The notes below the pieces were generated by a model. It was not told where the DNA came from. It did not search any database and worked only from the letters and a program-made list of their open reading frames with translations. The position numbers and the translations under genes were made by a program. Source: an uncultured bacterium (GTDB lineage: Bacteria; Verrucomicrobiota; Kiritimatiellia; CAIKKV01; CAIJXV01). From it: 64,000 nt of DNA. This document shows positions 1-64,000 of this stretch, one piece after another; the first letter of the stretch is position 1; every line of letters begins with the position of its first letter. The DNA is taken from contig CAIJXV010000072.1 in assembly GCA_903824675.1 (NCBI GenBank), positions 1 through 64,000 of the forward strand, written 5' to 3'.

Positions 1-79
1 CCCGGCCGGGTGGGTCAGGAGGTACCTGCCTTGCCCTAAAACAAGCAAAACCAGCCAAACTTATTACTTCTTTGTATCG

Positions 80-129
80 ACCGGTAATCCCCGCTTGACA
101 AATATTGGCCGATAAGAACACTACCGGTA
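80..129 (+). promoter_or_regulatory. Possible promoter flanked by two ACCGGT palindromes
   Basis: A consensus -35 box TTGACA lies at 95-100; no convincing -10 box follows at the usual distance. ACCGGTA at 80-86 and TACCGGT at 122-128 form 7-bp arms, and each ACCGGT core is itself palindromic. The cores are 42 bp apart, about four helical turns, and bracket the -35 region and the likely start site. This fits a repressor binding pair, but the binding protein is unknown and the call is inference. Confidence 0.35.
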
Positions 130-147
130 TCTTGTGGAAGGATTATT

Positions 148-939
148 ATGGGGATTAGCAAAGAGTGCCGTTCGGAATTTGTGCGCGAAATGGTGAAGTT
201 GTCGATTCATTTCGCCTTTCGAAAAGCGGAAGAAGGCGCTTCTTTGATGGATGTCCTCACCCGCCAGACTCCGATTTATCGCCTGCTGGGCCGGTGGGAT
301 GGGACCCATCATCCCGCCACCGGCACACCGGATTCGCAGTGGAACGAGTGGATCACCTCCCTGGCGCACTATGAACCGGGATTCTCCGCCGAACAGCGCG
401 GCCTCGAGTTATTGGGGGACGAATTGGAAGTCGGGCTGGAACGGGATTTGCGCCTATGGCCGTGGATCCCGGACACTTACGGACGAACCCCGATGAAAAC
501 AGGGACCTATGGTTTTTTTCTCTACGAACTACGGGATCCGGCGGATGAACAGACTGTTTTGCACCTGCACCTGGGGAATGCTCTGGCGCCCGAGTCTCCC
601 TTCGCCGATCCCGAAGCCCGGGCCCGGGAATTATGGGTGGTGCTTACGGATGCCCGGACTCGACGCCCCGGCCTTGCCACGATCTCGTGCGAGTCGTGGC
701 TCAACCATCATCCCGGCTTTTTCCGATTTTTCCCGCCCGAGTGGAGGCGGAGTGCCCGACCGACACCGATGGGCTATTATTTTAACTGGTGGGGTCAATT
801 CATAACCCGGACCGGTGGTTTCCATTTCAAAAATGGCGACGTTTTACGCCAGACCGGAGAGTTTCCTTTCCCTTGTGTTTGCTGTCGCTGTTCACTCGAT
901 GCTTTTCAGGCCCATTTACAAAAGGATTTTCCCAAATGA
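148..939 (+). CDS. Hypothetical protein, first gene of a coupled pair
   Basis: A 263-residue protein I do not recognise. The start is supported by AAGGA about 6 bases before the ATG. It is rich in Trp, Pro and Arg, has no signal peptide or membrane segment, and has a Cys cluster near the C-terminus (CVCCRC, about residues 243-248) that could bind metal. Its stop overlaps the start of the next gene (ATGA), so the two are translationally coupled and probably act together. The Cys cluster is the only functional hint seen. Confidence 0.75.
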   Translation: MGISKECRSEFVREMVKLSIHFAFRKAEEGASLMDVLTRQTPIYRLLGRWDGTHHPATGTPDSQWNEWITSLAHYEPGFSAEQRGLELLGDELEVGLERDLRLWPWIPDTYGRTPMKTGTYGFFLYELRDPADEQTVLHLHLGNALAPESPFADPEARARELWVVLTDARTRRPGLATISCESWLNHHPGFFRFFPPEWRRSARPTPMGYYFNWWGQFITRTGGFHFKNGDVLRQTGEFPFPCVCCRCSLDAFQAHLQKDFPK

Positions 940-2945
940 GTCTCCCCATCAAATCGATTGGTTTCCAACAAAGTGTGGTCAAACCCCGGTTTTATTCCAT
1001 TCCTCAGACGCGGGATCCGATCGTCAACACGCCCTTGCTCCCCTTGGATTCCGACCGGACGGGAGCGGACCGATTCTGGATATCGACGTATAACCGGTGT
1101 GTCGGGTGTATCGGATTGCGCGTGGACGAGTGGGGGAACTGCAAGGCCTATCGATTCCCCTGGCAGCATGAAGGTTTTTACAGTTCGGTTTACACCGGAA
1201 ACGATATCTTATGGTTGTGTGGCCGGCTGGACCGTTTGGTGCGGTTGAACTTAAAAACCGGCCGATACCAGGCGTATGAGACCGGGGTCCCCAAGGCACG
1301 GGTATTCGAAGGCATGATCTATGATGCGCCGACGGGCAAACTTTTCATATTGAGCCAGCCTTTTTGGGGGAACAGCGCAATCCAGCCGACGGCCGGTGTG
1401 TCCTTCGATATTCAAGCGCGAAAAACCGTTAAAGTTCACGAGATCGCCATTGCGGAAGGCCTTTCGCGATTCTCATTCCCCAATGGGGATGGGAGTTACA
1501 GCATGGTCACCCAGATTCCCGGTGAAACCCTGGTGCGTTGGGATCCCCGGACGGAACGGATTGAATGGCAGGTGCTTTCGGAAAAGCCCGTCTGGACTCA
1601 GGATGGCGGAGAGAAACGCACCTGTCGGCTGATGAGGGATGAAGCGGGTGACTGGTATTTTCCCGGGCGGGGCTGGTACCACCCGCAAAGTCGCGAATTT
1701 ATAAGGACCGGTCCCCAGCCGGAACGGGAGGCGACCTGGATGTTCCGGGATGGAGAGCGTGTGATCGGTGCCTTGAATGAGGGGAGCGATGTTTCGATTC
1801 ACGCCTGGGATCTCACCACGGGGCGGGTTCGATATCTTTTGAAGATCCCCGATTGCGACGTTTTCAATATCCAGCGAACCCGCTCCGGACGGCTGGTGGC
1901 CGTCAACGGATTTGGCGTCTTTTTTCGCTACCACCTTCAGACGCTGGCCTTGGAATCCTCGCGGCGATTGCCGGTTGAGAATACCGGCGATGCCATGACG
2001 ATTTGTCGGATTGCCCCGGATCGGATCATCGGGGTACCCTATATCAGTTCGCGGTTTTGGGAGCTTAATTTAAAGACTCGAAAAGGATTGGATTGCGGTC
2101 GAGCCCAGGCGGCCTGGGGGCAAATTGATCATATCGAAAAAGTAGGGGATAAGGTCTATATGGGCGCCTATGCCGGGGGTGAACTGTTGGAGGCGGATCC
2201 GGCCCGTCCTTTTAGCTTTCCGGAAAATCCGCGCGTGGTGGCCGATCCTCCTTTGGGGATGCGACCCGTGGCCATGGTTCATGATGGACGCGTCGTTTAT
2301 TATTCCTGCGCCAATGAATATGGACAGCTGGGCTCCGTGGTGACGCGGTATGACACGGTCAACGGACGGGCGACCTATGCGGTCAATCCAGTGCCCGATC
2401 AGCAAATTCACAGCTTGGTTTACGATCGGGTCGGCCGATCCTTGATCGGCGGGACGACCTTTCATGCCGACAGCATGAGTGGAAAGCCGACGCAGGACCG
2501 GTGTTGCCTGGTCCAACTCGATGCCACGACGTTGAAAGTGCGTCAACAGGTGGCTCTGCCCCAGGGGCCTGCCCTGGTGACGGTGGCCGGGCCACTGGAT
2601 GCAAATCGCTGGGTCTGCGGGCTTCATGACCATGTTTCGGGATCGGTGGTCAAATGGTTGGTGCTGGAGCGAAAACAGTTTGGAAAGGTGGCCGAGCGGG
2701 GGGATCGCTTCCCGGCGGAATTCAAGGGCGGGTTGGTGTATGCCGGTTGTCCGGGGCGCTTTATCCGTAATATCGAAGATCGGTTGGAGCTTTGGGATAT
2801 TTCGCGGATGCGACGGGTTAAGGTTTTGTTTCAGCCCTACGATCCCGCCCGGGTGGATGGCTACGCCTATATTGTCCAGGGTCAATCCCTGTTCATTTTA
2901 CGATCCCAAGAAATGATCCTTCTGGAAAATTGTTTATCCCGGTGA
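936..2945 (+). CDS. Large beta-propeller-like protein, function unknown
   Basis: A 669-residue protein starting at the ATG that overlaps the upstream stop by 4 bp; AAGGA lies about 11 bases upstream. The frame stays open further upstream but that part reads as shadow of the previous gene. The sequence is built from repeated short beta-strand blocks ending in patterns such as LWLCGRLDRLVRLNLKTG and VLVRWDPRT-like segments, as in WD40- or YVTN-type propellers of six to eight blades. There is no signal peptide, so it is probably cytoplasmic. It may bind a ligand or partner rather than catalyse. The family is not identified. Confidence 0.7.
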   Translation: MSLPIKSIGFQQSVVKPRFYSIPQTRDPIVNTPLLPLDSDRTGADRFWISTYNRCVGCIGLRVDEWGNCKAYRFPWQHEGFYSSVYTGNDILWLCGRLDRLVRLNLKTGRYQAYETGVPKARVFEGMIYDAPTGKLFILSQPFWGNSAIQPTAGVSFDIQARKTVKVHEIAIAEGLSRFSFPNGDGSYSMVTQIPGETLVRWDPRTERIEWQVLSEKPVWTQDGGEKRTCRLMRDEAGDWYFPGRGWYHPQSREFIRTGPQPEREATWMFRDGERVIGALNEGSDVSIHAWDLTTGRVRYLLKIPDCDVFNIQRTRSGRLVAVNGFGVFFRYHLQTLALESSRRLPVENTGDAMTICRIAPDRIIGVPYISSRFWELNLKTRKGLDCGRAQAAWGQIDHIEKVGDKVYMGAYAGGELLEADPARPFSFPENPRVVADPPLGMRPVAMVHDGRVVYYSCANEYGQLGSVVTRYDTVNGRATYAVNPVPDQQIHSLVYDRVGRSLIGGTTFHADSMSGKPTQDRCCLVQLDATTLKVRQQVALPQGPALVTVAGPLDANRWVCGLHDHVSGSVVKWLVLERKQFGKVAERGDRFPAEFKGGLVYAGCPGRFIRNIEDRLELWDISRMRRVKVLFQPYDPARVDGYAYIVQGQSLFILRSQEMILLENCLSR

Positions 2946-2991
2946 AAAGCCAGGCTTGCGATTCCGGTGCTGTTTTGGCACGCTTTGCCGG

Positions 2992-4155
2992 ATGAAATTA
3001 TCAAGACATATCCCGCTTGTTTTGGGGCTCGTGTGTGGGGCCCTGGTCCTTTCGGCTCCGGCTGAAATCGTCGGCTTTCGCGGAGATGGGGCCGGGCTCT
3101 ATCCCAAGGCTAAGCCGGTTCTGCAGTGGTCGGCGACCAGCAATGTGGTCTGGAAAACCGCCTTGACCAATCGGTCGAATGCGAGCCCGATCCTGGTGGG
3201 GGACCGGATCTTCGTCTGTGCTGAACCGGCCACCTTGATCTGTGTGTCGGCGGATACCGGATTGATTCTCTGGCAAGATTCTCTGACGGATTTACCCCAG
3301 CCGGCTCCTCCGACCCACAATGTCAACGGTTATACGTCGGCAACGCCGTGTAGTGATGGACGACGGGTCTGGGTGGTCTTTGGCCAGGGGATGGTGGCTT
3401 GCTGGGAGGTGTCCGGTAAAAAATTATGGGCCGTCACCCTTGAAAGACCGCCGAATGGCTGGGGTGGCTGTGTATCGCCCCGACTAGCCGGCGACGTGCT
3501 GGCCGTACAGTTTGACCATCTCTTTGGGTTGGATCCCGCGACGGGCGCCGAACGATGGAAGATCAAGACGCCTTGGGGATGGGGGTCGCCGGTCGTGGCC
3601 CGGATCGGCAAACAGGACGTCCTTTACACCTGCAAAGGGGCCGCCATTGAGGCCGCCTCCGGCCGCGAATTGACCAAAGGACTGGTTGCGCTCGAGTACA
3701 ACAGTCCCTGCCTGGTCGATGGGGTCCTCTATTATCTTCAACAAAAACCCCAAGCCTACGCCGTGCCGGAAAAACCCGAAGATCAACCCCGTCCCCTCTG
3801 GCCGGGAGTGGCTATTGCGGGGGATCGCTATTATGCCACGCCCTTGATTCATGGCGGATTGGTTTATGCCATCAATCAGACCCATCAACTCACGGTTTTG
3901 GATCAGACCAACGGAGCCGTGGTGTATTCCAAGAAAGTGGAGTTTCTTCAAGGGACCGGTTATCCCAGCCCTACTCTGGCCGGGGGATATGTTTTCCTGT
4001 CCTCCGAAAACGGCCAGACGGTGGTTTTGAAGGCGGGCCGGGAATACGAAGAAGTGGCCCGTAATAGCCTGGAGACCTTTCGGTCCAGCCCTGTCTTTTC
4101 CGGATCCCGCATGATTATCCGAGGCCAGAAATACCTGTGGTGCATCGGCCGCTAA
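2992..4155 (+). CDS. Secreted PQQ-like beta-propeller protein (BamB-like fold)
   Basis: A 387-residue protein with an N-terminal signal peptide (MKLSRHIPLVLGLVCGALVL, cleavage after SAPAE), so it is probably periplasmic. I chose ATG 2992 because it begins the signal peptide; an upstream in-frame TTG would only add a Cys-rich stub. Propeller blades carry the PQQ-repeat hallmark of a strand, then A..GxxLW or DxxTGxxxW: ADTGLILWQ, PATGAERWK, QTNGAVVYS. Such proteins in the PVC group are often annotated as outer membrane assembly factor BamB, but most are uncharacterised and no quinoprotein catalytic residues are evident. It follows the preceding propeller gene after 46 bases, which suggests one operon. 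Confidence 0.8.
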   Translation: MKLSRHIPLVLGLVCGALVLSAPAEIVGFRGDGAGLYPKAKPVLQWSATSNVVWKTALTNRSNASPILVGDRIFVCAEPATLICVSADTGLILWQDSLTDLPQPAPPTHNVNGYTSATPCSDGRRVWVVFGQGMVACWEVSGKKLWAVTLERPPNGWGGCVSPRLAGDVLAVQFDHLFGLDPATGAERWKIKTPWGWGSPVVARIGKQDVLYTCKGAAIEAASGRELTKGLVALEYNSPCLVDGVLYYLQQKPQAYAVPEKPEDQPRPLWPGVAIAGDRYYATPLIHGGLVYAINQTHQLTVLDQTNGAVVYSKKVEFLQGTGYPSPTLAGGYVFLSSENGQTVVLKAGREYEEVARNSLETFRSSPVFSGSRMIIRGQKYLWCIGR

Positions 4156-4171
4156 CGAAGGAACGGCAACC

Positions 4172-4600
4172 ATGATCACGGCCGGATTTGCCTGTGTACT
4201 ACTGCTGGTCCTTTGCACCCTCATCCATTATGAGATGCTGGGATTCCTGAAGTTTTCGTTGGCGCGAACGGCCGCCATTCCCCGCCGGGCCAAACTCATT
4301 GTCGTCATCCTGGGGTCGATGGGCAGTCATTTCCTTCAAATCACGCTGTTTGCCGCCGCTTATTTTCTCCTCCGCGACCGATTTGGGTTGGGCACCTTTG
4401 GCGGTGAGTTTAAGGACTCGTTCTTCAGTTTCCTGTATTACTCGGCAGAAACCTATACCTCCCTGGGCTTTGGCGATATTTTTCCCATCGGGGCTATCCG
4501 CATGTTCACCGGTATTGAGGCGCTGACGGGGTTGGTCATGATCGGGTGGACGGCGTCCTTCACCTACCTTGAAATGACCCGATACTGGGCTGACCCTTGA
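4172..4600 (+). CDS. Two-helix potassium channel-like pore protein
   Basis: A 142-residue membrane protein with AAGGA before its ATG. It has an N-terminal membrane helix (about 4-22), a second at 42-66, a pore loop with the filter-like motif TSLGFGD at residues 96-102, and a final helix at about 112-132. This matches the Ion_trans_2 family, where the filter is TxGYGD or TxGFGD. It has no RCK or cyclic-nucleotide gating domain, so it is a minimal pore. It sits 16 bases after the propeller gene. K+ selectivity is inferred from the filter only. Confidence 0.75.
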   Translation: MITAGFACVLLLVLCTLIHYEMLGFLKFSLARTAAIPRRAKLIVVILGSMGSHFLQITLFAAAYFLLRDRFGLGTFGGEFKDSFFSFLYYSAETYTSLGFGDIFPIGAIRMFTGIEALTGLVMIGWTASFTYLEMTRYWADP

Positions 4601-4614
4601 TGGCGCGGGATGGA

Positions 4615-4648
4615 ATCCCGGCCGCCGGCGGCACCGATACGCCGGGAT
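4615..4648 (+). terminator. Possible terminator hairpin
   Basis: ATCCCGGC (4615-4622) pairs with GCCGGGAT (4641-4648) and encloses a further small GC palindrome. It lies 15 bases after the channel gene. There is no strong T-run, so intrinsic termination is uncertain. Confidence 0.35.
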
Positions 4649-4708
4649 CACGAAAGTCATTTTACTGACGGGGAGGTCATTTCTTTCCCATTGTGGCAAC
4701 GGGCGGTT

Positions 4709-4736
4709 TTGCATATCTTAAATACGGAATTATAAC
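4709..4736 (+). promoter_or_regulatory. Sigma70-type promoter for the dehydrogenase gene
   Basis: TTGCAT (4709-4714), a 16-base spacer, and TATAAC (4731-4736). Transcription would begin near 4743 and give a leader of about 50 bases before the ATG at 4796. The 195-base gap upstream supports an independent promoter. Confidence 0.5.
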
Positions 4737-4795
4737 ACACCCGAAGCGTCTTTGAATCGAGGGCGCGCGAGTTAATACAGCAACAGGAGCAATCG

Positions 4796-5761
4796 ATGAA
4801 AATCGTCACCATCACCGAAGTGGGCAAAAAGGCCGAATTAATGGAGCGGCCGATGCCCGAGATCGATCCGAATTCGGTGTTGATCAAGACCCATTATTCG
4901 GGAGTCAGCATCGGCACGGAAATGTGGGTGGCGACCGGCAAACGGTTGGAAGGCCGGACGGTTCCCTTTCCGGCGGCGGGCTATCAGTTGACGGGTGAAA
5001 TTGTCAAAATGGGCGAGCAGGTGACGGGCTTCGAGGTTGGGGAACGGGTCGTGGCCTTTGCCTCGCCGTCCCATGCCCAATATGTCAAGGCCAACAAGGA
5101 TTACGTGCACAAGCTGGCCCAACCCTCGGCCGCCAAGGCCTGTGCCTTGTTTGTCATGCCGTCGGTGGGCGCGCACGCGTTGACGCATGCCGATGTGAAT
5201 ACGGGAAATATCGTGCTGGTGGTCGGGCAGGGATTGATTGGTCAGTGCACGGCCCAATTGGCGCGCCTGCGCGGCGCGTATGTCGTCGCCAGCGAAGTGT
5301 CGAAGGAACGGATCGCCGTGTCGGAAAAAATCTGTGCCGACTGGGTGATCGATGCGTCGCAGGGCCCGGTCTCCGAGCAGTTGTTGAAACGATTCCCCGA
5401 GGGGGCGGATGTGGTTTTGGAATCAACCGGATTCCAGGGCCTCCTGGAAGATGCGATGAAGTGTGTCCGGGCCGGTGGCTTGAACAAGGGCGGCAAATTC
5501 GTATTTGAAGGATGGTATCCCGATACCGTGTCCTACACATTTTCCATTCCCCACGGCAAGCAACTGCAATGTTTTTATCCGGCTTTCATCGGAGAGCGGC
5601 CGAACCGCGAAGGTGTTTTACGATTGATCCAGAGCGGAAAACTGGAGATCGAGCCGTTGATTTCGCACCTCGTACCCTGGTCGGATTCGGCCAAGGTTTA
5701 CACCCAATTGTTCACCGCCGATCGCAATCGGTTTAATGGGATTGTTTTCGATTGGACTTGA
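4796..5761 (+). CDS. Medium-chain (zinc-type) alcohol dehydrogenase family protein
   Basis: A 321-residue MDR-superfamily oxidoreductase preceded by AGGAG. The GroES-like N-terminal half contains GVSIGTEMW and the AGYQLTGEIVKMGE block. The Rossmann nucleotide-binding half has VLVVGQGLIGQ (GxGxxG) near residues 141-151. The usual Cys-His catalytic zinc pair (GHE motif) is not evident, so it may be a zinc-independent member or act on an unusual substrate. Its last bases overlap the next gene, so the two are coupled. The substrate is unknown; neighbours suggest sugar or small-molecule catabolism, but weakly. Confidence 0.85.
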   Translation: MKIVTITEVGKKAELMERPMPEIDPNSVLIKTHYSGVSIGTEMWVATGKRLEGRTVPFPAAGYQLTGEIVKMGEQVTGFEVGERVVAFASPSHAQYVKANKDYVHKLAQPSAAKACALFVMPSVGAHALTHADVNTGNIVLVVGQGLIGQCTAQLARLRGAYVVASEVSKERIAVSEKICADWVIDASQGPVSEQLLKRFPEGADVVLESTGFQGLLEDAMKCVRAGGLNKGGKFVFEGWYPDTVSYTFSIPHGKQLQCFYPAFIGERPNREGVLRLIQSGKLEIEPLISHLVPWSDSAKVYTQLFTADRNRFNGIVFDWT

Positions 5762-6693
5762 AACTCGTTCAACGGCTGGTCTTTGGCGGCCTGGCTTTGG
5801 CCACGCTCACCGGTTGGGTTTCTCCCCCTGCGGCGCTGGCTTTGGGGATTGTGCTGGCGTTGACGCTCGGCAATCCCATGCCCGATATCAGCCAGAAGAC
5901 CGCTAAAATTTTACTTCAAGCGTCGGTTGTCGGACTGGGGTTCGGCATGAACTTGTCCGCCGTTTGGGCGGCCGGCAAGACGGGGTTCGGTTTCACGGTG
6001 GCGACGATCCTGGGTACTCTACTCATAGGGTTCTGGCTCGGGCGTTGGCTGAAGGTCGAATCAAAAACCTCGCTGCTGGTTTCCGTCGGGACCGCGATTT
6101 GCGGGGGGAGCGCCATTGCGGCAGTGGGGGCCGTATTGGAGGCGGATTCCAAGGCCCTGTCAGTATCGCTGTGCACGGTGTTCATTCTCAATGCAGTTGC
6201 GCTGTTGATCTTTCCGCCGATCGGACACCTCCTGGGGATGGATCAGGTCCATTTCGGATTATGGTCGGCGATCGCGATTCATGACACCAGTTCCGTCGTT
6301 GGGGCGGCGGCGAGTTATGGCGAGAAAGCTTTGAATGTCGCAACCCCGATAAAACTCGCCCGGGCCCTGTGGATATTCCCCCTCGTGCTGGGGGTGATCG
6401 TCATGAAGCATAAGCCGTCAACGAAAGTTAAGTGGCCCTGGTTCATCGTGGCTTTTCTGGCCGCCGCTGCCCTCCGGACGCTCTGGCCGCAAGGGGAGAT
6501 GGTTTACGACACCCTCAAACAGGTCGCGAAACTGGGACTGACCCTGACCTTGTTTCTGATCGGTGCCGGTTTGTCGCGCGAGGCGCTCAAGTCGGTCGGA
6601 ATCCGACCGATGGTCCAAGGCGTTCTATTGTGGATCGTGGTGTCGATATCCGGACTTCTGGCGGTGTTATATCTTCATGTGGCTACGACCTGA
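5752..6693 (+). CDS. YeiH/YadS-family membrane protein (putative sulfate exporter family)
   Basis: A 313-residue polytopic protein with about ten membrane segments. Family signatures are LGNPMPD near residue 40, the glycine-rich VSVGTAICGGSAIAAVG loop and AIHDTSSVVGAA, as in the UPF0324/YeiH family (Cons_hypoth698). Only TTG starts are available at the 5' end (5752 or 5758), inside the last codons of the dehydrogenase gene, so translation is probably coupled. Transport of sulfate or sulfonate-derived ions has been proposed for the family but is little tested. No sulfur-metabolism gene is adjacent. Confidence 0.85.
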   Translation: MDLKLVQRLVFGGLALATLTGWVSPPAALALGIVLALTLGNPMPDISQKTAKILLQASVVGLGFGMNLSAVWAAGKTGFGFTVATILGTLLIGFWLGRWLKVESKTSLLVSVGTAICGGSAIAAVGAVLEADSKALSVSLCTVFILNAVALLIFPPIGHLLGMDQVHFGLWSAIAIHDTSSVVGAAASYGEKALNVATPIKLARALWIFPLVLGVIVMKHKPSTKVKWPWFIVAFLAAAALRTLWPQGEMVYDTLKQVAKLGLTLTLFLIGAGLSREALKSVGIRPMVQGVLLWIVVSISGLLAVLYLHVATT

Positions 6694-6705
6694 ACAGGGA
6701 GAGAA

Positions 6706-7806
6706 ATGAGGATGAAAATGAAAACATTGCCCATAGCGGTCATTCGCAATGGATTGCCCCGGTTGGGTCGGAAACTGGCCCAAGGCCGGCCGGTGACCCT
6801 GGCCTATTTGGGTGGATCGATCACCCAAGCCTGGCCCGATGGCTATGCCTATCAAACGACCGCGTGGTTCAAGAAGCAGTGTCCCGCAGTGGCCTTTACC
6901 GAGGTCAACGCCGGCATCGGGGGGACCGGAAGTGATTTGGGCGCCTATCGCCTGCGGCAGGATGTCCTGAAGCATAAGCCGGATCTGCTCTTCGTGGAGT
7001 TTGCCGTCAACGACAGCGGGGAAGGCTTCGATGTTCCGGCGGCGATGGAGGGGATTGTTCGAACGACCCGCCGGGATTTGGGCGCGGAGTGCGAGATGGC
7101 TTTCATTTATACGCTGGAGCAAAGTCTCGTTGCGGATCTTCAAGCCGAGCGCTTGCCGCCGGCCTCGCGTTTACATGAACCGGTGGCCGAACACTATGGA
7201 TTGCCCTCCCTCAATGTCGCCCTGGATGTCGCCCGCCGGTTGAAAGCGGGCGAACTGACCTGGGCCGATTTTGCACGCGATACAGCTCATCCCTATCCAC
7301 GTGGCCATCAACTCTATTGCGCCACCCTGGTGGACGCGCTGCTCAAGGCGTTTGCCGCGCCGGAAATCGCATCTCCCTGGCCAACTCCGTTGACGAAGGA
7401 TCCCTGGGTTGGAGGAACGATGACCCCGATTCCGCCGAACACCGCTTTCCCCGGCTGGGTTTACCGGCCACTGGTGAATCGCGGCGGTTGGGAGTGTTTC
7501 GATGGCCTGTTCGAGTCGAATACCATGGGGCACGAGGCGGTCTTTGAATTCAACGGCACGACCATCGGGTTGTTTTACCAGTTGGGGCCGGAATCGGGCG
7601 ATTTGTTGTGGGCGGTGGATGAGGGCACTTTAACTTCGGCCCGGGTATTCGACGACCATGCCGACAAATTCTGGCGGCCCTGTTATCGTATCCTGGCACA
7701 AGGATTGCCCCAGGGACGACACCGGCTGCGGATCCAGGTGGGTTCCGATCAAGATCCCCGGTCGAACGGGCGATGGGTCAAGTTGGCGTCGTTAATGGTG
7801 AGATAG
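6706..7806 (+). CDS. SGNH/GDSL-type hydrolase
   Basis: A 366-residue protein with GGAGAG before the ATG. All SGNH blocks are present: GGSIT with Ser38 (block I), GGTGSD at 72-77 (block II), VND at 101-103 (block III) and DTAH with Asp192 and His195 (block V). The C-terminal third (about 240-366) looks like a beta-sandwich, as in carbohydrate esterases of this type. No signal peptide is seen, so it is probably cytoplasmic. Deacetylation of a sugar or polysaccharide fragment is the likeliest role. Its last 15 bases overlap the convergent phosphoesterase gene. Confidence 0.85.
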   Translation: MRMKMKTLPIAVIRNGLPRLGRKLAQGRPVTLAYLGGSITQAWPDGYAYQTTAWFKKQCPAVAFTEVNAGIGGTGSDLGAYRLRQDVLKHKPDLLFVEFAVNDSGEGFDVPAAMEGIVRTTRRDLGAECEMAFIYTLEQSLVADLQAERLPPASRLHEPVAEHYGLPSLNVALDVARRLKAGELTWADFARDTAHPYPRGHQLYCATLVDALLKAFAAPEIASPWPTPLTKDPWVGGTMTPIPPNTAFPGWVYRPLVNRGGWECFDGLFESNTMGHEAVFEFNGTTIGLFYQLGPESGDLLWAVDEGTLTSARVFDDHADKFWRPCYRILAQGLPQGRHRLRIQVGSDQDPRSNGRWVKLASLMVR

Positions 7807-8760
7807 CAACCGGTGCAACACGGCTTCCGGACGGGTGTTCAGCCGCACGGGAATACCACTGGCTCCGGTGCCGGCCGAGGTGTATCCCCGCAGGCGGCGA
7901 TAGTGCCAGGGACCGGTGAATAGAAATCGGGGTCCGGCCGAGTTGCGGACGAGCGGGATGCCGCCGGGGAGACAGATTTGTCCGGCATGCGTATGTCCAC
8001 ACAGCATCAAATCGAAACCCATCGCTTCCGCCTTCTGGTAGGCATCCGCCGAATGAGCCAGGAGAATGGATGGCAGGCCCGGCGGGATGCCCGCCCGCGC
8101 CCGGTTCAGATCGTCGGTTTTATATCCATGCGGATCATCCGTGCCGGCCAGGGCCAGGCTGGCGGACCCGCGTCGGATCAGGAGCGCATCGTTCAATAGA
8201 ATATGAATTCCCCGTTGGGTCAGTCCGGGCAACATTTCGATGGCATCGTGATTTCCCAGAACGCCATACACCGGGCGGGCAAGCGCCTGGGTCAGGCGCC
8301 CCATCGCCTGGAGACAGGGCCGGGGATCTCCATTGATCCGCGACCTGAAATCTCCGGTGATGACCACGCCATCAAACGTGAGAGACCGGAGTTTTTCGAT
8401 CAGGTTGGGGATGAACTCCGGATCCAGATCGCCATGCAGATCGCTCAGATGGAGCAGGGTGAATCCGTTGAAAACCGGATCCAATCGGGGCAGGACCACG
8501 GGATGGGTTCGGATTTGCAGGTCGAAATAATTGCGTCGGGCCCGGGCATACAGACCGGTCATGCGCAGAACGGTGGTGGCGAAAAATTGGAGGAAGAAGA
8601 GGTTTTCGAGATAGCGGTGGGGGGCTGCCAGGCGAAAGGTGTTCGCGGAATGGCCGATCTGGATTTTCAGGCGATGGGCGAGCCGATCCGGGCCGAGTCG
8701 GCGGGCGATATCGTTCCAGTCAACAACAGGCCATTCCAGCGAGGCCGGGTCAAGGGGCAT
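7792..8760 (-). CDS. YkuE/LpxG-like calcineurin-type metallophosphoesterase
   Basis: A 322-residue protein with the full metallophosphoesterase ligand set: SDLHG (Asp107, His109), GDF (Asp137), GNHD (170-172), AHSAD (about 235) and GHTHAGQ (255-261). The GHTH-G-Q ending and order fit the YkuE branch, whose LpxG members cleave UDP-2,3-diacylglucosamine; the substrate here is unproven. A hydrophobic stretch near residues 52-70 could sit on the membrane. I chose ATG 8760, which overlaps the TPR gene stop by 11 bases; ATG 8778 is an alternative, and neither has a clear Shine-Dalgarno. The open frame extends much further upstream but that part is shadow of the TPR gene. Confidence 0.85.
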   Translation of the reverse strand: MPLDPASLEWPVVDWNDIARRLGPDRLAHRLKIQIGHSANTFRLAAPHRYLENLFFLQFFATTVLRMTGLYARARRNYFDLQIRTHPVVLPRLDPVFNGFTLLHLSDLHGDLDPEFIPNLIEKLRSLTFDGVVITGDFRSRINGDPRPCLQAMGRLTQALARPVYGVLGNHDAIEMLPGLTQRGIHILLNDALLIRRGSASLALAGTDDPHGYKTDDLNRARAGIPPGLPSILLAHSADAYQKAEAMGFDLMLCGHTHAGQICLPGGIPLVRNSAGPRFLFTGPWHYRRLRGYTSAGTGASGIPVRLNTRPEAVLHRLLSHH

Positions 8761-10159
8761 CGGACGGGCCAGTCCCATACCCGTGCTCGATTTTGGCGGA
8801 AACATCCCGGTAGGAAATGTCCACTTGGTAGATTTCCTTGTAGTAATCGAGAGCTTTGGGGCGGTTATTGGTGGCTTCGTAAATCTGTCCCAGTTCGTAC
8901 AGACAGGCCTTTTTGTTTTCGTCCATGTCCGACATGTCGGCGTTGGCCTTTTCGAGTTGCTGGGCGGCCATGTCGTATTGTTTCTTGCCGGCGAAACAAA
9001 GCCCGATAAAGTACATGGACCGGGCGCGGTATTGGGGGCCGCGCTGGGACATCTGGAACTGTTGGATGGCTTCGTTGATCTGGCCCCGGGCGTACAAGAG
9101 GGCGCCAAATTCGAAACGAATCTGCAGGTCGTTGGGATAGCGTTTCACGCGGTCCTGCAGATCCTGGAAGGAGAAAATATCGCGTTCCTCGGACAGGCGG
9201 GCAGCTCCGGCGGCATCCCCGGCCATCCGGAGTTGTTCGATATCCCGGTTGAACATGGCCATGCGGGCCGTGCTGATGGCATTGTCGACCATGGGGTCGC
9301 GGCCGGCGGTGAGCTTTTGGGCGTCTTCCAGAATGGCGATGGCTTTTTCAAAGTGGCCATTGGAGGAGTAAAGATTGGCCAGGGCGCGCTGGTAGTTGAT
9401 GTTTTCGGGTTCTTTTTTGATCCGCTCGAGATATTCCGCCTCGAGCGATTCGAAGTCCCCGGTTCCCCGGACAGCCTTAGATTCCTTTTCGAGCAGAGTT
9501 GCCTGTTTCTTGTCACGGATCTGGTCGCGATATCCCTCGCGTCCCTTTTTGATGGCGTCTTCCAGTCCCCCTTCGATACTGCTGATCGCCATGGCGTCCT
9601 TAAGGCGTTTCAACGCCGGGCCGTCATTCGGGAGAACCTGACAGACGACTTCAAAACATTCGCGTGCGGCACGCGGTTGTTTATTGCGCATGTACAATTC
9701 ACCCAGCCGGGTCAACAGGGCGGTGTTTTTGGGATCATGGTCGGTTGCGATCGACAGCGCCTGGATGGCCAACTCCGGCAGGCTGGCCGCTTCGGCGGCA
9801 TTGGCGAAGAGCTGAATGGCCGACGGGTTCAACGGATTCTTCCGGAACAGGCTCTCCAGGGTTTGAAGGGCGTCGGAGGGCTTGCCCGATTTGATCTGGG
9901 CGTTGGCCTTGATCAGATAGGGCAGGGCGCTGGCGGATCCGATCAGGGTTGAAATCAGGTTGGGTTTGACGGCTTTGAATTGTTTGATTTCAGCCGCCCG
10001 AAGGAATTTGCGGGCGCTTAAAAACCGGGGTTCCATGTCCACGCAGCGGGCGAACAGGGTAATGGCGTAATCGAGATTTCCCCGCTCCATCGCCACGAAT
10101 CCCTTATTATAAAGGTCGCGTACTTTGGGCGGAACAGCTTCTTGAACATTTTCATCCAT
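8750..10159 (-). CDS. TPR-repeat protein
   Basis: A 469-residue, almost wholly helical protein. TPR-like units recur through its length, for example YNKGFVAMERGNLDYAITLF, ALANLYSSNGHFEKAIAILE and YELGQIYEATNNRPKALDYY. A more charged linker (about 195-235) separates two repeat blocks. There is no signal peptide or membrane segment. I chose ATG 10159 because a purine-rich GGTGGGGGA stretch lies just before it. It probably scaffolds protein interactions. It is the upstream partner of the phosphoesterase gene, whose start it overlaps. Confidence 0.85.
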   Translation of the reverse strand: MDENVQEAVPPKVRDLYNKGFVAMERGNLDYAITLFARCVDMEPRFLSARKFLRAAEIKQFKAVKPNLISTLIGSASALPYLIKANAQIKSGKPSDALQTLESLFRKNPLNPSAIQLFANAAEAASLPELAIQALSIATDHDPKNTALLTRLGELYMRNKQPRAARECFEVVCQVLPNDGPALKRLKDAMAISSIEGGLEDAIKKGREGYRDQIRDKKQATLLEKESKAVRGTGDFESLEAEYLERIKKEPENINYQRALANLYSSNGHFEKAIAILEDAQKLTAGRDPMVDNAISTARMAMFNRDIEQLRMAGDAAGAARLSEERDIFSFQDLQDRVKRYPNDLQIRFEFGALLYARGQINEAIQQFQMSQRGPQYRARSMYFIGLCFAGKKQYDMAAQQLEKANADMSDMDENKKACLYELGQIYEATNNRPKALDYYKEIYQVDISYRDVSAKIEHGYGTGPSDAP

Positions 10160-10259
10160 GGGTCCATCCCCCACCAAACGGAAACGACAAATTGACAATC
10201 GCCCCCTAGATGTACCAAACTAGACGGCGTTTGACTACCAAAAACACAGGAGGACGGGT

Positions 10260-11300
10260 GTGGGTGTCATCCCTAAATGGAAGTGGGCGGGAGGCGGCTG
10301 GGGCGGCCGCATGGCCGCGCTTTGGGGCCTTCTGTTCTGGAGCTTTGTGTCAATGGCTGAAGCCCAGCCCACTCCGCCGTCCGGCTGGGTTCGATTGAAC
10401 TATCTTGCGGCGCGCCAGGGATTGACGGCCCGTTCCGAAGGCCTGCGACGTTGGGTCGCATGGAATCGTTCTTTCCGGGTTGAACTCGAGGAAAAAAGCC
10501 GGCGGATGGTTTTTAACGGGGTGTCTGTTTATCTCAATGCCGAAGTTCGGCGGTCGGGATCCGATTGGCTGATCACCTCCGTGGACGCCAATACGATCCT
10601 CATGCCGCTGCTCACGCCGTCAGCCTCCCTGGTCGCAGTGGGAAGTCAGGTGGTGCTGCTGGACCCCGGCCATGGCGGCGACGACCCCGGTGCGCCCGGA
10701 CCCGATCGGACTCCCGAAAAAAAAACAACCCTCGATATTGCCCGGCGGGTCAGAGCCAAGTTGAAGGACACAGGGATTACCGTTCGCTTGACCCGGGAAT
10801 CGGATCACATTCTGCCGCTGGAGTCGCGTATTTTCGCCGCCAAACAGGCTCCGGCCGATCTCCTGGTCAGCATTCATTTCAATTCTTCCGGCAACCGCAC
10901 CGTGTCCGGGGTTGAAACCTATATGATGCCGGCACCCGGCTTTTCCGCGACCACCTCGGTAGGGGCTTCCCGGCGCCCCCCTCGTCCGGTTTCCACCTGT
11001 TCAGGCAGCCGGTTTGGCGCCATGAATTCGGTGCTGGCCTGGTATCTTCACAAGGGAATGGTGAGTGCGATCGGCGCCGATGACCGGGGGGTGCGCCAGG
11101 CTAATTTCTATGTATTGCGCAATGCGCCCTGTCCCGCCGTTCTCGTGGAATGCGGTTATTTATCCAATGGTTCGGAAGGTTCCCGGATATTGACGGAAGC
11201 CCATCGGGAACGGATTGCAACCGGAGTTGCCCGGGGGATCATGACCTATGTCAGCCGGTCTCGTGAAAACAAGGCGCCGCGTCCGATCGAGATGCAATAG
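10260..11300 (+). CDS. N-acetylmuramoyl-L-alanine amidase (Amidase_3)
   Basis: A 346-residue secreted zinc amidase that cuts the MurNAc-L-Ala bond of peptidoglycan. GTG 10260 is the start because a perfect AGGAGGA sits 5 bases upstream. A signal peptide ends near residue 35 (SMAEA|Q). The catalytic domain spans about 130-335 with the zinc ligands and acids: LLDPGHGG (His138), Glu153, SIHFNSS (His206) and LVECGY (Glu297). Residues 40-120 form a separate N-terminal domain. An Arg/Pro-rich insert at about 236-250 is unusual. Likely role is daughter-cell separation or wall turnover. Confidence 0.92.
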   Translation: MGVIPKWKWAGGGWGGRMAALWGLLFWSFVSMAEAQPTPPSGWVRLNYLAARQGLTARSEGLRRWVAWNRSFRVELEEKSRRMVFNGVSVYLNAEVRRSGSDWLITSVDANTILMPLLTPSASLVAVGSQVVLLDPGHGGDDPGAPGPDRTPEKKTTLDIARRVRAKLKDTGITVRLTRESDHILPLESRIFAAKQAPADLLVSIHFNSSGNRTVSGVETYMMPAPGFSATTSVGASRRPPRPVSTCSGSRFGAMNSVLAWYLHKGMVSAIGADDRGVRQANFYVLRNAPCPAVLVECGYLSNGSEGSRILTEAHRERIATGVARGIMTYVSRSRENKAPRPIEMQ

Positions 11301-11319
11301 ATCGGGAAGCGCATTTCAG

Positions 11320-11352
11320 GGAAATTGGAAGATTGAAACTGGAAACTGGAAA
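11320..11352 (+). repeat. Short tandem repeat of an ACTGGAA-type unit
   Basis: A 7-base unit, AAACTGG, runs three times in a row at about 11335-11355 after two degenerate copies (AAATTGG, AAGATTG). It spans the only possible upstream start codon of the next gene. Confidence 0.6.
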
Positions 11353-13414
11353 CTGGAAAAATGGGGCGGTGATTACGGCGGTGGCCGGGGTGGCCGGTCT
11401 GGCGACCACGGCCTGGGCGGCGCTGTCCTTGGCGGAAGCCGGACTATTTCGGGCGGGATGGGCGCTGATCGTCGGTCTGGTGGCGGGCGGTGGATGGCTG
11501 GTGGGGCTCCGTTCTGCGCGGGCCGGAGAGGGTTTATCGGTTCGCTGGCCCATAGGGGTTGCCTTGGTCGCCATCCTGGCTTGGGCGGCTTGGAGTGCGC
11601 TTCCCCCCGATGAATTAATCCTGGGCGGCTGGGATCCCGGGGTCTACCTGCACACGGCGGCCCAAATGGTGCGGCATGGCTCGCTCCAATTCCCGGCGCC
11701 GGATTTGTTGGCTGCGCTCGATACCGAAGGGCGCGAGTTGTATGCCCGCCATTTGAATACGATTTGCGAACCGTTCGGCGGCATGCGCCTGCTGGGGAAC
11801 GGACGAATTTCGCCCCAGTTTTATCACCTCTATCCCTCGCTCCTGGCCGTAGCTCAGGGATTGGGAGGGATCCGCGCCGCCTTGGCCGTCAATCCGGTGC
11901 TGCATCTGGCCGCCGTGCTCGGCCTGTTCCTGCTGGCTGGGCGCTTGCTCGGCAGTGCCCGTGCCGGTCTGATCGCCGCGCTGACCCTGGCGCTCAATCC
12001 CATCCAGATCTGGCAATCCAAGTTCTGCACGGCTGAACTGCTCGCCCAGGTTTTCTTCATCTGGGGTTTTTACAGTTTGTCGCGCGCAGCCGATCCGGTG
12101 GAACCCCGGCGTCGAACCTTCGGCCTCCTGGCCGGATTCCTGCTCGGCTCGACGTTGTTGGCCCGATATGACGCCCTGATTCCGCTCACGGTCATCGGGC
12201 TTTTTTGGGCCTGGACTTGGCGCGCGGTCGACCGCCCGGGGGTTGTCATCGGGTTGCCGCTCATCGGGATGGTTCTTCTGGCGGCGCAGGCTTGGTGGCA
12301 TCAAGATGTGGTGGCGCCTTTTTACGCTCCGCTGAGCGCGCAGGTCCGTCCCCTCCTCGAAGTCTGTGGCGCCCTGGCCCTGGCGGGCGTGCTGTTCAAT
12401 ATCCTGCCGGCCATTTTGCGCGGCCCGATGATCCGCATCTGGACCCGCTGGGAAAAAACCGTGCGAGGGGTTGCCGCGGGAGTTGTGGCGGGGTGGATTG
12501 GTTTTGTATGGTTGGTGCGTCCCGCACTACAGGCCGGCGGTTCTTTCGCCGTCCGGGTCGACCATTTTTGTCGTTGGGTGGGTTGGCCGGAAGGCCGGGA
12601 TATTCTGACCGGCGTCGATCCCTGGGCCCTGGCCTATTTGCAGGATGCCTGGGGGATTGCGGCCCTGGCCCTGGCTTTTGCCGGGATGCTCGGTTTTCTT
12701 TTTCGGGAGCGGCGGGTATGGGCGCTGACGTGGGGGGTGGGAGCGCTGGGCGGATTGTTGGTGCTGAGCCTCAATGTTCACAATGATGCCTTCATGATGT
12801 GGGTCTCCCGTCGATTCGTCCCGGTGGTTCTGCCCTTGCTCGCCGTCGGACTGGCCGCCGCCGACCTGGCCCTCGGGCGGTGGATTGACCGGATCCGCCC
12901 CGGCATCGGGCCGGCGACCGCGACGATTCTTTGTGTGGGGACGCTTCTGATCCCCGCCCCTTCCATCTGGGCCATGGCCCGATATCATGATTGGCCGGGA
13001 TTGACGGCCTGGTTTGACCAAGTGGCCCCGCAGTTGCCGGCGGAGGCGATCGTGGTTTGCGATCAGCCCGGCTTCGCCGCGCCCCTGCGATTTCTATACG
13101 GACTTCACACGCTGGAATTGCGGTATCGCGGAGCGGACGCCCGGACGCGACTACTGGCGGACTTGGCGCGCCGGTCGGAACAGGGACCCGTTTATCTATT
13201 GACCGAAAACACGGATGAATTGGAAACGGCGCCGGTCGAAGCCCAGGCGGTATTCACGCTTCATTCCGCAATTTTAAATACCTATCGCCGGGGAGTGCCG
13301 CGGACGATGAAACCGCGAGGAACGGAATTGGTCTTGTATCGCCATTGGCCACCCGGGCATAAGACGCCAACTCGCACGAAAATCCGGGTGACGATTCCGG
13401 AATCGGGTCCGTGA
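11333..13414 (+). CDS. Large polytopic membrane protein, GT-C glycosyltransferase-like
   Basis: A 693-residue protein with roughly 12 or more membrane segments. The first periplasmic loop carries GGWDPGVYL at about residues 98-106, a place where GT-C enzymes (ArnT, Pmt, dolichyl-phosphate-sugar users) keep a catalytic acid. A soluble tail occupies about 560-693. This suggests transfer of a sugar or lipid-linked residue at the outer face of the inner membrane. The start is uncertain: TTG 11333 lies inside a short tandem repeat, and a GTG near 11369 is an alternative. Neighbouring GT2 and flippase genes support an envelope-glycan role. Confidence 0.7.
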   Translation: MKLETGNWKNGAVITAVAGVAGLATTAWAALSLAEAGLFRAGWALIVGLVAGGGWLVGLRSARAGEGLSVRWPIGVALVAILAWAAWSALPPDELILGGWDPGVYLHTAAQMVRHGSLQFPAPDLLAALDTEGRELYARHLNTICEPFGGMRLLGNGRISPQFYHLYPSLLAVAQGLGGIRAALAVNPVLHLAAVLGLFLLAGRLLGSARAGLIAALTLALNPIQIWQSKFCTAELLAQVFFIWGFYSLSRAADPVEPRRRTFGLLAGFLLGSTLLARYDALIPLTVIGLFWAWTWRAVDRPGVVIGLPLIGMVLLAAQAWWHQDVVAPFYAPLSAQVRPLLEVCGALALAGVLFNILPAILRGPMIRIWTRWEKTVRGVAAGVVAGWIGFVWLVRPALQAGGSFAVRVDHFCRWVGWPEGRDILTGVDPWALAYLQDAWGIAALALAFAGMLGFLFRERRVWALTWGVGALGGLLVLSLNVHNDAFMMWVSRRFVPVVLPLLAVGLAAADLALGRWIDRIRPGIGPATATILCVGTLLIPAPSIWAMARYHDWPGLTAWFDQVAPQLPAEAIVVCDQPGFAAPLRFLYGLHTLELRYRGADARTRLLADLARRSEQGPVYLLTENTDELETAPVEAQAVFTLHSAILNTYRRGVPRTMKPRGTELVLYRHWPPGHKTPTRTKIRVTIPESGP

Positions 13415-13445
13415 TTGCGAAAAAATATCCCGATACCACCCCCAA

Positions 13446-13607
13446 CTATAATAAATCCAGCGGACGGGTCACCGGATGGCGTAAATCCTTGACCACGTAA
13501 GTATAAATCATCATCGTCTCCACATTCTGATGCCCGAGATATTCCTGGATCTGGCGAATGGCCACCCCATTGAGCAGCAGATGCGTGGCGAATGAATGCC
13601 TCAGGGG
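13446..13607 (-). pseudogene. C-terminal fragment of a tyrosine recombinase (integron integrase-like)
   Basis: On the minus strand, 53 codons ending in TAG read [20 protein letters not shown], then [17 protein letters not shown] and a short tail ending RPLDLL. HxxR, the LGH box and the catalytic Tyr (in MIYTY) are in order, and the tail matches the C-terminus of integron-type integrases. Everything upstream of the HxLR box is missing: the frame ends at the junction with the IS3 fragment near 13605. It is a dead remnant. Confidence 0.8.
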
Positions 13608-13889
13608 TGGAGGGTTAATCACAAGCGGATCAACCGGTTATATCGTCAGGAAGGGCTGCAGGTGCGACGGCGCCGACGCAAACAGATTGGGCGTAGTCGG
13701 GGTGGTGTTCTGGGGGATCCGGCGGCGCATCCCAATCACACCTGGTCGATGGATTTTGTGCACGATCAAATGGCCGATGGTCGGCGATTGCGCCTGTTGA
13801 ATATCGTGGACGATTTCACGCGGGAATGTTTGGCGGTGGAAGTAGACAGTACCTTGCCGGGACGACGCGTTGTACGGGTACTGGATCAA
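13605..13889 (+). pseudogene. Fragment of an IS3-family transposase (OrfB, DDE integrase core)
   Basis: From [18 protein letters not shown] through NHTWSMDFVHDQMADGRR and LLNIVDDFTRECLAVEVD to RVVRVLD, this matches the middle of IS3/IS407-type OrfB, including the first catalytic Asp (MDF). The N-terminal part and everything after the second Asp are absent, so it is inactive. After about 13889 the sequence no longer resembles the family. No OrfA or terminal inverted repeats are visible nearby. Confidence 0.85.
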
Positions 13890-13932
13890 CCTGTCCCTGC
13901 GAAGGAATTCGACGCGCAAAACCAATGCCCTG

Positions 13933-14010
13933 ATGACACATGAAAATATTAAACTCGATTTTACGGTGAATCCGGTTACTGTTGAGGTCTTTGAGGATTC
14001 CATTTTATGA
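13933..14010 (+). pseudogene. Short tail of a lost gene, coupled to the next glycosyltransferase
   Basis: A 25-codon open frame (MTHENIKLDFTVNPVTVEVF, ending DSIL) finishes with TGA at 14008-14010, overlapping the ATG at 14007. The frame remains open upstream to about 13890, where the IS3 remnant ends. It reads like the C-terminus of a larger protein that mobile DNA removed, leaving the stop-start overlap intact. It could also be a genuine leader peptide. The family is unrecognised. Confidence 0.4.
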
Positions 14011-15200
14011 CGATGCCGGATGAAAAAGGATTATCAGCCGCCGATGCTCTGGAATTAAGCGTGGTCATTCCCTGCTTGAACGAAGCGGACACCCTGGCTG
14101 AATGTCTGGAGAAGGCCTTTGCCGCTTTTCGGCGGGAGGGCATTGCCGGTGAAGTGATTGTCGCCGACAACGGGAGTACGGATGAATCGGTGGCCATTGC
14201 CGAACGGCTGGGGGCACGAGTGGTGCGGGTGGAGGACCGGGGCTATGGGAATGCCCTGATGGGCGGCATCGAGGCGGCGCGGGGACGCTACATCATCATG
14301 GGCGACGCCGATGCCAGTTATGATTTTGCCGAAATCCCAAAATTTCTAGCCAAACTCCGCGATGGGTTCGAACTGGTCCAAGGGTGCCGGTTACCTGCCG
14401 GTGGCGGAACCGTGGAGCCGGGCGCGATGCCAGCCCTGCATCTTTGGCTGGGGAATCCCCTCTTCTCGTTGCTGGCCCGTTGGTGGTTTCGCGCGCCGAT
14501 CCATGATGTGTATTGCGGGTTGCGCGGATTCCAAAAGGCCCTTTTTCTCCGCCTGCATCAGCGGTGTACGGGGATGGAATTTGCCACCGAGATGATCATC
14601 AAGGCCAGTTTGTACCGGGCGCGGATCGCTGAAGTGCCCATCACTCTCCATCGCGATGGTCGCAAAAATCACCGGCCGCATCTCAAAACCTTCCACGATG
14701 GCTGGCGGACGCTCCGATTCTTCCTGATGTCCAGTCCCCGTTGGCTCTTTTTTACTCCCGGCGCGTTATTGATGCTGCTCGGTTGTGTCTGCTATGGGCT
14801 GGTCTACGGCGGTGTGACGTTTCGGGGAATCGTTTTCGATGCCCATACCCTGCTGTTCGGCAGTCTGGCGGTGATGCTCGGATACCAGACAACGCTCTTC
14901 GGCGTTTATACCAAGCTTTTTGCCGTCAGCGAACGGCTGTTGCCGCCGGATCCCCGGTTGGCCCGGTTTTTTAATGTCTTCAATCTCGAACGCACCCTGA
15001 TGCTGGCGCTGATCGTGTTCGGGGGCGGGATCGTGCTTCTGTTCATTGCCGCTGAATCCTGGCGGGCACGGGGATTTGGAGCGATGGATTATCGCGAAAC
15101 CTTGCGGCTGGTGATTCCCGGCATGACTCTTTCCGTCCTGGGTTTCCAGACGATTCTGTCGGGATTTTTCATCACTATTCTCGGTATGCGCCGACGGTAA
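14007..15200 (+). CDS. Family 2 glycosyltransferase with C-terminal membrane domain
   Basis: A 397-residue protein resembling dolichyl/polyprenyl-phosphate sugar synthases. The GT-A domain (about 15-240) contains VVIPCLNEADTL, VADNGSTDES and the metal-binding GDADASYDF. Four hydrophobic segments follow (about 245-270, 280-305, 330-352, 370-392) and anchor it in the inner membrane. It probably makes an undecaprenyl-linked sugar donor for envelope glycan assembly, which would suit the GT-C-like gene upstream. Its ATG overlaps a 25-codon open frame. The sugar specificity is unknown. Confidence 0.88.
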   Translation: MTMPDEKGLSAADALELSVVIPCLNEADTLAECLEKAFAAFRREGIAGEVIVADNGSTDESVAIAERLGARVVRVEDRGYGNALMGGIEAARGRYIIMGDADASYDFAEIPKFLAKLRDGFELVQGCRLPAGGGTVEPGAMPALHLWLGNPLFSLLARWWFRAPIHDVYCGLRGFQKALFLRLHQRCTGMEFATEMIIKASLYRARIAEVPITLHRDGRKNHRPHLKTFHDGWRTLRFFLMSSPRWLFFTPGALLMLLGCVCYGLVYGGVTFRGIVFDAHTLLFGSLAVMLGYQTTLFGVYTKLFAVSERLLPPDPRLARFFNVFNLERTLMLALIVFGGGIVLLFIAAESWRARGFGAMDYRETLRLVIPGMTLSVLGFQTILSGFFITILGMRRR

Positions 15201-15208
15201 ACTCTGTC

Positions 15209-16153
15209 ATGAGCGAACAACCGTTTCTTTCGATTATCCTACCGACCTATAACGGTGTGGCCTATCTCGAGCAGGCACTCGCCGGCGTGGCGGCCGAACT
15301 GACGCCGGAGATCCCCGTTGAACTCATCGCCATCGATGACGGCTCGACCGATGGGACGCCTGAAATGCTGCGCGCCTGGTCTTCTCGCCTGCCGTTGCGA
15401 TCACGGGTCCTTCCTCACAGCGGCAACTGGGTGGCGAGCACCAATGTCGGACTGACGGAGGCGCGGGGGCGCTATGTGTGTTTTTTGCATCAGGATGACC
15501 TTTGGTTGCCCGGTCGGCTGGCGGCTCTCCGGTCGTTGTCGACGCGTCATCCGAGGGCGACCCTGTTTTTAAGTCCCAGCCGGTTTATCGATTCTCGCGG
15601 CCAGCCCTGTGGATTATGGCGTTGTCCGCTGACCCCGGGCCAGGAACTGACGGCGCGGGACGTATTGCCGCATCTGGCGGTGCAAAACTTTATTGCGATT
15701 CCGGCGCCGGTCTTTGCCCGGTCGGCGGTGCAGGCGGTGGGGGCCATGGATGAAACGCTATGGTTCACGGCCGATTGGGATTACTGGGCGCGCCTGGCAG
15801 AGCAGGGGACCACGGTCTATCAGGCGGTTCCCCAGACCGCTTTTCGAATTCATTCCTTATCCCAAACGGCGCAAGGCTCGCGGAATTCGGATGATTTTCG
15901 GTCGCAATATCAAGCTGCGATTGAGCGCACTTTGCGCCGGGCGGAAGCGGTGGGCTGTGGGGATCTGGTTGAGGTGCGGCGCGCTGCGCAATGGTCTTGC
16001 GAAATGAATGTTGCCCTGGCGGCGATGGCCCATCGGCGGTCGGTAGCTTGGCAAAAACTCTTCCGGGCGATGCCGGCCTCGCCCCGCGTCTGGCGCCGAT
16101 TTTTTCATTCCGCGCGATTTTGGGATCGGACCTTGGCCCGTCTGCGCGCCTGA
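15209..16153 (+). CDS. Family 2 glycosyltransferase
   Basis: A 314-residue cytoplasmic GT-A enzyme beginning 8 bases after the previous gene. Motifs are SIILPTYNGVAYL near the N-terminus, IDDGSTDGTPEML at about 43, FLHQDDLWLPGRL (the DxD position) at about 92 and WFTADWDYWARLAEQG near 190. No membrane segment is seen. It most likely adds a sugar to a lipid-linked glycan and shares an operon with the preceding synthase. Confidence 0.88.
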   Translation: MSEQPFLSIILPTYNGVAYLEQALAGVAAELTPEIPVELIAIDDGSTDGTPEMLRAWSSRLPLRSRVLPHSGNWVASTNVGLTEARGRYVCFLHQDDLWLPGRLAALRSLSTRHPRATLFLSPSRFIDSRGQPCGLWRCPLTPGQELTARDVLPHLAVQNFIAIPAPVFARSAVQAVGAMDETLWFTADWDYWARLAEQGTTVYQAVPQTAFRIHSLSQTAQGSRNSDDFRSQYQAAIERTLRRAEAVGCGDLVEVRRAAQWSCEMNVALAAMAHRRSVAWQKLFRAMPASPRVWRRFFHSARFWDRTLARLRA

Positions 16154-16247
16154 TTTTGTTCCGTGTTGTCGCAATACAGAAATATCAGCAGATTAGATTA
16201 TCGTTGCCGGCAGGGAAAGGTGCGTCCCGTTCGCGTTGAGGTGATGC

Positions 16248-17558
16248 TCAAGTGTCAGGGGATAAACTTCTTTCCGATGCCCGTCCGGAATAAAACGATA
16301 GAACCGTCATACCTGCAAGGATCAGTGCCCGGGTCAGAATCAAAGTCCCCAGGATTTCGCTCAGGGTCCAAGCGCTCCGGCCGAGATAAAGGATCAAACA
16401 CATCAGGAAGGTCAGGGGTGCCAGAGCGATTAAGAAGGAATATCGGTTGCGTGCCATTTCGATGGTTGCCGTGATCTGGATCAGGCCTTGCAGACTGATG
16501 GCCGCGGCATAGAGCCAGACGTAACCGGCATAGGGGAGATAGGCGGCATTCCACACCCGCACGATCCAGGGGCTGAAGAGGGCCAGGCCCAACACGGCGA
16601 CCAGGCCGATGATGCCTCCCGCCAGCAACGCCTGCCGATGGAGGGCGCGGAGGGTTTGACCGCGGGCGTGCTCTGCCGCCGCCAGGGGAAACAATACAAA
16701 AACGACCGAGCCGACCAAATAACTCGGGATCGAGCCCAGCGTGACGATCACCGCATATCCACCGGATTCCGCGGTTAGGAAATTGCGCACCAGGAGGCGG
16801 TCAAAATGAAACAGCAGGGTGCTGCTGATGGTAAATAGCGCCATGGGCAGGAGGAGATTCCGCATCAGGGCCCATTCGGTGCGCCCCAGGGACTGCCGGT
16901 CGCCCACCCAGAACTGGCGCAGACCATAAAAAATGATGCCGCCGGCCAGGAGGCCGGCGGCGATCCGCGCCAATAGGGCGCCCCGCAAGCCCAACCCCAA
17001 TCCGATCACCAGAAGGCTCCCGATTCCGATCAGGATCGATGGGTTGAGCATGGCGTTGACGACCAAAAGACGGTAATGGCGGACCCCCTGCAGGATGGTG
17101 CCATACAGGGGTTCCCACCACGCCAGGAACGAGAGCCCGGCGATCAACACCAGGATCCAGCCCGCCTCAAGATGCAAACGGCTCAATAAAAAGTTGCGGA
17201 ACAGGAAGACCAATAGGAGAGACAGCAGGCTTCCTACGACGGCGATTCGCGCCAACCAGCCGACCAGGAAGCGGATATGGGCTGTTTCGCCGAGGGCTTC
17301 GAGCCGGCTGAGTGATTTCATGCCCGTTTGAAAAAGGATGGTGACGGGGATGGCGAGGATGGCCAGAAATGAAAAGATCGGATCGAAAGCGCCAAATTCG
17401 TCCGTAGATAAGTGGCGACCCAGGAGGACCTTGTAAAGAAAGTTGGAGATATCGCCCAGCCGTGAAGAAATGAAAATCAGCGCACCCCCCCAGCCGAGAG
17501 GGCCGAGGCGGGTTTTGATTTTTTGGAGGGCCGGCAGAATGGAGGCGATTCGGAACAT
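16248..17558 (-). CDS. Wzx-like polysaccharide flippase (MOP superfamily)
   Basis: A 436-residue protein with about 12-14 membrane helices. The N-terminal segment (GGALIFISSRLGDISNFLYK, then LLGRHLSTDEFG) is typical of the polysaccharide biosynthesis/oligosaccharide flippase family. It would move an undecaprenyl-linked glycan across the inner membrane, fitting the adjacent glycosyltransferases. I chose ATG 17558; a GTG at 17612 would add 18 charged residues, and neither start has a good Shine-Dalgarno. Confidence 0.85.
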   Translation of the reverse strand: MFRIASILPALQKIKTRLGPLGWGGALIFISSRLGDISNFLYKVLLGRHLSTDEFGAFDPIFSFLAILAIPVTILFQTGMKSLSRLEALGETAHIRFLVGWLARIAVVGSLLSLLLVFLFRNFLLSRLHLEAGWILVLIAGLSFLAWWEPLYGTILQGVRHYRLLVVNAMLNPSILIGIGSLLVIGLGLGLRGALLARIAAGLLAGGIIFYGLRQFWVGDRQSLGRTEWALMRNLLLPMALFTISSTLLFHFDRLLVRNFLTAESGGYAVIVTLGSIPSYLVGSVVFVLFPLAAAEHARGQTLRALHRQALLAGGIIGLVAVLGLALFSPWIVRVWNAAYLPYAGYVWLYAAAISLQGLIQITATIEMARNRYSFLIALAPLTFLMCLILYLGRSAWTLSEILGTLILTRALILAGMTVLSFYSGRASERSLSPDT

Positions 17559-17664
17559 GGCTGATTTGTACCGGGATTTGTCGCAGGCTTCAAGCCGCGA
17601 TTCTTTCCGCACGAAAATACTTTTTTAAATAGTTCGGCGGATGTACGATCTGTAAATCTTTTGC

Positions 17665-17681
17665 GCTATATCGTATATAGC
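17665..17681. promoter_or_regulatory. Palindromic operator candidate
   Basis: GCTATAT (17665-17671) and ATATAGC (17675-17681) are perfect 7-base arms around a 3-base centre. The site lies 18 bases before the ATG of the large secreted protein and between two divergent genes. The AT-rich core could overlap a -10 box. The binding protein is unknown. Confidence 0.45.
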
Positions 17682-17699
17682 TAAATCATGAGGTGCGCG

Positions 17700-20600
17700 A
17701 TGTTTAAAATAAAATGGCTGGCATTAGGTGTGGCACTGTGTGGGATGTTGGGGGTAAGCAACGGAACGGCGCAAACGCCTGAAAAACCGATTCGTCTCAT
17801 CGCGGAAGCCGAGGATTTCACAGTTGTTAAAGACGGCTGGTCCGTGGTGCCCTATCGGGAAAATTATTTCGCGTCCACCTTCGCCCTGACCTTTCTGTCG
17901 CGCATGGCCTGTCTCGGGGCCCCGGAACAAATGGAAAAAGGCAAAGAGGCGGTCGCCGAGCAGACGGTGACGATTCCCCGCGCCGGGGAATTCGAAGTGC
18001 TGTCCCGTTACGAACAGCCCTATGATTTTTCAGCTGAGTTTCGCGTGGAAATCGTACAGAAGGGCAAAACGGTTTACCAGGACACCTTTGGTCGGCTGAC
18101 GGATCCCAAGATTTGGGGTTGTTCAGGCGATGAAAACGCGCGCCGCAAACCGATGCAACGTTTTTTCTGGGGCGCGACCGACAATATCGTCTGGCAGGAG
18201 AAGGGGACCGTAAAACTCGCGGCCGGTGAAGCGGTTATCCGCCTGGTCGCCGCTTCGCAAATGGAAGGGAAGACCCCTCGAGCCCAGGCGGCGCGACGAA
18301 ATGTGGATTTGATTTGCCTGACCGATGACAAGGCGGGGCGCGAGGCCCAGCGGAAGCAGGGGCGGACCTATTTGGAAATGGACGGCTGGCTGGTGCAGGA
18401 TGGCGATTTGTTTGTCCGCGTCAAAAATCTCGGCGACAAGCCGATGGCGCCCGACCTGGTTCCGGATGCAAATGGCCAGCATTCGCCCTACAGTGTTCAT
18501 TTGCGGGACTGGCCGTCCATCAAGATCCTGAAAAACGGGTACGCACAGACCGATCGGCCGTACGAATTGACCGGGCCGCGGGCCTTCGCGGTGGCCGCTA
18601 AAAACAGGGCTCCCCGACTTGATGCCGCCCTGATGAAGACGGTTCCGGACAATCAACAGCTTCAACCGGGCGATCAATCCGGCTGGGTGCCGCTGGGGCA
18701 CTTAATCGATGCCATGAACGATTCAACCTGGGGTTTTAAGGCGCCGCAAAAGCTGGGACTGGAATTTGCCGTACCGGACGGCAAGGGCGGATTGAAAACG
18801 GTGAAGAAGATGGATGTGAACGGCGGGGCCAATTTTGAAATGCCCGGCAACCTGGCGCCGAATGCGAATCTGGCCAAGGAATTAAAAGAGCGATATTGGT
18901 TGCCGGAGATTGCGACGGTCGATGAATCGTTGACCTGGCTGAAAAGTGAAGTGTCGAAATTTCCGAAGAAAGGTCCCGTGGCCAAGCGTTTCCTGATTTA
19001 CAATATCATGGGGTGGGGGGGATTGAATAATTCGATCGCCCGGGAATTGACCACGGCCCTGGGAGACAACACCATGGTTGGGCAAGAGGGCAAAAAGCGC
19101 GGCATCTTCTGCCATTGGCGCGACATGAATCCGGCGGCCATCTCCAAGGCGCTGGCCTCTGGAAAATTCGATGATACCTATGTAATCAGCTACGGCGATG
19201 AAACCCATTTGCCCGCCGCCAAACCCGACGCCGCCACATTCCAAGCCTGGTTGGCTGCGCGGAAGGTGCCGGATGCGGCGACGGCGGTTTACACGACTGA
19301 CCGCAATCATCCCCTTTTCTATTACTCAACCCTCTGCGCGATTGAAAATGGGGCCCAGCCCTATATCGCGGGATCGGCGGCCTTTGCGGCCAAGGGGATT
19401 CGCACGGGAGCGAACTACTCGCCGCATTCCAACTATCTGGTCAGCGAAATGAATTACATCCGGCCGTTCAAGCTGAAGGCCATGACCATGCCCTGGGCGG
19501 AAGATTATGTCTGGCAGGTGCCCGAATTCAGTGTCCAGGTGATCGGCTATTTGACCTCGGCATTCCGGGCCGGCGCCAAATATCACCGGATGCCGATTCA
19601 CATGTATGTCATGCCCCACAGTCCGGGTAATACGCCGGCGGATTTCCGGCGTTCGTTCTATACCTGTGTAGCGCAGGGGGCGAAGATGATCAATTATTTC
19701 TGTGCCTCGCCCATGGCGGTGGCCGGCACGGAAAACTACGTGGCCACCCGGGATCTGGGAATGTGGCGCGCGATCAGCGATTGCACTCATGCGGCGGGGC
19801 TCTTCGAGGATTATGTGATGGACGGACAGGTCCGCCCGGCGAAGGTGGGACTGCTGCTGTCGAGCGTGGATGATATTATGATCGACGCCAATAACACCAC
19901 GCTGGCCCTGCACAATAACGAGCGCAAAGCGATCTATTATGCCTTGCGGCATGCGCAAGTGCCGGTCGATTTCCTGAGCGAAGACGACGTGATTGACGGA
20001 TTGGCGAAGGATTACAAGGTCATCTATGTCACCGAGCAGTGGCTCCATTCCAAGGCCGTGACGGCCTTGACCCAATGGATCGAGGCGGGCGGTACGGTGG
20101 TGGCCCTGGCGGGCGGCGGGTTCTTGAATGAGTTCAATCAGGCGAATCCTGAAGTGAGCGCATTGTATGGGGTTAAGACCCAGCAGTTGACCCGGGATCC
20201 GAAATTCCTCGATTACATTTTGGAGGAGAACAAGCCTTTCTTAACCAAGCAGGATCTGCCGCGTTACAAACCGTTTGCCACGGCGTCCTGGGGCGAAGGG
20301 GAACGCGCGGTTACCAATGTGGGGATCATCGCCTGGAAACAGAACTTGACCGTGGCTGACGGTCGGGTGGTCGGTGTGTTTAACGACGGAAAACCGGCGG
20401 TGATTGAGAAGACGCATGGCAAGGGCAAGGCGGTCTTGTTCGGTTTCCTGCCCGGCCAGGACTATTTGCGACAAGCCCTGCCGTTGCGCCCGGTCGATCG
20501 CGGGAGTGTGGATGCGAGTTTTACGCATTTTCTGCCCACGGCGATGGATCCTGTTTTGCGGCGCGCTCTGACGGCCGATTTCCTGCCGGCCGACTTTGTG

Positions 20601-20858
20601 CGGCCCGTGGTGTGCAGTGAAACGCTGGTGGAGAGCACCTGTATCGACACGGTGAAGCCGGCGAAACGCCTGGCGGTGTCGCTGATCAACTACAGCGGAG
20701 CCGCGGTTCCTCAATTGACCGTTACCATTGCCGGGGTCAAGAAGGTGTCTCAAATCCGTTCGGTGGAACTACCCCGGGTCGACTCTAAAATCGAGAACGG
20801 CAATCTGGTGGTCACCCTGCCTTTGGATGTGGCGGATATGCTGTTGATCGATCTGTAA
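17700..20858 (+). CDS. Large secreted glycosidase-like protein (beta-galactosidase-like)
   Basis: A 1052-residue protein with signal peptide MFKIKWLALGVALCGMLGVS; ATG 17700 is preferred over 17688 because GAGGTG precedes it. An N-terminal beta-sandwich (about 30-230), resembling a carbohydrate-binding module, is followed by a possible TIM-barrel region with acidic patches such as AEDYVWQVPE. A segment near 720-860 (VGLLLSSVDD, VIYVTEQWLHSKAV, TQWIEAGGTVVALAGGGFLN) looks like the class I amidotransferase-like trimerisation domain of GH42-type beta-galactosidases. Catalytic acids could not be assigned with certainty. The URO-D-like gene follows after 8 bases. Confidence 0.65.
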   Translation: MFKIKWLALGVALCGMLGVSNGTAQTPEKPIRLIAEAEDFTVVKDGWSVVPYRENYFASTFALTFLSRMACLGAPEQMEKGKEAVAEQTVTIPRAGEFEVLSRYEQPYDFSAEFRVEIVQKGKTVYQDTFGRLTDPKIWGCSGDENARRKPMQRFFWGATDNIVWQEKGTVKLAAGEAVIRLVAASQMEGKTPRAQAARRNVDLICLTDDKAGREAQRKQGRTYLEMDGWLVQDGDLFVRVKNLGDKPMAPDLVPDANGQHSPYSVHLRDWPSIKILKNGYAQTDRPYELTGPRAFAVAAKNRAPRLDAALMKTVPDNQQLQPGDQSGWVPLGHLIDAMNDSTWGFKAPQKLGLEFAVPDGKGGLKTVKKMDVNGGANFEMPGNLAPNANLAKELKERYWLPEIATVDESLTWLKSEVSKFPKKGPVAKRFLIYNIMGWGGLNNSIARELTTALGDNTMVGQEGKKRGIFCHWRDMNPAAISKALASGKFDDTYVISYGDETHLPAAKPDAATFQAWLAARKVPDAATAVYTTDRNHPLFYYSTLCAIENGAQPYIAGSAAFAAKGIRTGANYSPHSNYLVSEMNYIRPFKLKAMTMPWAEDYVWQVPEFSVQVIGYLTSAFRAGAKYHRMPIHMYVMPHSPGNTPADFRRSFYTCVAQGAKMINYFCASPMAVAGTENYVATRDLGMWRAISDCTHAAGLFEDYVMDGQVRPAKVGLLLSSVDDIMIDANNTTLALHNNERKAIYYALRHAQVPVDFLSEDDVIDGLAKDYKVIYVTEQWLHSKAVTALTQWIEAGGTVVALAGGGFLNEFNQANPEVSALYGVKTQQLTRDPKFLDYILEENKPFLTKQDLPRYKPFATASWGEGERAVTNVGIIAWKQNLTVADGRVVGVFNDGKPAVIEKTHGKGKAVLFGFLPGQDYLRQALPLRPVDRGSVDASFTHFLPTAMDPVLRRALTADFLPADFVRPVVCSETLVESTCIDTVKPAKRLAVSLINYSGAAVPQLTVTIAGVKKVSQIRSVELPRVDSKIENGNLVVTLPLDVADMLLIDL

Positions 20859-20866
20859 TAGGGGTC

Positions 20867-21958
20867 ATGAACTTAACGCCGTATTTGGACGATCTGGAAC
20901 AGCGTATTTGCCCTCAGACGGAGGAAGACGTATGCCGGCAATGGCTCGATTTCTGGGAGGGGGAGCACTCCGTCTCCACCCCTTTCACGGCCACGCGGGT
21001 ACCGGCTGCACCCCCGGCGGTGGAGTGGCCGCCCTACACCGTCAATGCGGCCTTGGACGATTTCGACCAGATGGCCCTCCAGCAATTATCCGTCGTTTCC
21101 AGCCTGCTTTCTGAAACGGCCGGTTGGGTTCTCAATGTCCGGGCCAATTACGGGACCGGATTGTTGCCATCCCTCTTTGGCGCCGAAATGTTCATCATGG
21201 ATCCCGCCCTGAATACTTTGCCCACCTCCCGGTTTTTACCCGGCGGCGCAACAACGATTCGGCGCCTGCTCGACGTCGGCGGGCCCGATCTCCACAACGG
21301 GTATGGGGATCGATGCCTGCAGATGGGATCCTTTTATAAACAGATTTTCGCCGGGTACCCCAAGATTTCAAAATATATTCATATTTATCACCCCGACTTG
21401 CAGGGTCCGCTGGATGTCTGCGATCTGCTTTGGGGCTCCGACCTCTTTGTCGAACTGGTCGATCAGCCCGATCTCGTTAAAGCTTTTCTCCAATTGATCA
21501 CGGAAACCTATATCCGGTTTCTGCGCGAATGGGATCGAATGGTCGATACCCCGGCCTCCTCGGCCTATGCGCCCCACTGGGGTTTATGGCATCGCGGTCA
21601 TATTATGCTCCGAAACGATTCGGCCATGAATCTCTCGCCCGACATGGTCGCCGAGTTCTCCGTTCCCTATGACCAGCAACTCCTAACCGAATTCGGCGGG
21701 GGCGCCATGCATTATTGCGGACGGGGCGACCATTTCATTCACCATCTGGCCCATCTGCAAGGTCTTTTTGCGATCAACTTGAGCCAGCCCCATCTCAACG
21801 ATATGGAACTGATTTTCCGGCATACGATCGACCGGGGCATCAAACTGCTCAACCTGCGTCACGAGTGGGGAGCCCCGGTCAACCCATTGACCTCGGGCCG
21901 GCCGAATCTCGGCCATATTCATTCCCAAAAACCTCCACCCCTTACTGAAAAATGTTGA
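20867..21958 (+). CDS. Uroporphyrinogen decarboxylase-like (URO-D superfamily) protein
   Basis: A 363-residue protein of the URO-D superfamily, which also holds cobalamin-dependent methyltransferases such as MtaA and CmuA. The middle reads GPLDVCDLLWGSDLFVELVD and the C-terminal barrel carries AMHYCGRGDHFIHHL, where His-x-Cys resembles the zinc-binding HxC of methyltransferases. No haem biosynthesis gene is nearby, and its neighbour is a secreted glycosidase-like gene, so demethylation of a methylated compound is more likely than porphyrin chemistry. That role is an inference. Confidence 0.75.
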   Translation: MNLTPYLDDLEQRICPQTEEDVCRQWLDFWEGEHSVSTPFTATRVPAAPPAVEWPPYTVNAALDDFDQMALQQLSVVSSLLSETAGWVLNVRANYGTGLLPSLFGAEMFIMDPALNTLPTSRFLPGGATTIRRLLDVGGPDLHNGYGDRCLQMGSFYKQIFAGYPKISKYIHIYHPDLQGPLDVCDLLWGSDLFVELVDQPDLVKAFLQLITETYIRFLREWDRMVDTPASSAYAPHWGLWHRGHIMLRNDSAMNLSPDMVAEFSVPYDQQLLTEFGGGAMHYCGRGDHFIHHLAHLQGLFAINLSQPHLNDMELIFRHTIDRGIKLLNLRHEWGAPVNPLTSGRPNLGHIHSQKPPPLTEKC

Positions 21959-21990
21959 CCCCCGCCCCTCTGCCGCCTAGTGTATGGGGC

Positions 21991-22986
21991 ATGCGCGCTG
22001 TTTATCGAACATTTCGGACGTGTTTATTGTTGGGCTTGTTGATGCCCGTTTTCCCCGTGGCGGCCTATATGCCGACCTCCGCGCCGGAACAAACGGATGC
22101 TTTTCAGGCGACGCCGATCCCCGAAAAGCCGAAGGCCCGGCGGGGGATTACGCTTTTTCACCGGCCTGCCCGCAAAACGCCGGCCGCCCAGATCGAATGG
22201 GCTCGCACTCTCGCCGCGGGGAACCACACCATCCGCGCCAGCCGGGCCTTCCTGGCACTGGTCTATGCCTGGCCGGATTCACCGGAGGCGCCCGAAGCTC
22301 AACTCGCGCTCGCCCGCCTGATGGAAAAACGGAACAAGCCCTCCACGGCCTTCGCTGAATATCAATACCTCATCGATCGGTACGTCGGCCAATATCCGCA
22401 CTTGGAAGTTCTGGAACGGCAATTTCAGATCGGTTTAAAACGACGAGATCGCGAGATGCTCGAATCCGTCGTCAAAAACGGTCCGTCGGCGGCGATCGCG
22501 CCGGAAGCGCTTTTTCAAGCCGGATTGATCGCCGAAAAAGATAAGGATTACGATCTGGCCATCTTGAATTACCAGTCGTTGCAAAACCGCTATCCCCATT
22601 CGCCGCGCCTCGAGGAATCCGCCTATCGGGAAGCTTTTAATCTTTACACCTTGTGTGCGGATCTATCGCCCCAGGATGAAATCCGGTTCCAAAGTGCCCG
22701 CACCGCCATCGCCCGATTTTTGCGTACTTATCCCAACGCCGTTCAGGCTCCCGAGGCGCGGAAGTTGCAGAAAATCGTCGAGAAACGCCTGGCCGACTTC
22801 ATTTTTCAAGAAGGATTCTTTTATGACCGGCAATCCCATCCCCCCCGCCCCGCCTCCGCGCTGATCGCCTATCGCAATTATGTCCGCCGGTTCCCGGATG
22901 GTGACCGGGTGTCTGTTGCGCGAAGCCGCATTGCCGAATTGGAACAGCTCACAGGAACAAATACCCATGAAAAAATCGCCCCTTAA
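21991..22986 (+). CDS. BamD-like TPR protein of the outer-membrane assembly type
   Basis: A 331-residue exported protein with signal sequence LLLGLLMPVFPVAAYM and helical repeats through the rest: LALVYAWPDSPEAPEAQLAL, LNYQSLQNRYPHSP and IARFLRTYPNAVQAPEA are the classic BamD/YbgF pattern. It lacks a convincing lipobox, which is unusual for BamD, so it may be soluble or anchored otherwise. I chose ATG 21991 because it begins the signal peptide; ATG 21952 would overlap the upstream stop. Its end overlaps lptE by 20 bases, which supports an outer-membrane biogenesis role. Confidence 0.75.
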   Translation: MRAVYRTFRTCLLLGLLMPVFPVAAYMPTSAPEQTDAFQATPIPEKPKARRGITLFHRPARKTPAAQIEWARTLAAGNHTIRASRAFLALVYAWPDSPEAPEAQLALARLMEKRNKPSTAFAEYQYLIDRYVGQYPHLEVLERQFQIGLKRRDREMLESVVKNGPSAAIAPEALFQAGLIAEKDKDYDLAILNYQSLQNRYPHSPRLEESAYREAFNLYTLCADLSPQDEIRFQSARTAIARFLRTYPNAVQAPEARKLQKIVEKRLADFIFQEGFFYDRQSHPPRPASALIAYRNYVRRFPDGDRVSVARSRIAELEQLTGTNTHEKIAP

Positions 22987-23494
22987 CCTCTGCCGTTTTT
23001 TTCTCCTGGCCTTGGCCCTCACCCTCCCGCTCCTGTTAAGCGGATGCCGTGCCTATCGGTTGGGCAGTACGCTGGACCCGCGGCTCAAGACCGTTTTCGT
23101 TCCGGTTTTTGTTAATCAGGCGGGATATCCCCAGTTGGAAACCAAGACCACCGCGGCGACGATCGAAGAATTCCAACGGGATGGCACCTTGCGGGTCGCC
23201 GAGCGTGAGGCGTCCGACCTCATTGTCGAAGTCACCCTTCAACGCTATCTGCTCCAACCGCTCCGCTATAATCCGAACCGGACCACCACCGCTACGGAAT
23301 ACCGGACCTTGATGGATGCCGTGATGACGGTGCGCGGGCGTGATGGAAAAGTTCTGATGGCGGATGTTAAAATCCGGGGCGAAAGCACTTTTGATTTCAG
23401 CGGGGACATCGCCACGGCCCGGCAACAAGCCCTGCCTCAGGCCGCCCGCGACATGGCCCATCGAATTGTCGAAACCGTAGTTGAAGCTTGGTAA
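22967..23494 (+). CDS. lptE: LPS-assembly lipoprotein LptE
   Basis: A 175-residue lipoprotein with lipobox LLSGC (Cys27) after a hydrophobic signal. The mature part reads YRLGSTLDPRLKTVFVPVF, then ETKTTAATIEEF and a conserved LRVAEREASDLIVEVTL block, typical of LptE. It would plug the LptD beta-barrel and help insert lipopolysaccharide in the outer membrane. The ATG at 22967 has AGGAAC upstream and overlaps the BamD-like gene end. LptD is not in the window. Confidence 0.85.
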   Translation: MKKSPLNLCRFFLLALALTLPLLLSGCRAYRLGSTLDPRLKTVFVPVFVNQAGYPQLETKTTAATIEEFQRDGTLRVAEREASDLIVEVTLQRYLLQPLRYNPNRTTTATEYRTLMDAVMTVRGRDGKVLMADVKIRGESTFDFSGDIATARQQALPQAARDMAHRIVETVVEAW

Positions 23495-23500
23495 AGCAAA

Positions 23501-23539
23501 ACGGCCGGTATCCGCGGATTCTTCCGCAGCACCGGCCGT
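23501..23539. terminator. Bidirectional terminator between lptE and rpsT
   Basis: ACGGCCGGT (23501-23509) and ACCGGCCGT (23531-23539) are perfect 9-base arms with a further partial stem inside. The hairpin lies between the convergent stops of lptE and rpsT, flanked by an A-run on the left, so it can serve both strands. Confidence 0.7.
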
Positions 23540-23557
23540 CCATTCACTCGTCCGAGA

Positions 23558-23821
23558 TCACCCGATTTTTTTCAACCACTGCGAGGCGCGGGCCTTTTTC
23601 CGATCCGCCGTGTTTTTCTTGATGATCCCCTTTTTGGCCGCCTTATCGAGGAAGGAGCAATAAGCCTTGAACGATTCAAAGGCTTTCGGTTTGTCTTTGG
23701 ATTCGAAATCAGCCAAAAACGCCCGACGTTGCGTCAACAAACTGGCTTTTTCCTTGCGGTTACGAATACGATTCTCGTCCGCCTGACGCGCACGCTTCAC
23801 CGCGCTTAAAATCTTCGGCAT
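23558..23821 (-). CDS. rpsT: 30S ribosomal protein S20
   Basis: An 87-residue, very basic protein of normal S20 length (MPKILSAVKRARQADENRIR ... KAAKKGIIKKNTADRKKAR). It binds 16S rRNA in the body of the small subunit. GAGGGA precedes the ATG, and a strong promoter lies about 50 bases upstream. It is a single-gene unit closed by the hairpin shared with lptE. Confidence 0.97.
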   Translation of the reverse strand: MPKILSAVKRARQADENRIRNRKEKASLLTQRRAFLADFESKDKPKAFESFKAYCSFLDKAAKKGIIKKNTADRKKARASQWLKKIG

Positions 23822-23870
23822 ATCATCCCTCGCTTGCTAAATGCTGCTTGCAGACCTCTGAAAACCCGTA

Positions 23871-23898
23871 ATAATAGCGGGAAATGCGCTGAAGTCAA
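23871..23898 (-). promoter_or_regulatory. Strong promoter for rpsT
   Basis: On the minus strand: TTGACT (23898-23893), a 16-base spacer, and TATTAT (23876-23871). Transcription should start near 23864 and give a leader of roughly 40 bases. S20 leaders are often autoregulatory, but no specific structure was identified. Confidence 0.75.
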
Positions 23899-23922
23899 CG
23901 GGTTTTTGGCGGAAAGGAAACT

Positions 23923-24633
23923 ATGCGGTGGGTCCGGTTCTTTTTGGGAGGGTTGCTGATCCCCTGTTGTTTCGCCGCCGTGCGGACCTTGGGGATCCTG
24001 GTCCAGGCTGCGGATCCGGCTTCGTCCTGGCTGATTTCACCCACCGGCCTCCTGATGGCGGGCGGTTTTTTTCTTTGGCTATTTTTCTATATTGCCCTTC
24101 CCCGACCCCTGCGGGCTTATGTTCTGGCCCATGAGCTGTCTCATGCGCTTTGGGGTTTATTACATGGCCGGCGGGTTTCCCAACTTCGCGTCTCCCGTCA
24201 GGGCGGCAGTGTGAGAATCGAAAACCCCAACACCTTGATTGTTTTGGCTCCCTATTTTTTTCCGTTTTATACGATCCTCGTCGTGCTGGCCTACGGAATC
24301 GGTTCTATTTTCACCGATCTGACGTCTTGGCGACCGGTCTGGTTGGCTGCGGTCGGATTGACGTGGGGTTTCCATGTCACGTTTACCGTTAGTGCCTTGT
24401 TGGATCACCAATCCGATATCCAGAAAGTCGGACACCTCTTTTCCTATACGTTCATCTTCTGGCTTAATGCCCTGGGCCTGGCCCTCTGGCTGGTCGCCGT
24501 GGGGCCCGCCAGTCTGCTCGACCTGGGCACCACCCTGGCCCGGGAAAGTTGGGTCGCCGCCCGGTTTTGCGGCGAGACCCTGGCCACGGCGGCCATCTGG
24601 ATTTACAATAAAATCGACCCCGCCTCCGTTTAA
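23923..24633 (+). CDS. M50-like (site-2-protease-type) membrane metallopeptidase
   Basis: A 236-residue membrane protein with AAGGAAA before its ATG. It has about five hydrophobic segments. The second helix runs into VLAHELSHALWG, an HExxH zinc motif at residues 70-74, and a later helix contains SALLDHQSDI, where the Asp could be the third ligand. This fits intramembrane zinc proteases. It sits directly upstream of an ECF sigma/anti-sigma pair (28-base gap), so cleavage of the single-helix anti-sigma factor is an attractive role, but unproven. Confidence 0.65.
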   Translation: MRWVRFFLGGLLIPCCFAAVRTLGILVQAADPASSWLISPTGLLMAGGFFLWLFFYIALPRPLRAYVLAHELSHALWGLLHGRRVSQLRVSRQGGSVRIENPNTLIVLAPYFFPFYTILVVLAYGIGSIFTDLTSWRPVWLAAVGLTWGFHVTFTVSALLDHQSDIQKVGHLFSYTFIFWLNALGLALWLVAVGPASLLDLGTTLARESWVAARFCGETLATAAIWIYNKIDPASV

Positions 24634-24661
24634 CATACAGGCGCACATAAGGGGATGGTCA

Positions 24662-25273
24662 GTGACTCAGGACCGCATACCGGATGTTCCGACCGATGCC
24701 GAATTGCTTGAGGCGTATCGTGCCGGCGATGGATCCTCCTTGGCGGTCTTATTTGATCGGTATCGGAAGGCCCTTTATGCCTATATCGCCCGGATGACGG
24801 AAGGACGGGGCGATGCCGATGAAATCTTCCAGGAAACCTGGTTCCGCGCGATTCGCCATCTGCCGCGCTATCGGGCCGGTCATTTTCGGGCCTGGTTGTA
24901 CCGGATCTGCCATAACCTGATGATCGATCGGGGTCGCGAGGCAAGCCGATGGACATCGTTGGACCAACCCTTGGCAGGGGATGAAGGATCGACCGCGCAG
25001 GATCGGCTGGCGGCCACCGAGCCCGACCCCGCAGCGGCGGCGGCGAGTCAGGATCTCGGCCGGATCATCGACGGGTTGTTGACCGGCTTGCCGGCCGCGC
25101 AACGGGAGGTTTTCCTGTTGCGGACGGAGGGCGAACTGCCCTTTCGCGAAATTGCCCGGCTTCAGGGGGTGTCCATCAATACCGCCCTGGCCCGGATGCA
25201 ATATGCGGTGGAAAAACTGCGGGTAGGATTGCGGACGGAAACGTCCATGAGGAGTTTTCATCATGAACTGTAA
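24662..25273 (+). CDS. ECF-type RNA polymerase sigma factor
   Basis: A 203-residue sigma-70 family protein. GTG 24662 is chosen since AAGGGGA lies just upstream; the open frame extends further but overlaps the protease gene. Region 2 (about 25-90) includes YRKALYAYIARMTEGRGDAD, then EIFQETWFRAIRHL, and region 4 (about 140-190) contains QREVFLLRTEGELPFREIA with the VSINTALARMQYA helix-turn-helix. It lacks regions 1 and 3, as ECF factors do. It overlaps the downstream anti-sigma gene by 11 bases. Confidence 0.93.
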   Translation: MTQDRIPDVPTDAELLEAYRAGDGSSLAVLFDRYRKALYAYIARMTEGRGDADEIFQETWFRAIRHLPRYRAGHFRAWLYRICHNLMIDRGREASRWTSLDQPLAGDEGSTAQDRLAATEPDPAAAAASQDLGRIIDGLLTGLPAAQREVFLLRTEGELPFREIARLQGVSINTALARMQYAVEKLRVGLRTETSMRSFHHEL

Positions 25274-25856
25274 CCGAGCCCAACAGGCGCTATTGTTGGA
25301 GACGAGCGGTGAAATCGGATCCTGGCGGGCGCATCGGCTTCATCGCCACCTGGCGGCCTGTCCCGTCTGCCGCCAGTGGCAGGCCGATTTGAGCCGTCTG
25401 TCCGCCATCGAGTTGGCCCCCCGGGCAACTCCGGAGCTGAACCCCGCCCAGTTCCCGCCCCTCGCTATTCCGCGCCGCGCGTCTCTTCCCTTAGTCGTGT
25501 TCCCGGCATGGGCCGCCGCTCTGGTGATTTTACTGGCAGGTGCGGGTTGGTGGAATTGGTCCCAATGGACGGTCCGGCAGAGCGAAATGAAGGCTATGGC
25601 CCGGATGGAGCGACTGCAGGAGTGGACCCTCCTGACCGCGCTCATGAATGGGGATGATCTGACGGGATGGGATTCGAACGACCCTGCCAACCCGGAAACG
25701 GCACGACAGGCCCTGGCCCGACAACTATTGCGACTTCAGGAAGCGGATGGGGATGAGATGATCGTGGAAGAAGGGATCATTCCATCGGCACAGCATCCAC
25801 CCACAGCTCTTCCAAGGCATAATAGCTTCGCAGGTCCGTTCGAAAAATATGGATGA
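25263..25856 (+). CDS. Membrane-anchored anti-sigma factor (zinc-finger type)
   Basis: A 197-residue protein with AGGAG upstream. Its N-terminus carries HRHLAACPVC (His29, Cys33, Cys36), the zf-HC2/ZAS motif that binds ECF sigma factors. A single membrane helix spans about residues 76-97, followed by a C-terminal domain of about 100 residues with no recognised fold. It probably holds the co-encoded sigma factor at the membrane until a signal, perhaps through the upstream protease. Its last 80 bases overlap the convergent rsfS gene. Confidence 0.85.
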   Translation: MNCNRAQQALLLETSGEIGSWRAHRLHRHLAACPVCRQWQADLSRLSAIELAPRATPELNPAQFPPLAIPRRASLPLVVFPAWAAALVILLAGAGWWNWSQWTVRQSEMKAMARMERLQEWTLLTALMNGDDLTGWDSNDPANPETARQALARQLLRLQEADGDEMIVEEGIIPSAQHPPTALPRHNSFAGPFEKYG

Positions 25857-26169
25857 CGATATCGACGTAATCGAGCACCAGCCAGCCGTCGTCGGGTAGG
25901 CCGGACTTGCGATAACAGTAATGCCCCTCGTCTTTCAAGGCGCGGATGACTTCATTCGCCAGGGCCTTTAGGTGCGGGGCGCTGCTGCCCGAAACCAGGA
26001 CCATGTAATCGGCCAGGGTGGAAAAGGCTCGTACATCGAGAACCTTCAGGTTCTCGCCTTTGCGGTCTTCCAGGGCGGCACGGGCTTGGGCGGCCAGGCG
26101 GGCGGAAGCGGGTTGGGGTGGGGGCGGCGGGGGGGCGGGGCGGCGCGCGGTTGTTTTTTTAGGGGGCAT
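25777..26169 (-). CDS. rsfS: Ribosomal silencing factor RsfS (Iojap/YbeB)
   Basis: A 130-residue protein; ATG 26169 is favoured by AAGGAG 9 bases upstream. After a basic, proline-rich N-terminal extension (residues 1-25, with a run of prolines) it shows the RsfS core: VLDVRAFSTLADYMVLVSGS, then HYCYRKSGLPDDGWLVLDYV and VDIVIHIF. It binds L14 and blocks subunit joining when nutrients are scarce. It is adjacent to nadD, as in many bacteria. The 3' end overlaps the anti-sigma gene on the other strand. Confidence 0.93.
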   Translation of the reverse strand: MPPKKTTARRPAPPPPPPQPASARLAAQARAALEDRKGENLKVLDVRAFSTLADYMVLVSGSSAPHLKALANEVIRALKDEGHYCYRKSGLPDDGWLVLDYVDIVIHIFRTDLRSYYALEELWVDAVPME

Positions 26170-26228
26170 CAGCTCTCTCCTTGGACGGCGGGAATTTACC
26201 CGGCGGCACATCCCGCCGGGTCCTTCCA

Positions 26229-26846
26229 CTATTTCACATAAAGACCATGTTCCGCAATATACATTTCCACGGCAGGATGGACGAGATACCGGATGCTCAA
26301 CCCTTCGGCGCATCGGCGGCGAATATCACCGGATGAAATCTCAACCTGATGTCCCACGCGCACATTTCCGAGCAACCGTTCCGGCCAGGGCGCCGGTAAA
26401 CGTAAAGCTTCGGACGTCGGGAGGGGCGTTCCCGGCCGGATCAGGGTGCCGATCTGCACCTCTTTCAGAATCGCCTCCGCCTGGCGCCAGGAATGAAGGT
26501 CCATGAGGGAATCCGATCCGAGAATCAGAAACCATTCCGCCGAGGGATCCTGTTGGCGTAAGGCCCGGACGGTATCGATGGTATAGGAGACGCCGCCCCG
26601 CTCGATTTCAATATCCGAGAATTCGAAATGTGGATCGCCTTCGAGACAGGCTTCCAACATCCGCAAACGGTGCGGATTCTCCGCCAGGTTGCCGGTGGTT
26701 TTATGGGGCGGAACGGCACAGGGAACAAAAAGGACCCGGTTCAATTCGAATTGGTCACAGGCGTCCTGAGCCACAATCAAATGTCCCAGATGCACCGGAT
26801 TAAAGGTCCCGCCGAAAATTCCGATACGCACGCTATCGATCTCCAT
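26229..26846 (-). CDS. nadD: Nicotinate-nucleotide adenylyltransferase
   Basis: A 205-residue enzyme that joins nicotinate mononucleotide to AMP in NAD synthesis. Motifs are GIFGGTFNPVHLGHL (residues 9-23, the GxFxPxHxGH signature), FVPCAVPPHK and SSGDIRRR near 172 (the ISSTxIR-type motif). ATG 26846 overlaps the end of rfbC by 14 bases, so translation is coupled. The frame runs further upstream only as rfbC shadow. Confidence 0.95.
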   Translation of the reverse strand: MEIDSVRIGIFGGTFNPVHLGHLIVAQDACDQFELNRVLFVPCAVPPHKTTGNLAENPHRLRMLEACLEGDPHFEFSDIEIERGGVSYTIDTVRALRQQDPSAEWFLILGSDSLMDLHSWRQAEAILKEVQIGTLIRPGTPLPTSEALRLPAPWPERLLGNVRVGHQVEISSGDIRRRCAEGLSIRYLVHPAVEMYIAEHGLYVK

Positions 26847-27399
26847 AAGCCGGCAATTGATCTGCCGCCACGTCGCACAGTCGCGGCTGACGGATATCCT
26901 TGCCGGAAACCAACGGATTCGAAACCGGCCAGGCGATGGCCAACTCCGGATCCGACCAAAGCAGGCCGTGATCGTCTGTCGGGTCGTAATAATCGGTACA
27001 TTTATACAGGACATCGGCCGTTTCACTCAAAACACAAAACCCGTGGGCGAATCCCCGGGGAATAAACAGCTGGGCATGATTTTCATCGGTCAATTCATCG
27101 CCCACCCATTTCCCGAACGTGGGGGACCCCCGGCGGATATCGACGGCGACATCCCAAATGGCCCCCCGGGTCACCATGACCAGCTTGGCCTGCGGGTGGT
27201 GCAGTTGGAAGTGCAGACCCCGCAGGGTGCCGCCAACCGATCGGGAGTGATTGTCCTGCACAAACGTTTCCGTCAGTCCGAGTTCAGCGTATTTGCGGCT
27301 GTGATGGGTCTCCAGAAAATATCCGCGTTGATCTCCATGATAAACCGGCCGGATAAGTCGAACCCCGTCCAATGACAAATTCGTGATGCTGAGTTCCAT
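26833..27399 (-). CDS. rfbC: dTDP-4-dehydrorhamnose 3,5-epimerase
   Basis: A 188-residue cupin-fold epimerase. Signatures are DQRGYFLETHHSRKY, TLRGLHFQ with the catalytic His, KLVMVTRGAIWDVAVDIRRG and LYKCTDYYDP with the catalytic Tyr. It makes the 4-keto-L-rhamnose intermediate of dTDP-L-rhamnose, a donor for envelope glycans. rfbA, rfbB and rfbD are not adjacent, so the pathway must be split. It leads a small - strand operon with nadD. Confidence 0.94.
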   Translation of the reverse strand: MELSITNLSLDGVRLIRPVYHGDQRGYFLETHHSRKYAELGLTETFVQDNHSRSVGGTLRGLHFQLHHPQAKLVMVTRGAIWDVAVDIRRGSPTFGKWVGDELTDENHAQLFIPRGFAHGFCVLSETADVLYKCTDYYDPTDDHGLLWSDPELAIAWPVSNPLVSGKDIRQPRLCDVAADQLPAYGDR

Positions 27400-27613
27400 A
27401 TTCAGGAATATCTTTCCAGTAGGATGATGTCCAAGAGCCGAAACCTACCATAAAGAGGGTTGAAATAGCCAGTTTTGTCTGATGGCAAGGATCGGGTCCG
27501 GAATTAAAGTTATTCATTCAAAGGTAAATCTGCTTAACTTTTATTGCGCGTCAACCCCGGGACGTGGTCGGTTGCCCGATCTTTCAGTGGGGAGGGAATA
27601 GACAGGAGCCAGG

Positions 27614-29053
27614 ATGAAACAGCCGTTGAACATTGCGGATACCAGGCAGTTGTTTGTCGACCGGGGTTTGATTGACCGTTTGGAGAATACGGTTTTGAAA
27701 TTGCACGAACCGGTCTCGGGCGGGGTGGCGATTCGAATCGACCGGCCGTGGGAAGGCGCGGCTAACCTGGGCATGAGCGTATTCCCTTACGGCGGCGGTT
27801 ACCGGATGTATTATCGCGGCTTGTCACTCAACCCGGGCGAGATGCGTGCGGTTCTTTGCGTGGCGGTCAGCGAGGACGGCATCTCCTGGACCAAGCCGAC
27901 GTTGGGACGGGTCGGGCAGGGCGGGCGGCGGGATACCAACATCATCGCCGATGAGGCGGGGCAGCCCCTGATGCTCTCTCCCTGGCTCGACAGCCGTCCC
28001 GGCGTTCCTGAATCTGAACGAATCAAAGGCGTGACCAGTGAGCCGGTCAAAAACGAGGGCGAGAACCAGGCGGTTTTTGCCGATCAGCGGGGCCCCCAGC
28101 GATTGATTTTTTGGACTTCGACGGATGGATTCACTTTTCGCAAACTCGATCCACAGCCGGAACTCGTCAGCCATCTCCGTAACTGCTTTGACGGGGACAA
28201 TGCCCTGTTTTGGAGCGAGTCCGAGCAGCAATATTTGCTCTATTATCGCTGGTATGACGGTTATCGCACGGTGGCCCGCACAACCTCGAAAGATCTGCTT
28301 CACTGGACGGATCCCCTGCCGATGACCTATGGCGATACGCCGCGCGAGCAGTTTTACCTGAACAATACCACCCCTTATTTCCGTGCCCCGCAACTCTATG
28401 TGGCCCTGGCCGCCCGATTCATGGAAGGCCGGCGGGTGGTGACCGATGAGCAGGTCAAGGCCATCGGGTTGAAAATGAGCCCCACCGGCGATTTCTTCGG
28501 CAACGACTGCTCTGATGCCGTTTTGTTAACCAGCCGCGCCGGTTCAACGCAGTACGATCGCGTGTTTATGGAGGCTTTCATCTTCCCCGGACCAGGAGCG
28601 TCGAACTGGATCTCGCGCACCAATTACCCTCTTTCCGGCCTCCTGCCTTGCGGTACGGACCGGATGATGTTTTTTGTAAATCGTCATTATGTTCAGGATT
28701 CCTGGCACATCGAACGACTGGTATTGCGCACCGACGGTTTCGCCTCGGTCACCGCGCCATGGGCCGGCGGTGAAATGATCACCCAACCCTTCATTTTCGC
28801 CGGGAACGCGTTGGAGATTAACTATCGCACGAGTGCGGCGGGCAGCGTCCGTATCGAATTCCAGGACACGGATGGCAAACCGATTGCCGGGTATACTTTC
28901 GATGATGCTCAAGACCTCATCGGTGATGAAATCGCGCGGATCGTGGTTTGGAAGCAGGGGGCCGATGTCAGCCGTCTGGCCGGCCAAACGGTGCGCCTTC
29001 GATTTGCGATGCGAGATGCCAATCTCTATAGTCTGAGTTTTAAAACATGCTGA
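27614..29053 (+). CDS. Glycosidase-like five-bladed propeller protein
   Basis: A 479-residue protein with AGGAG before the ATG and no signal peptide. The N-terminus (LFVDRGLIDRLENTVLKLHE), the YGGGYRMYYRG strand and the later EDGISWTKP, TDGFTFRKLD and KDLLHWTD repeats are typical of GH32/GH43/GH68-like propellers. A C-terminal beta-sandwich (about 385-479) follows. It is paralogous to the protein at 56435-57901, with shared RPWEG, LPxxGTDRMMFFVNxxY-like and VRLRF-DANLYSLSF-type segments. Hydrolysis of a plant or algal sugar is likely; the substrate is unknown. Confidence 0.75.
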   Translation: MKQPLNIADTRQLFVDRGLIDRLENTVLKLHEPVSGGVAIRIDRPWEGAANLGMSVFPYGGGYRMYYRGLSLNPGEMRAVLCVAVSEDGISWTKPTLGRVGQGGRRDTNIIADEAGQPLMLSPWLDSRPGVPESERIKGVTSEPVKNEGENQAVFADQRGPQRLIFWTSTDGFTFRKLDPQPELVSHLRNCFDGDNALFWSESEQQYLLYYRWYDGYRTVARTTSKDLLHWTDPLPMTYGDTPREQFYLNNTTPYFRAPQLYVALAARFMEGRRVVTDEQVKAIGLKMSPTGDFFGNDCSDAVLLTSRAGSTQYDRVFMEAFIFPGPGASNWISRTNYPLSGLLPCGTDRMMFFVNRHYVQDSWHIERLVLRTDGFASVTAPWAGGEMITQPFIFAGNALEINYRTSAAGSVRIEFQDTDGKPIAGYTFDDAQDLIGDEIARIVVWKQGADVSRLAGQTVRLRFAMRDANLYSLSFKTC

Positions 29054-29158
29054 ACATCTATCCCGATTCGGTTGGAATACGGGTGGTCATCGACCGGTCT
29101 GGTAACCGGATTAAAATGTCACCCCATTCGCGTATCCGGCCACGCCCTGGAATACCGA

Positions 29159-30001
29159 TTATTTTCGGGAGCCCTGCGTTGATTGCGATTGCCGCCGAAA
29201 TCGTTTGAGACCCTGCGACGGCGTCATATGAAAGGCCTTTTTAAAGGAAGTGCAGAAATGGGTGACATGGTGAAATCCCGTTTTAGTCGCGATTTGAGGC
29301 AGAGATGATTCGGATGACACCATCAGGTCCATGGCGCGGCCCATGCGTTGTCGATGGCGATAAGCCTGGGGCGAAATGTGATAGCGTTCCCGGAAAAGTT
29401 TGCGCATATGATCGCTCGAAAAGCCGCATTGCCGGCTCAGCACGGCCAGGCTACAGGTGAATTGGGTGTCCTCATCGATCAGCCGCCGCAGTTTCTGCGC
29501 CGGGGATAACCCTTCGGTCCAGGTGGGTTCCGAACGCTCGATGAACAGTCGCAGCAGTCCGATGATTCCGGCCTTGATCTTGAACAGGTTAAGGGGGATC
29601 GGAACGGCCCAGGCTTTCTGTAGCATTTCGAACTCATCTTGTAAAAAAGAGGTCTCGCTTGCCGACAACGTCAAGGCGCAAGGCACTTCGATCCAATAAT
29701 CCCCCTCCTTGAGTTCTACAAAGCCCGGACGCCCCTTGCGCACAATATCCGCATTGAACTCAATATACCCATTCTCACGATCTTTCGTCGTTTTGAAATG
29801 GATGACCATTCCCGGCGCTCCCAGGAAAAGAGCAGGCGTCTTGCCATCATCATTGAAATACAGCGTTCCGTCTGCGCCGAGAAGGCGACAATAGGCGTAC
29901 CCCTTGACCAGTAAAATGAGGCAGGGCCCCCCCACGACGGACTTGCCTTCTTCCGGCTCTTTACGGACATAGACGATGTGGACGGGATTGGGATCATTCA
30001 T
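29159..30001 (-). CDS. AraC-family transcriptional regulator
   Basis: A 280-residue protein. The N-terminal half (1-165) looks like a cupin-type ligand domain. The C-terminal half (about 180-275) has two helix-turn-helix units: SLAVLSRQCGFSSDHMRKLF and LPQIATKTGFHHVTHFCTSF followed by KKAFHMTPSQ, the AraC signature. It is divergent from the beta-helix gene and follows the propeller gene, so it probably controls this sugar cluster. Two direct repeats lie just before its own start and suggest autoregulation. Confidence 0.92.
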   Translation of the reverse strand: MNDPNPVHIVYVRKEPEEGKSVVGGPCLILLVKGYAYCRLLGADGTLYFNDDGKTPALFLGAPGMVIHFKTTKDRENGYIEFNADIVRKGRPGFVELKEGDYWIEVPCALTLSASETSFLQDEFEMLQKAWAVPIPLNLFKIKAGIIGLLRLFIERSEPTWTEGLSPAQKLRRLIDEDTQFTCSLAVLSRQCGFSSDHMRKLFRERYHISPQAYRHRQRMGRAMDLMVSSESSLPQIATKTGFHHVTHFCTSFKKAFHMTPSQGLKRFRRQSQSTQGSRK

Positions 30002-30005
30002 GAGA

Positions 30006-30036
30006 TCTCTGAATTGTGAAAGATTTCTCTGAATTG
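30006..30036. promoter_or_regulatory. AraC-type direct-repeat binding site candidate
   Basis: TCTCTGAATTG occurs at 30006-30016 and again at 30026-30036. The 20-base spacing is two helical turns, the geometry AraC-family dimers or double-HTH monomers use. It lies 4 bases upstream of the regulator's ATG and 120 bases before the divergent beta-helix gene. Confidence 0.6.
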
Positions 30037-30155
30037 CGTCATATACAGTTTATTTTTACTGTGGTAAAGTATTAATTGAATTATGAAATAAGTCCGAACA
30101 TTTAACGGAGTAGCTTATTCATTACAATTTGATCCACGAGTAGGAGGATGGCTTA

Positions 30156-33100
30156 ATGAAAAACCGGATGCGAAGCGCGTTCACCATGGGATTAGCCGTT
30201 ATATGGGGCGTTGCCGGATGGACGTCCTCCGCCTGGGCGGCGACGAAATACGTGACGCCGACCGGAGCCGCCCCCTATGACGGAGCCGACTGGTCCAGCG
30301 CCTACAGCACTATTCAGGACGCCGTCAATGCCTGCTTGGCCGAAGCCAGTACCATCTATATCCGGACCGGGCGATATGCCGTTTCAACCCCGATCAACGC
30401 CAACAGCGCGGTGAATCTGACGTTTCAGGGCGGTTGTACGGGAAGTGGAACAACCACAACGACTAATGACCCCACCGTGATCTATCGCTCCGCGGGCAAC
30501 ATCAAACTCCTCGCAGCGACCAATTCGTTGCTGAAATTCGACAGCCTGACCTTTACGAATGGGTTCGCGCGGGATGGGAGCATCACCCTCGGCTTCACCC
30601 TCCATCTCAATAACTGCAAGAGCACATTCACCAACTGTTCGATCCGCGACAATCAATCCAACGCCGCCAGCGATTCGGGTCAATACGGGACGGGCATTTA
30701 TGCCAGCAAAGGTTCGCTGGTTCTTCAGAATTGCCTGTTTCAAAACAATCTAGATATTGAGGGGTACAGCCAATATGGCGGTGCCGTGTCCGTCTCGGGG
30801 GGGGCTGTCACCAGTATCAATTGTCGATTTATTGGCAACACGGTGGTGGGAAATTCAGCCCAAGGAGGCGGTCTTTATCTGGCCGCTTGTACCAACTCTT
30901 GGATTGAAGGGTGTAGCTTCGTCTCCAACGGCGTATATCGACAAGGCGCTCAAGGAAGCGGCGGGGGAATATATGCCAATGCTTCCCCGAACTTGATCAT
31001 CACTAATTGCACCTTCACGTACGGGGTATCCGATCTGCGCGGCAGCGCGATCACGCTGACCGGCAATGGTCAGACCACGCGCATCGTGGACTGTTCCATC
31101 CGCAATAACTTCTATCTGCTCAACACCTCCTACGGATTCGGTGCCGAGGACATCTACATCAATACGACCAGCAAGGTGAACCTCGACCATACGGTTGTCG
31201 CAAATGGCGGTAAATATGGCATCTATATGGATGTGAATGGCTCGCTCGTCATGACCAACTGCCTCATCGCCGCCCAACCGAGTCATGGAATCTATGCCAC
31301 CACGGGAAGCGTTTCCCTGGTCAACTGCACCATTGCCGATTCCGGGGGGTGGGGGGTCACCAACGGCGGCTCGATCACAATTCTCGATTCAATTCTTTGG
31401 GCCAATGGTCTGGGTGGCGTTCTAACCAACCGCTTGACCATGAATAACTCCTGCGCACAGGAAGACCATTCGACGGCGGGCGCGAATAACATCAGTTCCG
31501 ATCCGCTCTTTTTCGGTGGCTATTATCTCTCCCTGAACGGCCTGCCCACCCAAACCGCCGACAGCCCCTGTCGCGATTTCGGCAGTGTCACCGCTGTCAC
31601 CCGTGGTTTGAACACTCGGACAACGCGAACCGACGGCACAGCAGATGCCGATGCATCCGGTGTGGATCTGGGATACCACTACCCCGTCGCATTTGTCGAA
31701 AATCTGACCAACCGCGTGCTTTATGTCGATGCCATTTACGGCAACGACGCCACCAACGGCTGGAGTTCGGGAAGCAGCGCATTGAAAACCATCACCGCCG
31801 CGCTTGGCCGGGCCATCGATGGGACCACGATCTACATTTCGACCGGCATTTATAACACGGCCCTTGGCGAGGTCTTCCCCCTCACGATTCAGGACAACAA
31901 CATCAGCTTGATCGGAACGAATCGCACCACAACGGTTATTGACGTCGGCGGCTCGGCGGTCGCCAAGCGCGGCCTGTTGTCATTCAGTCGGGGACGGTTA
32001 TGGCTCGAGGGCCTGTCCATCACCAATGGCTATTCCTCCGGTTATGCCCGATTGGCGGATGGCGGAGGCCTCTACGTGCTCTCCTGCCAGACGATGATCA
32101 CTAACTGCATTGTTTTTGGTAACCGGATATACACTACTTCCGATGTAAACACTTGGGGGCAAGGTGTCTATATCACCCAGGGTGCGCTGACGCTGGTTGA
32201 CAGCATTGTGGACCGCAATTTCAATGCCATCAATCATGCCCGCTCCGGCGGGGGGCTGTATGCCAACGGTACCCAAGTCATTCTGAAAAACACCCTGTTC
32301 CGGAACAATTCGCTCGAAGGCAACAACGCCTGCGCTGGCGGAGCGGTTTATTTGAATGGTGGAAGCGCCTGGATTGAAGGGTGCACGTTCGCGACCAACG
32401 GCATGACCGTCAATAATGGAGGGCACCTGGGTGGAGCGATCTACGCGACCGGAACCACCCCGCTGACGCTGACCAACTGCACCTTTGTCGGCCAGAGTGT
32501 CAAGACCGGGACTGGCAGTGCGCTGGCGTTGGCCGGTGCCGGGCTCCGCGCGAACATCCTGAACTGTCGGATTCAGAATAATGCACCGAGTGGAAACCTG
32601 GGAACCGATGTGGACCTGAATGGGGTAACCTATGCTCTTTTCAAGGATACGGTGATCGCCTCCGGCGCCGCGCGCGGCATCCAACAAACCGGAGCCGCCA
32701 GTGTGCTCGCACTCACCAACTGCCTGGTTAACAATCAGCCCGGGCACGGTATTTATGTGGTATCGGGCATAACCTATGTTCAAAATGTGACCTCGGCCGG
32801 GCATGCCGGCTGGGGGCTGACCAATTCCAGCGGCAATGTCACCATTCGGGATTCGATTTTCTGGAATAACTCCGTCGGCGGAATCCGGAACACCAGTCTC
32901 ACCTTCACGGTCACTTATTCGGACTCCCAGGAAGTTCAGACCGGCGCCAGCAATCAAGTGGCGGATCCGCTGTTCACCTCCGGCTTCTATCTCGGCGATG
33001 GCAGCCCCTGCCTTGATACGGGAAGCGCCCCAGCCTCGGTTTACGGTCTAGACACGCGCAGCACCCGCGCCGCTGGAACACTTGATTCCGGAGTTGTCGA

Positions 33101-34544
33101 TCTCGGTTACCACTATGAGGCGAACGGCGGGGGTGGGGGCGATAACCTGTCGAATGCGGTGTTGTATGTCAGCGTCAATACCGGCAATGACACCAATAAT
33201 GGATGGAGTTGGACTTCGCCGCTCAAGACGATGACCGCCGCCGTGGGTAAGGCCATTGATGCCAGCATCATTAATATCGCTTCAGGCACCTACAACACGA
33301 ATAGCGGCGAAGCCTTCCCGCTCGTTCTTGCGGATAACAACCTCACTTTCCGGGGAACCAATCGTACGGACACCATCATCGACGGCTCGGGCAGTAATCG
33401 AATATTCGAGGCGACCTCCAAGGGGATTCTCCGTTTTGAACAGCTGACGGTGACCAACGGGTATGCCTATAACAAGGTCGGCGCCGGTTTTTATTTAAGC
33501 GGCTGTCAGACCACGATCACCAATTGTACAATCGTCCGTAATCGCCTCAACGCCGGTGCGGAATACACGGGCGACAAGGGCGGTGGAATATACGCTTTCA
33601 ACGGCACCCTTTCGTTGGTCGACAGCGATGTCGCCGGCCAATACAACACCGATTCCTATTACAAGTTCGGCGGTGGCCTGTATGCCGAAAATGTCGTACT
33701 GACAGTGCGCAACGTCTCTTTCCGGCGCAACTCTCTGGGTAGTGCCAATCCGTCGTTCGGTGGAGGAGTTTATGTCAGCGGCTCCAGCGCCATCTTCACC
33801 AATTGCCTGTTCGCGACCAATTCGACCGACTATGGCGGCGGTCTTTGTGCCAGCGGGGTATCGCCGCTAATCCTGTCCAACTGCACCTTTAACGGAAATG
33901 TTGCAACTCGAGGATACAGCGGAGGAGCCCTGTATTTGTCGGGTGGCGCGGCCACCGTCAGCAAATGCGACATCCGCCAGAACACGAATTCTTTGGGTGC
34001 GGCGACCATTCAAGTCGATTCGGGTAGTGCCGCATTTAATTACACCACCTTGTCATCCAATTCAGGACCCGGCTTCCTGAAAACCGGCTCCGGCGCGCTG
34101 AACCTCACCAACTGCCTGGTGTTCGCGCAATCCAACGATGCGGTGCGGGTCACTGCCGGCACCGTGGCCATTGGAAACTGCACGTTTGCCAATAATCTGG
34201 GGTGGGGCATCACAAATAACGTTGGCAGCGTTTCCGTGCTCAATTCCATCGCCTGGGGCAATGCCAACGGCGGAATCACCAACTGCACCTCCGTAACCTA
34301 CTGCGATTCGCAAAACCCCGTCTCCGGAACCGGCAACTTTAGCGAAAATCCCCGGTTTGAAAATGACCCGGCGGGGAATTTCCGGCTGGTCGGCGGGAGC
34401 CCCTGCATTAACGCAGCCCTCCTCGAGGCGTGGATGGCAACCGCCCTGGACCTGGACGACCGACCGCGACGGATCGGCGGTGGCGCGGATATGGGCTGCT
34501 ACGAAAGCCTGGCTGTCCCGGGCACGATTTTCATTTTGAAATAA
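30156..34544 (+). CDS. Secreted three-module parallel beta-helix protein
   Basis: A 1462-residue protein with AGGAGG upstream and a signal peptide ending WTSSAWA. It consists of three modules of about 480 residues beginning near 30, 520 and 1002. Each starts with a DUF1565-like block (YVDAIYGNDATNGWS; YVSVNTGNDTNNGWS) followed by LKTxTAAxGKAID, then dozens of right-handed beta-helix rungs rich in TNC and NxxF, and ends in PLF...G(Y/F)YL...SPC.D.GS. Such proteins bind or cleave polysaccharides at the surface; polysaccharide-lyase activity is possible but no catalytic site was found. The gene is internally repetitive. Confidence 0.85.
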   Translation: MKNRMRSAFTMGLAVIWGVAGWTSSAWAATKYVTPTGAAPYDGADWSSAYSTIQDAVNACLAEASTIYIRTGRYAVSTPINANSAVNLTFQGGCTGSGTTTTTNDPTVIYRSAGNIKLLAATNSLLKFDSLTFTNGFARDGSITLGFTLHLNNCKSTFTNCSIRDNQSNAASDSGQYGTGIYASKGSLVLQNCLFQNNLDIEGYSQYGGAVSVSGGAVTSINCRFIGNTVVGNSAQGGGLYLAACTNSWIEGCSFVSNGVYRQGAQGSGGGIYANASPNLIITNCTFTYGVSDLRGSAITLTGNGQTTRIVDCSIRNNFYLLNTSYGFGAEDIYINTTSKVNLDHTVVANGGKYGIYMDVNGSLVMTNCLIAAQPSHGIYATTGSVSLVNCTIADSGGWGVTNGGSITILDSILWANGLGGVLTNRLTMNNSCAQEDHSTAGANNISSDPLFFGGYYLSLNGLPTQTADSPCRDFGSVTAVTRGLNTRTTRTDGTADADASGVDLGYHYPVAFVENLTNRVLYVDAIYGNDATNGWSSGSSALKTITAALGRAIDGTTIYISTGIYNTALGEVFPLTIQDNNISLIGTNRTTTVIDVGGSAVAKRGLLSFSRGRLWLEGLSITNGYSSGYARLADGGGLYVLSCQTMITNCIVFGNRIYTTSDVNTWGQGVYITQGALTLVDSIVDRNFNAINHARSGGGLYANGTQVILKNTLFRNNSLEGNNACAGGAVYLNGGSAWIEGCTFATNGMTVNNGGHLGGAIYATGTTPLTLTNCTFVGQSVKTGTGSALALAGAGLRANILNCRIQNNAPSGNLGTDVDLNGVTYALFKDTVIASGAARGIQQTGAASVLALTNCLVNNQPGHGIYVVSGITYVQNVTSAGHAGWGLTNSSGNVTIRDSIFWNNSVGGIRNTSLTFTVTYSDSQEVQTGASNQVADPLFTSGFYLGDGSPCLDTGSAPASVYGLDTRSTRAAGTLDSGVVDLGYHYEANGGGGGDNLSNAVLYVSVNTGNDTNNGWSWTSPLKTMTAAVGKAIDASIINIASGTYNTNSGEAFPLVLADNNLTFRGTNRTDTIIDGSGSNRIFEATSKGILRFEQLTVTNGYAYNKVGAGFYLSGCQTTITNCTIVRNRLNAGAEYTGDKGGGIYAFNGTLSLVDSDVAGQYNTDSYYKFGGGLYAENVVLTVRNVSFRRNSLGSANPSFGGGVYVSGSSAIFTNCLFATNSTDYGGGLCASGVSPLILSNCTFNGNVATRGYSGGALYLSGGAATVSKCDIRQNTNSLGAATIQVDSGSAAFNYTTLSSNSGPGFLKTGSGALNLTNCLVFAQSNDAVRVTAGTVAIGNCTFANNLGWGITNNVGSVSVLNSIAWGNANGGITNCTSVTYCDSQNPVSGTGNFSENPRFENDPAGNFRLVGGSPCINAALLEAWMATALDLDDRPRRIGGGADMGCYESLAVPGTIFILK

Positions 34545-34657
34545 AAGGCTTCTCTCCCAGGCGGGATCCGGCTTGACTGTCCCGTCGGATGGTGGCTTGT
34601 GCTTTGGGGCACGACTGGATAATTTGTCCCGACCTGATCAACCGGGAAAGGGCAGCC

Positions 34658-35413
34658 GTGCAGATTCAAGCTGAAAAAACCGCGATGGGAATCGCTTACG
34701 ACCATCTCCCCTTTCACGCCGGCGCTCCTGCGCCGACGCTTCTGCTCTTGGCTTCAACCGGATTTCATACGCTTTCGGTCGAGCCCTATTGCCGGATAGG
34801 CCGGCTTCTGTATGCGCAGGGCTGGAACGTCGTCTCGCTGGATTTGCCCTGCCATGGAGCAGACCGACGCGAGGGTGAACCGGAAGAGCTCGCCGGTTGG
34901 GCGACGCGCATCCGGCAGGGCGAGGATATCGTCGACGTTTTTCAACACCGGGTGAACGCCGTCGTGAAGCACCTCGTCGACACCGGGACGGCAGATCCCT
35001 CCCGCTTGGCGGTGGCCGGCACCTCGCGCGGTGGATTCCTGGCTTTCCATGCGGCGATTGCCAATCCCACCTTCTGTGCCGTGGTCGCGTTTAGTCCCGT
35101 GACGGATCTGATCGCCCTGTCGGAATTTGCCGGGCAAGCTGCCAATCCTTTGGTACAACGCCTGGCATTAATCAATGGCGTAGGCCCGTTGGCTGATCGC
35201 GCGATTTGGATTATGATTGGACATGCGGACGAACGCGTGGATACCCGTAAGGCCGTTGCTTTTGCCGTGGCGCTGACCGCGACCCGACAGAAGCTTAATC
35301 CAGGGTGCGAGATCACCTTGCGCCTGATGACCACACCCGGGCATCAGAGTCTTCCCGAATGGCACGATGAGGCGGCGGCCTGGGTCTTGCACGCCGGGGT
35401 CTCGACGGTTTGA
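34658..35413 (+). CDS. Alpha/beta hydrolase, single-domain paralogue
   Basis: A 251-residue hydrolase. GTG 34658 is preferred because AAAGGG precedes it; ATG 34589 would add 23 residues. The nucleophile elbow is GTSRGG (Ser123); the acid and base are probably Asp191 (GHADERV) and His229 (PGHQSLPEWHDEAA). It aligns closely over its whole length with the first half of the hydrolase fusion at 60916-62448 (shared EPYCR-GRLLYAQGWNVVSLD). It may be a carbohydrate esterase or dienelactone-hydrolase-like enzyme. It follows the beta-helix gene by 113 bases. Confidence 0.8.
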   Translation: MQIQAEKTAMGIAYDHLPFHAGAPAPTLLLLASTGFHTLSVEPYCRIGRLLYAQGWNVVSLDLPCHGADRREGEPEELAGWATRIRQGEDIVDVFQHRVNAVVKHLVDTGTADPSRLAVAGTSRGGFLAFHAAIANPTFCAVVAFSPVTDLIALSEFAGQAANPLVQRLALINGVGPLADRAIWIMIGHADERVDTRKAVAFAVALTATRQKLNPGCEITLRLMTTPGHQSLPEWHDEAAAWVLHAGVSTV

Positions 35414-35418
35414 ATTTT

Positions 35419-35460
35419 ACCCGAACCCGGAAACCTCCTGGAATCTCCGTGAGATCGGGT
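35419..35460. terminator. Weak hairpin between convergent genes
   Basis: ACCCGA (35419-35424) pairs with TCGGGT (35455-35460) across a 30-base loop. It lies between the convergent ends of the hydrolase and the small membrane protein gene. The arms are short, so the call is weak. Confidence 0.25.
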
Positions 35461-35804
35461 CATTCGTCGCGGGGCAAGGGAGGGGGTTTCACCCGTAGCC
35501 AGACATCGGCGAGACTCATGGCATAAACCAGCGTCAGACCGATAATCCAGACCAGTAATCGTCCGTAATGGACTTCCGGCAGGGGGGCGTTTACATCGCG
35601 GATCGCTTCGGAGGCCTCGCGGAGGAATAATCGAATTTGGACCCAGAATTCGTAAAAGAAGAGGGCCACGAATCCGGTCGCCAAAACGGCTAATAAAATG
35701 CCAGTGACAAAACGGCGCAGGAGGAAATGCCCGATCCCGGGGTAGACTAAGGCATAATAAAAGGCGTCCTTGGATTGCCGGCGTTTTTTTTTGTCGTTTT
35801 TCAC
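35460..35804 (-). CDS. Small two-helix membrane protein
   Basis: A 114-residue protein starting at GTG 35804. A basic N-terminus (KNDKKKRRQSKD) precedes YYALVYPGIGHFLLRRFVTG, a YPGxGHF-type motif seen in small uncharacterised membrane proteins, and then two membrane helices (about 33-55 and 84-104). Function is unknown. It starts 25 bases downstream of the URO-D-like gene on the same strand and may be in its operon. Confidence 0.6.
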   Translation of the reverse strand: MKNDKKKRRQSKDAFYYALVYPGIGHFLLRRFVTGILLAVLATGFVALFFYEFWVQIRLFLREASEAIRDVNAPLPEVHYGRLLVWIIGLTLVYAMSLADVWLRVKPPPLPRDE

Positions 35805-35828
35805 TCGATGGATTTCTGGAATTTTGGG

Positions 35829-37079
35829 TTAAGCATAATCCTCGACCATCTCCCGGGCGATGCGTGCCCAGTCCCATAGGCGGGCAGGTTCGCTGTTGAC
35901 GGTGGAAACATCCTTCAAGATCAATTCCACGCGACATCCGCGGGTTTGATCCAGCACTCGCTTCAAATCCTGACGAACCACGGCGGGATCCCATTTTCCC
36001 ATGGCCAGGTAGGCGGGATTCGGTTTGTAAGAAAAGACATAATCAGCCCCGACTTCCTCGACGGCTTTGGGCAAATGGATCCAGGTACTCATTGAAATCC
36101 GACGCAAACGGGGAAGGGTTCGCATTAATTTCATCTTGTTGTGCAAAGGTTCGCAACAGCCGTAGCAATTGAGGCCGAACCTTTCCAGATACGGTCGTTC
36201 GTATTGAAGACAGAACTCCTCGTGCATATCCGGCGACACTTCCGAAAAAATCTGGCCCGTGCAACTGCCCCATTGATCCAACGGTCGCACGCGTGCCGGG
36301 TTGAAGCCGGGCGAGGGCAGGAGGTCGGTGATGCCCAATCCTCCGGACCCGACGCGGTGGTTGCCGTTACTGACGGAGAGCAGGCCCAGGTCTTCCTGCC
36401 GGTCGAGGGTGTCCAGGATTCCCCGCATAAACCGGCCGATGATCAGGTGGACCAGCTGGGGCCGGTCCACCATGTCGACAAAAAGTTGTTCGATGCCGTA
36501 CCAGTGAACGAGCGCATCCCAAGCGGCACACCACTGGTGAACAATACCCCGTTTTTCGACGGGTAGGATGCCCTCAAAAATCTCGCACATCTTCTGATAA
36601 TTACGCTCGGTTTCCGCATGGTCGACCGTGACTTCGGGGGTGACCAGTAGATCGACATCGGCCTCGCTGTTGATAATCGGCAGGTATTGGGAGGATCCGT
36701 GCTGGCCGGGTTCAGGTCGCAGGGCTTTTTCGACCGAGGCCAGATTCCATCCGTCATAGGAACTGCGGGGCGAGCAGAGGGTTTCACAATACAGGATGGG
36801 ATCGATGACCATATCACCGGGGAGGTGATCCCATTGATACAGCTGGGTTCGCAGATTCCATTCGAGGCTGCGGGCAAACGGATCGACACAGAGGACGGGA
36901 AGACCCAGTTCGTGCCAGGGGATTTCGTTGATCCAGATCAGGGGTCTGATTTTTTCGAGACGGTTCAGTTGACGCCAGAGATCGGCGGTTGTTTTCTGGA
37001 TCGAACGCCGGCCGATTTCGGCCAAACGTTCCCCGAGCGGTCTGAGAATGGCAAGATCGTTTGAAAGCAGGGTCGGCAT
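35829..37079 (-). CDS. Second uroporphyrinogen decarboxylase-like protein
   Basis: A 416-residue protein; ATG 37079 has AGGAG 8 bases upstream. It is longer than the URO-D-like protein at 20867 and distinct from it, with an N-terminal extension. The C-terminal barrel contains GLNCYGCCEPLHNKMKLM, where paired Cys could bind zinc as in corrinoid methyltransferases, and DYVFSYKPNPAYLA near the end. This type is expanded in Lentisphaerota and Kiritimatiellota genomes and is unlikely to make haem. A methyl-transfer role is inferred from the superfamily only. Confidence 0.75.
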   Translation of the reverse strand: MPTLLSNDLAILRPLGERLAEIGRRSIQKTTADLWRQLNRLEKIRPLIWINEIPWHELGLPVLCVDPFARSLEWNLRTQLYQWDHLPGDMVIDPILYCETLCSPRSSYDGWNLASVEKALRPEPGQHGSSQYLPIINSEADVDLLVTPEVTVDHAETERNYQKMCEIFEGILPVEKRGIVHQWCAAWDALVHWYGIEQLFVDMVDRPQLVHLIIGRFMRGILDTLDRQEDLGLLSVSNGNHRVGSGGLGITDLLPSPGFNPARVRPLDQWGSCTGQIFSEVSPDMHEEFCLQYERPYLERFGLNCYGCCEPLHNKMKLMRTLPRLRRISMSTWIHLPKAVEEVGADYVFSYKPNPAYLAMGKWDPAVVRQDLKRVLDQTRGCRVELILKDVSTVNSEPARLWDWARIAREMVEDYA

Positions 37080-37140
37080 GGTGTGCTCCTGTGAAACAAC
37101 GGAAGAGAATGGTATCACGCGCGAAAGAGATGACAATACA

Positions 37141-37363
37141 TTATGAGAAACGGCCTGATCTTCGCGGTGCGGCGGTCCCCGACCTCATTGGGCCGCAGAC
37201 CGACGGCTCGCCAGAGTCTCGCCCTCCAAATGTCGATATATGCAAGATGGATAGTTCTCCCCTGGAGGGCGAGCCTCTGGCGAGCCGCGAGAACAAGGGG
37301 TGACCCCGGGGGGCGCCATTCGCCGATGCGCTCTTAGGCGATGATTTATGAGAAACGGCCTGA
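37141..37363. repeat. Inverted-repeat element flanked by an 18-base direct repeat
   Basis: TTATGAGAAACGGCCTGA occurs at 37141-37158 and again at 37346-37363. Between them, a 24-base arm at 37205-37228 and its reverse complement at 37263-37286 match at 23 of 24 positions around a 34-base loop; the arm contains GGAGGGCGAG and GGCGAGCC. Related arms occur at 47512 and 53799. This fills the 334-base gap upstream of tsaE and contains no gene. Confidence 0.75.
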
Positions 37364-37413
37364 GCGGAAAATTCAGCTTGAATTCTCAGGGCCATCCCGG
37401 CAGGATGCGGCGC

Positions 37414-37851
37414 ATGAAAACCGATTTTCCCGTGGCCGGGACACTTTACGAAACGAAGACTCCAGAGGAGACTTGGGCCGTGGCCGAACAATTGGCCGCC
37501 TGTCTGCCGGTCCGGGCCGTTCTGGCGTTGCATGGGGAATTGGGGGCGGGAAAAACCTGTTTTGTGCAGGGGCTGGCCCGGGCCCTCGGGATCCTGCGTC
37601 CGATCACCAGTCCGACCTTCACCTTGGTCCAGGAATACCGGGGTTCGCGCCGGCTCGTGCATATGGATCTTTACCGGATCGGCTCGCCCGATGAGCTGTT
37701 GCATCTGGGATTTGAAGACTACCTGCAAGAGGATGGGGTTTTGGCGATCGAATGGGCGGAGCGGGCGGGGGATCTTCTGCCGCCGGATACTCGGCATTTA
37801 TATTTTGCGCTCCAGGCCGATCAGGGACGCCACACCATCCGTATCGGGTAA
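37414..37851 (+). CDS. tsaE: tRNA threonylcarbamoyladenosine biosynthesis ATPase TsaE
   Basis: A 145-residue P-loop protein of normal TsaE length. The Walker A motif is GELGAGKT (41-48), followed by ITSPTFTLVQEY and HMDLYRI, the TsaE switch and Walker B-like blocks, and VLAIEWAERA near the C-terminus. It works with TsaB, TsaC and TsaD to make t6A in tRNAs reading ANN codons. ATG 37414 is preferred because it starts the conserved domain; ATG 37348 lies in repeat DNA. Confidence 0.92.
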   Translation: MKTDFPVAGTLYETKTPEETWAVAEQLAACLPVRAVLALHGELGAGKTCFVQGLARALGILRPITSPTFTLVQEYRGSRRLVHMDLYRIGSPDELLHLGFEDYLQEDGVLAIEWAERAGDLLPPDTRHLYFALQADQGRHTIRIG

Positions 37852-37945
37852 CGGTCGCCGGACGCGTAATGCATCCCAGGCGGGACTGATCGCGCGGCCT
37901 TCTTTTCGGCCTCTGTCCTCCGCGTGAAAAATGGTGGTTGGGCTC

Positions 37946-40783
37946 TCAATGATCCAAGGTTTCGCGGATCTTGAAGGCGAGGATCTCACGAGAAAACGGC
38001 TTGGCGATAAACGCCACGTTTGGATCCAATACGCCCTGACGGGCAATGATATCGGACGGATATCCCGACATGTATAAACATTTGATCTCCGGATGCTGTT
38101 CGATCAACTGCTGGGCCAGGTCGCGCCCACTCATGATGGGCATGATGACATCGGTGATCAGCAGGTGAATTCTCCCGGGGTATTCCGTTTTGAAGCGCAG
38201 GGCTTCCTGCGGAGTGGCTGCAACCAATACCGAGTATCCAAGGGTTTTGAGAAAAAGCTCTACGGTGAGTCGGACGGCGTCCTCGTCTTCGACCAGCAGG
38301 ATCGTCTCTTGTCCGCGAGGGCTCTCCTGGAGTGGGGTAAGGGATGGCGTTGCCCCCTCGTCCGCTGTATGTAAGGGCAGATAGAGACGAAACGTGGTGC
38401 CTTCAAGAGGGCGGCTGGATACGGCGATGAATCCTTTGTTTTGTTTGACGATGCCATATACGGTGGCCAGCCCCAGCCCCGTTCCTTCTCCCAGGCGTTT
38501 GGTGGTAAAAAAGGGCTCAAAGATATGTTCCAGGGTTTCCGCATCCATTCCCCGACCGGTATCGCTAACGGTCAGTTGGAGGAAAGGTCCAATCGGACTA
38601 TCCTCCGCTTCGGCGATCAGCGTCGGCTCGAGGTTGGTTTCACGGGTTTCCAGGGTGAACTGCCCCACGCCGGGCATGGCATCGCGGGCATTCACTGCCA
38701 GGTTGACCAGGATTTGATCGAGCTGGGAGGGATCCATCTTGACCCTCAATGATTCAGGACCCGGGTTCCAGACCAAATTGATATCCTCCCGGAGGAGGCG
38801 CTTGAGAAGTTTGAGCATACCGGCGATGGTACTGTTGATGTCCAGGACTTCGGGGGCGATGATTTGCTGACGGGCAAAAGCGAGGAGTTGTCGGGTGAGA
38901 TTGGCGGAGCGTTGGGCTCCGCTCGTGATTTCGTCTAGCCAGGGGCGGATGGGGTGATTCGGCTCGAGGGCGTCCCGGCTGAGTTCGGTATAGCCCATGA
39001 TGCCCATGATCAGATTATTGAAGTCATGCGCCACTCCCCCGGCCAGGCGCCCGACGGATTCCAATTTTCGGGCCTGGGCCAATTCGATCTGCAATTGTTC
39101 TTGATGCTTCTCGGCCCGGATTCGCAGGAAGGCCTCGCCGATATGGGGGGCGATTCCTTCCAGGGCATGGAGCGTATCCAAGGTGAACGCGTTGATGCGA
39201 TGGGCATTCAGTTGCAGCAACCCGACGATGTTCTGTTTGGCGCGGATGGGAATCAACGCGAGCGAACCATATCCCGCCAGGACGCATCGGTTGCGCGGAT
39301 GAAACCGGGGATCCTGATTTTGGGGGAGTTCCAATAGCGGATGGGTATTGTTGATCCAACAACTGCCGCCCGGCGTGAAGAACGGATGGGCGGGATCCGT
39401 TTTTCCCGAAATAACGAGGCCGCAGGTGCATTCCAGAGCGATTTGGCCATTCTCATCCCGACAAAGTCCCCGCTGTGGATTGCGGGCGGCCAGGGAATTT
39501 TCGGTGCTGATAAAATCAGCCGGAAAGCCTTTCTGCACAAAATAGGGGTAATCATCGGCGTGCTGGAGACGAAGACCGACGGCATCCGTCGCGGTTTCCT
39601 GGCGGATGATTTCAATGATTCGACGAAACGCATCCTCCATCGGGAGCGGCGCGTTCAAGATGGCGAGAATAACCTGGGTCAGGTTCCTGAATTGCTCGGC
39701 GCGCTTCCGCTCGGTGATATCCGTCGCGATACTCATCAAGGCGGGAATTCCAGCCCACAGGACTTTCTTGGAAAATATTTCCAGGAACACGATGGACCGA
39801 TCCTTCTTGAAATGCGCGACTTCAAAGGTGGCTTCCCCTTGTTCGGCCAGAAATTGCATCCGGGGTTCAATCTGCTGGGCGGATTCGGGGACATCCAGAT
39901 CCTGGAGACTGAGCGTCTGAAATTCGTCGGCGGTGTAACCATGAAGGTCGAGGGTTTTGCGGTTGACGTAAAGAAAGCGACCTTCGAAATCATGAATCGT
40001 GATGGAATTCGGCGCCAAGTCGAGCATATCGGCCATCGTGCGTAATAATTCATCGGCCTGCTTGTGATCCGTAATGTCCTGTCCCGAGGCGCGGACGCCG
40101 AGAGAATGTCCGGTATCGTCAAAGATCGATTGCCAGGCGGCGCTGATCCAGCGTTGGGTGCCGTTTTTTCGAAGGATCCTGAATTCGAAGCCTTCCCCGC
40201 TGATCCCCTGCAAGGCCCCTTTGAATTTTTTCAGGAAAGCGGCGTGGTCCTCGGGCGCGATGAGGGTCGTTATGAAATCGGGCAGGGCGAGAATTTCTTC
40301 CGGCGTATAGCCGGTTAACCGCTTAACCGCGGGATTCACCCAGAGATACTTGCCATCCGGTCCGAACCACGACTCCCAATTCACGGTGTAATTGGCGATG
40401 GCTTTAAACTTGGCCTCACTATTCGCCAGATCAATTTCGCTCTGTTTGCGGTCGGTGATGTCCCGGGCGAAACCCGCCAATTGTTCCACGGTTCCATCCG
40501 CCCCCAGAATCGGGCACACCCGATGATGCTGCCAGCGCCCATACCGTTCGTCCTCAAACGTGAGCGGTTGCCGGGTCCGCAAAACGGTTTCGACAAAGAC
40601 CCGTCGAGCGGCCGCGACCTCCGGAGGAATGAAGCTGTAGATCGATTGTCCCACGCAATCGGCGACACTTCGGCCGACCCGTTCGGCAAAGGTGTCGTTG
40701 ACGGCGAGAACCAGACCGTTTCGGTCAAAGAAACAGACCGATTCATCGATGGCATTGAACAGCGATTGCAGGGTCATGGGCAT
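37946..40783 (-). CDS. Hybrid sensor histidine kinase (three PAS, GAF, HisKA, HATPase, REC)
   Basis: A 945-residue soluble kinase; GGAG lies upstream of ATG 40783. Domains in order: PAS at about 4-110, 120-245 and 255-365 (each ending in a DITDRK/DITDHK/DITERK PAC block), GAF at about 385-555 containing CTCGLVISGK and CWINNTHPL, HisKA with GGVAHDFNN (phosphorylated His586), HATPase with NLAVNARDA and GTGLGLATVYG, and a receiver (826-945) with LITDVIMPIMSG (Asp878). No membrane segment is seen, so it senses an internal cue such as redox, light or a small molecule. No DNA-binding response regulator is adjacent. Confidence 0.93.
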   Translation of the reverse strand: MPMTLQSLFNAIDESVCFFDRNGLVLAVNDTFAERVGRSVADCVGQSIYSFIPPEVAAARRVFVETVLRTRQPLTFEDERYGRWQHHRVCPILGADGTVEQLAGFARDITDRKQSEIDLANSEAKFKAIANYTVNWESWFGPDGKYLWVNPAVKRLTGYTPEEILALPDFITTLIAPEDHAAFLKKFKGALQGISGEGFEFRILRKNGTQRWISAAWQSIFDDTGHSLGVRASGQDITDHKQADELLRTMADMLDLAPNSITIHDFEGRFLYVNRKTLDLHGYTADEFQTLSLQDLDVPESAQQIEPRMQFLAEQGEATFEVAHFKKDRSIVFLEIFSKKVLWAGIPALMSIATDITERKRAEQFRNLTQVILAILNAPLPMEDAFRRIIEIIRQETATDAVGLRLQHADDYPYFVQKGFPADFISTENSLAARNPQRGLCRDENGQIALECTCGLVISGKTDPAHPFFTPGGSCWINNTHPLLELPQNQDPRFHPRNRCVLAGYGSLALIPIRAKQNIVGLLQLNAHRINAFTLDTLHALEGIAPHIGEAFLRIRAEKHQEQLQIELAQARKLESVGRLAGGVAHDFNNLIMGIMGYTELSRDALEPNHPIRPWLDEITSGAQRSANLTRQLLAFARQQIIAPEVLDINSTIAGMLKLLKRLLREDINLVWNPGPESLRVKMDPSQLDQILVNLAVNARDAMPGVGQFTLETRETNLEPTLIAEAEDSPIGPFLQLTVSDTGRGMDAETLEHIFEPFFTTKRLGEGTGLGLATVYGIVKQNKGFIAVSSRPLEGTTFRLYLPLHTADEGATPSLTPLQESPRGQETILLVEDEDAVRLTVELFLKTLGYSVLVAATPQEALRFKTEYPGRIHLLITDVIMPIMSGRDLAQQLIEQHPEIKCLYMSGYPSDIIARQGVLDPNVAFIAKPFSREILAFKIRETLDH

Positions 40784-40840
40784 TCCATCAACTCCGGCTC
40801 AAAAGGCTCTAACTTTCATAAACATACTGGACATTTATGT

Positions 40841-41770
40841 TTATTCTATTTCCGGGTTAAACACACGCAAATAAATGTCGACGGGTAGCGGCGCGGTAAA
40901 CTCGCATACGGCATTGGTGCCCGGGTGTCGGAACTGGATCCGGTGGGCATGTAGCATTTGCCGGGGAGGGGGCGGCTGGGTTTCGGAGGTTCCGCCGCCA
41001 TAGTCCCGGTCTCCTACCACGGGGTGTCCCCGATAGGCCAGGTGAACGCGGATCTGGTGACGCCGTCCGGTTTCGGGAAGGACCCGCAGCAGCGATTGGG
41101 TCCCGTTGGTCTGGAGGGTCACATACCGGGTCAGGGCGGATTTCCCCCCGGAGGACGGGGCGGCTGACATCCGATGCGAATGGGCGGGATCGGGTCCGAT
41201 GGGAACATCGATCAAATCAGACGGCGGATCCGGTTGACCCAGCACCACAGCCAGGTATTCCTTGGTAACCGTCCGCTGTTTGAATTGTCGGGCCAGAATA
41301 GTGAGTGCCCTGGCGTTTTTAGCGACCACCAATACCCCGCTCGTATCGCGATCCAGGCGGTGAACCAAGCCGGGGCGGATTTCATTATTAATGATCAGAT
41401 CGGGACAAAGCTGAATCAGGGCATTGGCCAGGGTGCCATCCGGATGGCCGGTTGACGGATGCATGAGCAGACCCGGAGGTTTGTTGACGATCAGGATGTC
41501 TGCGTCCTCATATAAAATATCGAGGGGAAACGGCTGAGGTTGGAGGAACGTGGCCTGGGGGGGCGGGAGGTCGAGTTCGATTTGATCGCCGGGATGGATG
41601 GGCCGGTCGTCCCGGGCGGGTTGACCTGCCACCTGGATTTGTCCATCATGGATCAGGCGCTGGATTTGCGTGCGTGAGAGCGTACGGACCCGGCGAATAA
41701 GCCAGGTGACCAACCGCATTCCGGCATCCGTTTCGGGGACCTGCAAGATGAGATGTTTTGGCGGAGGCAT
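40841..41770 (-). CDS. RluA/RluD-family pseudouridine synthase
   Basis: A 309-residue enzyme. An S4 RNA-binding domain (about 15-70; TWLIRRVRTLSRTQIQRLI) precedes the catalytic domain with DILIVNKPPGLLMHPSTG and GLVHRLDRDTSG, where Asp140 of HRLD is catalytic, and ETGRRHQIRVHLAYRGHPV. It isomerises uridines in 23S rRNA; the S4 domain and length fit the RluD type. ATG 41770 is chosen, as an upstream TTG would add only ten residues. Its upstream flank is repeat DNA. Confidence 0.92.
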   Translation of the reverse strand: MPPPKHLILQVPETDAGMRLVTWLIRRVRTLSRTQIQRLIHDGQIQVAGQPARDDRPIHPGDQIELDLPPPQATFLQPQPFPLDILYEDADILIVNKPPGLLMHPSTGHPDGTLANALIQLCPDLIINNEIRPGLVHRLDRDTSGVLVVAKNARALTILARQFKQRTVTKEYLAVVLGQPDPPSDLIDVPIGPDPAHSHRMSAAPSSGGKSALTRYVTLQTNGTQSLLRVLPETGRRHQIRVHLAYRGHPVVGDRDYGGGTSETQPPPPRQMLHAHRIQFRHPGTNAVCEFTAPLPVDIYLRVFNPEIE

Positions 41771-41844
41771 GCGAAAGAATATCTCTATTCTGTGAAACAA
41801 ACACGGTTTTTCGCCTGTCCGCCATACAAAAATGGGTTTGCTGG

Positions 41845-42150
41845 TTGCAGGCGCGCAAGACCGCCGTTCCCTTGTTGTCCCAAATAAGAGGACCCAACGC
41901 GCCTCTTACGGCGCTACTACCAACGGAATCGAGTCATCGAGTTTGGCAAAAGCCGTGTTATGGCAGTCCGAGATAAATTGGCTTGTAGTAGGCGCGCAAG
42001 AGCGCCGTTCCCTTGTTGTCCCAAATAAGAGGACCCAACGCGCCTCTTACGGCGCTACTACCAACGGAATCGAGTCGTCGAGTTTGGCAAAAGCCGTGTT
42101 ATGGCAGTCCGAGATAAATTGGCTTGTAGTAGGCGCGCAAGAGCGCCGTT
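41845..42150. repeat. 141-base tandem array built from a palindromic element
   Basis: The block GCGCGCAAG recurs at 41851, 41992 and 42133, an exact 141-base period. The first two units are nearly identical; the third stops after about 25 bases. Each unit contains a GTAGTAGGCGCGC half and a GCGCCTCTTACGGCG-CTACTAC half that can fold on each other. The same halves occur at 51655-51725 and 53712-53783. An open frame runs through the array on the + strand but only mirrors the repeat. It fills the rluD-mtnA gap. Confidence 0.85.
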
Positions 42151-42158
42151 TTTTGCTG

Positions 42159-43226
42159 TTACATGCCGGGTTTTGCCCAGCGTGCGAGATCAGCCCGGAA
42201 ATCACCCCGCGCCACCCCTTTTTCGCAGATGATGGCGGTGATCAAGGCCGCCGGGGTGACATCGAAAGCGGGGTTGTAGAAGGCGATGCCTTCGGGGGCC
42301 GTCCGACGTCCAAACCCGCAAGCGATTTCTTCGGAATCGCGTTCCTCAATCGGGATGCCGGACCCATCGGGAAGGGCGAGATCGACGGTTGAGGTGGGAG
42401 CGAGCACATAAAAGGGAATGCCGTGATGCCGGGCGGATACGGCGACCCCGTAGGTCCCAATCTTGTTGGCGGTATCGCCGTTGGCGGCAATGCGGTCAGC
42501 ACCGACCAAAACGGCCTGAATTTTACCCTCGAACATGACCCGGGCGGCCATGTTATCGCAGATGAGGGTGACCGGGATACCGGCCTGTTTCAACTCCCAG
42601 GCCGTGAGGCGCGCCCCCTGGAGGAGGGGGCGGGTTTCATCGGCGAAGACCCGCAGGGTTCGGCCCTGTTCATGGGCCAGATAAACAGGCGCGAGGGCGG
42701 TGCCATAGAGACTGGTGGCCAGGCCGCCGGCATTGCAATGGGTGAGGACGGTATGGACACCCTCGAGGAGGGTCAGAGCATGCCGGCCGATGGCGCGGCA
42801 CATATCCAGATCTTCGCGATAAATGGCGAGGGCTTCCTCGACGAGACGACGCTTGAACGCGGCGGGAGCGAGGCGGGTTGAGGTCTGGGCCACGGCGCGG
42901 AGGCGATCGAGCGCCCAGAAGAGGTTGACGGCTGTGGGGCGGGATCCGGCGAGATAATCGGCGATGCGATTAAGTTCCTCTACAAGTCCAGGGGTGTCGG
43001 GTCGATCGAGTTCGAGGACCGCAACGGCGAGACCCATGGCGGCGGCGACGCCGATGGCGGGGGCGCCGCGAACTTGAAGGGTTTTGATGGCCGTCCAGGT
43101 TTCCCCGGGCGAGTGAAGGTCGAGATAACGAATTTCACCGGGGAGCCGGGTTTGATCGATGATGCGGGGATGGCCCGGTACGGGGGAACCGGGCTGTTCA
43201 GAAATCCATTCGACAGTTTTAATCAT
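42159..43226 (-). CDS. mtnA: S-methyl-5-thioribose-1-phosphate isomerase
   Basis: A 355-residue eIF-2B-alpha-like enzyme that turns methylthioribose-1-phosphate into the ribulose form in methionine salvage. Signatures are VRGAPAIGVAAAMGLAVAV, LTHCNAGGLAT with the catalytic Cys, VGADRIAANGDTANKIGTY with the catalytic Asp, and a C-terminal FDVTPAALITAIICEKG. ATG 43226 matches the usual N-terminus (IKTVEW). No other salvage gene is near, which is common for mtnA in this group. Upstream and downstream are repeat sequences. Confidence 0.95.
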   Translation of the reverse strand: MIKTVEWISEQPGSPVPGHPRIIDQTRLPGEIRYLDLHSPGETWTAIKTLQVRGAPAIGVAAAMGLAVAVLELDRPDTPGLVEELNRIADYLAGSRPTAVNLFWALDRLRAVAQTSTRLAPAAFKRRLVEEALAIYREDLDMCRAIGRHALTLLEGVHTVLTHCNAGGLATSLYGTALAPVYLAHEQGRTLRVFADETRPLLQGARLTAWELKQAGIPVTLICDNMAARVMFEGKIQAVLVGADRIAANGDTANKIGTYGVAVSARHHGIPFYVLAPTSTVDLALPDGSGIPIEERDSEEIACGFGRRTAPEGIAFYNPAFDVTPAALITAIICEKGVARGDFRADLARWAKPGM

Positions 43227-43629
43227 GACGGTCTCGCGGTTGGGGTTCGTCGGAAAGAGGTAACTATAACATAGGACGGAAGAACCGTAATTGAAAAAAT
43301 GGAGCGGAAGGGCGCGAGGGTAGGACTCATTTTTGAAAAAAATGGAATAAGCCTTCTTGCGATGCTTGCACCTTAATACAAAATCAGCCACGCGGCACGC
43401 GTGGCTGTACTGGGAGGCGGATGCTTGGAGTAGAGCCAGACCTATGGGATGGCTCTCGAGGGATCCAGCCCGGCAATTTTTCGACAACGCTCATCGAAAG
43501 TGGTCATGTTCACAAGGCGGGAGGAATAAATATCGGTAGCTGGCCGACTTGTTTCAGTAGAGGTGCTCCCGTAGCATTTGGGCACACAGATTTATGGACC
43601 AGACTCAGGCAATAATTAAAATCAGCCCC
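43227..43629. other. 403-base intergenic stretch with one palindrome
   Basis: No gene is supported here. Apart from the hairpin at 43385-43407, I see no recognisable feature. It separates the PDZ lipoprotein gene from mtnA on the minus strand. Confidence 0.5.
43385..43407. repeat. Perfect 9-base-arm palindrome
   Basis: CAGCCACGC (43385-43393) and GCGTGGCTG (43399-43407) enclose 5 bases. The CAGCC...GGCTG ends followed by TAC resemble the hairpins at 47386 and 55439. It could act as a terminator for the - strand lipoprotein gene. Confidence 0.6.
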
Positions 43630-46629
43630 TTAAAATTTCTGTCCCACCTGGTATTTCCATTTGCCGGATACGGAAATCCCCTGGGGATCGCTTCCGTCCG
43701 CCGGCACCAGTATCATATCCTTTGGGTCCGCTCCCCAGATTCCGCCGGCAAACACCGTGTCAATCACCCGCACGGTCAATACCGCCCGCCCGGCCGTGAC
43801 CGCTGATCCTGGCACCGGGTACACCCGCGGAACATCCCAGTATTTAGTCACACCGCCCTGGCAACTGCCCATGCCACCGATGCGCACGGCGTTGAACCAC
43901 GTTACATCGACTTCGTCCACGGGACCCAGGTGCAGGATCAAATCCTTTCCCGCCCACGCGGATGGGATCTCTACCGTTTTTCGGAACCAGACCAAGCCAT
44001 CAAAAGCGGGCAAGGTCGTCTTTTCCCAGGGAATCGCTACCTCCATTTCGGGCCAGGTGGAATCGTCCAATGCGGGTTGCGCCATTTGCGTTCCGAGGGT
44101 CTCGTTGGTTTCAATCGCCACCGCCGACTGCCAGGTTCCATTGAGGATGCCGCCCACATTCAATTCTTTTACGGAACGCAGTCGTGATATCTGCTCCGCC
44201 GACAGTCTCCCGTCCTTCACAAGTGTTCGCATCAACTGGAGCCTGAGATCCGAAAATGAGGCGTAGGTGTTTCCGTTGTAGAGGGAGACAACCTTTGCGC
44301 CTTGCAAGGCGGGGTTGACGGACTGGATTAGGTGCTCGACGGTTGAATGGTAACGGCCGCGGTACGATTCAACGATCGCGCGGTAGACATGGAGAATAGG
44401 TGTCACCAGGTCCCCCCCACCCGAGCGCAGGGCCGCATAATGGTCAAACATATCTTCAAAGCCGGGAGTGGATGCCAAGTCCCGACACGCCCAAGCATTA
44501 ACTTCCTGGTTAAGCGGAAAATTATTCAACAAGGGCGTCCAGAAATCGATGGCCTTTTGTAGATAGCGTGCGGATAGTTCGGCTCGGCCGGCTTCTTTCA
44601 GCTTTTTGGACAGGAGTAAACAGACGCTCGGGACGCCCGCCTTGGCGTAAAGATCTTCGATTTTGCGAGGCAGATCCGGGTCCTGGTTGTCCAGTTTTTC
44701 CAATGACGCGGTTATTTCACGGGTATACTTCTCTTCCACGTCGCCAAAGAAATCACGGTAAACGGCCTTCATGTCCAACGCATCATTCAGATAGTTATGT
44801 TGCCATAATTGTTCGTGGTAGAAAGCGGCCTGGCGAATGACGTCGAATGTCTTTCCGGCGCCCAGGGTGGGATACATTTTAAACAAGGCGTCCAAGTAGC
44901 GGGAATCCGGATTAACAGCCAGCACATCGGTCAATTGAGCTGCAACTTTTTCGGCTTCCAGGGGTGCCATTGTCGATACTGGGAATTCATCCAGATGATT
45001 ATAGGGACCGGTATCCAAAGGCGATTTCAAGGCCTTAGCCACTACAAACGGCACGGTAAAACAGAATGAACTTGGACCGGAAACGTCGCCCTGATAAGGG
45101 CCCGTGACGACCCATCGACCTGCGGAATACCGACGAACAAATCCCGGACTCGTCTTTTGAAGATAGGTGTAGATTGCCGGTGTGGGCCGGCTGTTTGCGG
45201 TCGATACGGCGATCTCGCGCCAGTGTCCGGGCGGGACATTGCCGCGCATTGAAAGGGTTCCTCCCATAATCCAGTTGGCCAGGGCGGAGACTTTCGGTCC
45301 GGCCTCCTGCACCATGGCGCAAGCCTCCCGGAAGGTCGCTTCGTCGCTCGCGATGATGGAGGGTGCAATCAGGCTCAATCCGATTTCAGACCGCTCTTGC
45401 GGATGATCCGCCAACCGTCGTTTGAGCCCGACAACCATCTCCGCGCTCTGTTTTACCGTCCAGACATGTTCGCTGCGATAGGGCCAACCTCCCTGGCATA
45501 AGAAATCCAGAATCGCAGCCTTGACCACGCCGATGTAACTCGCAACAGGGTCCGTGTCATTCTTTATTGTGTATTGACGGGCGGCACTCATCAGTTCCGC
45601 CTGGAAATTGCGCCTCGTCTGGGAACCGGTGAAGGTCGTGTCAAAAAGACCCTGAAAATGGGGGTCTGCCGGAAATTCGACGGAGTGGGCATTGGGCGTG
45701 AGCGGATACGGAAAACAAAGGGCAATAAAGGGAATGTCCACCTGATACTCGTTCCGGGGAATACCCTCATTCGCCGTCGGCGGATGAGACGCGACATCCT
45801 GGTAAAACTGAAGGAGCTGAGTTAGGAACGGGCTCGATGAGTGTTCAAGCAGCCGGGTTTCGGTTATGATCCGAAGCGCTTCGTCACGTCGTTCAAAGAG
45901 AAGCAGCCCGTAAACTTTAATAAGATGGGCAACCCAATCGCGATCAGCCGACGAGTTCGTGGACAGGAGGGCGAGGATCTCTTCCTGTCCGCGCGCGGGA
46001 AAAGACGTCAACGCGACAACCATCTCCGAATCCGATTCCAGCCCTGAGTCGCCTGAATTTGGGGCGGGACGGCCGGCATTTTTAAAGGTTTCGAATAAAA
46101 GATCGAGCCCGTTGCTCGGGGGGCCTGCTTTGACCTGCGGCAACGGCTCCGGCAGGAGATCGTTGATCTGAAGATTCGACGCTTTTAGTGTCGCCAGAAA
46201 ATCCGGTTTCTGATCCGAAAAATTGAACCCGCACGACCGGATCGACCGGGGATCGGAGATGACGATATTGGTGATTCCCCCGGCTCGGACCAGAGTAAGC
46301 TCAACCCTGGGGCGCTGTGCGTATAAAAACCGGATCAGATTATACTCCCGGCTGTCCCGAACCCGCACTCCATCCAGACCAATGATGCAGTCCCCCGGGC
46401 GCAGGCCTGCACGTTCAGCGGGTTGGTCTTTCTTAACGGACGTAATCCGGAGAACAAAAGCGGCAGGGGCGGAAGTAATGGATGTGATGTTTTCGAAATA
46501 GGTTGACGGATCGTCAGTAAACCCAGGGGGGGGCACGGTTAAAAAGGATTTGGAATTCGAGGATGAAAGGGGACTCGAAGGGCTGCAACCCGCCAGGCAC
46601 AGAAGGGCTGAAACAATTAATCTTTTCAT
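43630..46629 (-). CDS. 999-residue lipoprotein with PDZ domain and C-terminal jelly-roll
   Basis: ATG 46629 starts a lipoprotein signal with lipobox LAGC (Cys15). A PDZ domain follows (about 45-120; RITSVKKDQPAERAGLRPGD, then IIGLDGVRVRDS). The centre (about 170-800) is mostly helical and TPR-like. Near 830-960 the sequence WPEMEVAIPWE, LVWFRKTVEIPSAWAGKDL and LHLGPVDEVDVTWFN strongly resembles the beta-sandwich of sialate O-acetylesterases, though no esterase catalytic domain is present. Perhaps a surface protein that binds peptides and glycans. It is divergent from the small Cys protein at 46827. Confidence 0.75.
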   Translation of the reverse strand: MKRLIVSALLCLAGCSPSSPLSSSNSKSFLTVPPPGFTDDPSTYFENITSITSAPAAFVLRITSVKKDQPAERAGLRPGDCIIGLDGVRVRDSREYNLIRFLYAQRPRVELTLVRAGGITNIVISDPRSIRSCGFNFSDQKPDFLATLKASNLQINDLLPEPLPQVKAGPPSNGLDLLFETFKNAGRPAPNSGDSGLESDSEMVVALTSFPARGQEEILALLSTNSSADRDWVAHLIKVYGLLLFERRDEALRIITETRLLEHSSSPFLTQLLQFYQDVASHPPTANEGIPRNEYQVDIPFIALCFPYPLTPNAHSVEFPADPHFQGLFDTTFTGSQTRRNFQAELMSAARQYTIKNDTDPVASYIGVVKAAILDFLCQGGWPYRSEHVWTVKQSAEMVVGLKRRLADHPQERSEIGLSLIAPSIIASDEATFREACAMVQEAGPKVSALANWIMGGTLSMRGNVPPGHWREIAVSTANSRPTPAIYTYLQKTSPGFVRRYSAGRWVVTGPYQGDVSGPSSFCFTVPFVVAKALKSPLDTGPYNHLDEFPVSTMAPLEAEKVAAQLTDVLAVNPDSRYLDALFKMYPTLGAGKTFDVIRQAAFYHEQLWQHNYLNDALDMKAVYRDFFGDVEEKYTREITASLEKLDNQDPDLPRKIEDLYAKAGVPSVCLLLSKKLKEAGRAELSARYLQKAIDFWTPLLNNFPLNQEVNAWACRDLASTPGFEDMFDHYAALRSGGGDLVTPILHVYRAIVESYRGRYHSTVEHLIQSVNPALQGAKVVSLYNGNTYASFSDLRLQLMRTLVKDGRLSAEQISRLRSVKELNVGGILNGTWQSAVAIETNETLGTQMAQPALDDSTWPEMEVAIPWEKTTLPAFDGLVWFRKTVEIPSAWAGKDLILHLGPVDEVDVTWFNAVRIGGMGSCQGGVTKYWDVPRVYPVPGSAVTAGRAVLTVRVIDTVFAGGIWGADPKDMILVPADGSDPQGISVSGKWKYQVGQKF

Positions 46630-46826
46630 GAAGTTACCGTCTGGGTTCCACTCGATAGGTTGATTTTTCAAAAACGAAAGCGTCCGCTCGTGCTGTGGAT
46701 ATATAATGCTTTTAATCAGATGAAGTTTGACAAAAGGCCAGGGTAGTGTCAATTTAATCAAGGTTAAATGCGGTTCTATATTATTAGGTGTTTGATCAGG
46801 GACGTCATTTCGCGTAAGGAGACTCG

Positions 46827-47372
46827 ATGCAAACGATCCGATGGATGGTGCTGGGGTTGGTATTCGCGGCGATGATCCCGGTCTTGGGTTTTGGGGCCGA
46901 AAAGGCGAAGGTATCGCCCTGTTGTGAAACCGTGGTGGCCAAGGACTTCCTGGGAGTTGAAAATCCTGCGGACAGCCCGCTGGATATCCGGCTTGTGTCC
47001 AAAGCCGCCAGCCTCAAAGAGGGCCTCCAACTGGCCGTTACGATCAAGAATGTTTCTGACAAACCTTATGAGATCTACACTTGCCCCAACATGCAAATGT
47101 GTCGCGTGCGGGGACTCCATCCAATGATCGCTTTCGATGAGACCGGCATGGGGCTTCTGGATGTTTGCAAGGACAGGACTTGTAAGGAAAAGTCGGTTGA
47201 AACTCGGGTGGCTGCCAAGGGCGAGTTCAACGTGGACCTTACTATCCCGGCTGATCGGCTTCCCAAAGCGGCACGCGTGAAGGACAAGGAGATATCGGTT
47301 TTTCTGTGCTTTAAACTCGCTGACGGCCGGCTCGTCCATTCCAATGTGGCGAAGGTTGCTCTGGCGGAGTAG
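46827..47372 (+). CDS. Small secreted cysteine-containing protein
   Basis: A 181-residue protein with AAGGAGA before the ATG and a signal peptide (MQTIRWMVLGLVFAAMIPVL, ending GFGA). The mature part has VSPCCET, IYTCPNMQMCRVRG, DVCKDRTCKEK and FLCFKL: eight Cys in all that could form disulfides. The strand pattern LQLAVTIKNVSDKPYEIY resembles an immunoglobulin-like fold. Function is unknown. It is the last gene before the repeat mosaic and trp promoter. Confidence 0.7.
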   Translation: MQTIRWMVLGLVFAAMIPVLGFGAEKAKVSPCCETVVAKDFLGVENPADSPLDIRLVSKAASLKEGLQLAVTIKNVSDKPYEIYTCPNMQMCRVRGLHPMIAFDETGMGLLDVCKDRTCKEKSVETRVAAKGEFNVDLTIPADRLPKAARVKDKEISVFLCFKLADGRLVHSNVAKVALAE

Positions 47373-47600
47373 GGCCTCGCGAACCGCAGCCGTCCAGGAA
47401 TGCCCGGCTGGACTAAGTGGTAACCACCGCGTGCGGTACCCCGCGGCTCATCCCGCAGGTGCGGGATTCGCCCTCCAGGGGAATTCTCTCGACGGGCTCG
47501 ATGTCGTCTTTTGGAGGGCGAGAGTCCTCGCGAGCCGCTGCCACGGGTGTGAACCCGGAACGCACCGATCTGGATTTCGGTCATACGCGATGATCGAGGC
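47373..47600. repeat. Mosaic of palindromic repeats before the trp operon
   Basis: No gene is supported here. At 47386-47413 GCAGCCGT...CCGGCTGGAC forms a hairpin related to one at 55439-55466. At 47512-47536 a GGAGGGCGAG...CGCGAGCC arm matches those at 37263 and 53799, and a degenerate partner ending GCCCTCCA lies at about 47470. Several short palindromes fill the rest. Confidence 0.7.
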
Positions 47601-47613
47601 CGAAAATAGGCGC

Positions 47614-47652
47614 TTGACTTTTTTGCCCGATGTTTCTATAAGTAGAAACATC
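47614..47652 (+). promoter_or_regulatory. trp promoter with a perfect palindromic operator; leaderless start
   Basis: TTGACT (47614-47619), 17 bases, then TATAAG (47637-47642) make a near-consensus promoter. GATGTTTCTA (47629-47638) and TAGAAACATC (47643-47652) are perfect 10-base arms around TAAG. The palindrome covers the -10 box and ends at the base before the trpE ATG (47653), so transcription should begin within a few bases of the start codon. No Shine-Dalgarno and no attenuator are possible in this layout. The operator does not resemble E. coli TrpR sites. Confidence 0.75.
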
Positions 47653-49107
47653 ATGCAACCGAATCCTGATACTTACCGGCAGTTGGCGGCGGAATATGAT
47701 GTGATTCCCGTCGCCCGCGAACGGCTCGCCGACCGGGAAACCCCGGTATCCGTGCTGGCGCGTTTCGCTCATCGACCCAATGTCTTCCTCCTCGAAAGTA
47801 TGGAGGGGGGCGAAAAGTGGGGGCGCTATTCCTTCATCGGCGTGGATCCCGCGCCCTGGTTCGAGGCCGGGCATGCCCGGGGCCCCACCGGCACCCTGGA
47901 AACCTTGCGCAAAATCTACCGTGATCGGCGCGTCGCCGTTCTCCCCGGTCTGCCCCGCTTCGTCGGGGGCGCCGTCGGATTCATCGGCTATGAAGCGGTC
48001 GGGGAATTCGAGCGCCTGCCGATGCCCAAGCCGGCGGATCCCGATGCCGTCCCGCTCAGCGCCTTTGTCCAGGCCGACCGCGTGATCGTGTTCGACAATA
48101 TCCGGCACACCCTGACGATTGTCATCTCGACCCGGCCCCGAGAATTCGCGAACCCCATGCGGGCCTACGAGCAGGCCCTGGTGGAAATCGAGGCCATCGA
48201 GAAAATATTGCGGGAGCCGCCGCCCCCGGATGTTCCGAAGCCGGCCGCGCCCGTCGAATTTGTCTCCAACCTGACGGCGGATGAATTTCGCGCCATGGTG
48301 TCGAAAGCCCGGGAATACATCCATGCCGGGGACGTCATTCAGGTGGTCCTCAGCCAGCGGTTTCGCGCCCGTACCTCGCTGGATCCGGTGACGGTCTACC
48401 GCGCCTTGCGATTTCTCAATCCTTCGCCCTACACCTTCTTTCTGCGCATCGGGGGACGCACGTTGGCGGGCTCTTCACCGGAGGTGATGGTCCGGCTGAC
48501 GGGCAACCGGGTCGAGTTGCGACCGATCGCCGGCACGCGCCCGCGGGGGGCAACCGAACAGCAGGATCGGGAGCTGGCCGACGAGTTGCTGGCCGACGAA
48601 AAGGAGCGGGCGGAGCATGTCATGCTGGTGGATCTTGGGCGCAACGACCTGGGGCGGATATCCGAGACGGGCAGTGTCCAGGTCACCGATTACATGGTGG
48701 TCGAACGCTACAGCCACGTCATGCACCTCGTTTCGCATGTGCAGGGAATTCTCCGCAAAGGGTTGGACGCCTATGATGTTATTGCGGCGACCTTCCCGGC
48801 CGGAACCCTGTCAGGCGCGCCTAAGATCCGTGCCATGGAGATCATCCGGGAACTGGAACCGGCGCCCCGGGGTGTGTATGGGGGAGCGGTGGGATATATC
48901 AGTTACGACGGCAATATGGATCTGGCCATCACGATTCGCACGCTGGAAATCGGTCCGGACCAGATTGCGGTTCAGGCGGGCGCCGGAATCGTGTATGATT
49001 CGGATCCCGACCGGGAATATGCCGAAACCTGTCACAAAGCCCGGGGGATGCAGAAGGCGGTGGCCTTGGCGGCTTCGGGTTTGGATTTGGAGGAGCGCGG
49101 CTTATGA
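47653..49107 (+). CDS. trpE: Anthranilate synthase component I
   Basis: A 484-residue chorismate-using enzyme. Conserved blocks are LLESMEGGEKWGRYSFIG (feedback-site region), PSPYTFFLRIGGRTLAGSSP, ELRPIAGTRPRGAT, HVMLVDLGRNDLGR and FPAGTLSGAPKIRAME. With TrpG it makes anthranilate from chorismate and glutamine. ATG 47653 abuts the operator palindrome and lacks any Shine-Dalgarno, consistent with leaderless translation. It overlaps trpG by 4 bases. Confidence 0.97.
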   Translation: MQPNPDTYRQLAAEYDVIPVARERLADRETPVSVLARFAHRPNVFLLESMEGGEKWGRYSFIGVDPAPWFEAGHARGPTGTLETLRKIYRDRRVAVLPGLPRFVGGAVGFIGYEAVGEFERLPMPKPADPDAVPLSAFVQADRVIVFDNIRHTLTIVISTRPREFANPMRAYEQALVEIEAIEKILREPPPPDVPKPAAPVEFVSNLTADEFRAMVSKAREYIHAGDVIQVVLSQRFRARTSLDPVTVYRALRFLNPSPYTFFLRIGGRTLAGSSPEVMVRLTGNRVELRPIAGTRPRGATEQQDRELADELLADEKERAEHVMLVDLGRNDLGRISETGSVQVTDYMVVERYSHVMHLVSHVQGILRKGLDAYDVIAATFPAGTLSGAPKIRAMEIIRELEPAPRGVYGGAVGYISYDGNMDLAITIRTLEIGPDQIAVQAGAGIVYDSDPDREYAETCHKARGMQKAVALAASGLDLEERGL

Positions 49108-49697
49108 TCGTCCTGATCGACAATTACGATTCGTTTACCTACAACCTGGTGCAGATGCTGGGTGGGCTGGGGGCTGAAGTGAAGGTATTTCGAAATGATG
49201 CCATCACGGTTGAAGGGGTGGAGGCTTTGTCGCCGGCGGCGGTGATCCTTTCGCCCGGACCCTGTACGCCGAAGGAAGCGGGAATCTCGGTAGCGACGAT
49301 CCGACGGTTTTCGGGGCGGATTCCGGTGTTGGGCGTCTGCCTGGGGCACCAGTCAATCGGGGTGGCTTTCGGCGCGACCGTGAGCAATGCCCGGCGCATC
49401 ATGCATGGCAAAGTTTCGGCGGTTCGGCATGATGGTTCGGCGCTTTATGCGGGGCTGAAGAATCCGTTCCCCGCGGGTCGCTACCATTCCCTGGCGGTAT
49501 TGGCGGAAACCCTGCCCCCGGAACTGGTGCCGGACGCCTTCAGCGATGACGATGAAATCATGGGGATGCGGCACACGACCCATCCGACCTTCGGCGTTCA
49601 GTTTCATCCCGAATCGGTGCTGACGCCCCATGGGAAGCGGTTATTGCGCAATTTCCTGGATATCGTCGCGGCCCATCCGGCCGTACGGGAGGCCTGA
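49104..49697 (+). CDS. trpG: Anthranilate synthase component II (glutamine amidotransferase)
   Basis: A 197-residue class I amidotransferase that feeds ammonia to TrpE. The triad is complete: Cys79 in VLGVCLGHQ, His168 and Glu170 in VQFHPES. ATGA overlap with trpE and a TGATG overlap with trpD keep production balanced. No fusion to trpD is present, unlike in enteric bacteria. Confidence 0.97.
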   Translation: MIVLIDNYDSFTYNLVQMLGGLGAEVKVFRNDAITVEGVEALSPAAVILSPGPCTPKEAGISVATIRRFSGRIPVLGVCLGHQSIGVAFGATVSNARRIMHGKVSAVRHDGSALYAGLKNPFPAGRYHSLAVLAETLPPELVPDAFSDDDEIMGMRHTTHPTFGVQFHPESVLTPHGKRLLRNFLDIVAAHPAVREA

Positions 49698-50710
49698 TGA
49701 TGAAAGTTCTGTTGCAACGATTGATCGAGGGTGGAAATCTGGCGCAGTCGGAATCGGCCGAATTATTTGATGCGATCATGGGAGGAACGGTGCCTCCGGC
49801 CCAGGTTGCAGGATTACTCGTGGCCTTGCGGGCAAAGGGCGAAACGGTCGAAGAGATCGCGGGTGCGGCCTCCTCGATGCGTCGGCATGCGGTCTTCATC
49901 GATGCTGGCGGATTGCGGGTGGTCGACACCTGCGGGACAGGGGGCGATGGATCGGGCACCTTCAATATTTCGACAACGGCGGCCTTTGTCGTTGCCGGGT
50001 CGGGCGTTCCGGTCGCCAAACACGGAAACCGCGCGATTTCCAGCCAATGCGGTTCGGCCGATGTCCTCACGGCTTTGGGGGTCAATATCGAGGTCACCCC
50101 GGACGTGATGGAATCCTGCATCCGGGAAGCCGGTATCGGTTTTCTCTATGCGCCCAAGTTGCATCCGGCGATGAAACACGCCATGGGGGTGCGGCGCGAA
50201 CTGGGCGTGCGAACGATCTTTAATCTGCTCGGCCCGCTGACGAATCCCGCCGGCGCACGGGGTCAGGTGCTGGGGGTGTTCGCTCCGGAACTCACCGAAT
50301 GCCTGGCTGAAGTTTTGCGTTTGCTGGGCAGTCAACGCGCCTTTGTGGTTCATGGCAGTGACGGCCTGGACGAGATCACCGTTACCGGACCGAGCCGGAT
50401 TTGCGAATTGCGGGAGGGTCGCGTGTCGACCTACAATCTCGATCCCCTGCGGTATTTTGGCCAGTATGCCGAGGCCGCGGAGTTGCGCGGGGGGACACCG
50501 GACGTCAATGCCGGGATCACGCGCCGGGTATTGGCGGGGGAGAAGGGGGCCTGTCGGGACATCGTGTGTATCAACGCGGCTGCGGCGATTGCCGCGGGGG
50601 GACGGGCGCCGGATATTGAGGGCGGCCTGGAGTTGGCCCGTCAATCCATCGATAGCGGCTACGCGCAGAAAGCATTGGATCGGCTGGTGGCGTTGAGCAA
50701 GGCGGGGTAA
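49697..50710 (+). CDS. trpD: Anthranilate phosphoribosyltransferase
   Basis: A 337-residue enzyme that joins anthranilate to PRPP. Signatures are VDTCGTGGDGSGTFNIST (PRPP/Mg loop), AKHGNRAISSQCGSADVLTA and the catalytic-domain GVRRELGVRTIFNLLGPLTN. GGGAGG precedes the start. The 130-base gap to trpC that follows is the first break in coupling within the operon. Confidence 0.97.
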   Translation: MMKVLLQRLIEGGNLAQSESAELFDAIMGGTVPPAQVAGLLVALRAKGETVEEIAGAASSMRRHAVFIDAGGLRVVDTCGTGGDGSGTFNISTTAAFVVAGSGVPVAKHGNRAISSQCGSADVLTALGVNIEVTPDVMESCIREAGIGFLYAPKLHPAMKHAMGVRRELGVRTIFNLLGPLTNPAGARGQVLGVFAPELTECLAEVLRLLGSQRAFVVHGSDGLDEITVTGPSRICELREGRVSTYNLDPLRYFGQYAEAAELRGGTPDVNAGITRRVLAGEKGACRDIVCINAAAAIAAGGRAPDIEGGLELARQSIDSGYAQKALDRLVALSKAG

Positions 50711-50720
50711 TGGGGAGAAG

Positions 50721-50830
50721 GGGCCTAGGCAGTAGGAGTTCAGGCGGTAGTTCAGGAGAACGACATGAAAACGCAGAATAGTATTGGAATACGTACTTGC
50801 CTACAGCCTAAACCCCTATAGCCTAAGCCC
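50721..50830. repeat. Inverted repeat in the trpD-trpC gap, enclosing a mini-ORF
   Basis: Thirty bases at 50721-50750 (GGGCCTAGGCAGTAGGAGTT onward) match the reverse complement of 50801-50830 at 24 of 30 positions, so the mRNA can form a long hairpin. The loop holds AGGAG and an 18-codon ORF (50765-50821). A third copy lies at 53568-53598 over the trpB stop codon. Confidence 0.75.
50765..50821 (+). CDS. 18-codon mini-ORF before trpC
   Basis: ATG 50765 has AGGAG 5 bases upstream and reads MKTQNSIGIRTCLQPKPL before TAG, ending 19 bases before trpC. The C-terminal half is repeat DNA. It may carry the original ribosome binding site of trpC, displaced by repeat insertion, and allow coupled re-initiation. 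Expression is unproven. Confidence 0.3.
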   Translation: MKTQNSIGIRTCLQPKPL

Positions 50831-50840
50831 CTTTCTTCAC

Positions 50841-51641
50841 ATGAATAAACTCGAACAAATTGCGGCAGAGCGGCGGGCGGATTTCAAAATGCTTGCCGGA
50901 TCAGTGGATTTGGCCGGGCTGGAGCAACGGGCCCAGTCCCGTCGGCCGCGGAGTTTGACTGACCGGCTGGCCCGGGCGCCGTCCGGGGTTCCCGTGGTGA
51001 TCGCGGAAAGTAAAAAGGCGAGCCCTTCGGCGGGCGTGTTGTGTGACGACTATGATCCCGCAGCGACGGCTCGCGCATACGAGGCCGCAGGGGCGTCGGC
51101 CCTTTCAGTCCTGACTGAACCCCGGCATTTTATGGGACGCGGTGAAGATCTGGCGCTGGTGCGTGCGGCGGTGTCCGTTCCGCTGTTGTGCAAGGATTTC
51201 ATGGTCGATCCTCTCCAGGTTGTATTTGCCGCCGCCTGGGGTGCGGATGTCATTCTCCTGATCGCCGCCCTGTTATCCGATGCGGAGATGCGCGGGATGG
51301 CCGGTCGGGCCAGAGACTATGGATTGGAAGTGTTGTGCGAGGCGCATACCCCGGAGGAAGTCGAACGAAGCCTGGCGCTGGAGGGCGTGATGATCGGGGT
51401 CAACAGCCGGGATCTGAAAACCCTCAAGACCGATCTGGCCATCGCCCGTAACCTGGCCTCGCAGATTCCGACCAACCGGTTGGCCGTGGCGGAGAGCGGA
51501 ATTCGGACGGCGGCGGAAATCCGGGACTTGATGGGGCGGGGGTATCGCGGATTCCTGATTGGCGAATCGTTATTACGAAGCGGGGATCCGGGCCGCTCAT
51601 TGCACCTTCTGCTGCAGGAGACGATCAGCGCTGAACTCTAA
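50841..51641 (+). CDS. trpC: Indole-3-glycerol phosphate synthase
   Basis: A 266-residue TIM-barrel enzyme. Motifs are VVIAESKKASPSAGV (catalytic Glu and Lys near 56-59), LLCKDFMVDPLQV and VMIGVNSRDLKTL, then AESGIRT and GFLIGESLL. ATG 50841 begins the family domain but has no Shine-Dalgarno; the nearest one serves the mini-ORF upstream. An in-frame TTG at 50784 would only translate repeat sequence. Confidence 0.96.
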   Translation: MNKLEQIAAERRADFKMLAGSVDLAGLEQRAQSRRPRSLTDRLARAPSGVPVVIAESKKASPSAGVLCDDYDPAATARAYEAAGASALSVLTEPRHFMGRGEDLALVRAAVSVPLLCKDFMVDPLQVVFAAAWGADVILLIAALLSDAEMRGMAGRARDYGLEVLCEAHTPEEVERSLALEGVMIGVNSRDLKTLKTDLAIARNLASQIPTNRLAVAESGIRTAAEIRDLMGRGYRGFLIGESLLRSGDPGRSLHLLLQETISAEL

Positions 51642-51654
51642 AGCGGGAATGAAG

Positions 51655-51725
51655 AACGGCGCTCTTGCGCGCCTACTACAAACGGATGTTGCACCTGTTC
51701 GTAGTAGCGCCGCGTGAGGCGCGTT
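51655..51725. repeat. Palindromic repeat element in the trpC-trpF gap
   Basis: Half one (51655-51679) runs AACGGCGCTCTTGCGCGCC then TACTAC; half two (51701-51725) starts GTAGTAGCGCCGCG. The halves pair around a 21-base loop. The element is the same family as those at 41845-42150 and 53712-53783 and fills most of the 102-base gap. Confidence 0.8.
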
Positions 51726-51743
51726 GTTCTGTAAGGCTGAATC

Positions 51744-52376
51744 ATGAACGGTGAAATAAAAATTTGTGGAATAACCCGGATCGAGGATGCCGCGGTTGCG
51801 GTTGACGCCGGCGCCGATTACCTGGGGTTTGTCTTTTATGCGGGGTCGAAACGCTCGGTGATCCCGTCGGTGGTGCAAGGCATTCTGGCGGCGTTGCCGG
51901 CCGGAGTTCGGGGAATAGGGGTGTTTGTCAATGAATCCCCGGCGACGATCGATCGGATTGTCACCGAGTGCGGTCTTTATGCGGTCCAATTGCACGGGGA
52001 CGAGACGTCGAACGATTTTATAGGGCGAAACTTCAGAATCTGGCGGGCGGTCCGATGGGAAGGTGGCGCCTGGAAACCGGACCCCGCGCATTGGCCGGCA
52101 GAGCGTTGGTTGGTGGACGCCGCCGTGCCGGGGGTGTATGGTGGTACTGGCCAGACGGCGGATTGGGCTGCAGCGGCTGATCTGGCGGCACAACGGCCCT
52201 GCCTGTTGGCGGGCGGGTTGACGGTCGAGACGGTGGCGGGAGCGATCCGGCGGGTGCGTCCCGCGGGGGTGGATGTGTCCGGCGGCGTGGAAAGCGGTCC
52301 GGGTTGCAAGGATGCCGGTAAAATCCGGTCATTCATCAAGGCTGCGCGCGCGGCCTGGGAGAGGATTAGAAAATGA
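51744..52376 (+). CDS. trpF: Phosphoribosylanthranilate isomerase
   Basis: A 210-residue TIM-barrel isomerase. The catalytic Cys8 lies in IKICGITR, and the phosphate-binding end reads [16 protein letters not shown], where the first Asp is the second catalytic residue. AVQLHGDE is also conserved. It overlaps trpB by 4 bases (ATGA). Confidence 0.96.
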
Positions 52377-53575
52377 AAACAGAACCCGATCGGATGGGTT
52401 ATTTTGACGAATTCGGTGGACGATTTGTGGCCGAAACTCTTATGCCGGCTTTGTTGCGACTCGACACCGCCTATGCCTCGGCACGGCGGGATCCCGCCTT
52501 TCAAGCCGAGTTCCGGAATTTGCTCCGGGATTACGTGGGCCGGCCTTCGCCGCTCTATTTTGCCAAACGCCTCACCGAGGCGTATGGCGGCGCGAAGATA
52601 TATTTGAAACGTGAGGATCTCAACCATACCGGCGCCCATAAGATCAACAATACGTTGGGCCAGGCCTTGCTTGCCCGGCGCATGGGGCTGAAGCGGCTGA
52701 TGGCGGAGACCGGCGCCGGCCAGCATGGAGTGGCGACGGCGACCGTGGCGGCGCTCTTTGGAATGGAGTGCTCGGTCTACATGGGCGAAGAGGATATGGT
52801 GCGACAGGCGCCCAATGTCCGGCGCATGGAACTGCTCGGAGCCCAATTATGCCCTGTCTCTTCCGGAACCCGGACCTTGAAAGACGCCATGAGCGAAGCG
52901 TTGCGAGCGTGGGTGGCGGCCGTGGATACGACGTTTTATGTCATCGGCACCGTGGCCGGACCCCATCCCTATCCGCTGATGGTCCGGGAATTTCAGAGCG
53001 TGATCGGACGGGAATTAGTCCGGCAGTCCCGGGCGCAAATCGGCCGCTTGCCGGATTTGGTGATCGCCTGCATCGGGGGCGGGAGCAATGCGGCGGGTGT
53101 GTTTGCGCCTCTCGCGCGGCATAAATCGGTCCGCCTGATGGGAGTGGAGGCGGGGGGATTCGGCATATCGACGGGCAAGCATGCCGCCAGCATCGGAGGG
53201 GGGCAGGTGGGCATTCTGCACGGCAGCCGCTCTTTTGTTCTGCAGGATGCGGAGGGCCAGATTCACAACGCCCATTCGATCAGCGCCGGGCTGGATTATC
53301 CCGGAGTCGGGCCGGAACATGCGGCGTGGGCGCGGAGTGGACGGGTCGAATACGTCAGCATCACGGATGATGAAGCGTTGCAAGCGTTCGATGATTTAAC
53401 CCGGCTGGAAGGGATCATTCCCGCTTTGGAATCGAGCCATGCCCTGGCAGAGGCGCGCAAACAAGCCGTTCTTTTGGGGCGGGATGCGATTTTGGTGGTC
53501 AATGTGTCGGGACGGGGCGACAAGGATCTGGATACGGTGTTGGCCATAAGGAAAGAGCAGGGGAGAGGGGTTTAG
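52373..53575 (+). CDS. trpB: Tryptophan synthase beta subunit
   Basis: A 400-residue PLP enzyme that condenses indole with serine. The PLP lysine is Lys90 in HTGAHKINN; the phosphate-binding loop is [12 protein letters not shown] and the substrate loop ETGAGQHG follows. [12 protein letters not shown] at the N-terminus is typical of TrpB1. Its last codon and TAG stop lie inside a dispersed repeat that begins at about 53568, so the extreme C-terminus may be repeat-derived. Confidence 0.97.
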
Positions 53576-53598
53576 GCTGTAGGAGTTTAGGCTGTTAG
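53568..53598. repeat. Copy of the TTTAGGCTGTAGG repeat covering the trpB stop
   Basis: GGGTTTAGGCTGTAGGAGTT followed by TAGGCTGTTAG is a close match to the arms at 50721-50750 and 50801-50830. The trpB stop TAG (53573-53575) is part of it. The rest of the gap to 53712 shows no clear feature. Confidence 0.7.
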
Positions 53599-53711
53599 GT
53601 CACGCAGATCTCAGAGTAGAAGGTAGGGCGAGCTCTCCGAACGAGCCGGGGACGAACCGCAGATTGACGAATATTGAGGTCTGAATCATTAAGGAACGTA
53701 CAGGACGTTAA

Positions 53712-53822
53712 GAACGGCGCTCATACGCGCCTACTACAAACGCCTGTCTTCCCCTGTTAGTAGTAGCGCCGTGTGAGGCGCGTGTTTTGTGGGATGGGTG
53801 GAGGGCGAGCGTCTCGCGAGCC
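53712..53822. repeat. Two palindromic repeat elements in the trpB-trpA gap
   Basis: At 53712-53783 AACGGCGCTCATACGCGCC-TACTAC pairs with GTAGTAGCGCCGTGTGAGGC, the family also seen at 41845 and 51655. It is followed at 53799-53822 by a GGAGGGCGAG...CGCGAGCC arm shared with 37263 and 47512. Confidence 0.8.
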
Positions 53823-53847
53823 GGCGTCAATTACGTGGAGAACGACC

Positions 53848-54630
53848 ATGAATCGGATGGAAAAAACATTTGCCCGGCTAAAGCGGGAAGGCCGCGCCGG
53901 ATTGGTGGGTTATTTAACGGCGGGGGATCCGGACTTGGAAACTTCACGGGCCGATTGTCGTACGGCTTTGAAGAACGGCGTGGACATCTTGGAATTGGGC
54001 GTACCGTTTTCCGATCCGACGGCTGACGGGCCGGTGATTCAGGCGGCTTCCCAGCGGGCTTTGGCCGGTGGAATGACCTTGCGAAAAGCGATCGGACTGG
54101 CGGGCGATTTACGGCTGGAATTTCCGGAGACGCCGATTATTCTTTTTGGCTACGCCAATCCTTTTTACCGGCATGGTTTTGAGGAGTTGGCACGGGATGC
54201 CGCGGCGGCGGGAGTGGATGGATTTCTGGTGGTGGATATCCCCTGGGAGGAATCCGCCGATTTGCGCCGGGCCTTGAAGGCGGAGGGGCTGTGTTTGATT
54301 CCCCTGATTGCGCCGACGACTTCGGTGGAGCGGGCGAAGAAGATCCTGAAAGGCGCGGCGGGCTTTGTTTATTACATTCTGGTCCGCGGTGTAACCGGCG
54401 GGCAGTCCCAGGCGGCCGACGAAGCGCGGGATCATTTGGCGGCTCTACAGGCGGTCACCAAACTTCCGGTTGCGGCGGGATTTGGGATTCGCGAAGGGCG
54501 GCAGGCGGCGGAGTATGCGCAGATGGCCTCGGCGGTGGTGGTGGGCAGTGCGCTGGTCGAAGCAGCGCGTGGCGGCCGCCTGGCGGAGAAGGTGTCCGAA
54601 TTGCATTCTGCTTTGACGGGCGGCAACTAA
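53848..54630 (+). CDS. trpA: Tryptophan synthase alpha subunit
   Basis: A 260-residue TIM barrel that splits indole-glycerol phosphate. The catalytic pair sits exactly at the canonical positions: Glu49 in ILELGVPFSD and Asp60 in DPTADGP. GFVYYILVRGVTG and AAGFGIRE are also conserved. ATG 53848 has GGAG upstream and starts the family domain. It closes the operon; the following sequence is repeats. Confidence 0.97.
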   Translation: MNRMEKTFARLKREGRAGLVGYLTAGDPDLETSRADCRTALKNGVDILELGVPFSDPTADGPVIQAASQRALAGGMTLRKAIGLAGDLRLEFPETPIILFGYANPFYRHGFEELARDAAAAGVDGFLVVDIPWEESADLRRALKAEGLCLIPLIAPTTSVERAKKILKGAAGFVYYILVRGVTGGQSQAADEARDHLAALQAVTKLPVAAGFGIREGRQAAEYAQMASAVVVGSALVEAARGGRLAEKVSELHSALTGGN

Positions 54631-54688
54631 TTCGATGGCGTGGGCCCCTCGTGCCGATTTTTTATGTGCCCAATTTTAAAGGGTGTTC

Positions 54689-54789
54689 GTCATCTCGAGC
54701 CCTTCGATAAACTCAGGACAGGCGCAGTCGAGAGATCTCATCTGATCGGACGTGCGACGACGGGATTTCTCGACGCTGCTCGAAATGAC
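54689..54789. repeat. MITE-like element with 12-base terminal inverted repeats
   Basis: GTCATCTCGAGC (54689-54700) and GCTCGAAATGAC (54778-54789) are inverted ends matching at 11 of 12 bases, bounding 101 bases. The interior has GAGAGATCTC and GGGATTTCTCGACG. It carries no gene. Bases 54801-54932 hold no clear feature beyond a short open frame ending at 54873. Confidence 0.6.
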
Positions 54790-54900
54790 AAACTCAATCA
54801 CAAAAACGCGCCGGTGATGGGGTTGTTAGCGAAGCCCGCAGATCCGTCACAGTACCTGAAGCGCATGCGGTAGAGTGATCCGCAGTTAAATGAGGAATTC

Positions 54901-54932
54901 AAAGGGGAGTACAAACTGTCCCCCCCCCTTTG
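54901..54932. repeat. C-tract repeat, left copy
   Basis: AAAGGGGAGTACAAACTGTC followed by a C-run and CTTTG. A related copy (AAAGGGCGGAGTCAAATTGC with a C-run) is at about 55474-55502. The pair brackets the truncated gene at 54933-55400 in direct orientation. Confidence 0.5.
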
Positions 54933-55400
54933 TCATTCCGCAAACAACCCTTGTTCGAAGCGATCAAATAAAAAGGACCAGGCGATCGGGGCGTTGGTCC
55001 AGCCGGAATAGATACTGCGCGCGCCGCCCTCGAACTGATCGCCGCCGCCCCATTGTCCGCTCTGGGTATCGTACATTCCGCGCCAACACCCGGCGAAGAT
55101 GGGATCGGGACTGCGATCTTGAATGCGGGCCAGAAAATCCAGCGAGGACTGGAAACTGATGCGGTATCGTTCGTCGCCGAATAACTTCCAGGCGTGATAC
55201 AACCCCAAAGTGGCCCAGTTCTGTGTATAGATCAGATCCGCCAGATGCGGAGCGATGGGCGCTTCATCATGCTCCGCGGCATAGTGCCCAAGGGTTGATT
55301 GATGGCTGACCAGAACATCCGCCGCCATGCGGGCGGTATCGCTGATGAGGGGTTGATTGAATTGTCGGGCAATGGAGAATCGCTTTTCCGTCAGTTTGTG
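54933..55400 (-). pseudogene. C-terminal remnant of a glycosidase-like (alpha/alpha toroid) protein
   Basis: About 155 residues remain. From roughly LTEKRFSIARQFNQPLISDT through LADLIYTQNWATLGLYHAWK and DFLARIQDRSPDPIFAGCWR to GWTNAPIAWSFLFDRF, the sequence looks like helical-barrel glycosidases or uronic-acid-acting enzymes. The frame loses protein character at about 55400, where repeat DNA begins, so the 5' part is missing. ATG 55328 lies inside the conserved part and is not a real start. Confidence 0.6.
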
Positions 55401-55438
55401 TGGGAGGGGCGCTCCGTCGCACCGATCCTTCCGTAGAG

Positions 55439-55502
55439 GCAGCCGTGCAGAAATGCCCGGCTGTACTTGCCAAAGGGCGGAGTCAAATTGCCCCCCCCCC
55501 TC
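55439..55502. repeat. Hairpin repeat plus right C-tract copy
   Basis: GCAGCCGTGCAG...CCGGCTGTAC at 55439-55466 matches the hairpin at 47386-47413. It is followed by AAAGGGCGGAGTCAAATTGC and a run of C, the partner of the repeat at 54901. Confidence 0.65.
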
Positions 55503-55606
55503 TATTCAGATTTGTTGACGGACATGAAACAGAGTATTGAACAAAGACGGCATCCGGGTGTATGGTTCCGGCGTTGTGAAACAGGGGAATAAAGGGGGAT
55601 TTTGAC

Positions 55607-56248
55607 GTGGGAGAAAAACCAGTTGTATACGATAGCGCCCCGATCGAGCAGGTTATCCTGCTGCTGCGAGGCCAAAAAGTTATTCTGGACCGAGACTTGG
55701 CGGCGCTCTATGGGGTGGCAACGAAGAATATCAACAAGGCCGTAACTCGTAACTAAGATCGCTTTCCGGCCGATTTCATGTTCCAACTCACGACTGACGA
55801 GGCGTCGGCTTTAAGGTTCCAATCTGGAACCTTAAAGCGGGGCCAGCACGTCAAGTACTTGCCCTACGCCTTCACGGAGCAAGGCGTGGCCATGTTGTCG
55901 AGCGTGTTGCGGAGTCCGCAGGCGGTGCAGGTAAACATCGCCATCATGCGCGCCTTTGACGTGGCACGTGCTATCCGACCCGTTCTGGAAGGTCATCTGC
56001 GGCAGGCCGTGCCGGACGGCTTCCATGGTATGAATATGCTCGGCGATATGGTCGCCGCCATTCGAGGTTCTGCGCCGGGTGATCCGATCAATCGGTTCGC
56101 AGCGGTCGTTGATGAACTGGATCTGATCAACCGGTACGCCCGAGTCTTTCATCATCCTCCCGGAGTTCAGACGCCCATGCCCCATATTGATGGTGAAGAG
56201 CTCAAAGGCTTCACGAGGCGGACGCTACGGGTTGTCGGAGGGTTTTGA
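55607..56248 (+). pseudogene. ORF6N/KilA-N-type protein gene broken by one in-frame stop
   Basis: GTG 55607, with AGGGGGA upstream, reads a typical ORF6N domain: IEQVILLLRGQKVILDRDLA, ALYGVATKNINKAV, TRN, then TAA at 55754-55756, then in the same frame [40 protein letters not shown] and [20 protein letters not shown]. The stop falls exactly where the family has RNxxRFPxDFMF, so a single base change is enough to explain it. ORF6N proteins occur in phages and mobile islands. The part after 56000 is not recognised. Confidence 0.85.
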
Positions 56249-56274
56249 CAGGCGTCCCTTATTCATCAGGGGCC

Positions 56275-56316
56275 GGCACTCGGTTTTTGAGTGAAGCCAT
56301 GCAAAAACCGGGTGCC
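56275..56316. repeat. Strong 15-base-arm hairpin
   Basis: GGCACTCGGTTTTTG (56275-56289) and CAAAAACCGGGTGCC (56302-56316) pair at 14 of 15 positions around 12 bases. It lies after the ORF6N pseudogene and before the propeller gene. Its shape suits a terminator or a small mobile repeat. Confidence 0.65.
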
Positions 56317-56434
56317 AGCCCAGTTGGTCTTGGGGCAAGCGGTTGTGAACTCCTGTCTTGAATTAGGCATTTGGGTGTGTTTATCTCATCCGGTCAATTT
56401 CACTGATCGGGCCAACAAAAAGAAGAATATCCAA

Positions 56435-57901
56435 ATGAATACTTGTGAACCTACCCCGATCAGCTCTCGCCTTGAGTTGTTTGTCGACGATACGCTGATC
56501 GAGTCCCTGGCCGGACAGGCCTCCCTCCGGTTGCATCGGCCGACGATAAAGGATCTCGCCCTGGTCACCGACCGCCCGTGGGAAGGGAATATGTGCGGCG
56601 GATACAAGACCTGTTTTCGAGACGGCCCTATTTTCCGGATGTATTACCAGGCCTGGCACTTTGCCACGGTTGAAGAGAATGGCAAAGCCAAGCTGGAGGG
56701 GGGGGCTCCGGTCAGAATCGGGTATGCCGAAAGCGACGATGGGATTCACTGGCGTCGCCCCTCGCTGGGGTTGTTCGAATTTGACGGGTCGACGGATAAC
56801 AACCTTGTTTTCATGGGCACCGGCACGGATAATAAAGGGATACACGGCTTTGCGCCGTTTAAAGATCCCAACCCAACCTGTCCGTCTGAAGCGCGCTACA
56901 AGGCGCTGGGCGCGAATGAACTCAACTGGCCGCTCAAGCTTTACGCCCTGCAATCGCCGGATGGCCTGCATTGGTCCCTGATCCAGGAGGAGCCGGTCAT
57001 GACGGAGGGGACTTTCGATTCGCAGAACCTGGCCTTCTGGGATTCCCTCCGGGGGGAATACCGGGCTTATATTCGCCATGTCTCGGGCAATTTCTTTCGC
57101 GGGATCATGACCTGTACGTCTCCCGATTTCGTTCACTGGACAAAACCGGAGTGGCTGGAATACCCTGGCGCGCCCACCGAACAACTTTACACGAACCAGG
57201 TCTCGCCCTATTACCGCGCCCCACACCTCTTTCTCGGGTTTCCAACCCGGTATACCGAACGACCCTGGTCGCCCACGATCGAGGCACTCCCGGAATTGGA
57301 GCACCGCCGCATGCGGGCGAAGGTGAGCGAGCGATACGGGGCTGCCGTCACCGACGGACAGTTCATGGCCAGTCGCGATGGCCGCACGTTTAAGCGCTGG
57401 GATGAGGCCTTTATCCGTCCCGGACTGCGTCCGGTTGGAAGTTGGGCGTATGGCGACAATTACCAGGGATGGGGATTGATCGAGACGGCGTCGGATATTG
57501 CCGGTGCGCCGAACGAATTGTCGATGTTTGTCAACGAAGGTTACTGGCGCGGGGCGGCCAATGCCATTCGTCGCTACACGCTGCGGATCGATGGCTTTGT
57601 CTCTCTGCATGCGCCCCTGGGCGGCGGGGAGTTGACGACGAAGCCGCTGACGTTTGACGGCCGGCGGCTATTGCTGAATATTTCCACCTCCGCCGGCGGT
57701 GGGGCGCGGGTGGAGGTGCAATCGCCGGAGGGTCGCCCCTTGGACGGCTTCTCACTCGACGACTGCACCGAGATCGTCGGTGACGCTCTGGACTTTCCGG
57801 TGCAATGGCGGGGCGATCTCGCGACGCTGGCCGGCCGACCGGTGCGATTGCGGTTTGTCCTGCGGGATGCGGATCTCTACAGCTATCGGTTTGGAGACTA
57901 A
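56435..57901 (+). CDS. Glycosidase-like five-bladed propeller protein (paralogue)
   Basis: A 488-residue cytoplasmic protein; ATG 56435 begins the part that aligns with the paralogue at 27614. Shared landmarks are LFVDDTLIESLAGQASLRLH, RPWEG, RMYYQ, SDDGIHWRRPSLG, PDGLHWSLI and the DFVHWTKPEW repeat, then a C-terminal beta-sandwich ending RLRFVLRDADLYSYRF. It is probably a glycosidase of the GH32/GH43-like superfamily. It starts a six-gene cluster continuing to the window end. Confidence 0.77.
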   Translation: MNTCEPTPISSRLELFVDDTLIESLAGQASLRLHRPTIKDLALVTDRPWEGNMCGGYKTCFRDGPIFRMYYQAWHFATVEENGKAKLEGGAPVRIGYAESDDGIHWRRPSLGLFEFDGSTDNNLVFMGTGTDNKGIHGFAPFKDPNPTCPSEARYKALGANELNWPLKLYALQSPDGLHWSLIQEEPVMTEGTFDSQNLAFWDSLRGEYRAYIRHVSGNFFRGIMTCTSPDFVHWTKPEWLEYPGAPTEQLYTNQVSPYYRAPHLFLGFPTRYTERPWSPTIEALPELEHRRMRAKVSERYGAAVTDGQFMASRDGRTFKRWDEAFIRPGLRPVGSWAYGDNYQGWGLIETASDIAGAPNELSMFVNEGYWRGAANAIRRYTLRIDGFVSLHAPLGGGELTTKPLTFDGRRLLLNISTSAGGGARVEVQSPEGRPLDGFSLDDCTEIVGDALDFPVQWRGDLATLAGRPVRLRFVLRDADLYSYRFGD

Positions 57902-57935
57902 CGGGTTGATCTTTGATGCGAAGAGCGACTGGAAA

Positions 57936-59102
57936 ATGGATATGAACGAATTGGATTATCGGGTGGAGACACAGATCATCCACAGCGGGTACGATCGTAA
58001 GACCTGCTGGGTGCAAACGCGGGGCGGGGTGATTCCCCCGAATCAGGCGGTGATCACGACCCAGAAGCTTCGCATTTCGGGGAGCGACATATTTTACGGC
58101 ATCAATACCCTCCACAGCGAGGATTTCGGTCAGACTTGGACGACACCCCAGCCGCAACCCGGCTTGATGAGGCGCCGCAATCCGGATGGCACCGAGGATT
58201 GCCCCTGTGATGGCACTCCCGCCTGGCACGCCCAAAGTGGCAAACTATTGTTGACCGGGCACCTGGCCCAATACCGGGACGATAACCTGGTACATGGACT
58301 CCGGCCCCGCTCTACCTATTTCAGCGTCTATGACGCAAAGACCCGCCTATTTTCCGATTGGCAGACGTTGGCGCTTCCGTCGGACGACCCCGCATTTTTC
58401 AATTCAGGTGCGGGCTGTGTCCAGCGGTTCGATCTCCCGGACGGCGATATTCTGCTGCCCATCTATTTCCTACCCCCGGATGACACGACCGGGTGTTACC
58501 GGGTGTCGGTCATGCGGTGTGGGTTCGATGGGGGGACCTTGGTGTTCAAGGAGCGGGGACCCGACGTAATCTGCCCGGAACCGCGCGGGTTCTGCGAACC
58601 GTCTCTGACCTGGTTTGGCGGAAGGTATTTCCTGACCCTGCGCAATGATGTGCGGGGGTATGTGGCGGTGGGGGAAGATGGGCAGCGGTTCGAGGCGCCG
58701 AAGCCCTGGATGTTTGACGATGGAGTGGAGATTGGCAATTACAATACCCAGCAACACTGGGTGACGCACCGTGACGGGCTGTTCCTGGTGTATACGCGGC
58801 GCGGCGCCAATAACGATCATGTCTTCCGGCATCGGGCGCCCTTGTTCATGGCGCGGGTCGACCCGGAGCGGCTGTGTCTGATCCGTTCCTCCGAGCGGGT
58901 GGTCGTGCCTGAACGGGGCGCACGGCTGGGCAACTTCGGTATCTGCACGGCTTCGCCGGAAGAGACCTGGGTGGTGGTGAGTGAATGGATGCAGACCACG
59001 GGGCCGGATAACTATGACTGCACGAAGTGCGAACGATATGGCAGCAATAATGCGCTGTTCGTTTCACGACTCCGATGGAACACGCTGAACGGGACGATGT
59101 GA
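57936..59102 (+). CDS. BNR/sialidase-like propeller protein
   Basis: A 388-residue protein. ATG 57936 or 57942 is the likely start; the longer open frame is shadow of the gene upstream. The N-terminal IIHSGYDRKTCWVQTRGGVI, LHSEDFGQTWTTP (an Asp-box S/T-x-D-x-G-x-T-W) and RGFCEPSLTWFGGRYFLTLR strands fit a six-bladed sialidase-type propeller. No signal peptide is seen. It may be an exo-glycosidase acting on imported oligosaccharides. Confidence 0.7.
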   Translation: MDMNELDYRVETQIIHSGYDRKTCWVQTRGGVIPPNQAVITTQKLRISGSDIFYGINTLHSEDFGQTWTTPQPQPGLMRRRNPDGTEDCPCDGTPAWHAQSGKLLLTGHLAQYRDDNLVHGLRPRSTYFSVYDAKTRLFSDWQTLALPSDDPAFFNSGAGCVQRFDLPDGDILLPIYFLPPDDTTGCYRVSVMRCGFDGGTLVFKERGPDVICPEPRGFCEPSLTWFGGRYFLTLRNDVRGYVAVGEDGQRFEAPKPWMFDDGVEIGNYNTQQHWVTHRDGLFLVYTRRGANNDHVFRHRAPLFMARVDPERLCLIRSSERVVVPERGARLGNFGICTASPEETWVVVSEWMQTTGPDNYDCTKCERYGSNNALFVSRLRWNTLNGTM

Positions 59103-59140
59103 TCTTCCCTCAATCGGATACCCGGGGAGGAAAACGGTAA

Positions 59141-60718
59141 GTGAGTAAACGTGAATACTGGTCTAGTCGGGTGGGGGCCATTATGGCTGTCACCGGTAGC
59201 GCTGTCGGCTTGGGTAATTTCATCCGGTTCCCCGGACAAGCTGCGCAGTATGGCGGCGGGGCTTTTTTGATTCCTTATTTGATCGCCTTCCTGGTGGTCG
59301 GATTGCCGCTGGCCTGGGCGGAATGGGCGTTGGGCCGCTATGGCGGAAACCTGGGTCACAACTCTTCGCCCGGTATTTTTCGGGCTATCCTCGGATCCCG
59401 CAAGGGTGCCTACCTGGGCATGCTGGGCACGCTCATGCCGGTCATGATTTACATGTACTATATTTTCGTTGAGGCCTGGTGTCTGGCGTACGCCTGGGAT
59501 TATCTCACCGGCCATTTTTCCGCCTTGGGTTCGGACAGTTCCGCCATCGAAAAGTACTTTATGACCTTTGTGGGCGCCGGGGGAAATGGTTTGATGTTTA
59601 CGTCGTCGGCGGGGCGGATGCTGATTTTTCTCGGAATCTGCCTGGTGGCGAATATTGCCTTGATTTATCATGGGGTGCACAAGGGCATCGAGCGTTTTTG
59701 CAATATTGCCATGCCGTTGTTAGTGGTGTGCGCTGGGATCGTCCTGGTTCGGGTTTTGACCCTGCCGGCTAACCCCGCCCATCCGGAACAGACCGTACTC
59801 AATGGTCTGGGCTATATGTGGAATCCAACCAAGCCGGGGGAAACCCTTCTGCATGCACTATCCAATCCGGAAATCTGGCTGGCCGCCACCGGCCAGATCT
59901 TTTTCAGTCTATCGGTCGGGTTTGGCCTGATCCTGACCTATGCCAGCTATTTAAAACCCAAGGATGATGTGGCCTTGAGTTCGGTGACCGCCTGTGCCGG
60001 CAATGAGTTTTGCGAAGTGGTGCTGGGGGGCATGATCGCCATTCCGGCGGCCTTTGTGTTCCTGGGGCCGGCCGTGGTTCAACACCCTCCGGGCACCTTC
60101 GGTATGGGCTTCATCACCCTGCCCAATGTCTTCAACCAGATGCCGCTGGGTTCCCTGTTCGGTTTTCTCTTTTTCTTCCTGCTCTTCCTGGCCGCCATCA
60201 CCAGCTCCCTTTCCATGCTTCAGCCTTCGATTGCCCTGCTGGAAGAGGGATTGAGCATCGGACGCAAAGCCTCAGTGACCATCCTGGGCATTGTCACCCT
60301 GATCGGGTGCCTATTCGTGGGCTATTTTTCAAAGGATTTTACGGCCTTGGACACGCTCGATTTCTGGATGGCCAATTTCTTTATTTTTATTTTTGCAACC
60401 ATCCAATCCGTCATTTTCGCGTGGGTGCTGGGCATTAACAAAGGGATGGAGGAATTAAATCGCGGCGCTGAAATAAAGTTGCCGCGCGTCCTGCCGTTCA
60501 TGTTGAAATATATTTCTCCCCTCTACCTGCTGATCATTTTCGGTTTATGGGTCTATTACAACCTGCCCGGCCGACTGAAGGCCATTGCCACCCTGCCCAA
60601 GGATGGACCGCCGGTGGTGTTATTCTCCGTTCTGTTGATTCTGGGGGTCGCCCTCTTTTTCACCGTGATCGTCGCCCTCGCCAACCGTACCTGGGATAAA
60701 AAGGAGCGCGTGTCATGA
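59141..60718 (+). CDS. NSS-family sodium-dependent symporter
   Basis: A 525-residue transporter with about 12 membrane helices and GTG start preceded by GAGGA. The family signature GSAVGLGNFIRFP (residues 19-31, sodium and substrate site) and FFSLSVGFGLILTYASY in helix 6 identify the neurotransmitter:sodium symporter family. Bacterial members import amino acids, but its place inside a carbohydrate cluster suggests another solute. The stop overlaps a 49-codon gene (ATGA). Confidence 0.93.
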   Translation: MSKREYWSSRVGAIMAVTGSAVGLGNFIRFPGQAAQYGGGAFLIPYLIAFLVVGLPLAWAEWALGRYGGNLGHNSSPGIFRAILGSRKGAYLGMLGTLMPVMIYMYYIFVEAWCLAYAWDYLTGHFSALGSDSSAIEKYFMTFVGAGGNGLMFTSSAGRMLIFLGICLVANIALIYHGVHKGIERFCNIAMPLLVVCAGIVLVRVLTLPANPAHPEQTVLNGLGYMWNPTKPGETLLHALSNPEIWLAATGQIFFSLSVGFGLILTYASYLKPKDDVALSSVTACAGNEFCEVVLGGMIAIPAAFVFLGPAVVQHPPGTFGMGFITLPNVFNQMPLGSLFGFLFFFLLFLAAITSSLSMLQPSIALLEEGLSIGRKASVTILGIVTLIGCLFVGYFSKDFTALDTLDFWMANFFIFIFATIQSVIFAWVLGINKGMEELNRGAEIKLPRVLPFMLKYISPLYLLIIFGLWVYYNLPGRLKAIATLPKDGPPVVLFSVLLILGVALFFTVIVALANRTWDKKERVS

Positions 60719-60864
60719 GTCTCGCCGGCTGGATCATCATGTTGTCGGCGTGCGGCAGCATCACCGGGCTAATGATTTGGTGTATTCGCAAGGTGGTTTC
60801 GACACCGGAATCCTACGAACACCTCCATGCCCAGACCGATATTGATCCCCACGATCAGGACTAG
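60715..60864 (+). CDS. 49-residue single-helix partner of the symporter
   Basis: ATG 60715 overlaps the symporter stop. The protein has one membrane helix (about 4-26; LAGWIIMLSACGSITGLMIW) and a short acidic tail (HAQTDIDPHDQD). This matches the small MetS-type subunits that accompany some NSS transporters. It is below usual gene-calling length cut-offs. The name metS is not assigned since the solute is unknown. Confidence 0.8.
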   Translation: MSLAGWIIMLSACGSITGLMIWCIRKVVSTPESYEHLHAQTDIDPHDQD

Positions 60865-60915
60865 TCTACGGCGCCAACCGGTGCGGTGAATCCCTATAAA
60901 AACAGGTGCAAACGA

Positions 60916-62448
60916 ATGATCCTGAAAACGCTCACCCATCCCCAATCCCGGCCCTCTCCCGACGCGCTCCCTCTATCGGGCGTGGTCGCCACCGCCGCCG
61001 GGACCGCGTTCGCGATGCTGCCGCCGCAGGTTGGCGGTCCGGCGCCGACGCTGCTCCTTTTCGCCATGGGCGGGTGGGACACGCTGACCACTGAACCGTA
61101 TTGCCGGGTCGGGCGTCTCTTGTATGCTCAAGGTTGGAATGTCGTATCGCTTGACCTCCCCAGCCATGGGGCAGACGTCCGCCCGGGCGAACCGGAAATT
61201 GTGGGGTGGGTGGCCCGACTCAAACAAGGAGAGGATGTGGTTGCGTCTTTCCGCTTACGAGTGAACGACGTGATCGAGCATCTCATTACAGCGGGGATCG
61301 CCGACCCTTCCCGCATTGCCGCCGCCGGGACGTCGCGCGGCGGGTTCATGGCGTTTCACGTCGCCGCCGACAACCCGCGCATCTGTGCCATTGCCGCGTT
61401 TGCGCCCCTGACGGATCTGCTGGCACTGACTGAATTCGCCGGTCAAGAATCAAACCCCTTGGTTCAGCGCTTGGCCCTGATTCATACAGCGGAGGCGGTG
61501 GCCGACCGCGCGGCGTGGATCATCATCGGCAATGCGGACACCCGGGTGGGAACCGAGCATGCGATCGCTTATGCCCGCGCCATCGCCAACGCCAGTCAGG
61601 CGCGCTCGTTGGGGTGCGAGGTCACCTTGCGAGTCGAATCCGCGCCGGGCCACATGGGCTTATCGGAGTGGCATGACCTGGCGGCGGATTGGTTTCTGCA
61701 AACGGTGGTGTCCACCGTGGCGACCTTACCGGAGTCGGGACATCCGCTGGCGGTGCCGTGCCGCGTGTTTCCGCCTCGTGAAACGTCGGGTCGTAAGGCG
61801 GGGTTGGTCATTCATCTCTATGGCCACGGCGGTTCCCATCAGTTCTATAATTTAATGCGCCCCGCCTATGCACTCTTGCGTCGCGACCTGCGCAAAGCCG
61901 GCTACTGGGTGATCGTTCCCGACCTCGGACCCTCCCATTGGATGAACGCGCGTACCGTGGCCGTCCTGGATGCGATCATCGCCGACCTGATGGTCCGGGT
62001 CGACATAGACCCCAAGCAGGTGCATCTGTTGGGAACCAGTATGGGGGGCGGCTCGGCCCTGATGTATGCCTATCAGAGGGCGAAGGTTGTGCGGTCTGTA
62101 TGCTCCATTTTCCCCATGACGGATTTTGCGGCGTGGACAACCGAAACGCCCGCGTTCCTGCCGCAACTCCTCCAGGCGCATAACATCACTGACGCCGATC
62201 CCGGCCCCGCTTTGCGTAAACTATCCCCCATAAATCATATCGCTGACTTCGCAAAAACACCGGTCTTTTTGCTGCATGGTGAAGCTGATACGTGCGTGCC
62301 GGTACACCACAGTCGAGACTTTGCCGCCGTTCTGCGCGCAGCCGGTAGTCCGGTTGTTTACCAGGAAACCTACGGCGGCCATAACGATAATGAGGCCATG
62401 GTTTGGCAGAAGGAGATCTTTAACTTTATCACCAACACACCCTCCTAA
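60916..62448 (+). CDS. Fusion of two alpha/beta hydrolase domains
   Basis: A 510-residue protein; ATG 60916 has AGGTG upstream. The first domain (about 20-270) has GTSRGG (Ser140), Asp208 and His246 and is a close paralogue of the single-domain enzyme at 34658. The second domain (about 275-510) is different in sequence, with GTSMGG (Ser375), HGEADTCVP (Asp458) and YGGHND (His489), resembling prolyl-oligopeptidase-like or acetyl-xylan esterases. Both triads look intact. No signal peptide. Two-step deacylation of an oligosaccharide is a reasonable guess. Confidence 0.85.
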   Translation: MILKTLTHPQSRPSPDALPLSGVVATAAGTAFAMLPPQVGGPAPTLLLFAMGGWDTLTTEPYCRVGRLLYAQGWNVVSLDLPSHGADVRPGEPEIVGWVARLKQGEDVVASFRLRVNDVIEHLITAGIADPSRIAAAGTSRGGFMAFHVAADNPRICAIAAFAPLTDLLALTEFAGQESNPLVQRLALIHTAEAVADRAAWIIIGNADTRVGTEHAIAYARAIANASQARSLGCEVTLRVESAPGHMGLSEWHDLAADWFLQTVVSTVATLPESGHPLAVPCRVFPPRETSGRKAGLVIHLYGHGGSHQFYNLMRPAYALLRRDLRKAGYWVIVPDLGPSHWMNARTVAVLDAIIADLMVRVDIDPKQVHLLGTSMGGGSALMYAYQRAKVVRSVCSIFPMTDFAAWTTETPAFLPQLLQAHNITDADPGPALRKLSPINHIADFAKTPVFLLHGEADTCVPVHHSRDFAAVLRAAGSPVVYQETYGGHNDNEAMVWQKEIFNFITNTPS

Positions 62449-62480
62449 GGCGTCTCACCCGCAACCCTATGGGGAGAGAA

Positions 62481-62542
62481 GGGCGGTCAGCGACCGCCCC
62501 CACAGGGGAAGGGGATCGGTTGTAGCTGCGGCCGGTGGCCGC
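62481..62542. repeat. Two tight hairpins after the hydrolase fusion gene
   Basis: GGGCGGTC (62481-62488) pairs with GACCGCCC (62492-62499) around 3 bases, and GCGGCC (62528-62533) pairs with GGCCGC (62537-62542) around 3 bases. They occupy the 246-base gap before the next gene. Either could terminate transcription or be small repeat elements. Confidence 0.6.
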
Positions 62543-62694
62543 GGGGATTCGTTTAGGGAGTGCGCGTCCCGCGTGTGCCCAGAACACGGTGCTGAACATA
62601 GGTTTCCCACCTTGAATATCCAGCATCGGTGTGGTTATCTCAAATCTTTGGGATGGAGCGTTCGTAAATTTCCAAACTAACAAAGTGGGATGAT

Positions 62695-64000
62695 ATGGAA
62701 AAGAGTAATTCCCCATCGCGGGTGCGTCTGCATCCGGTCAATACCGCCGAAGCGGTGATTATGCCGTTTTTCGATCCCGGCCTTTCACCGGAAAAAGAAT
62801 GGGTGCTGGCCCCCGGGCCGGGTACGCGGGAATTGCGGCTGGGATTCTCCTATTCAACCCACATTTCCTGGGAGAGCGCGACGCCGGGTGTGCCGGCGTT
62901 CACCTGGCGATGGACAGGACGGTTGGACGTTCGCGATTACGACGGTTTTTTCCTGCAGGCTTCGCTGGCTTCCTCGGCGCGAATCCGCTTTCGGGCGCGA
63001 CTGGACGGAGTCTGGCAAACCATCGCCGAGGGGCCGGGATTCGATGCGCATGAGGATTACATGGGGTCATTCGCGGGACGCATCCTTGAGGAAATGGAAA
63101 TCACGGTCATTCCGAGCCTCGCCACGGGCGGGGGCTTCACCACTTACTATATTGGCGTACACCATAGCGCCCGGCTTCGGGACTGGCTTGCGGTTGAACA
63201 CCCGCAGGGGTATCCCGCCGACTGGCCGGAGTTCATCAAGCCCGAAAGCGAATGGACGCTGAGTCCGGAACTGGCCCTATGTTTCGGAGCCGACGAGGTC
63301 GCGGCGCTACGCGAAAAGATCAGCAAGCCGCCTTATCGAAATATGGCGGATATTTTGCGCGCCGAGGCGCGCAACGCATTGAGCCTGGAGCCGGAGAAGG
63401 AGATCCGCCAGTACATCGGCTGTGGCGAAAGCCCCTACGGTTATTCCGCGCGCAGCCGCGACCGCCGTCCCACACTCTGGCGGCCAATGGAGATTTGTGC
63501 CTTTTTCGGCTTGCTGGATGGCGATCCGCAACTGGTGCGCATGGCCGCGCGCTGCGCCATCGCCATGGCGCATACCCGACACTGGGCGGAAGGTTTCGTC
63601 GAACATGATTTCCCCGGAAGCGCGGTCAATTGGCGCTCATTTTTCCAGAATATCGCCGTTATGGCATTGACCGCGACAGTTGATTGGATTGGTGGCGCGC
63701 TGACCGCGCACGCGAAGGAGGTCATCAACCACAGCCTGTTTTTTAAAGGGCTGGCGCCGATCAAATACGATTTCGCCCGCTACGAGTATATCTACCAATG
63801 CAACCAGGCGCTGGGCTTCTCTGCCGGGCGTATCGCCGGGTTGCTTGCTTTGCGTCAGGTTTGGCCACGGATGGATTGGGAACTGCCGCAAGCTGAAAAA
63901 GATCTCCGGGAAACTGCCGAACGCATTATCAGCCCTGACGGCAGTCAGGGTGAGGGCCCCTCGTATTATGGGGGCATCATGTTCTACATGCTCTCCTCCT
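62695..64000 (+). CDS. Heparinase II/III-like polysaccharide lyase, 5' part
   Basis: Opening at ATG 62695 and still open at the window end, 435 codons are visible. It has a beta-sandwich N-terminal region (about 10-160; GFSYSTHISWE) and then helices with ALTATVDWIGGALTAHAKE, FARYEYIYQCNQALGFSAGR and ISPDGSQGEGPSYYGGIMFY, a match to the toroid of heparinase II/III and alginate lyases (DGSQxE...Y). No signal peptide is visible at the start, so it could act in the cytoplasm. The catalytic C-terminal part is outside the window. Confidence 0.75.
   Translation, partial: MEKSNSPSRVRLHPVNTAEAVIMPFFDPGLSPEKEWVLAPGPGTRELRLGFSYSTHISWESATPGVPAFTWRWTGRLDVRDYDGFFLQASLASSARIRFRARLDGVWQTIAEGPGFDAHEDYMGSFAGRILEEMEITVIPSLATGGGFTTYYIGVHHSARLRDWLAVEHPQGYPADWPEFIKPESEWTLSPELALCFGADEVAALREKISKPPYRNMADILRAEARNALSLEPEKEIRQYIGCGESPYGYSARSRDRRPTLWRPMEICAFFGLLDGDPQLVRMAARCAIAMAHTRHWAEGFVEHDFPGSAVNWRSFFQNIAVMALTATVDWIGGALTAHAKEVINHSLFFKGLAPIKYDFARYEYIYQCNQALGFSAGRIAGLLALRQVWPRMDWELPQAEKDLRETAERIISPDGSQGEGPSYYGGIMFYMLSS

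Follow-up and report, generated by a model that had tools for sequence, protein, structure and literature searches.

A Predicted Envelope-Stress Sigma/Anti-Sigma Switch beside an Independently Inherited M50B-Like Protease Gene in an Uncultured Kiritimatiellia Genome

By sequence comparison, the conserved unit of the locus described here is an ECF sigma factor, its anti-sigma factor, and their promoter-like element, together with a predicted Spy/CpxP-like target; the putative protease encoded beside them is a conserved neighbor with a history of its own. We consider it likely that the pair is an autoregulated, class-wide envelope-stress switch that drives Spy-like periplasmic proteins, and that the protease beside it has been inherited independently and possibly cooperates with it. 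The locus lies in a window of 64,000 nucleotides (the whole stretch of DNA that was analyzed) from an uncultured bacterium. For the little-studied Kiritimatiellae and their relatives (so called by record titles), the outcome is a predicted core envelope-stress sigma factor whose promoter can be read and whose predicted Spy-like target can be tested; sequence alone should suffice to predict its regulons in many uncultured genomes. Among the papers listed by searches of the PMC open-licence literature, none had a title or abstract about this sigma factor in Kiritimatiellae or about a comparable protease–sigma–anti-sigma operon.

Results

The Sigma/Anti-Sigma Pair and Its Surroundings

The trio stands in a row on one strand, in the order of the original prediction, and the features of the locus are these:

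23558..23821, minus strand: rpsT (S20; named by reading of the sequence), flanking the ancestral-looking locus on the left
23923..24633, plus strand: M50B-like polytopic membrane protein, putative intramembrane metalloprotease (ORF, PF13398 score, residue conservation, model)
24606..24611, plus strand: candidate -35 CAATAA of the sigma/anti-sigma promoter, within the 3′ end of the protease gene
24627..24632, plus strand: candidate -10 CGTTTA (consensus CGTTAT), overlapping the protease stop codon
24662..25273, plus strand: ECF sigma factor, 203 amino acids, GTG start (Sigma70_r2 and r4_2 over cut-off; ortholog in relatives)
25263..25856, plus strand: class I-type anti-sigma factor with a three-helix N-terminal domain carrying Hx3Cx2C, one hydrophobic segment, and a C-terminal tail (profiles, model, Foldseek)
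25777..26172, minus strand: rsfS, right flank of the ancestral-looking locus (RsfS, 98.2 bits)

To the left of the trio are a yfiO-like gene, lptE, and rpsT (reverse), and to the right (reverse) rsfS and nadD, the last, like rpsT, being named by sequence reading. The anti-sigma gene starts 11 bases before the sigma gene ends, and its last 80 bases (25777–25856) overlap rsfS on the opposite strand. Between rpsT and the protease gene, a putative sigma-70-like promoter for rpsT (TTGACT, TATTAT) can be made out by eye on the minus strand at 23871–23898.

The long sigma ORF opens at 24374, and the GTG at 24662, which by eye stands behind AGGGG, is the likelier start. The product has only sigma2 and sigma4 domains, both above the Pfam cut-off (Sigma70_r2, 57.0 bits; r4_2, 37.9 bits), and its best NCBIfam match, PRK12513, reaches 158 bits, under that family's cut-off of 206. 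An ortholog is found in 34 of 39 relatives at 198–304 bits, the best other match being at 133. Two sigma homologs, G126:C1:42503-43060 and G129:C29:217611-218171, contain one and two internal TGA codons, respectively, and are either decayed genes or frame problems.

A candidate anti-sigma ORF lies directly 3′ of the sigma gene in all 33 loci fetched from relatives; its N-terminal part has no recognizable similarity in L131. The original prediction of a single-helix, zinc-finger anti-sigma factor was borne out: HRHLAACPVC fits Hx3Cx2C, and the model has three N-terminal helices (pLDDT 94–98) and then a long helix that spans the single hydrophobic segment, with zf-HC2 below its Pfam cut-off (19.1 bits; cut-off 22.2). 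Foldseek matched this model to 13 chains, each a short one from a sigma/anti-sigma complex (RsiW, RslA, or MucA entries), all with weak E-values of 1.3 or worse. By a crude count of hydropathy, 30 of 32 aligned anti-sigma factors have one hydrophobic segment and the other two have a pair; Hx3Cx2C is kept in 25 of the 32 and lost, for example, in L013, L063, and L072. Since seven of the 32 rows do without it, we rejected the idea that the zinc finger is essential to the anti-sigma factor. According to PMC7406223, Hx3Cx2C is optional, occurring in about 48% of membrane-bound class I anti-sigma factors, and groups that mix zinc and non-zinc members are known. Tails resembling PTTLQWRS recur at the C termini of the relatives' anti-sigma factors; we set aside a functional role for this conserved tail, because its coding sequence in the window (and presumably in the relatives) lies on the strand opposite the end of rsfS, and it is probably a by-product of the rsfS overlap.

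A Promoter-Like Element Conserved with the Pair

Upstream of the sigma gene, an element of the form CAATAW-N14/15-CGTTAT is conserved across the class, and in the window its copy (24606–24632) falls at the 3′ end of the protease gene. When up to three mismatches to CAATAA/CGTTAT are allowed, the element occurs 36–59 nt upstream of the sigma domain (all within 30–65 nt) in 32 of 34 genomes. Because the consensus came initially from visual inspection of these very upstream sequences, this count and the junction scores given below are partly circular. The -10 has CGT in all 32 of these sites, and the -35 has CAAT or AAAT in 31 and CACT in one. In G030 the element is present by exact pattern, which brings the total to 33 of 34; the sole candidate in G018, at 116 nt, is doubtful. 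A PWM from which each genome's own family was left out is a cleaner test, and it scored at least 14 in 31 of 34 upstream regions vs. one of 34 reverse strands, G003 and G029 dropping to 12.1 and 13.1. The sole positive coding-region segment was that of G030 (20.9), because its sigma start had been misplaced. In other classes, the element scores at least 14 upstream of the sigma gene in nine of 11 genomes (all except G114 and G141), 27–154 nt upstream, in a scan that allowed spacers of 13–16.

EcfG-type promoters have the spacing GGAAC-N16/17-CGTT, and the element described here, written as CAAT-N16/17-CGTT, shares that spacing, with AAT here where EcfG-type promoters have AAC. PMC8103513 gives AAC and CGTT, and it describes AAC in the -35 with CGT in the -10 as an early hallmark of ECF promoters that was later dropped as defining. 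The -35 of our element lacks the AAC hallmark; we still file the sigma factor as ECF because AAC/CGT is no longer counted as defining (PMC8103513).

Where the sigma gene directly follows the protease gene, the element lies at the junction between the two: it scores at least 14 in 23 of 24 adjacent loci (12.1 in L023) and starts anywhere from 25 bases before to 133 bases after the protease's last sense codon. In eight loci (L002, L003, L007, L015, L021, L022, L030, and L073), the -35 CAATAA consists of the last codon, CAA, and the stop, TAA, of the protease gene. Upstream of the protease gene itself, none of 99 regions scored 10 or more. On this ground we rejected control of the protease gene by the sigma factor, and the position of the sigma element at the protease–sigma junction led us to set aside a single three-gene operon as the main reading; transcription may also continue from the protease gene into the pair by read-through.

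Predicted Targets

The genome from which the window derives holds 19 matches to the pattern vs. four to the reversed pattern. Its top sites are those of the sigma gene (PWM score 23.0), of a gene for an EF-hand protein (22.0), and of a gene for a PF13801/LTXXQ protein (19.9; LTXXQ below cut-off); the latter two sites lie 29–62 bases before their genes, and both products start, by eye, in a signal-peptide-like manner. L147, a further site scoring 19.9, lacks a fitting gene; the remaining 15 score under 16. Over the 34 genomes with the sigma factor, the exact pattern is matched 130 times (17 of these being the sigma gene's own sites) and the reversed pattern 42 times, and over the five that lack it, 15 and 11 times. 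Sites in relatives, picked by eye, precede genes for PF13801-like, EF-hand, outer-membrane efflux, Flp-pilin-like, secreted-enzyme-like, and REP-type transposase-like products, identified mostly by sequence reading and some by Pfam. Very similar sites also recur in one order in two sets (L162, L164, L173, L174, and L179; L171 and L172), some of them before REP-type transposase-like genes.

A cleaner test of the targets takes its genes from Pfam. PF13801 has 46 matches in 30 of the 39 genomes, and 40 upstream regions were fetched. A site scoring at least 14 is present in 16 of these 40, vs. 0 of 40 reverse strands and five of 1000 shuffles; the other 24 have no site at that threshold. By origin, the sites amount to 16 of 37 regions from sigma-bearing genomes and 0 of three from sigma-lacking ones. 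Five more PF13801 genes (in G000, G004, G008, G011, and G021) carry the element by exact pattern, four of them scoring 19.8–27.9, and 20 of the 27 sigma-bearing genomes that have PF13801 possess at least one such gene with the element. PF13801 is itself present in 27 of 34 sigma-bearing vs. three of 14 sigma-lacking genomes (Fisher p = 0.0003, uncorrected for phylogeny), where six of the 14 represent one genus (g19), G002 and G007 are 82–85% complete, and nine are called sigma-lacking only at E ≤ 1e-45, with candidates in G058, G091, G135, and G158 partly scored. The protease shows the reverse, being present in all 14 sigma-lacking genomes of the class.

The Membrane Protein

The upstream gene encodes a membrane protein of 236 amino acids, and its HELSH (residues 70–74) falls within helix 63–80 of the model (mean pLDDT 93.3). 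A protein of this description directly upstream of an ECF sigma factor had been predicted, and the ORFs, the model helix, and sigma domains that exceed their cut-offs agree with that prediction. Pfam gives 24.6 bits for PF13398 (cut-off 26), 15.7 bits for PF02163 (cut-off 27.2), and no PDZ domain; because the scores fall under both Pfam M50 cut-offs, we name the protein M50B-like and not a member of M50.

Our sample of 100 protease loci combines the best 80 of 196 relatives with 20 loci from further relatives and holds 91 distinct cores; Kiritimatiellae, Pontiella, Lentisphaerae, and Verrucomicrobia make up most of the record titles among the 80. The HExxH motif is present in all 100 loci, and the invariant positions are H70, E71, H74, G95, V97, LAPY 108–111, P114, Y116, G145, F150, H151, T155, Q163, and G170. 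On conservation, H151 (100 of 100) and D165 (98 of 100) are candidate third zinc ligands; the two loci with Asn in place of D165, L016 and L069, have identical sequences. No canonical third-ligand motif of M50 site-2 proteases was seen in the protein. Foldseek with the model gave no match at E ≤ 0.001, and VIA-align gave no row above Z 4.8, with transporters at the top. SpoIVFB 28–145 aligns with model residues 57–173 (Z 4.0, rmsd 5.4, 107 aligned), a score equaled by unrelated transporters, and RseP, at Z 3.8 over residues 57–173, does no better than transporters. The three matches of a PDB sequence search with the protease alignment are all at chance level, and a profile comparison of the membrane protein with the RseP of its own genome was not significant. 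The membrane protein is M50B-like, probably active, and at most a putative member of M50.

Linkage of the Protease and Sigma Genes

The protease occurs in 72 of 145 sampled genomes of the phylum, 27 of these outside the class. We called presence in 39 relatives from alignments of 16 sigma and 58 protease rows. The sigma factor occurs in 34 of them and the protease in 25; 20 have both genes, 14 only the sigma factor, and five only the protease, and none lacks both (Fisher p = 0.14). Because some of the 39 genomes are incomplete (69–98%), single absences are less sure than the overall pattern. The two genes are adjacent in 10 of the 20 class genomes that have both and unlinked in the other 10. 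The sigma gene immediately follows the protease gene in 24 of the 100 protease loci (18 distinct), and six of these 24 (five distinct) have the trio without rpsT or rsfS as neighbors, so that the trio can persist elsewhere too. A genome of another class, G041, also has the trio.

Of the 14 sigma-only genomes, 12 have the pair next to lptE, rpsT, or rsfS, which is the site of the window without the protease, and in L019 the protease lies directly before rsfS and the sigma pair is absent; thus, each of the two occurs at the shared site without the other. In another 21 of the 100 protease loci, rpsT is close by and the sigma gene is missing, and outside the class 24 of 27 protease-bearing genomes have no sigma match at E ≤ 1e-45. 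PF02163 (RseP-like) is matched in all 39 genomes, at 155 bits or above in 38, and the best PF02163 match in the window's own genome is an RseP with two PDZ stretches.

These results divide the original prediction of a self-contained proteolytic unit. Its gene identities, the conserved HExxH with candidate ligands, and adjacency in half of the class genomes with both genes stand. Neighborhood conservation had been named as the check and separation in relatives as a refutation, and the genes do turn out to be separated (unlinked in 10 of 20 genomes, with 14 sigma-only and five protease-only). Because of this separation, the separate promoter-like element (at 23 of 24 junctions, and upstream of the protease in 0 of 99 cases), and the PDZ-bearing RseP, "self-contained" and "same operon" are unsupported.

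The protease has other neighbors elsewhere. By sequence reading, an lgt-like gene follows it in L074, L081, L086, L090, L093, L098, and L099, which belong to a branch with some rumen and gut records, and an lgt-like gene lies divergently upstream of it in L230, from another class. In Pontiella and relatives (L044, L047, L049, L067, L080, and others), it adjoins a ptsI-ptsH-hprK-like cluster on the opposite strand, again as read from the sequence.

Discussion

We suspect that the anti-sigma factor would hold the sigma factor at the membrane and that an envelope signal would lead to its proteolysis. Freed sigma factor would then use promoters of the type CAATAW-N14/15-CGTTAT to transcribe its own operon and genes for exported proteins, chiefly Spy/CpxP-like periplasmic proteins (PF13801). 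Where it is present, the M50B-like protein may serve as site-2 protease of the adjacent anti-sigma factor, and RseP would be the default candidate; it is possible that the M50B-like protein helps to cut the anti-sigma factor. The genes, their orthology, the promoter element, its association with the targets, and the independent inheritance of the protease are computational results; we infer the reading of the element by the sigma factor, its inhibition by the anti-sigma factor, the signal, and all of the proteolytic steps.

Among the closest known systems is RpoE-RseA-RseP of E. coli (details of RpoE from PMC8103513), which shares with the present one an ECF sigma factor, a membrane anti-sigma factor with an N-terminal cytoplasmic sigma-binding domain, autoregulation (predicted here), an envelope-directed output, and a PDZ-bearing RseP homolog. 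Unlike the E. coli system, ours has an extra adjacent M50B-like gene, an anti-sigma factor that often carries Hx3Cx2C (25 of 32), and a CAAT-type -35. SigW-RsiW of Bacillus subtilis likewise has a membrane anti-sigma factor with a zinc-finger class I domain, and the best PDB match of our anti-sigma model is a SigW-RsiW entry, 5wuq_D (Foldseek E 1.3, TMt 0.61; low confidence by E-value); it differs in belonging to another phylum. The promoter and targets of SigW-RsiW also differ from those described here. The predicted main targets match PF13801, and some also PF07813, which places them with the Spy/CpxP/ZraP-like LTXXQ and Metal_resist families. In E. coli, Spy and CpxP are controlled by Bae and Cpx; the control predicted here is by an ECF sigma factor. 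The membrane protein resembles the M50 site-2 proteases (RseP, SpoIVFB, and M. jannaschii S2P) in having HExxH in a membrane helix and differs from them in its scores below both Pfam M50 cut-offs, its lack of a PDZ domain, and the absence of a visible canonical third-ligand motif.

How the protease relates to the pair can be read in several ways. If the M50B-like protein acted as a site-2 protease dedicated to the anti-sigma factor next to it, with all three genes in one operon, the locus would be a compact circuit for regulated intramembrane proteolysis. The same-strand adjacency in 24 of 100 protease loci (18 distinct), in half of the class genomes with both genes, and in G041 is consistent with such a circuit, as are the six loci that keep the trio away from rpsT and rsfS, the conserved HExxH and its two candidate third ligands, and the overlap of the protease stop with the sigma promoter in several loci, which would also permit read-through. 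We nevertheless find it unlikely: 14 of the 39 genomes have only the sigma factor and five only the protease, an RseP-like protein scoring at least 155 bits is encoded in 38 of them, and the separate promoter-like element belongs to the pair, the protease gene having none. The reciprocal absence shows that gene neighborhood by itself argues weakly for a dedicated site-2 protease. A stricter form of our preferred reading, compatible with it, is that the substrate of the protease is unrelated and that the gene order yfiO-lptE-rpsT-protease-sigma-anti-rsfS-nadD is old and slowly eroding. To this we give somewhat less than an even chance. It would account for the 21 protease loci with rpsT and no sigma gene, for the flanks of the pair in 12 of 14 sigma-only genomes, for L019, and for the 24 of 27 protease-bearing genomes outside the class in which no sigma factor was matched; the trio that persists away from its rpsT/rsfS flanks in six loci (five distinct) speaks against it. 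That the trio persists in several families, with one case outside the class, is a hint of functional coupling, which our best reading covers only partly. A more sweeping proposal would make the trio an old possession of the phylum, in which a PDZ-less, sensor-free, constitutive protease is the autoregulated pair's own site-2 protease, RseP takes over after its loss, and a phylum-wide regulon with CAAT-N16/17-CGTT promoters (an AAT-type -35) retains a Spy-like core; we regard this as doubtful.

A different objection concerns the element, which might be read by another regulator and not be the promoter of this sigma factor. Its -35 is not the usual AAC, and in genomes that lack the sigma factor the exact pattern is also slightly above its reversed control (15 vs. 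11). Against this, the CGTT -10 suits an ECF promoter, the element precedes the sigma factor's own gene class-wide and in nine of 11 genomes of other classes, and it is missing from all three PF13801 upstream regions of sigma-lacking genomes, so that we think a separate regulator very improbable and retain the autoregulated sigma/anti-sigma switch.

One further gene lies close to that switch. In nine genomes (L103, L105, L107, L108, L111, L112, L113, L131, and L134), a gene with repeated "RM..LR...PE.F" motifs is found 3′ of the anti-sigma gene; its product has a signal-peptide-like start by eye, and one cut copy had no Pfam match. This gene is perhaps part of the sigma regulon.
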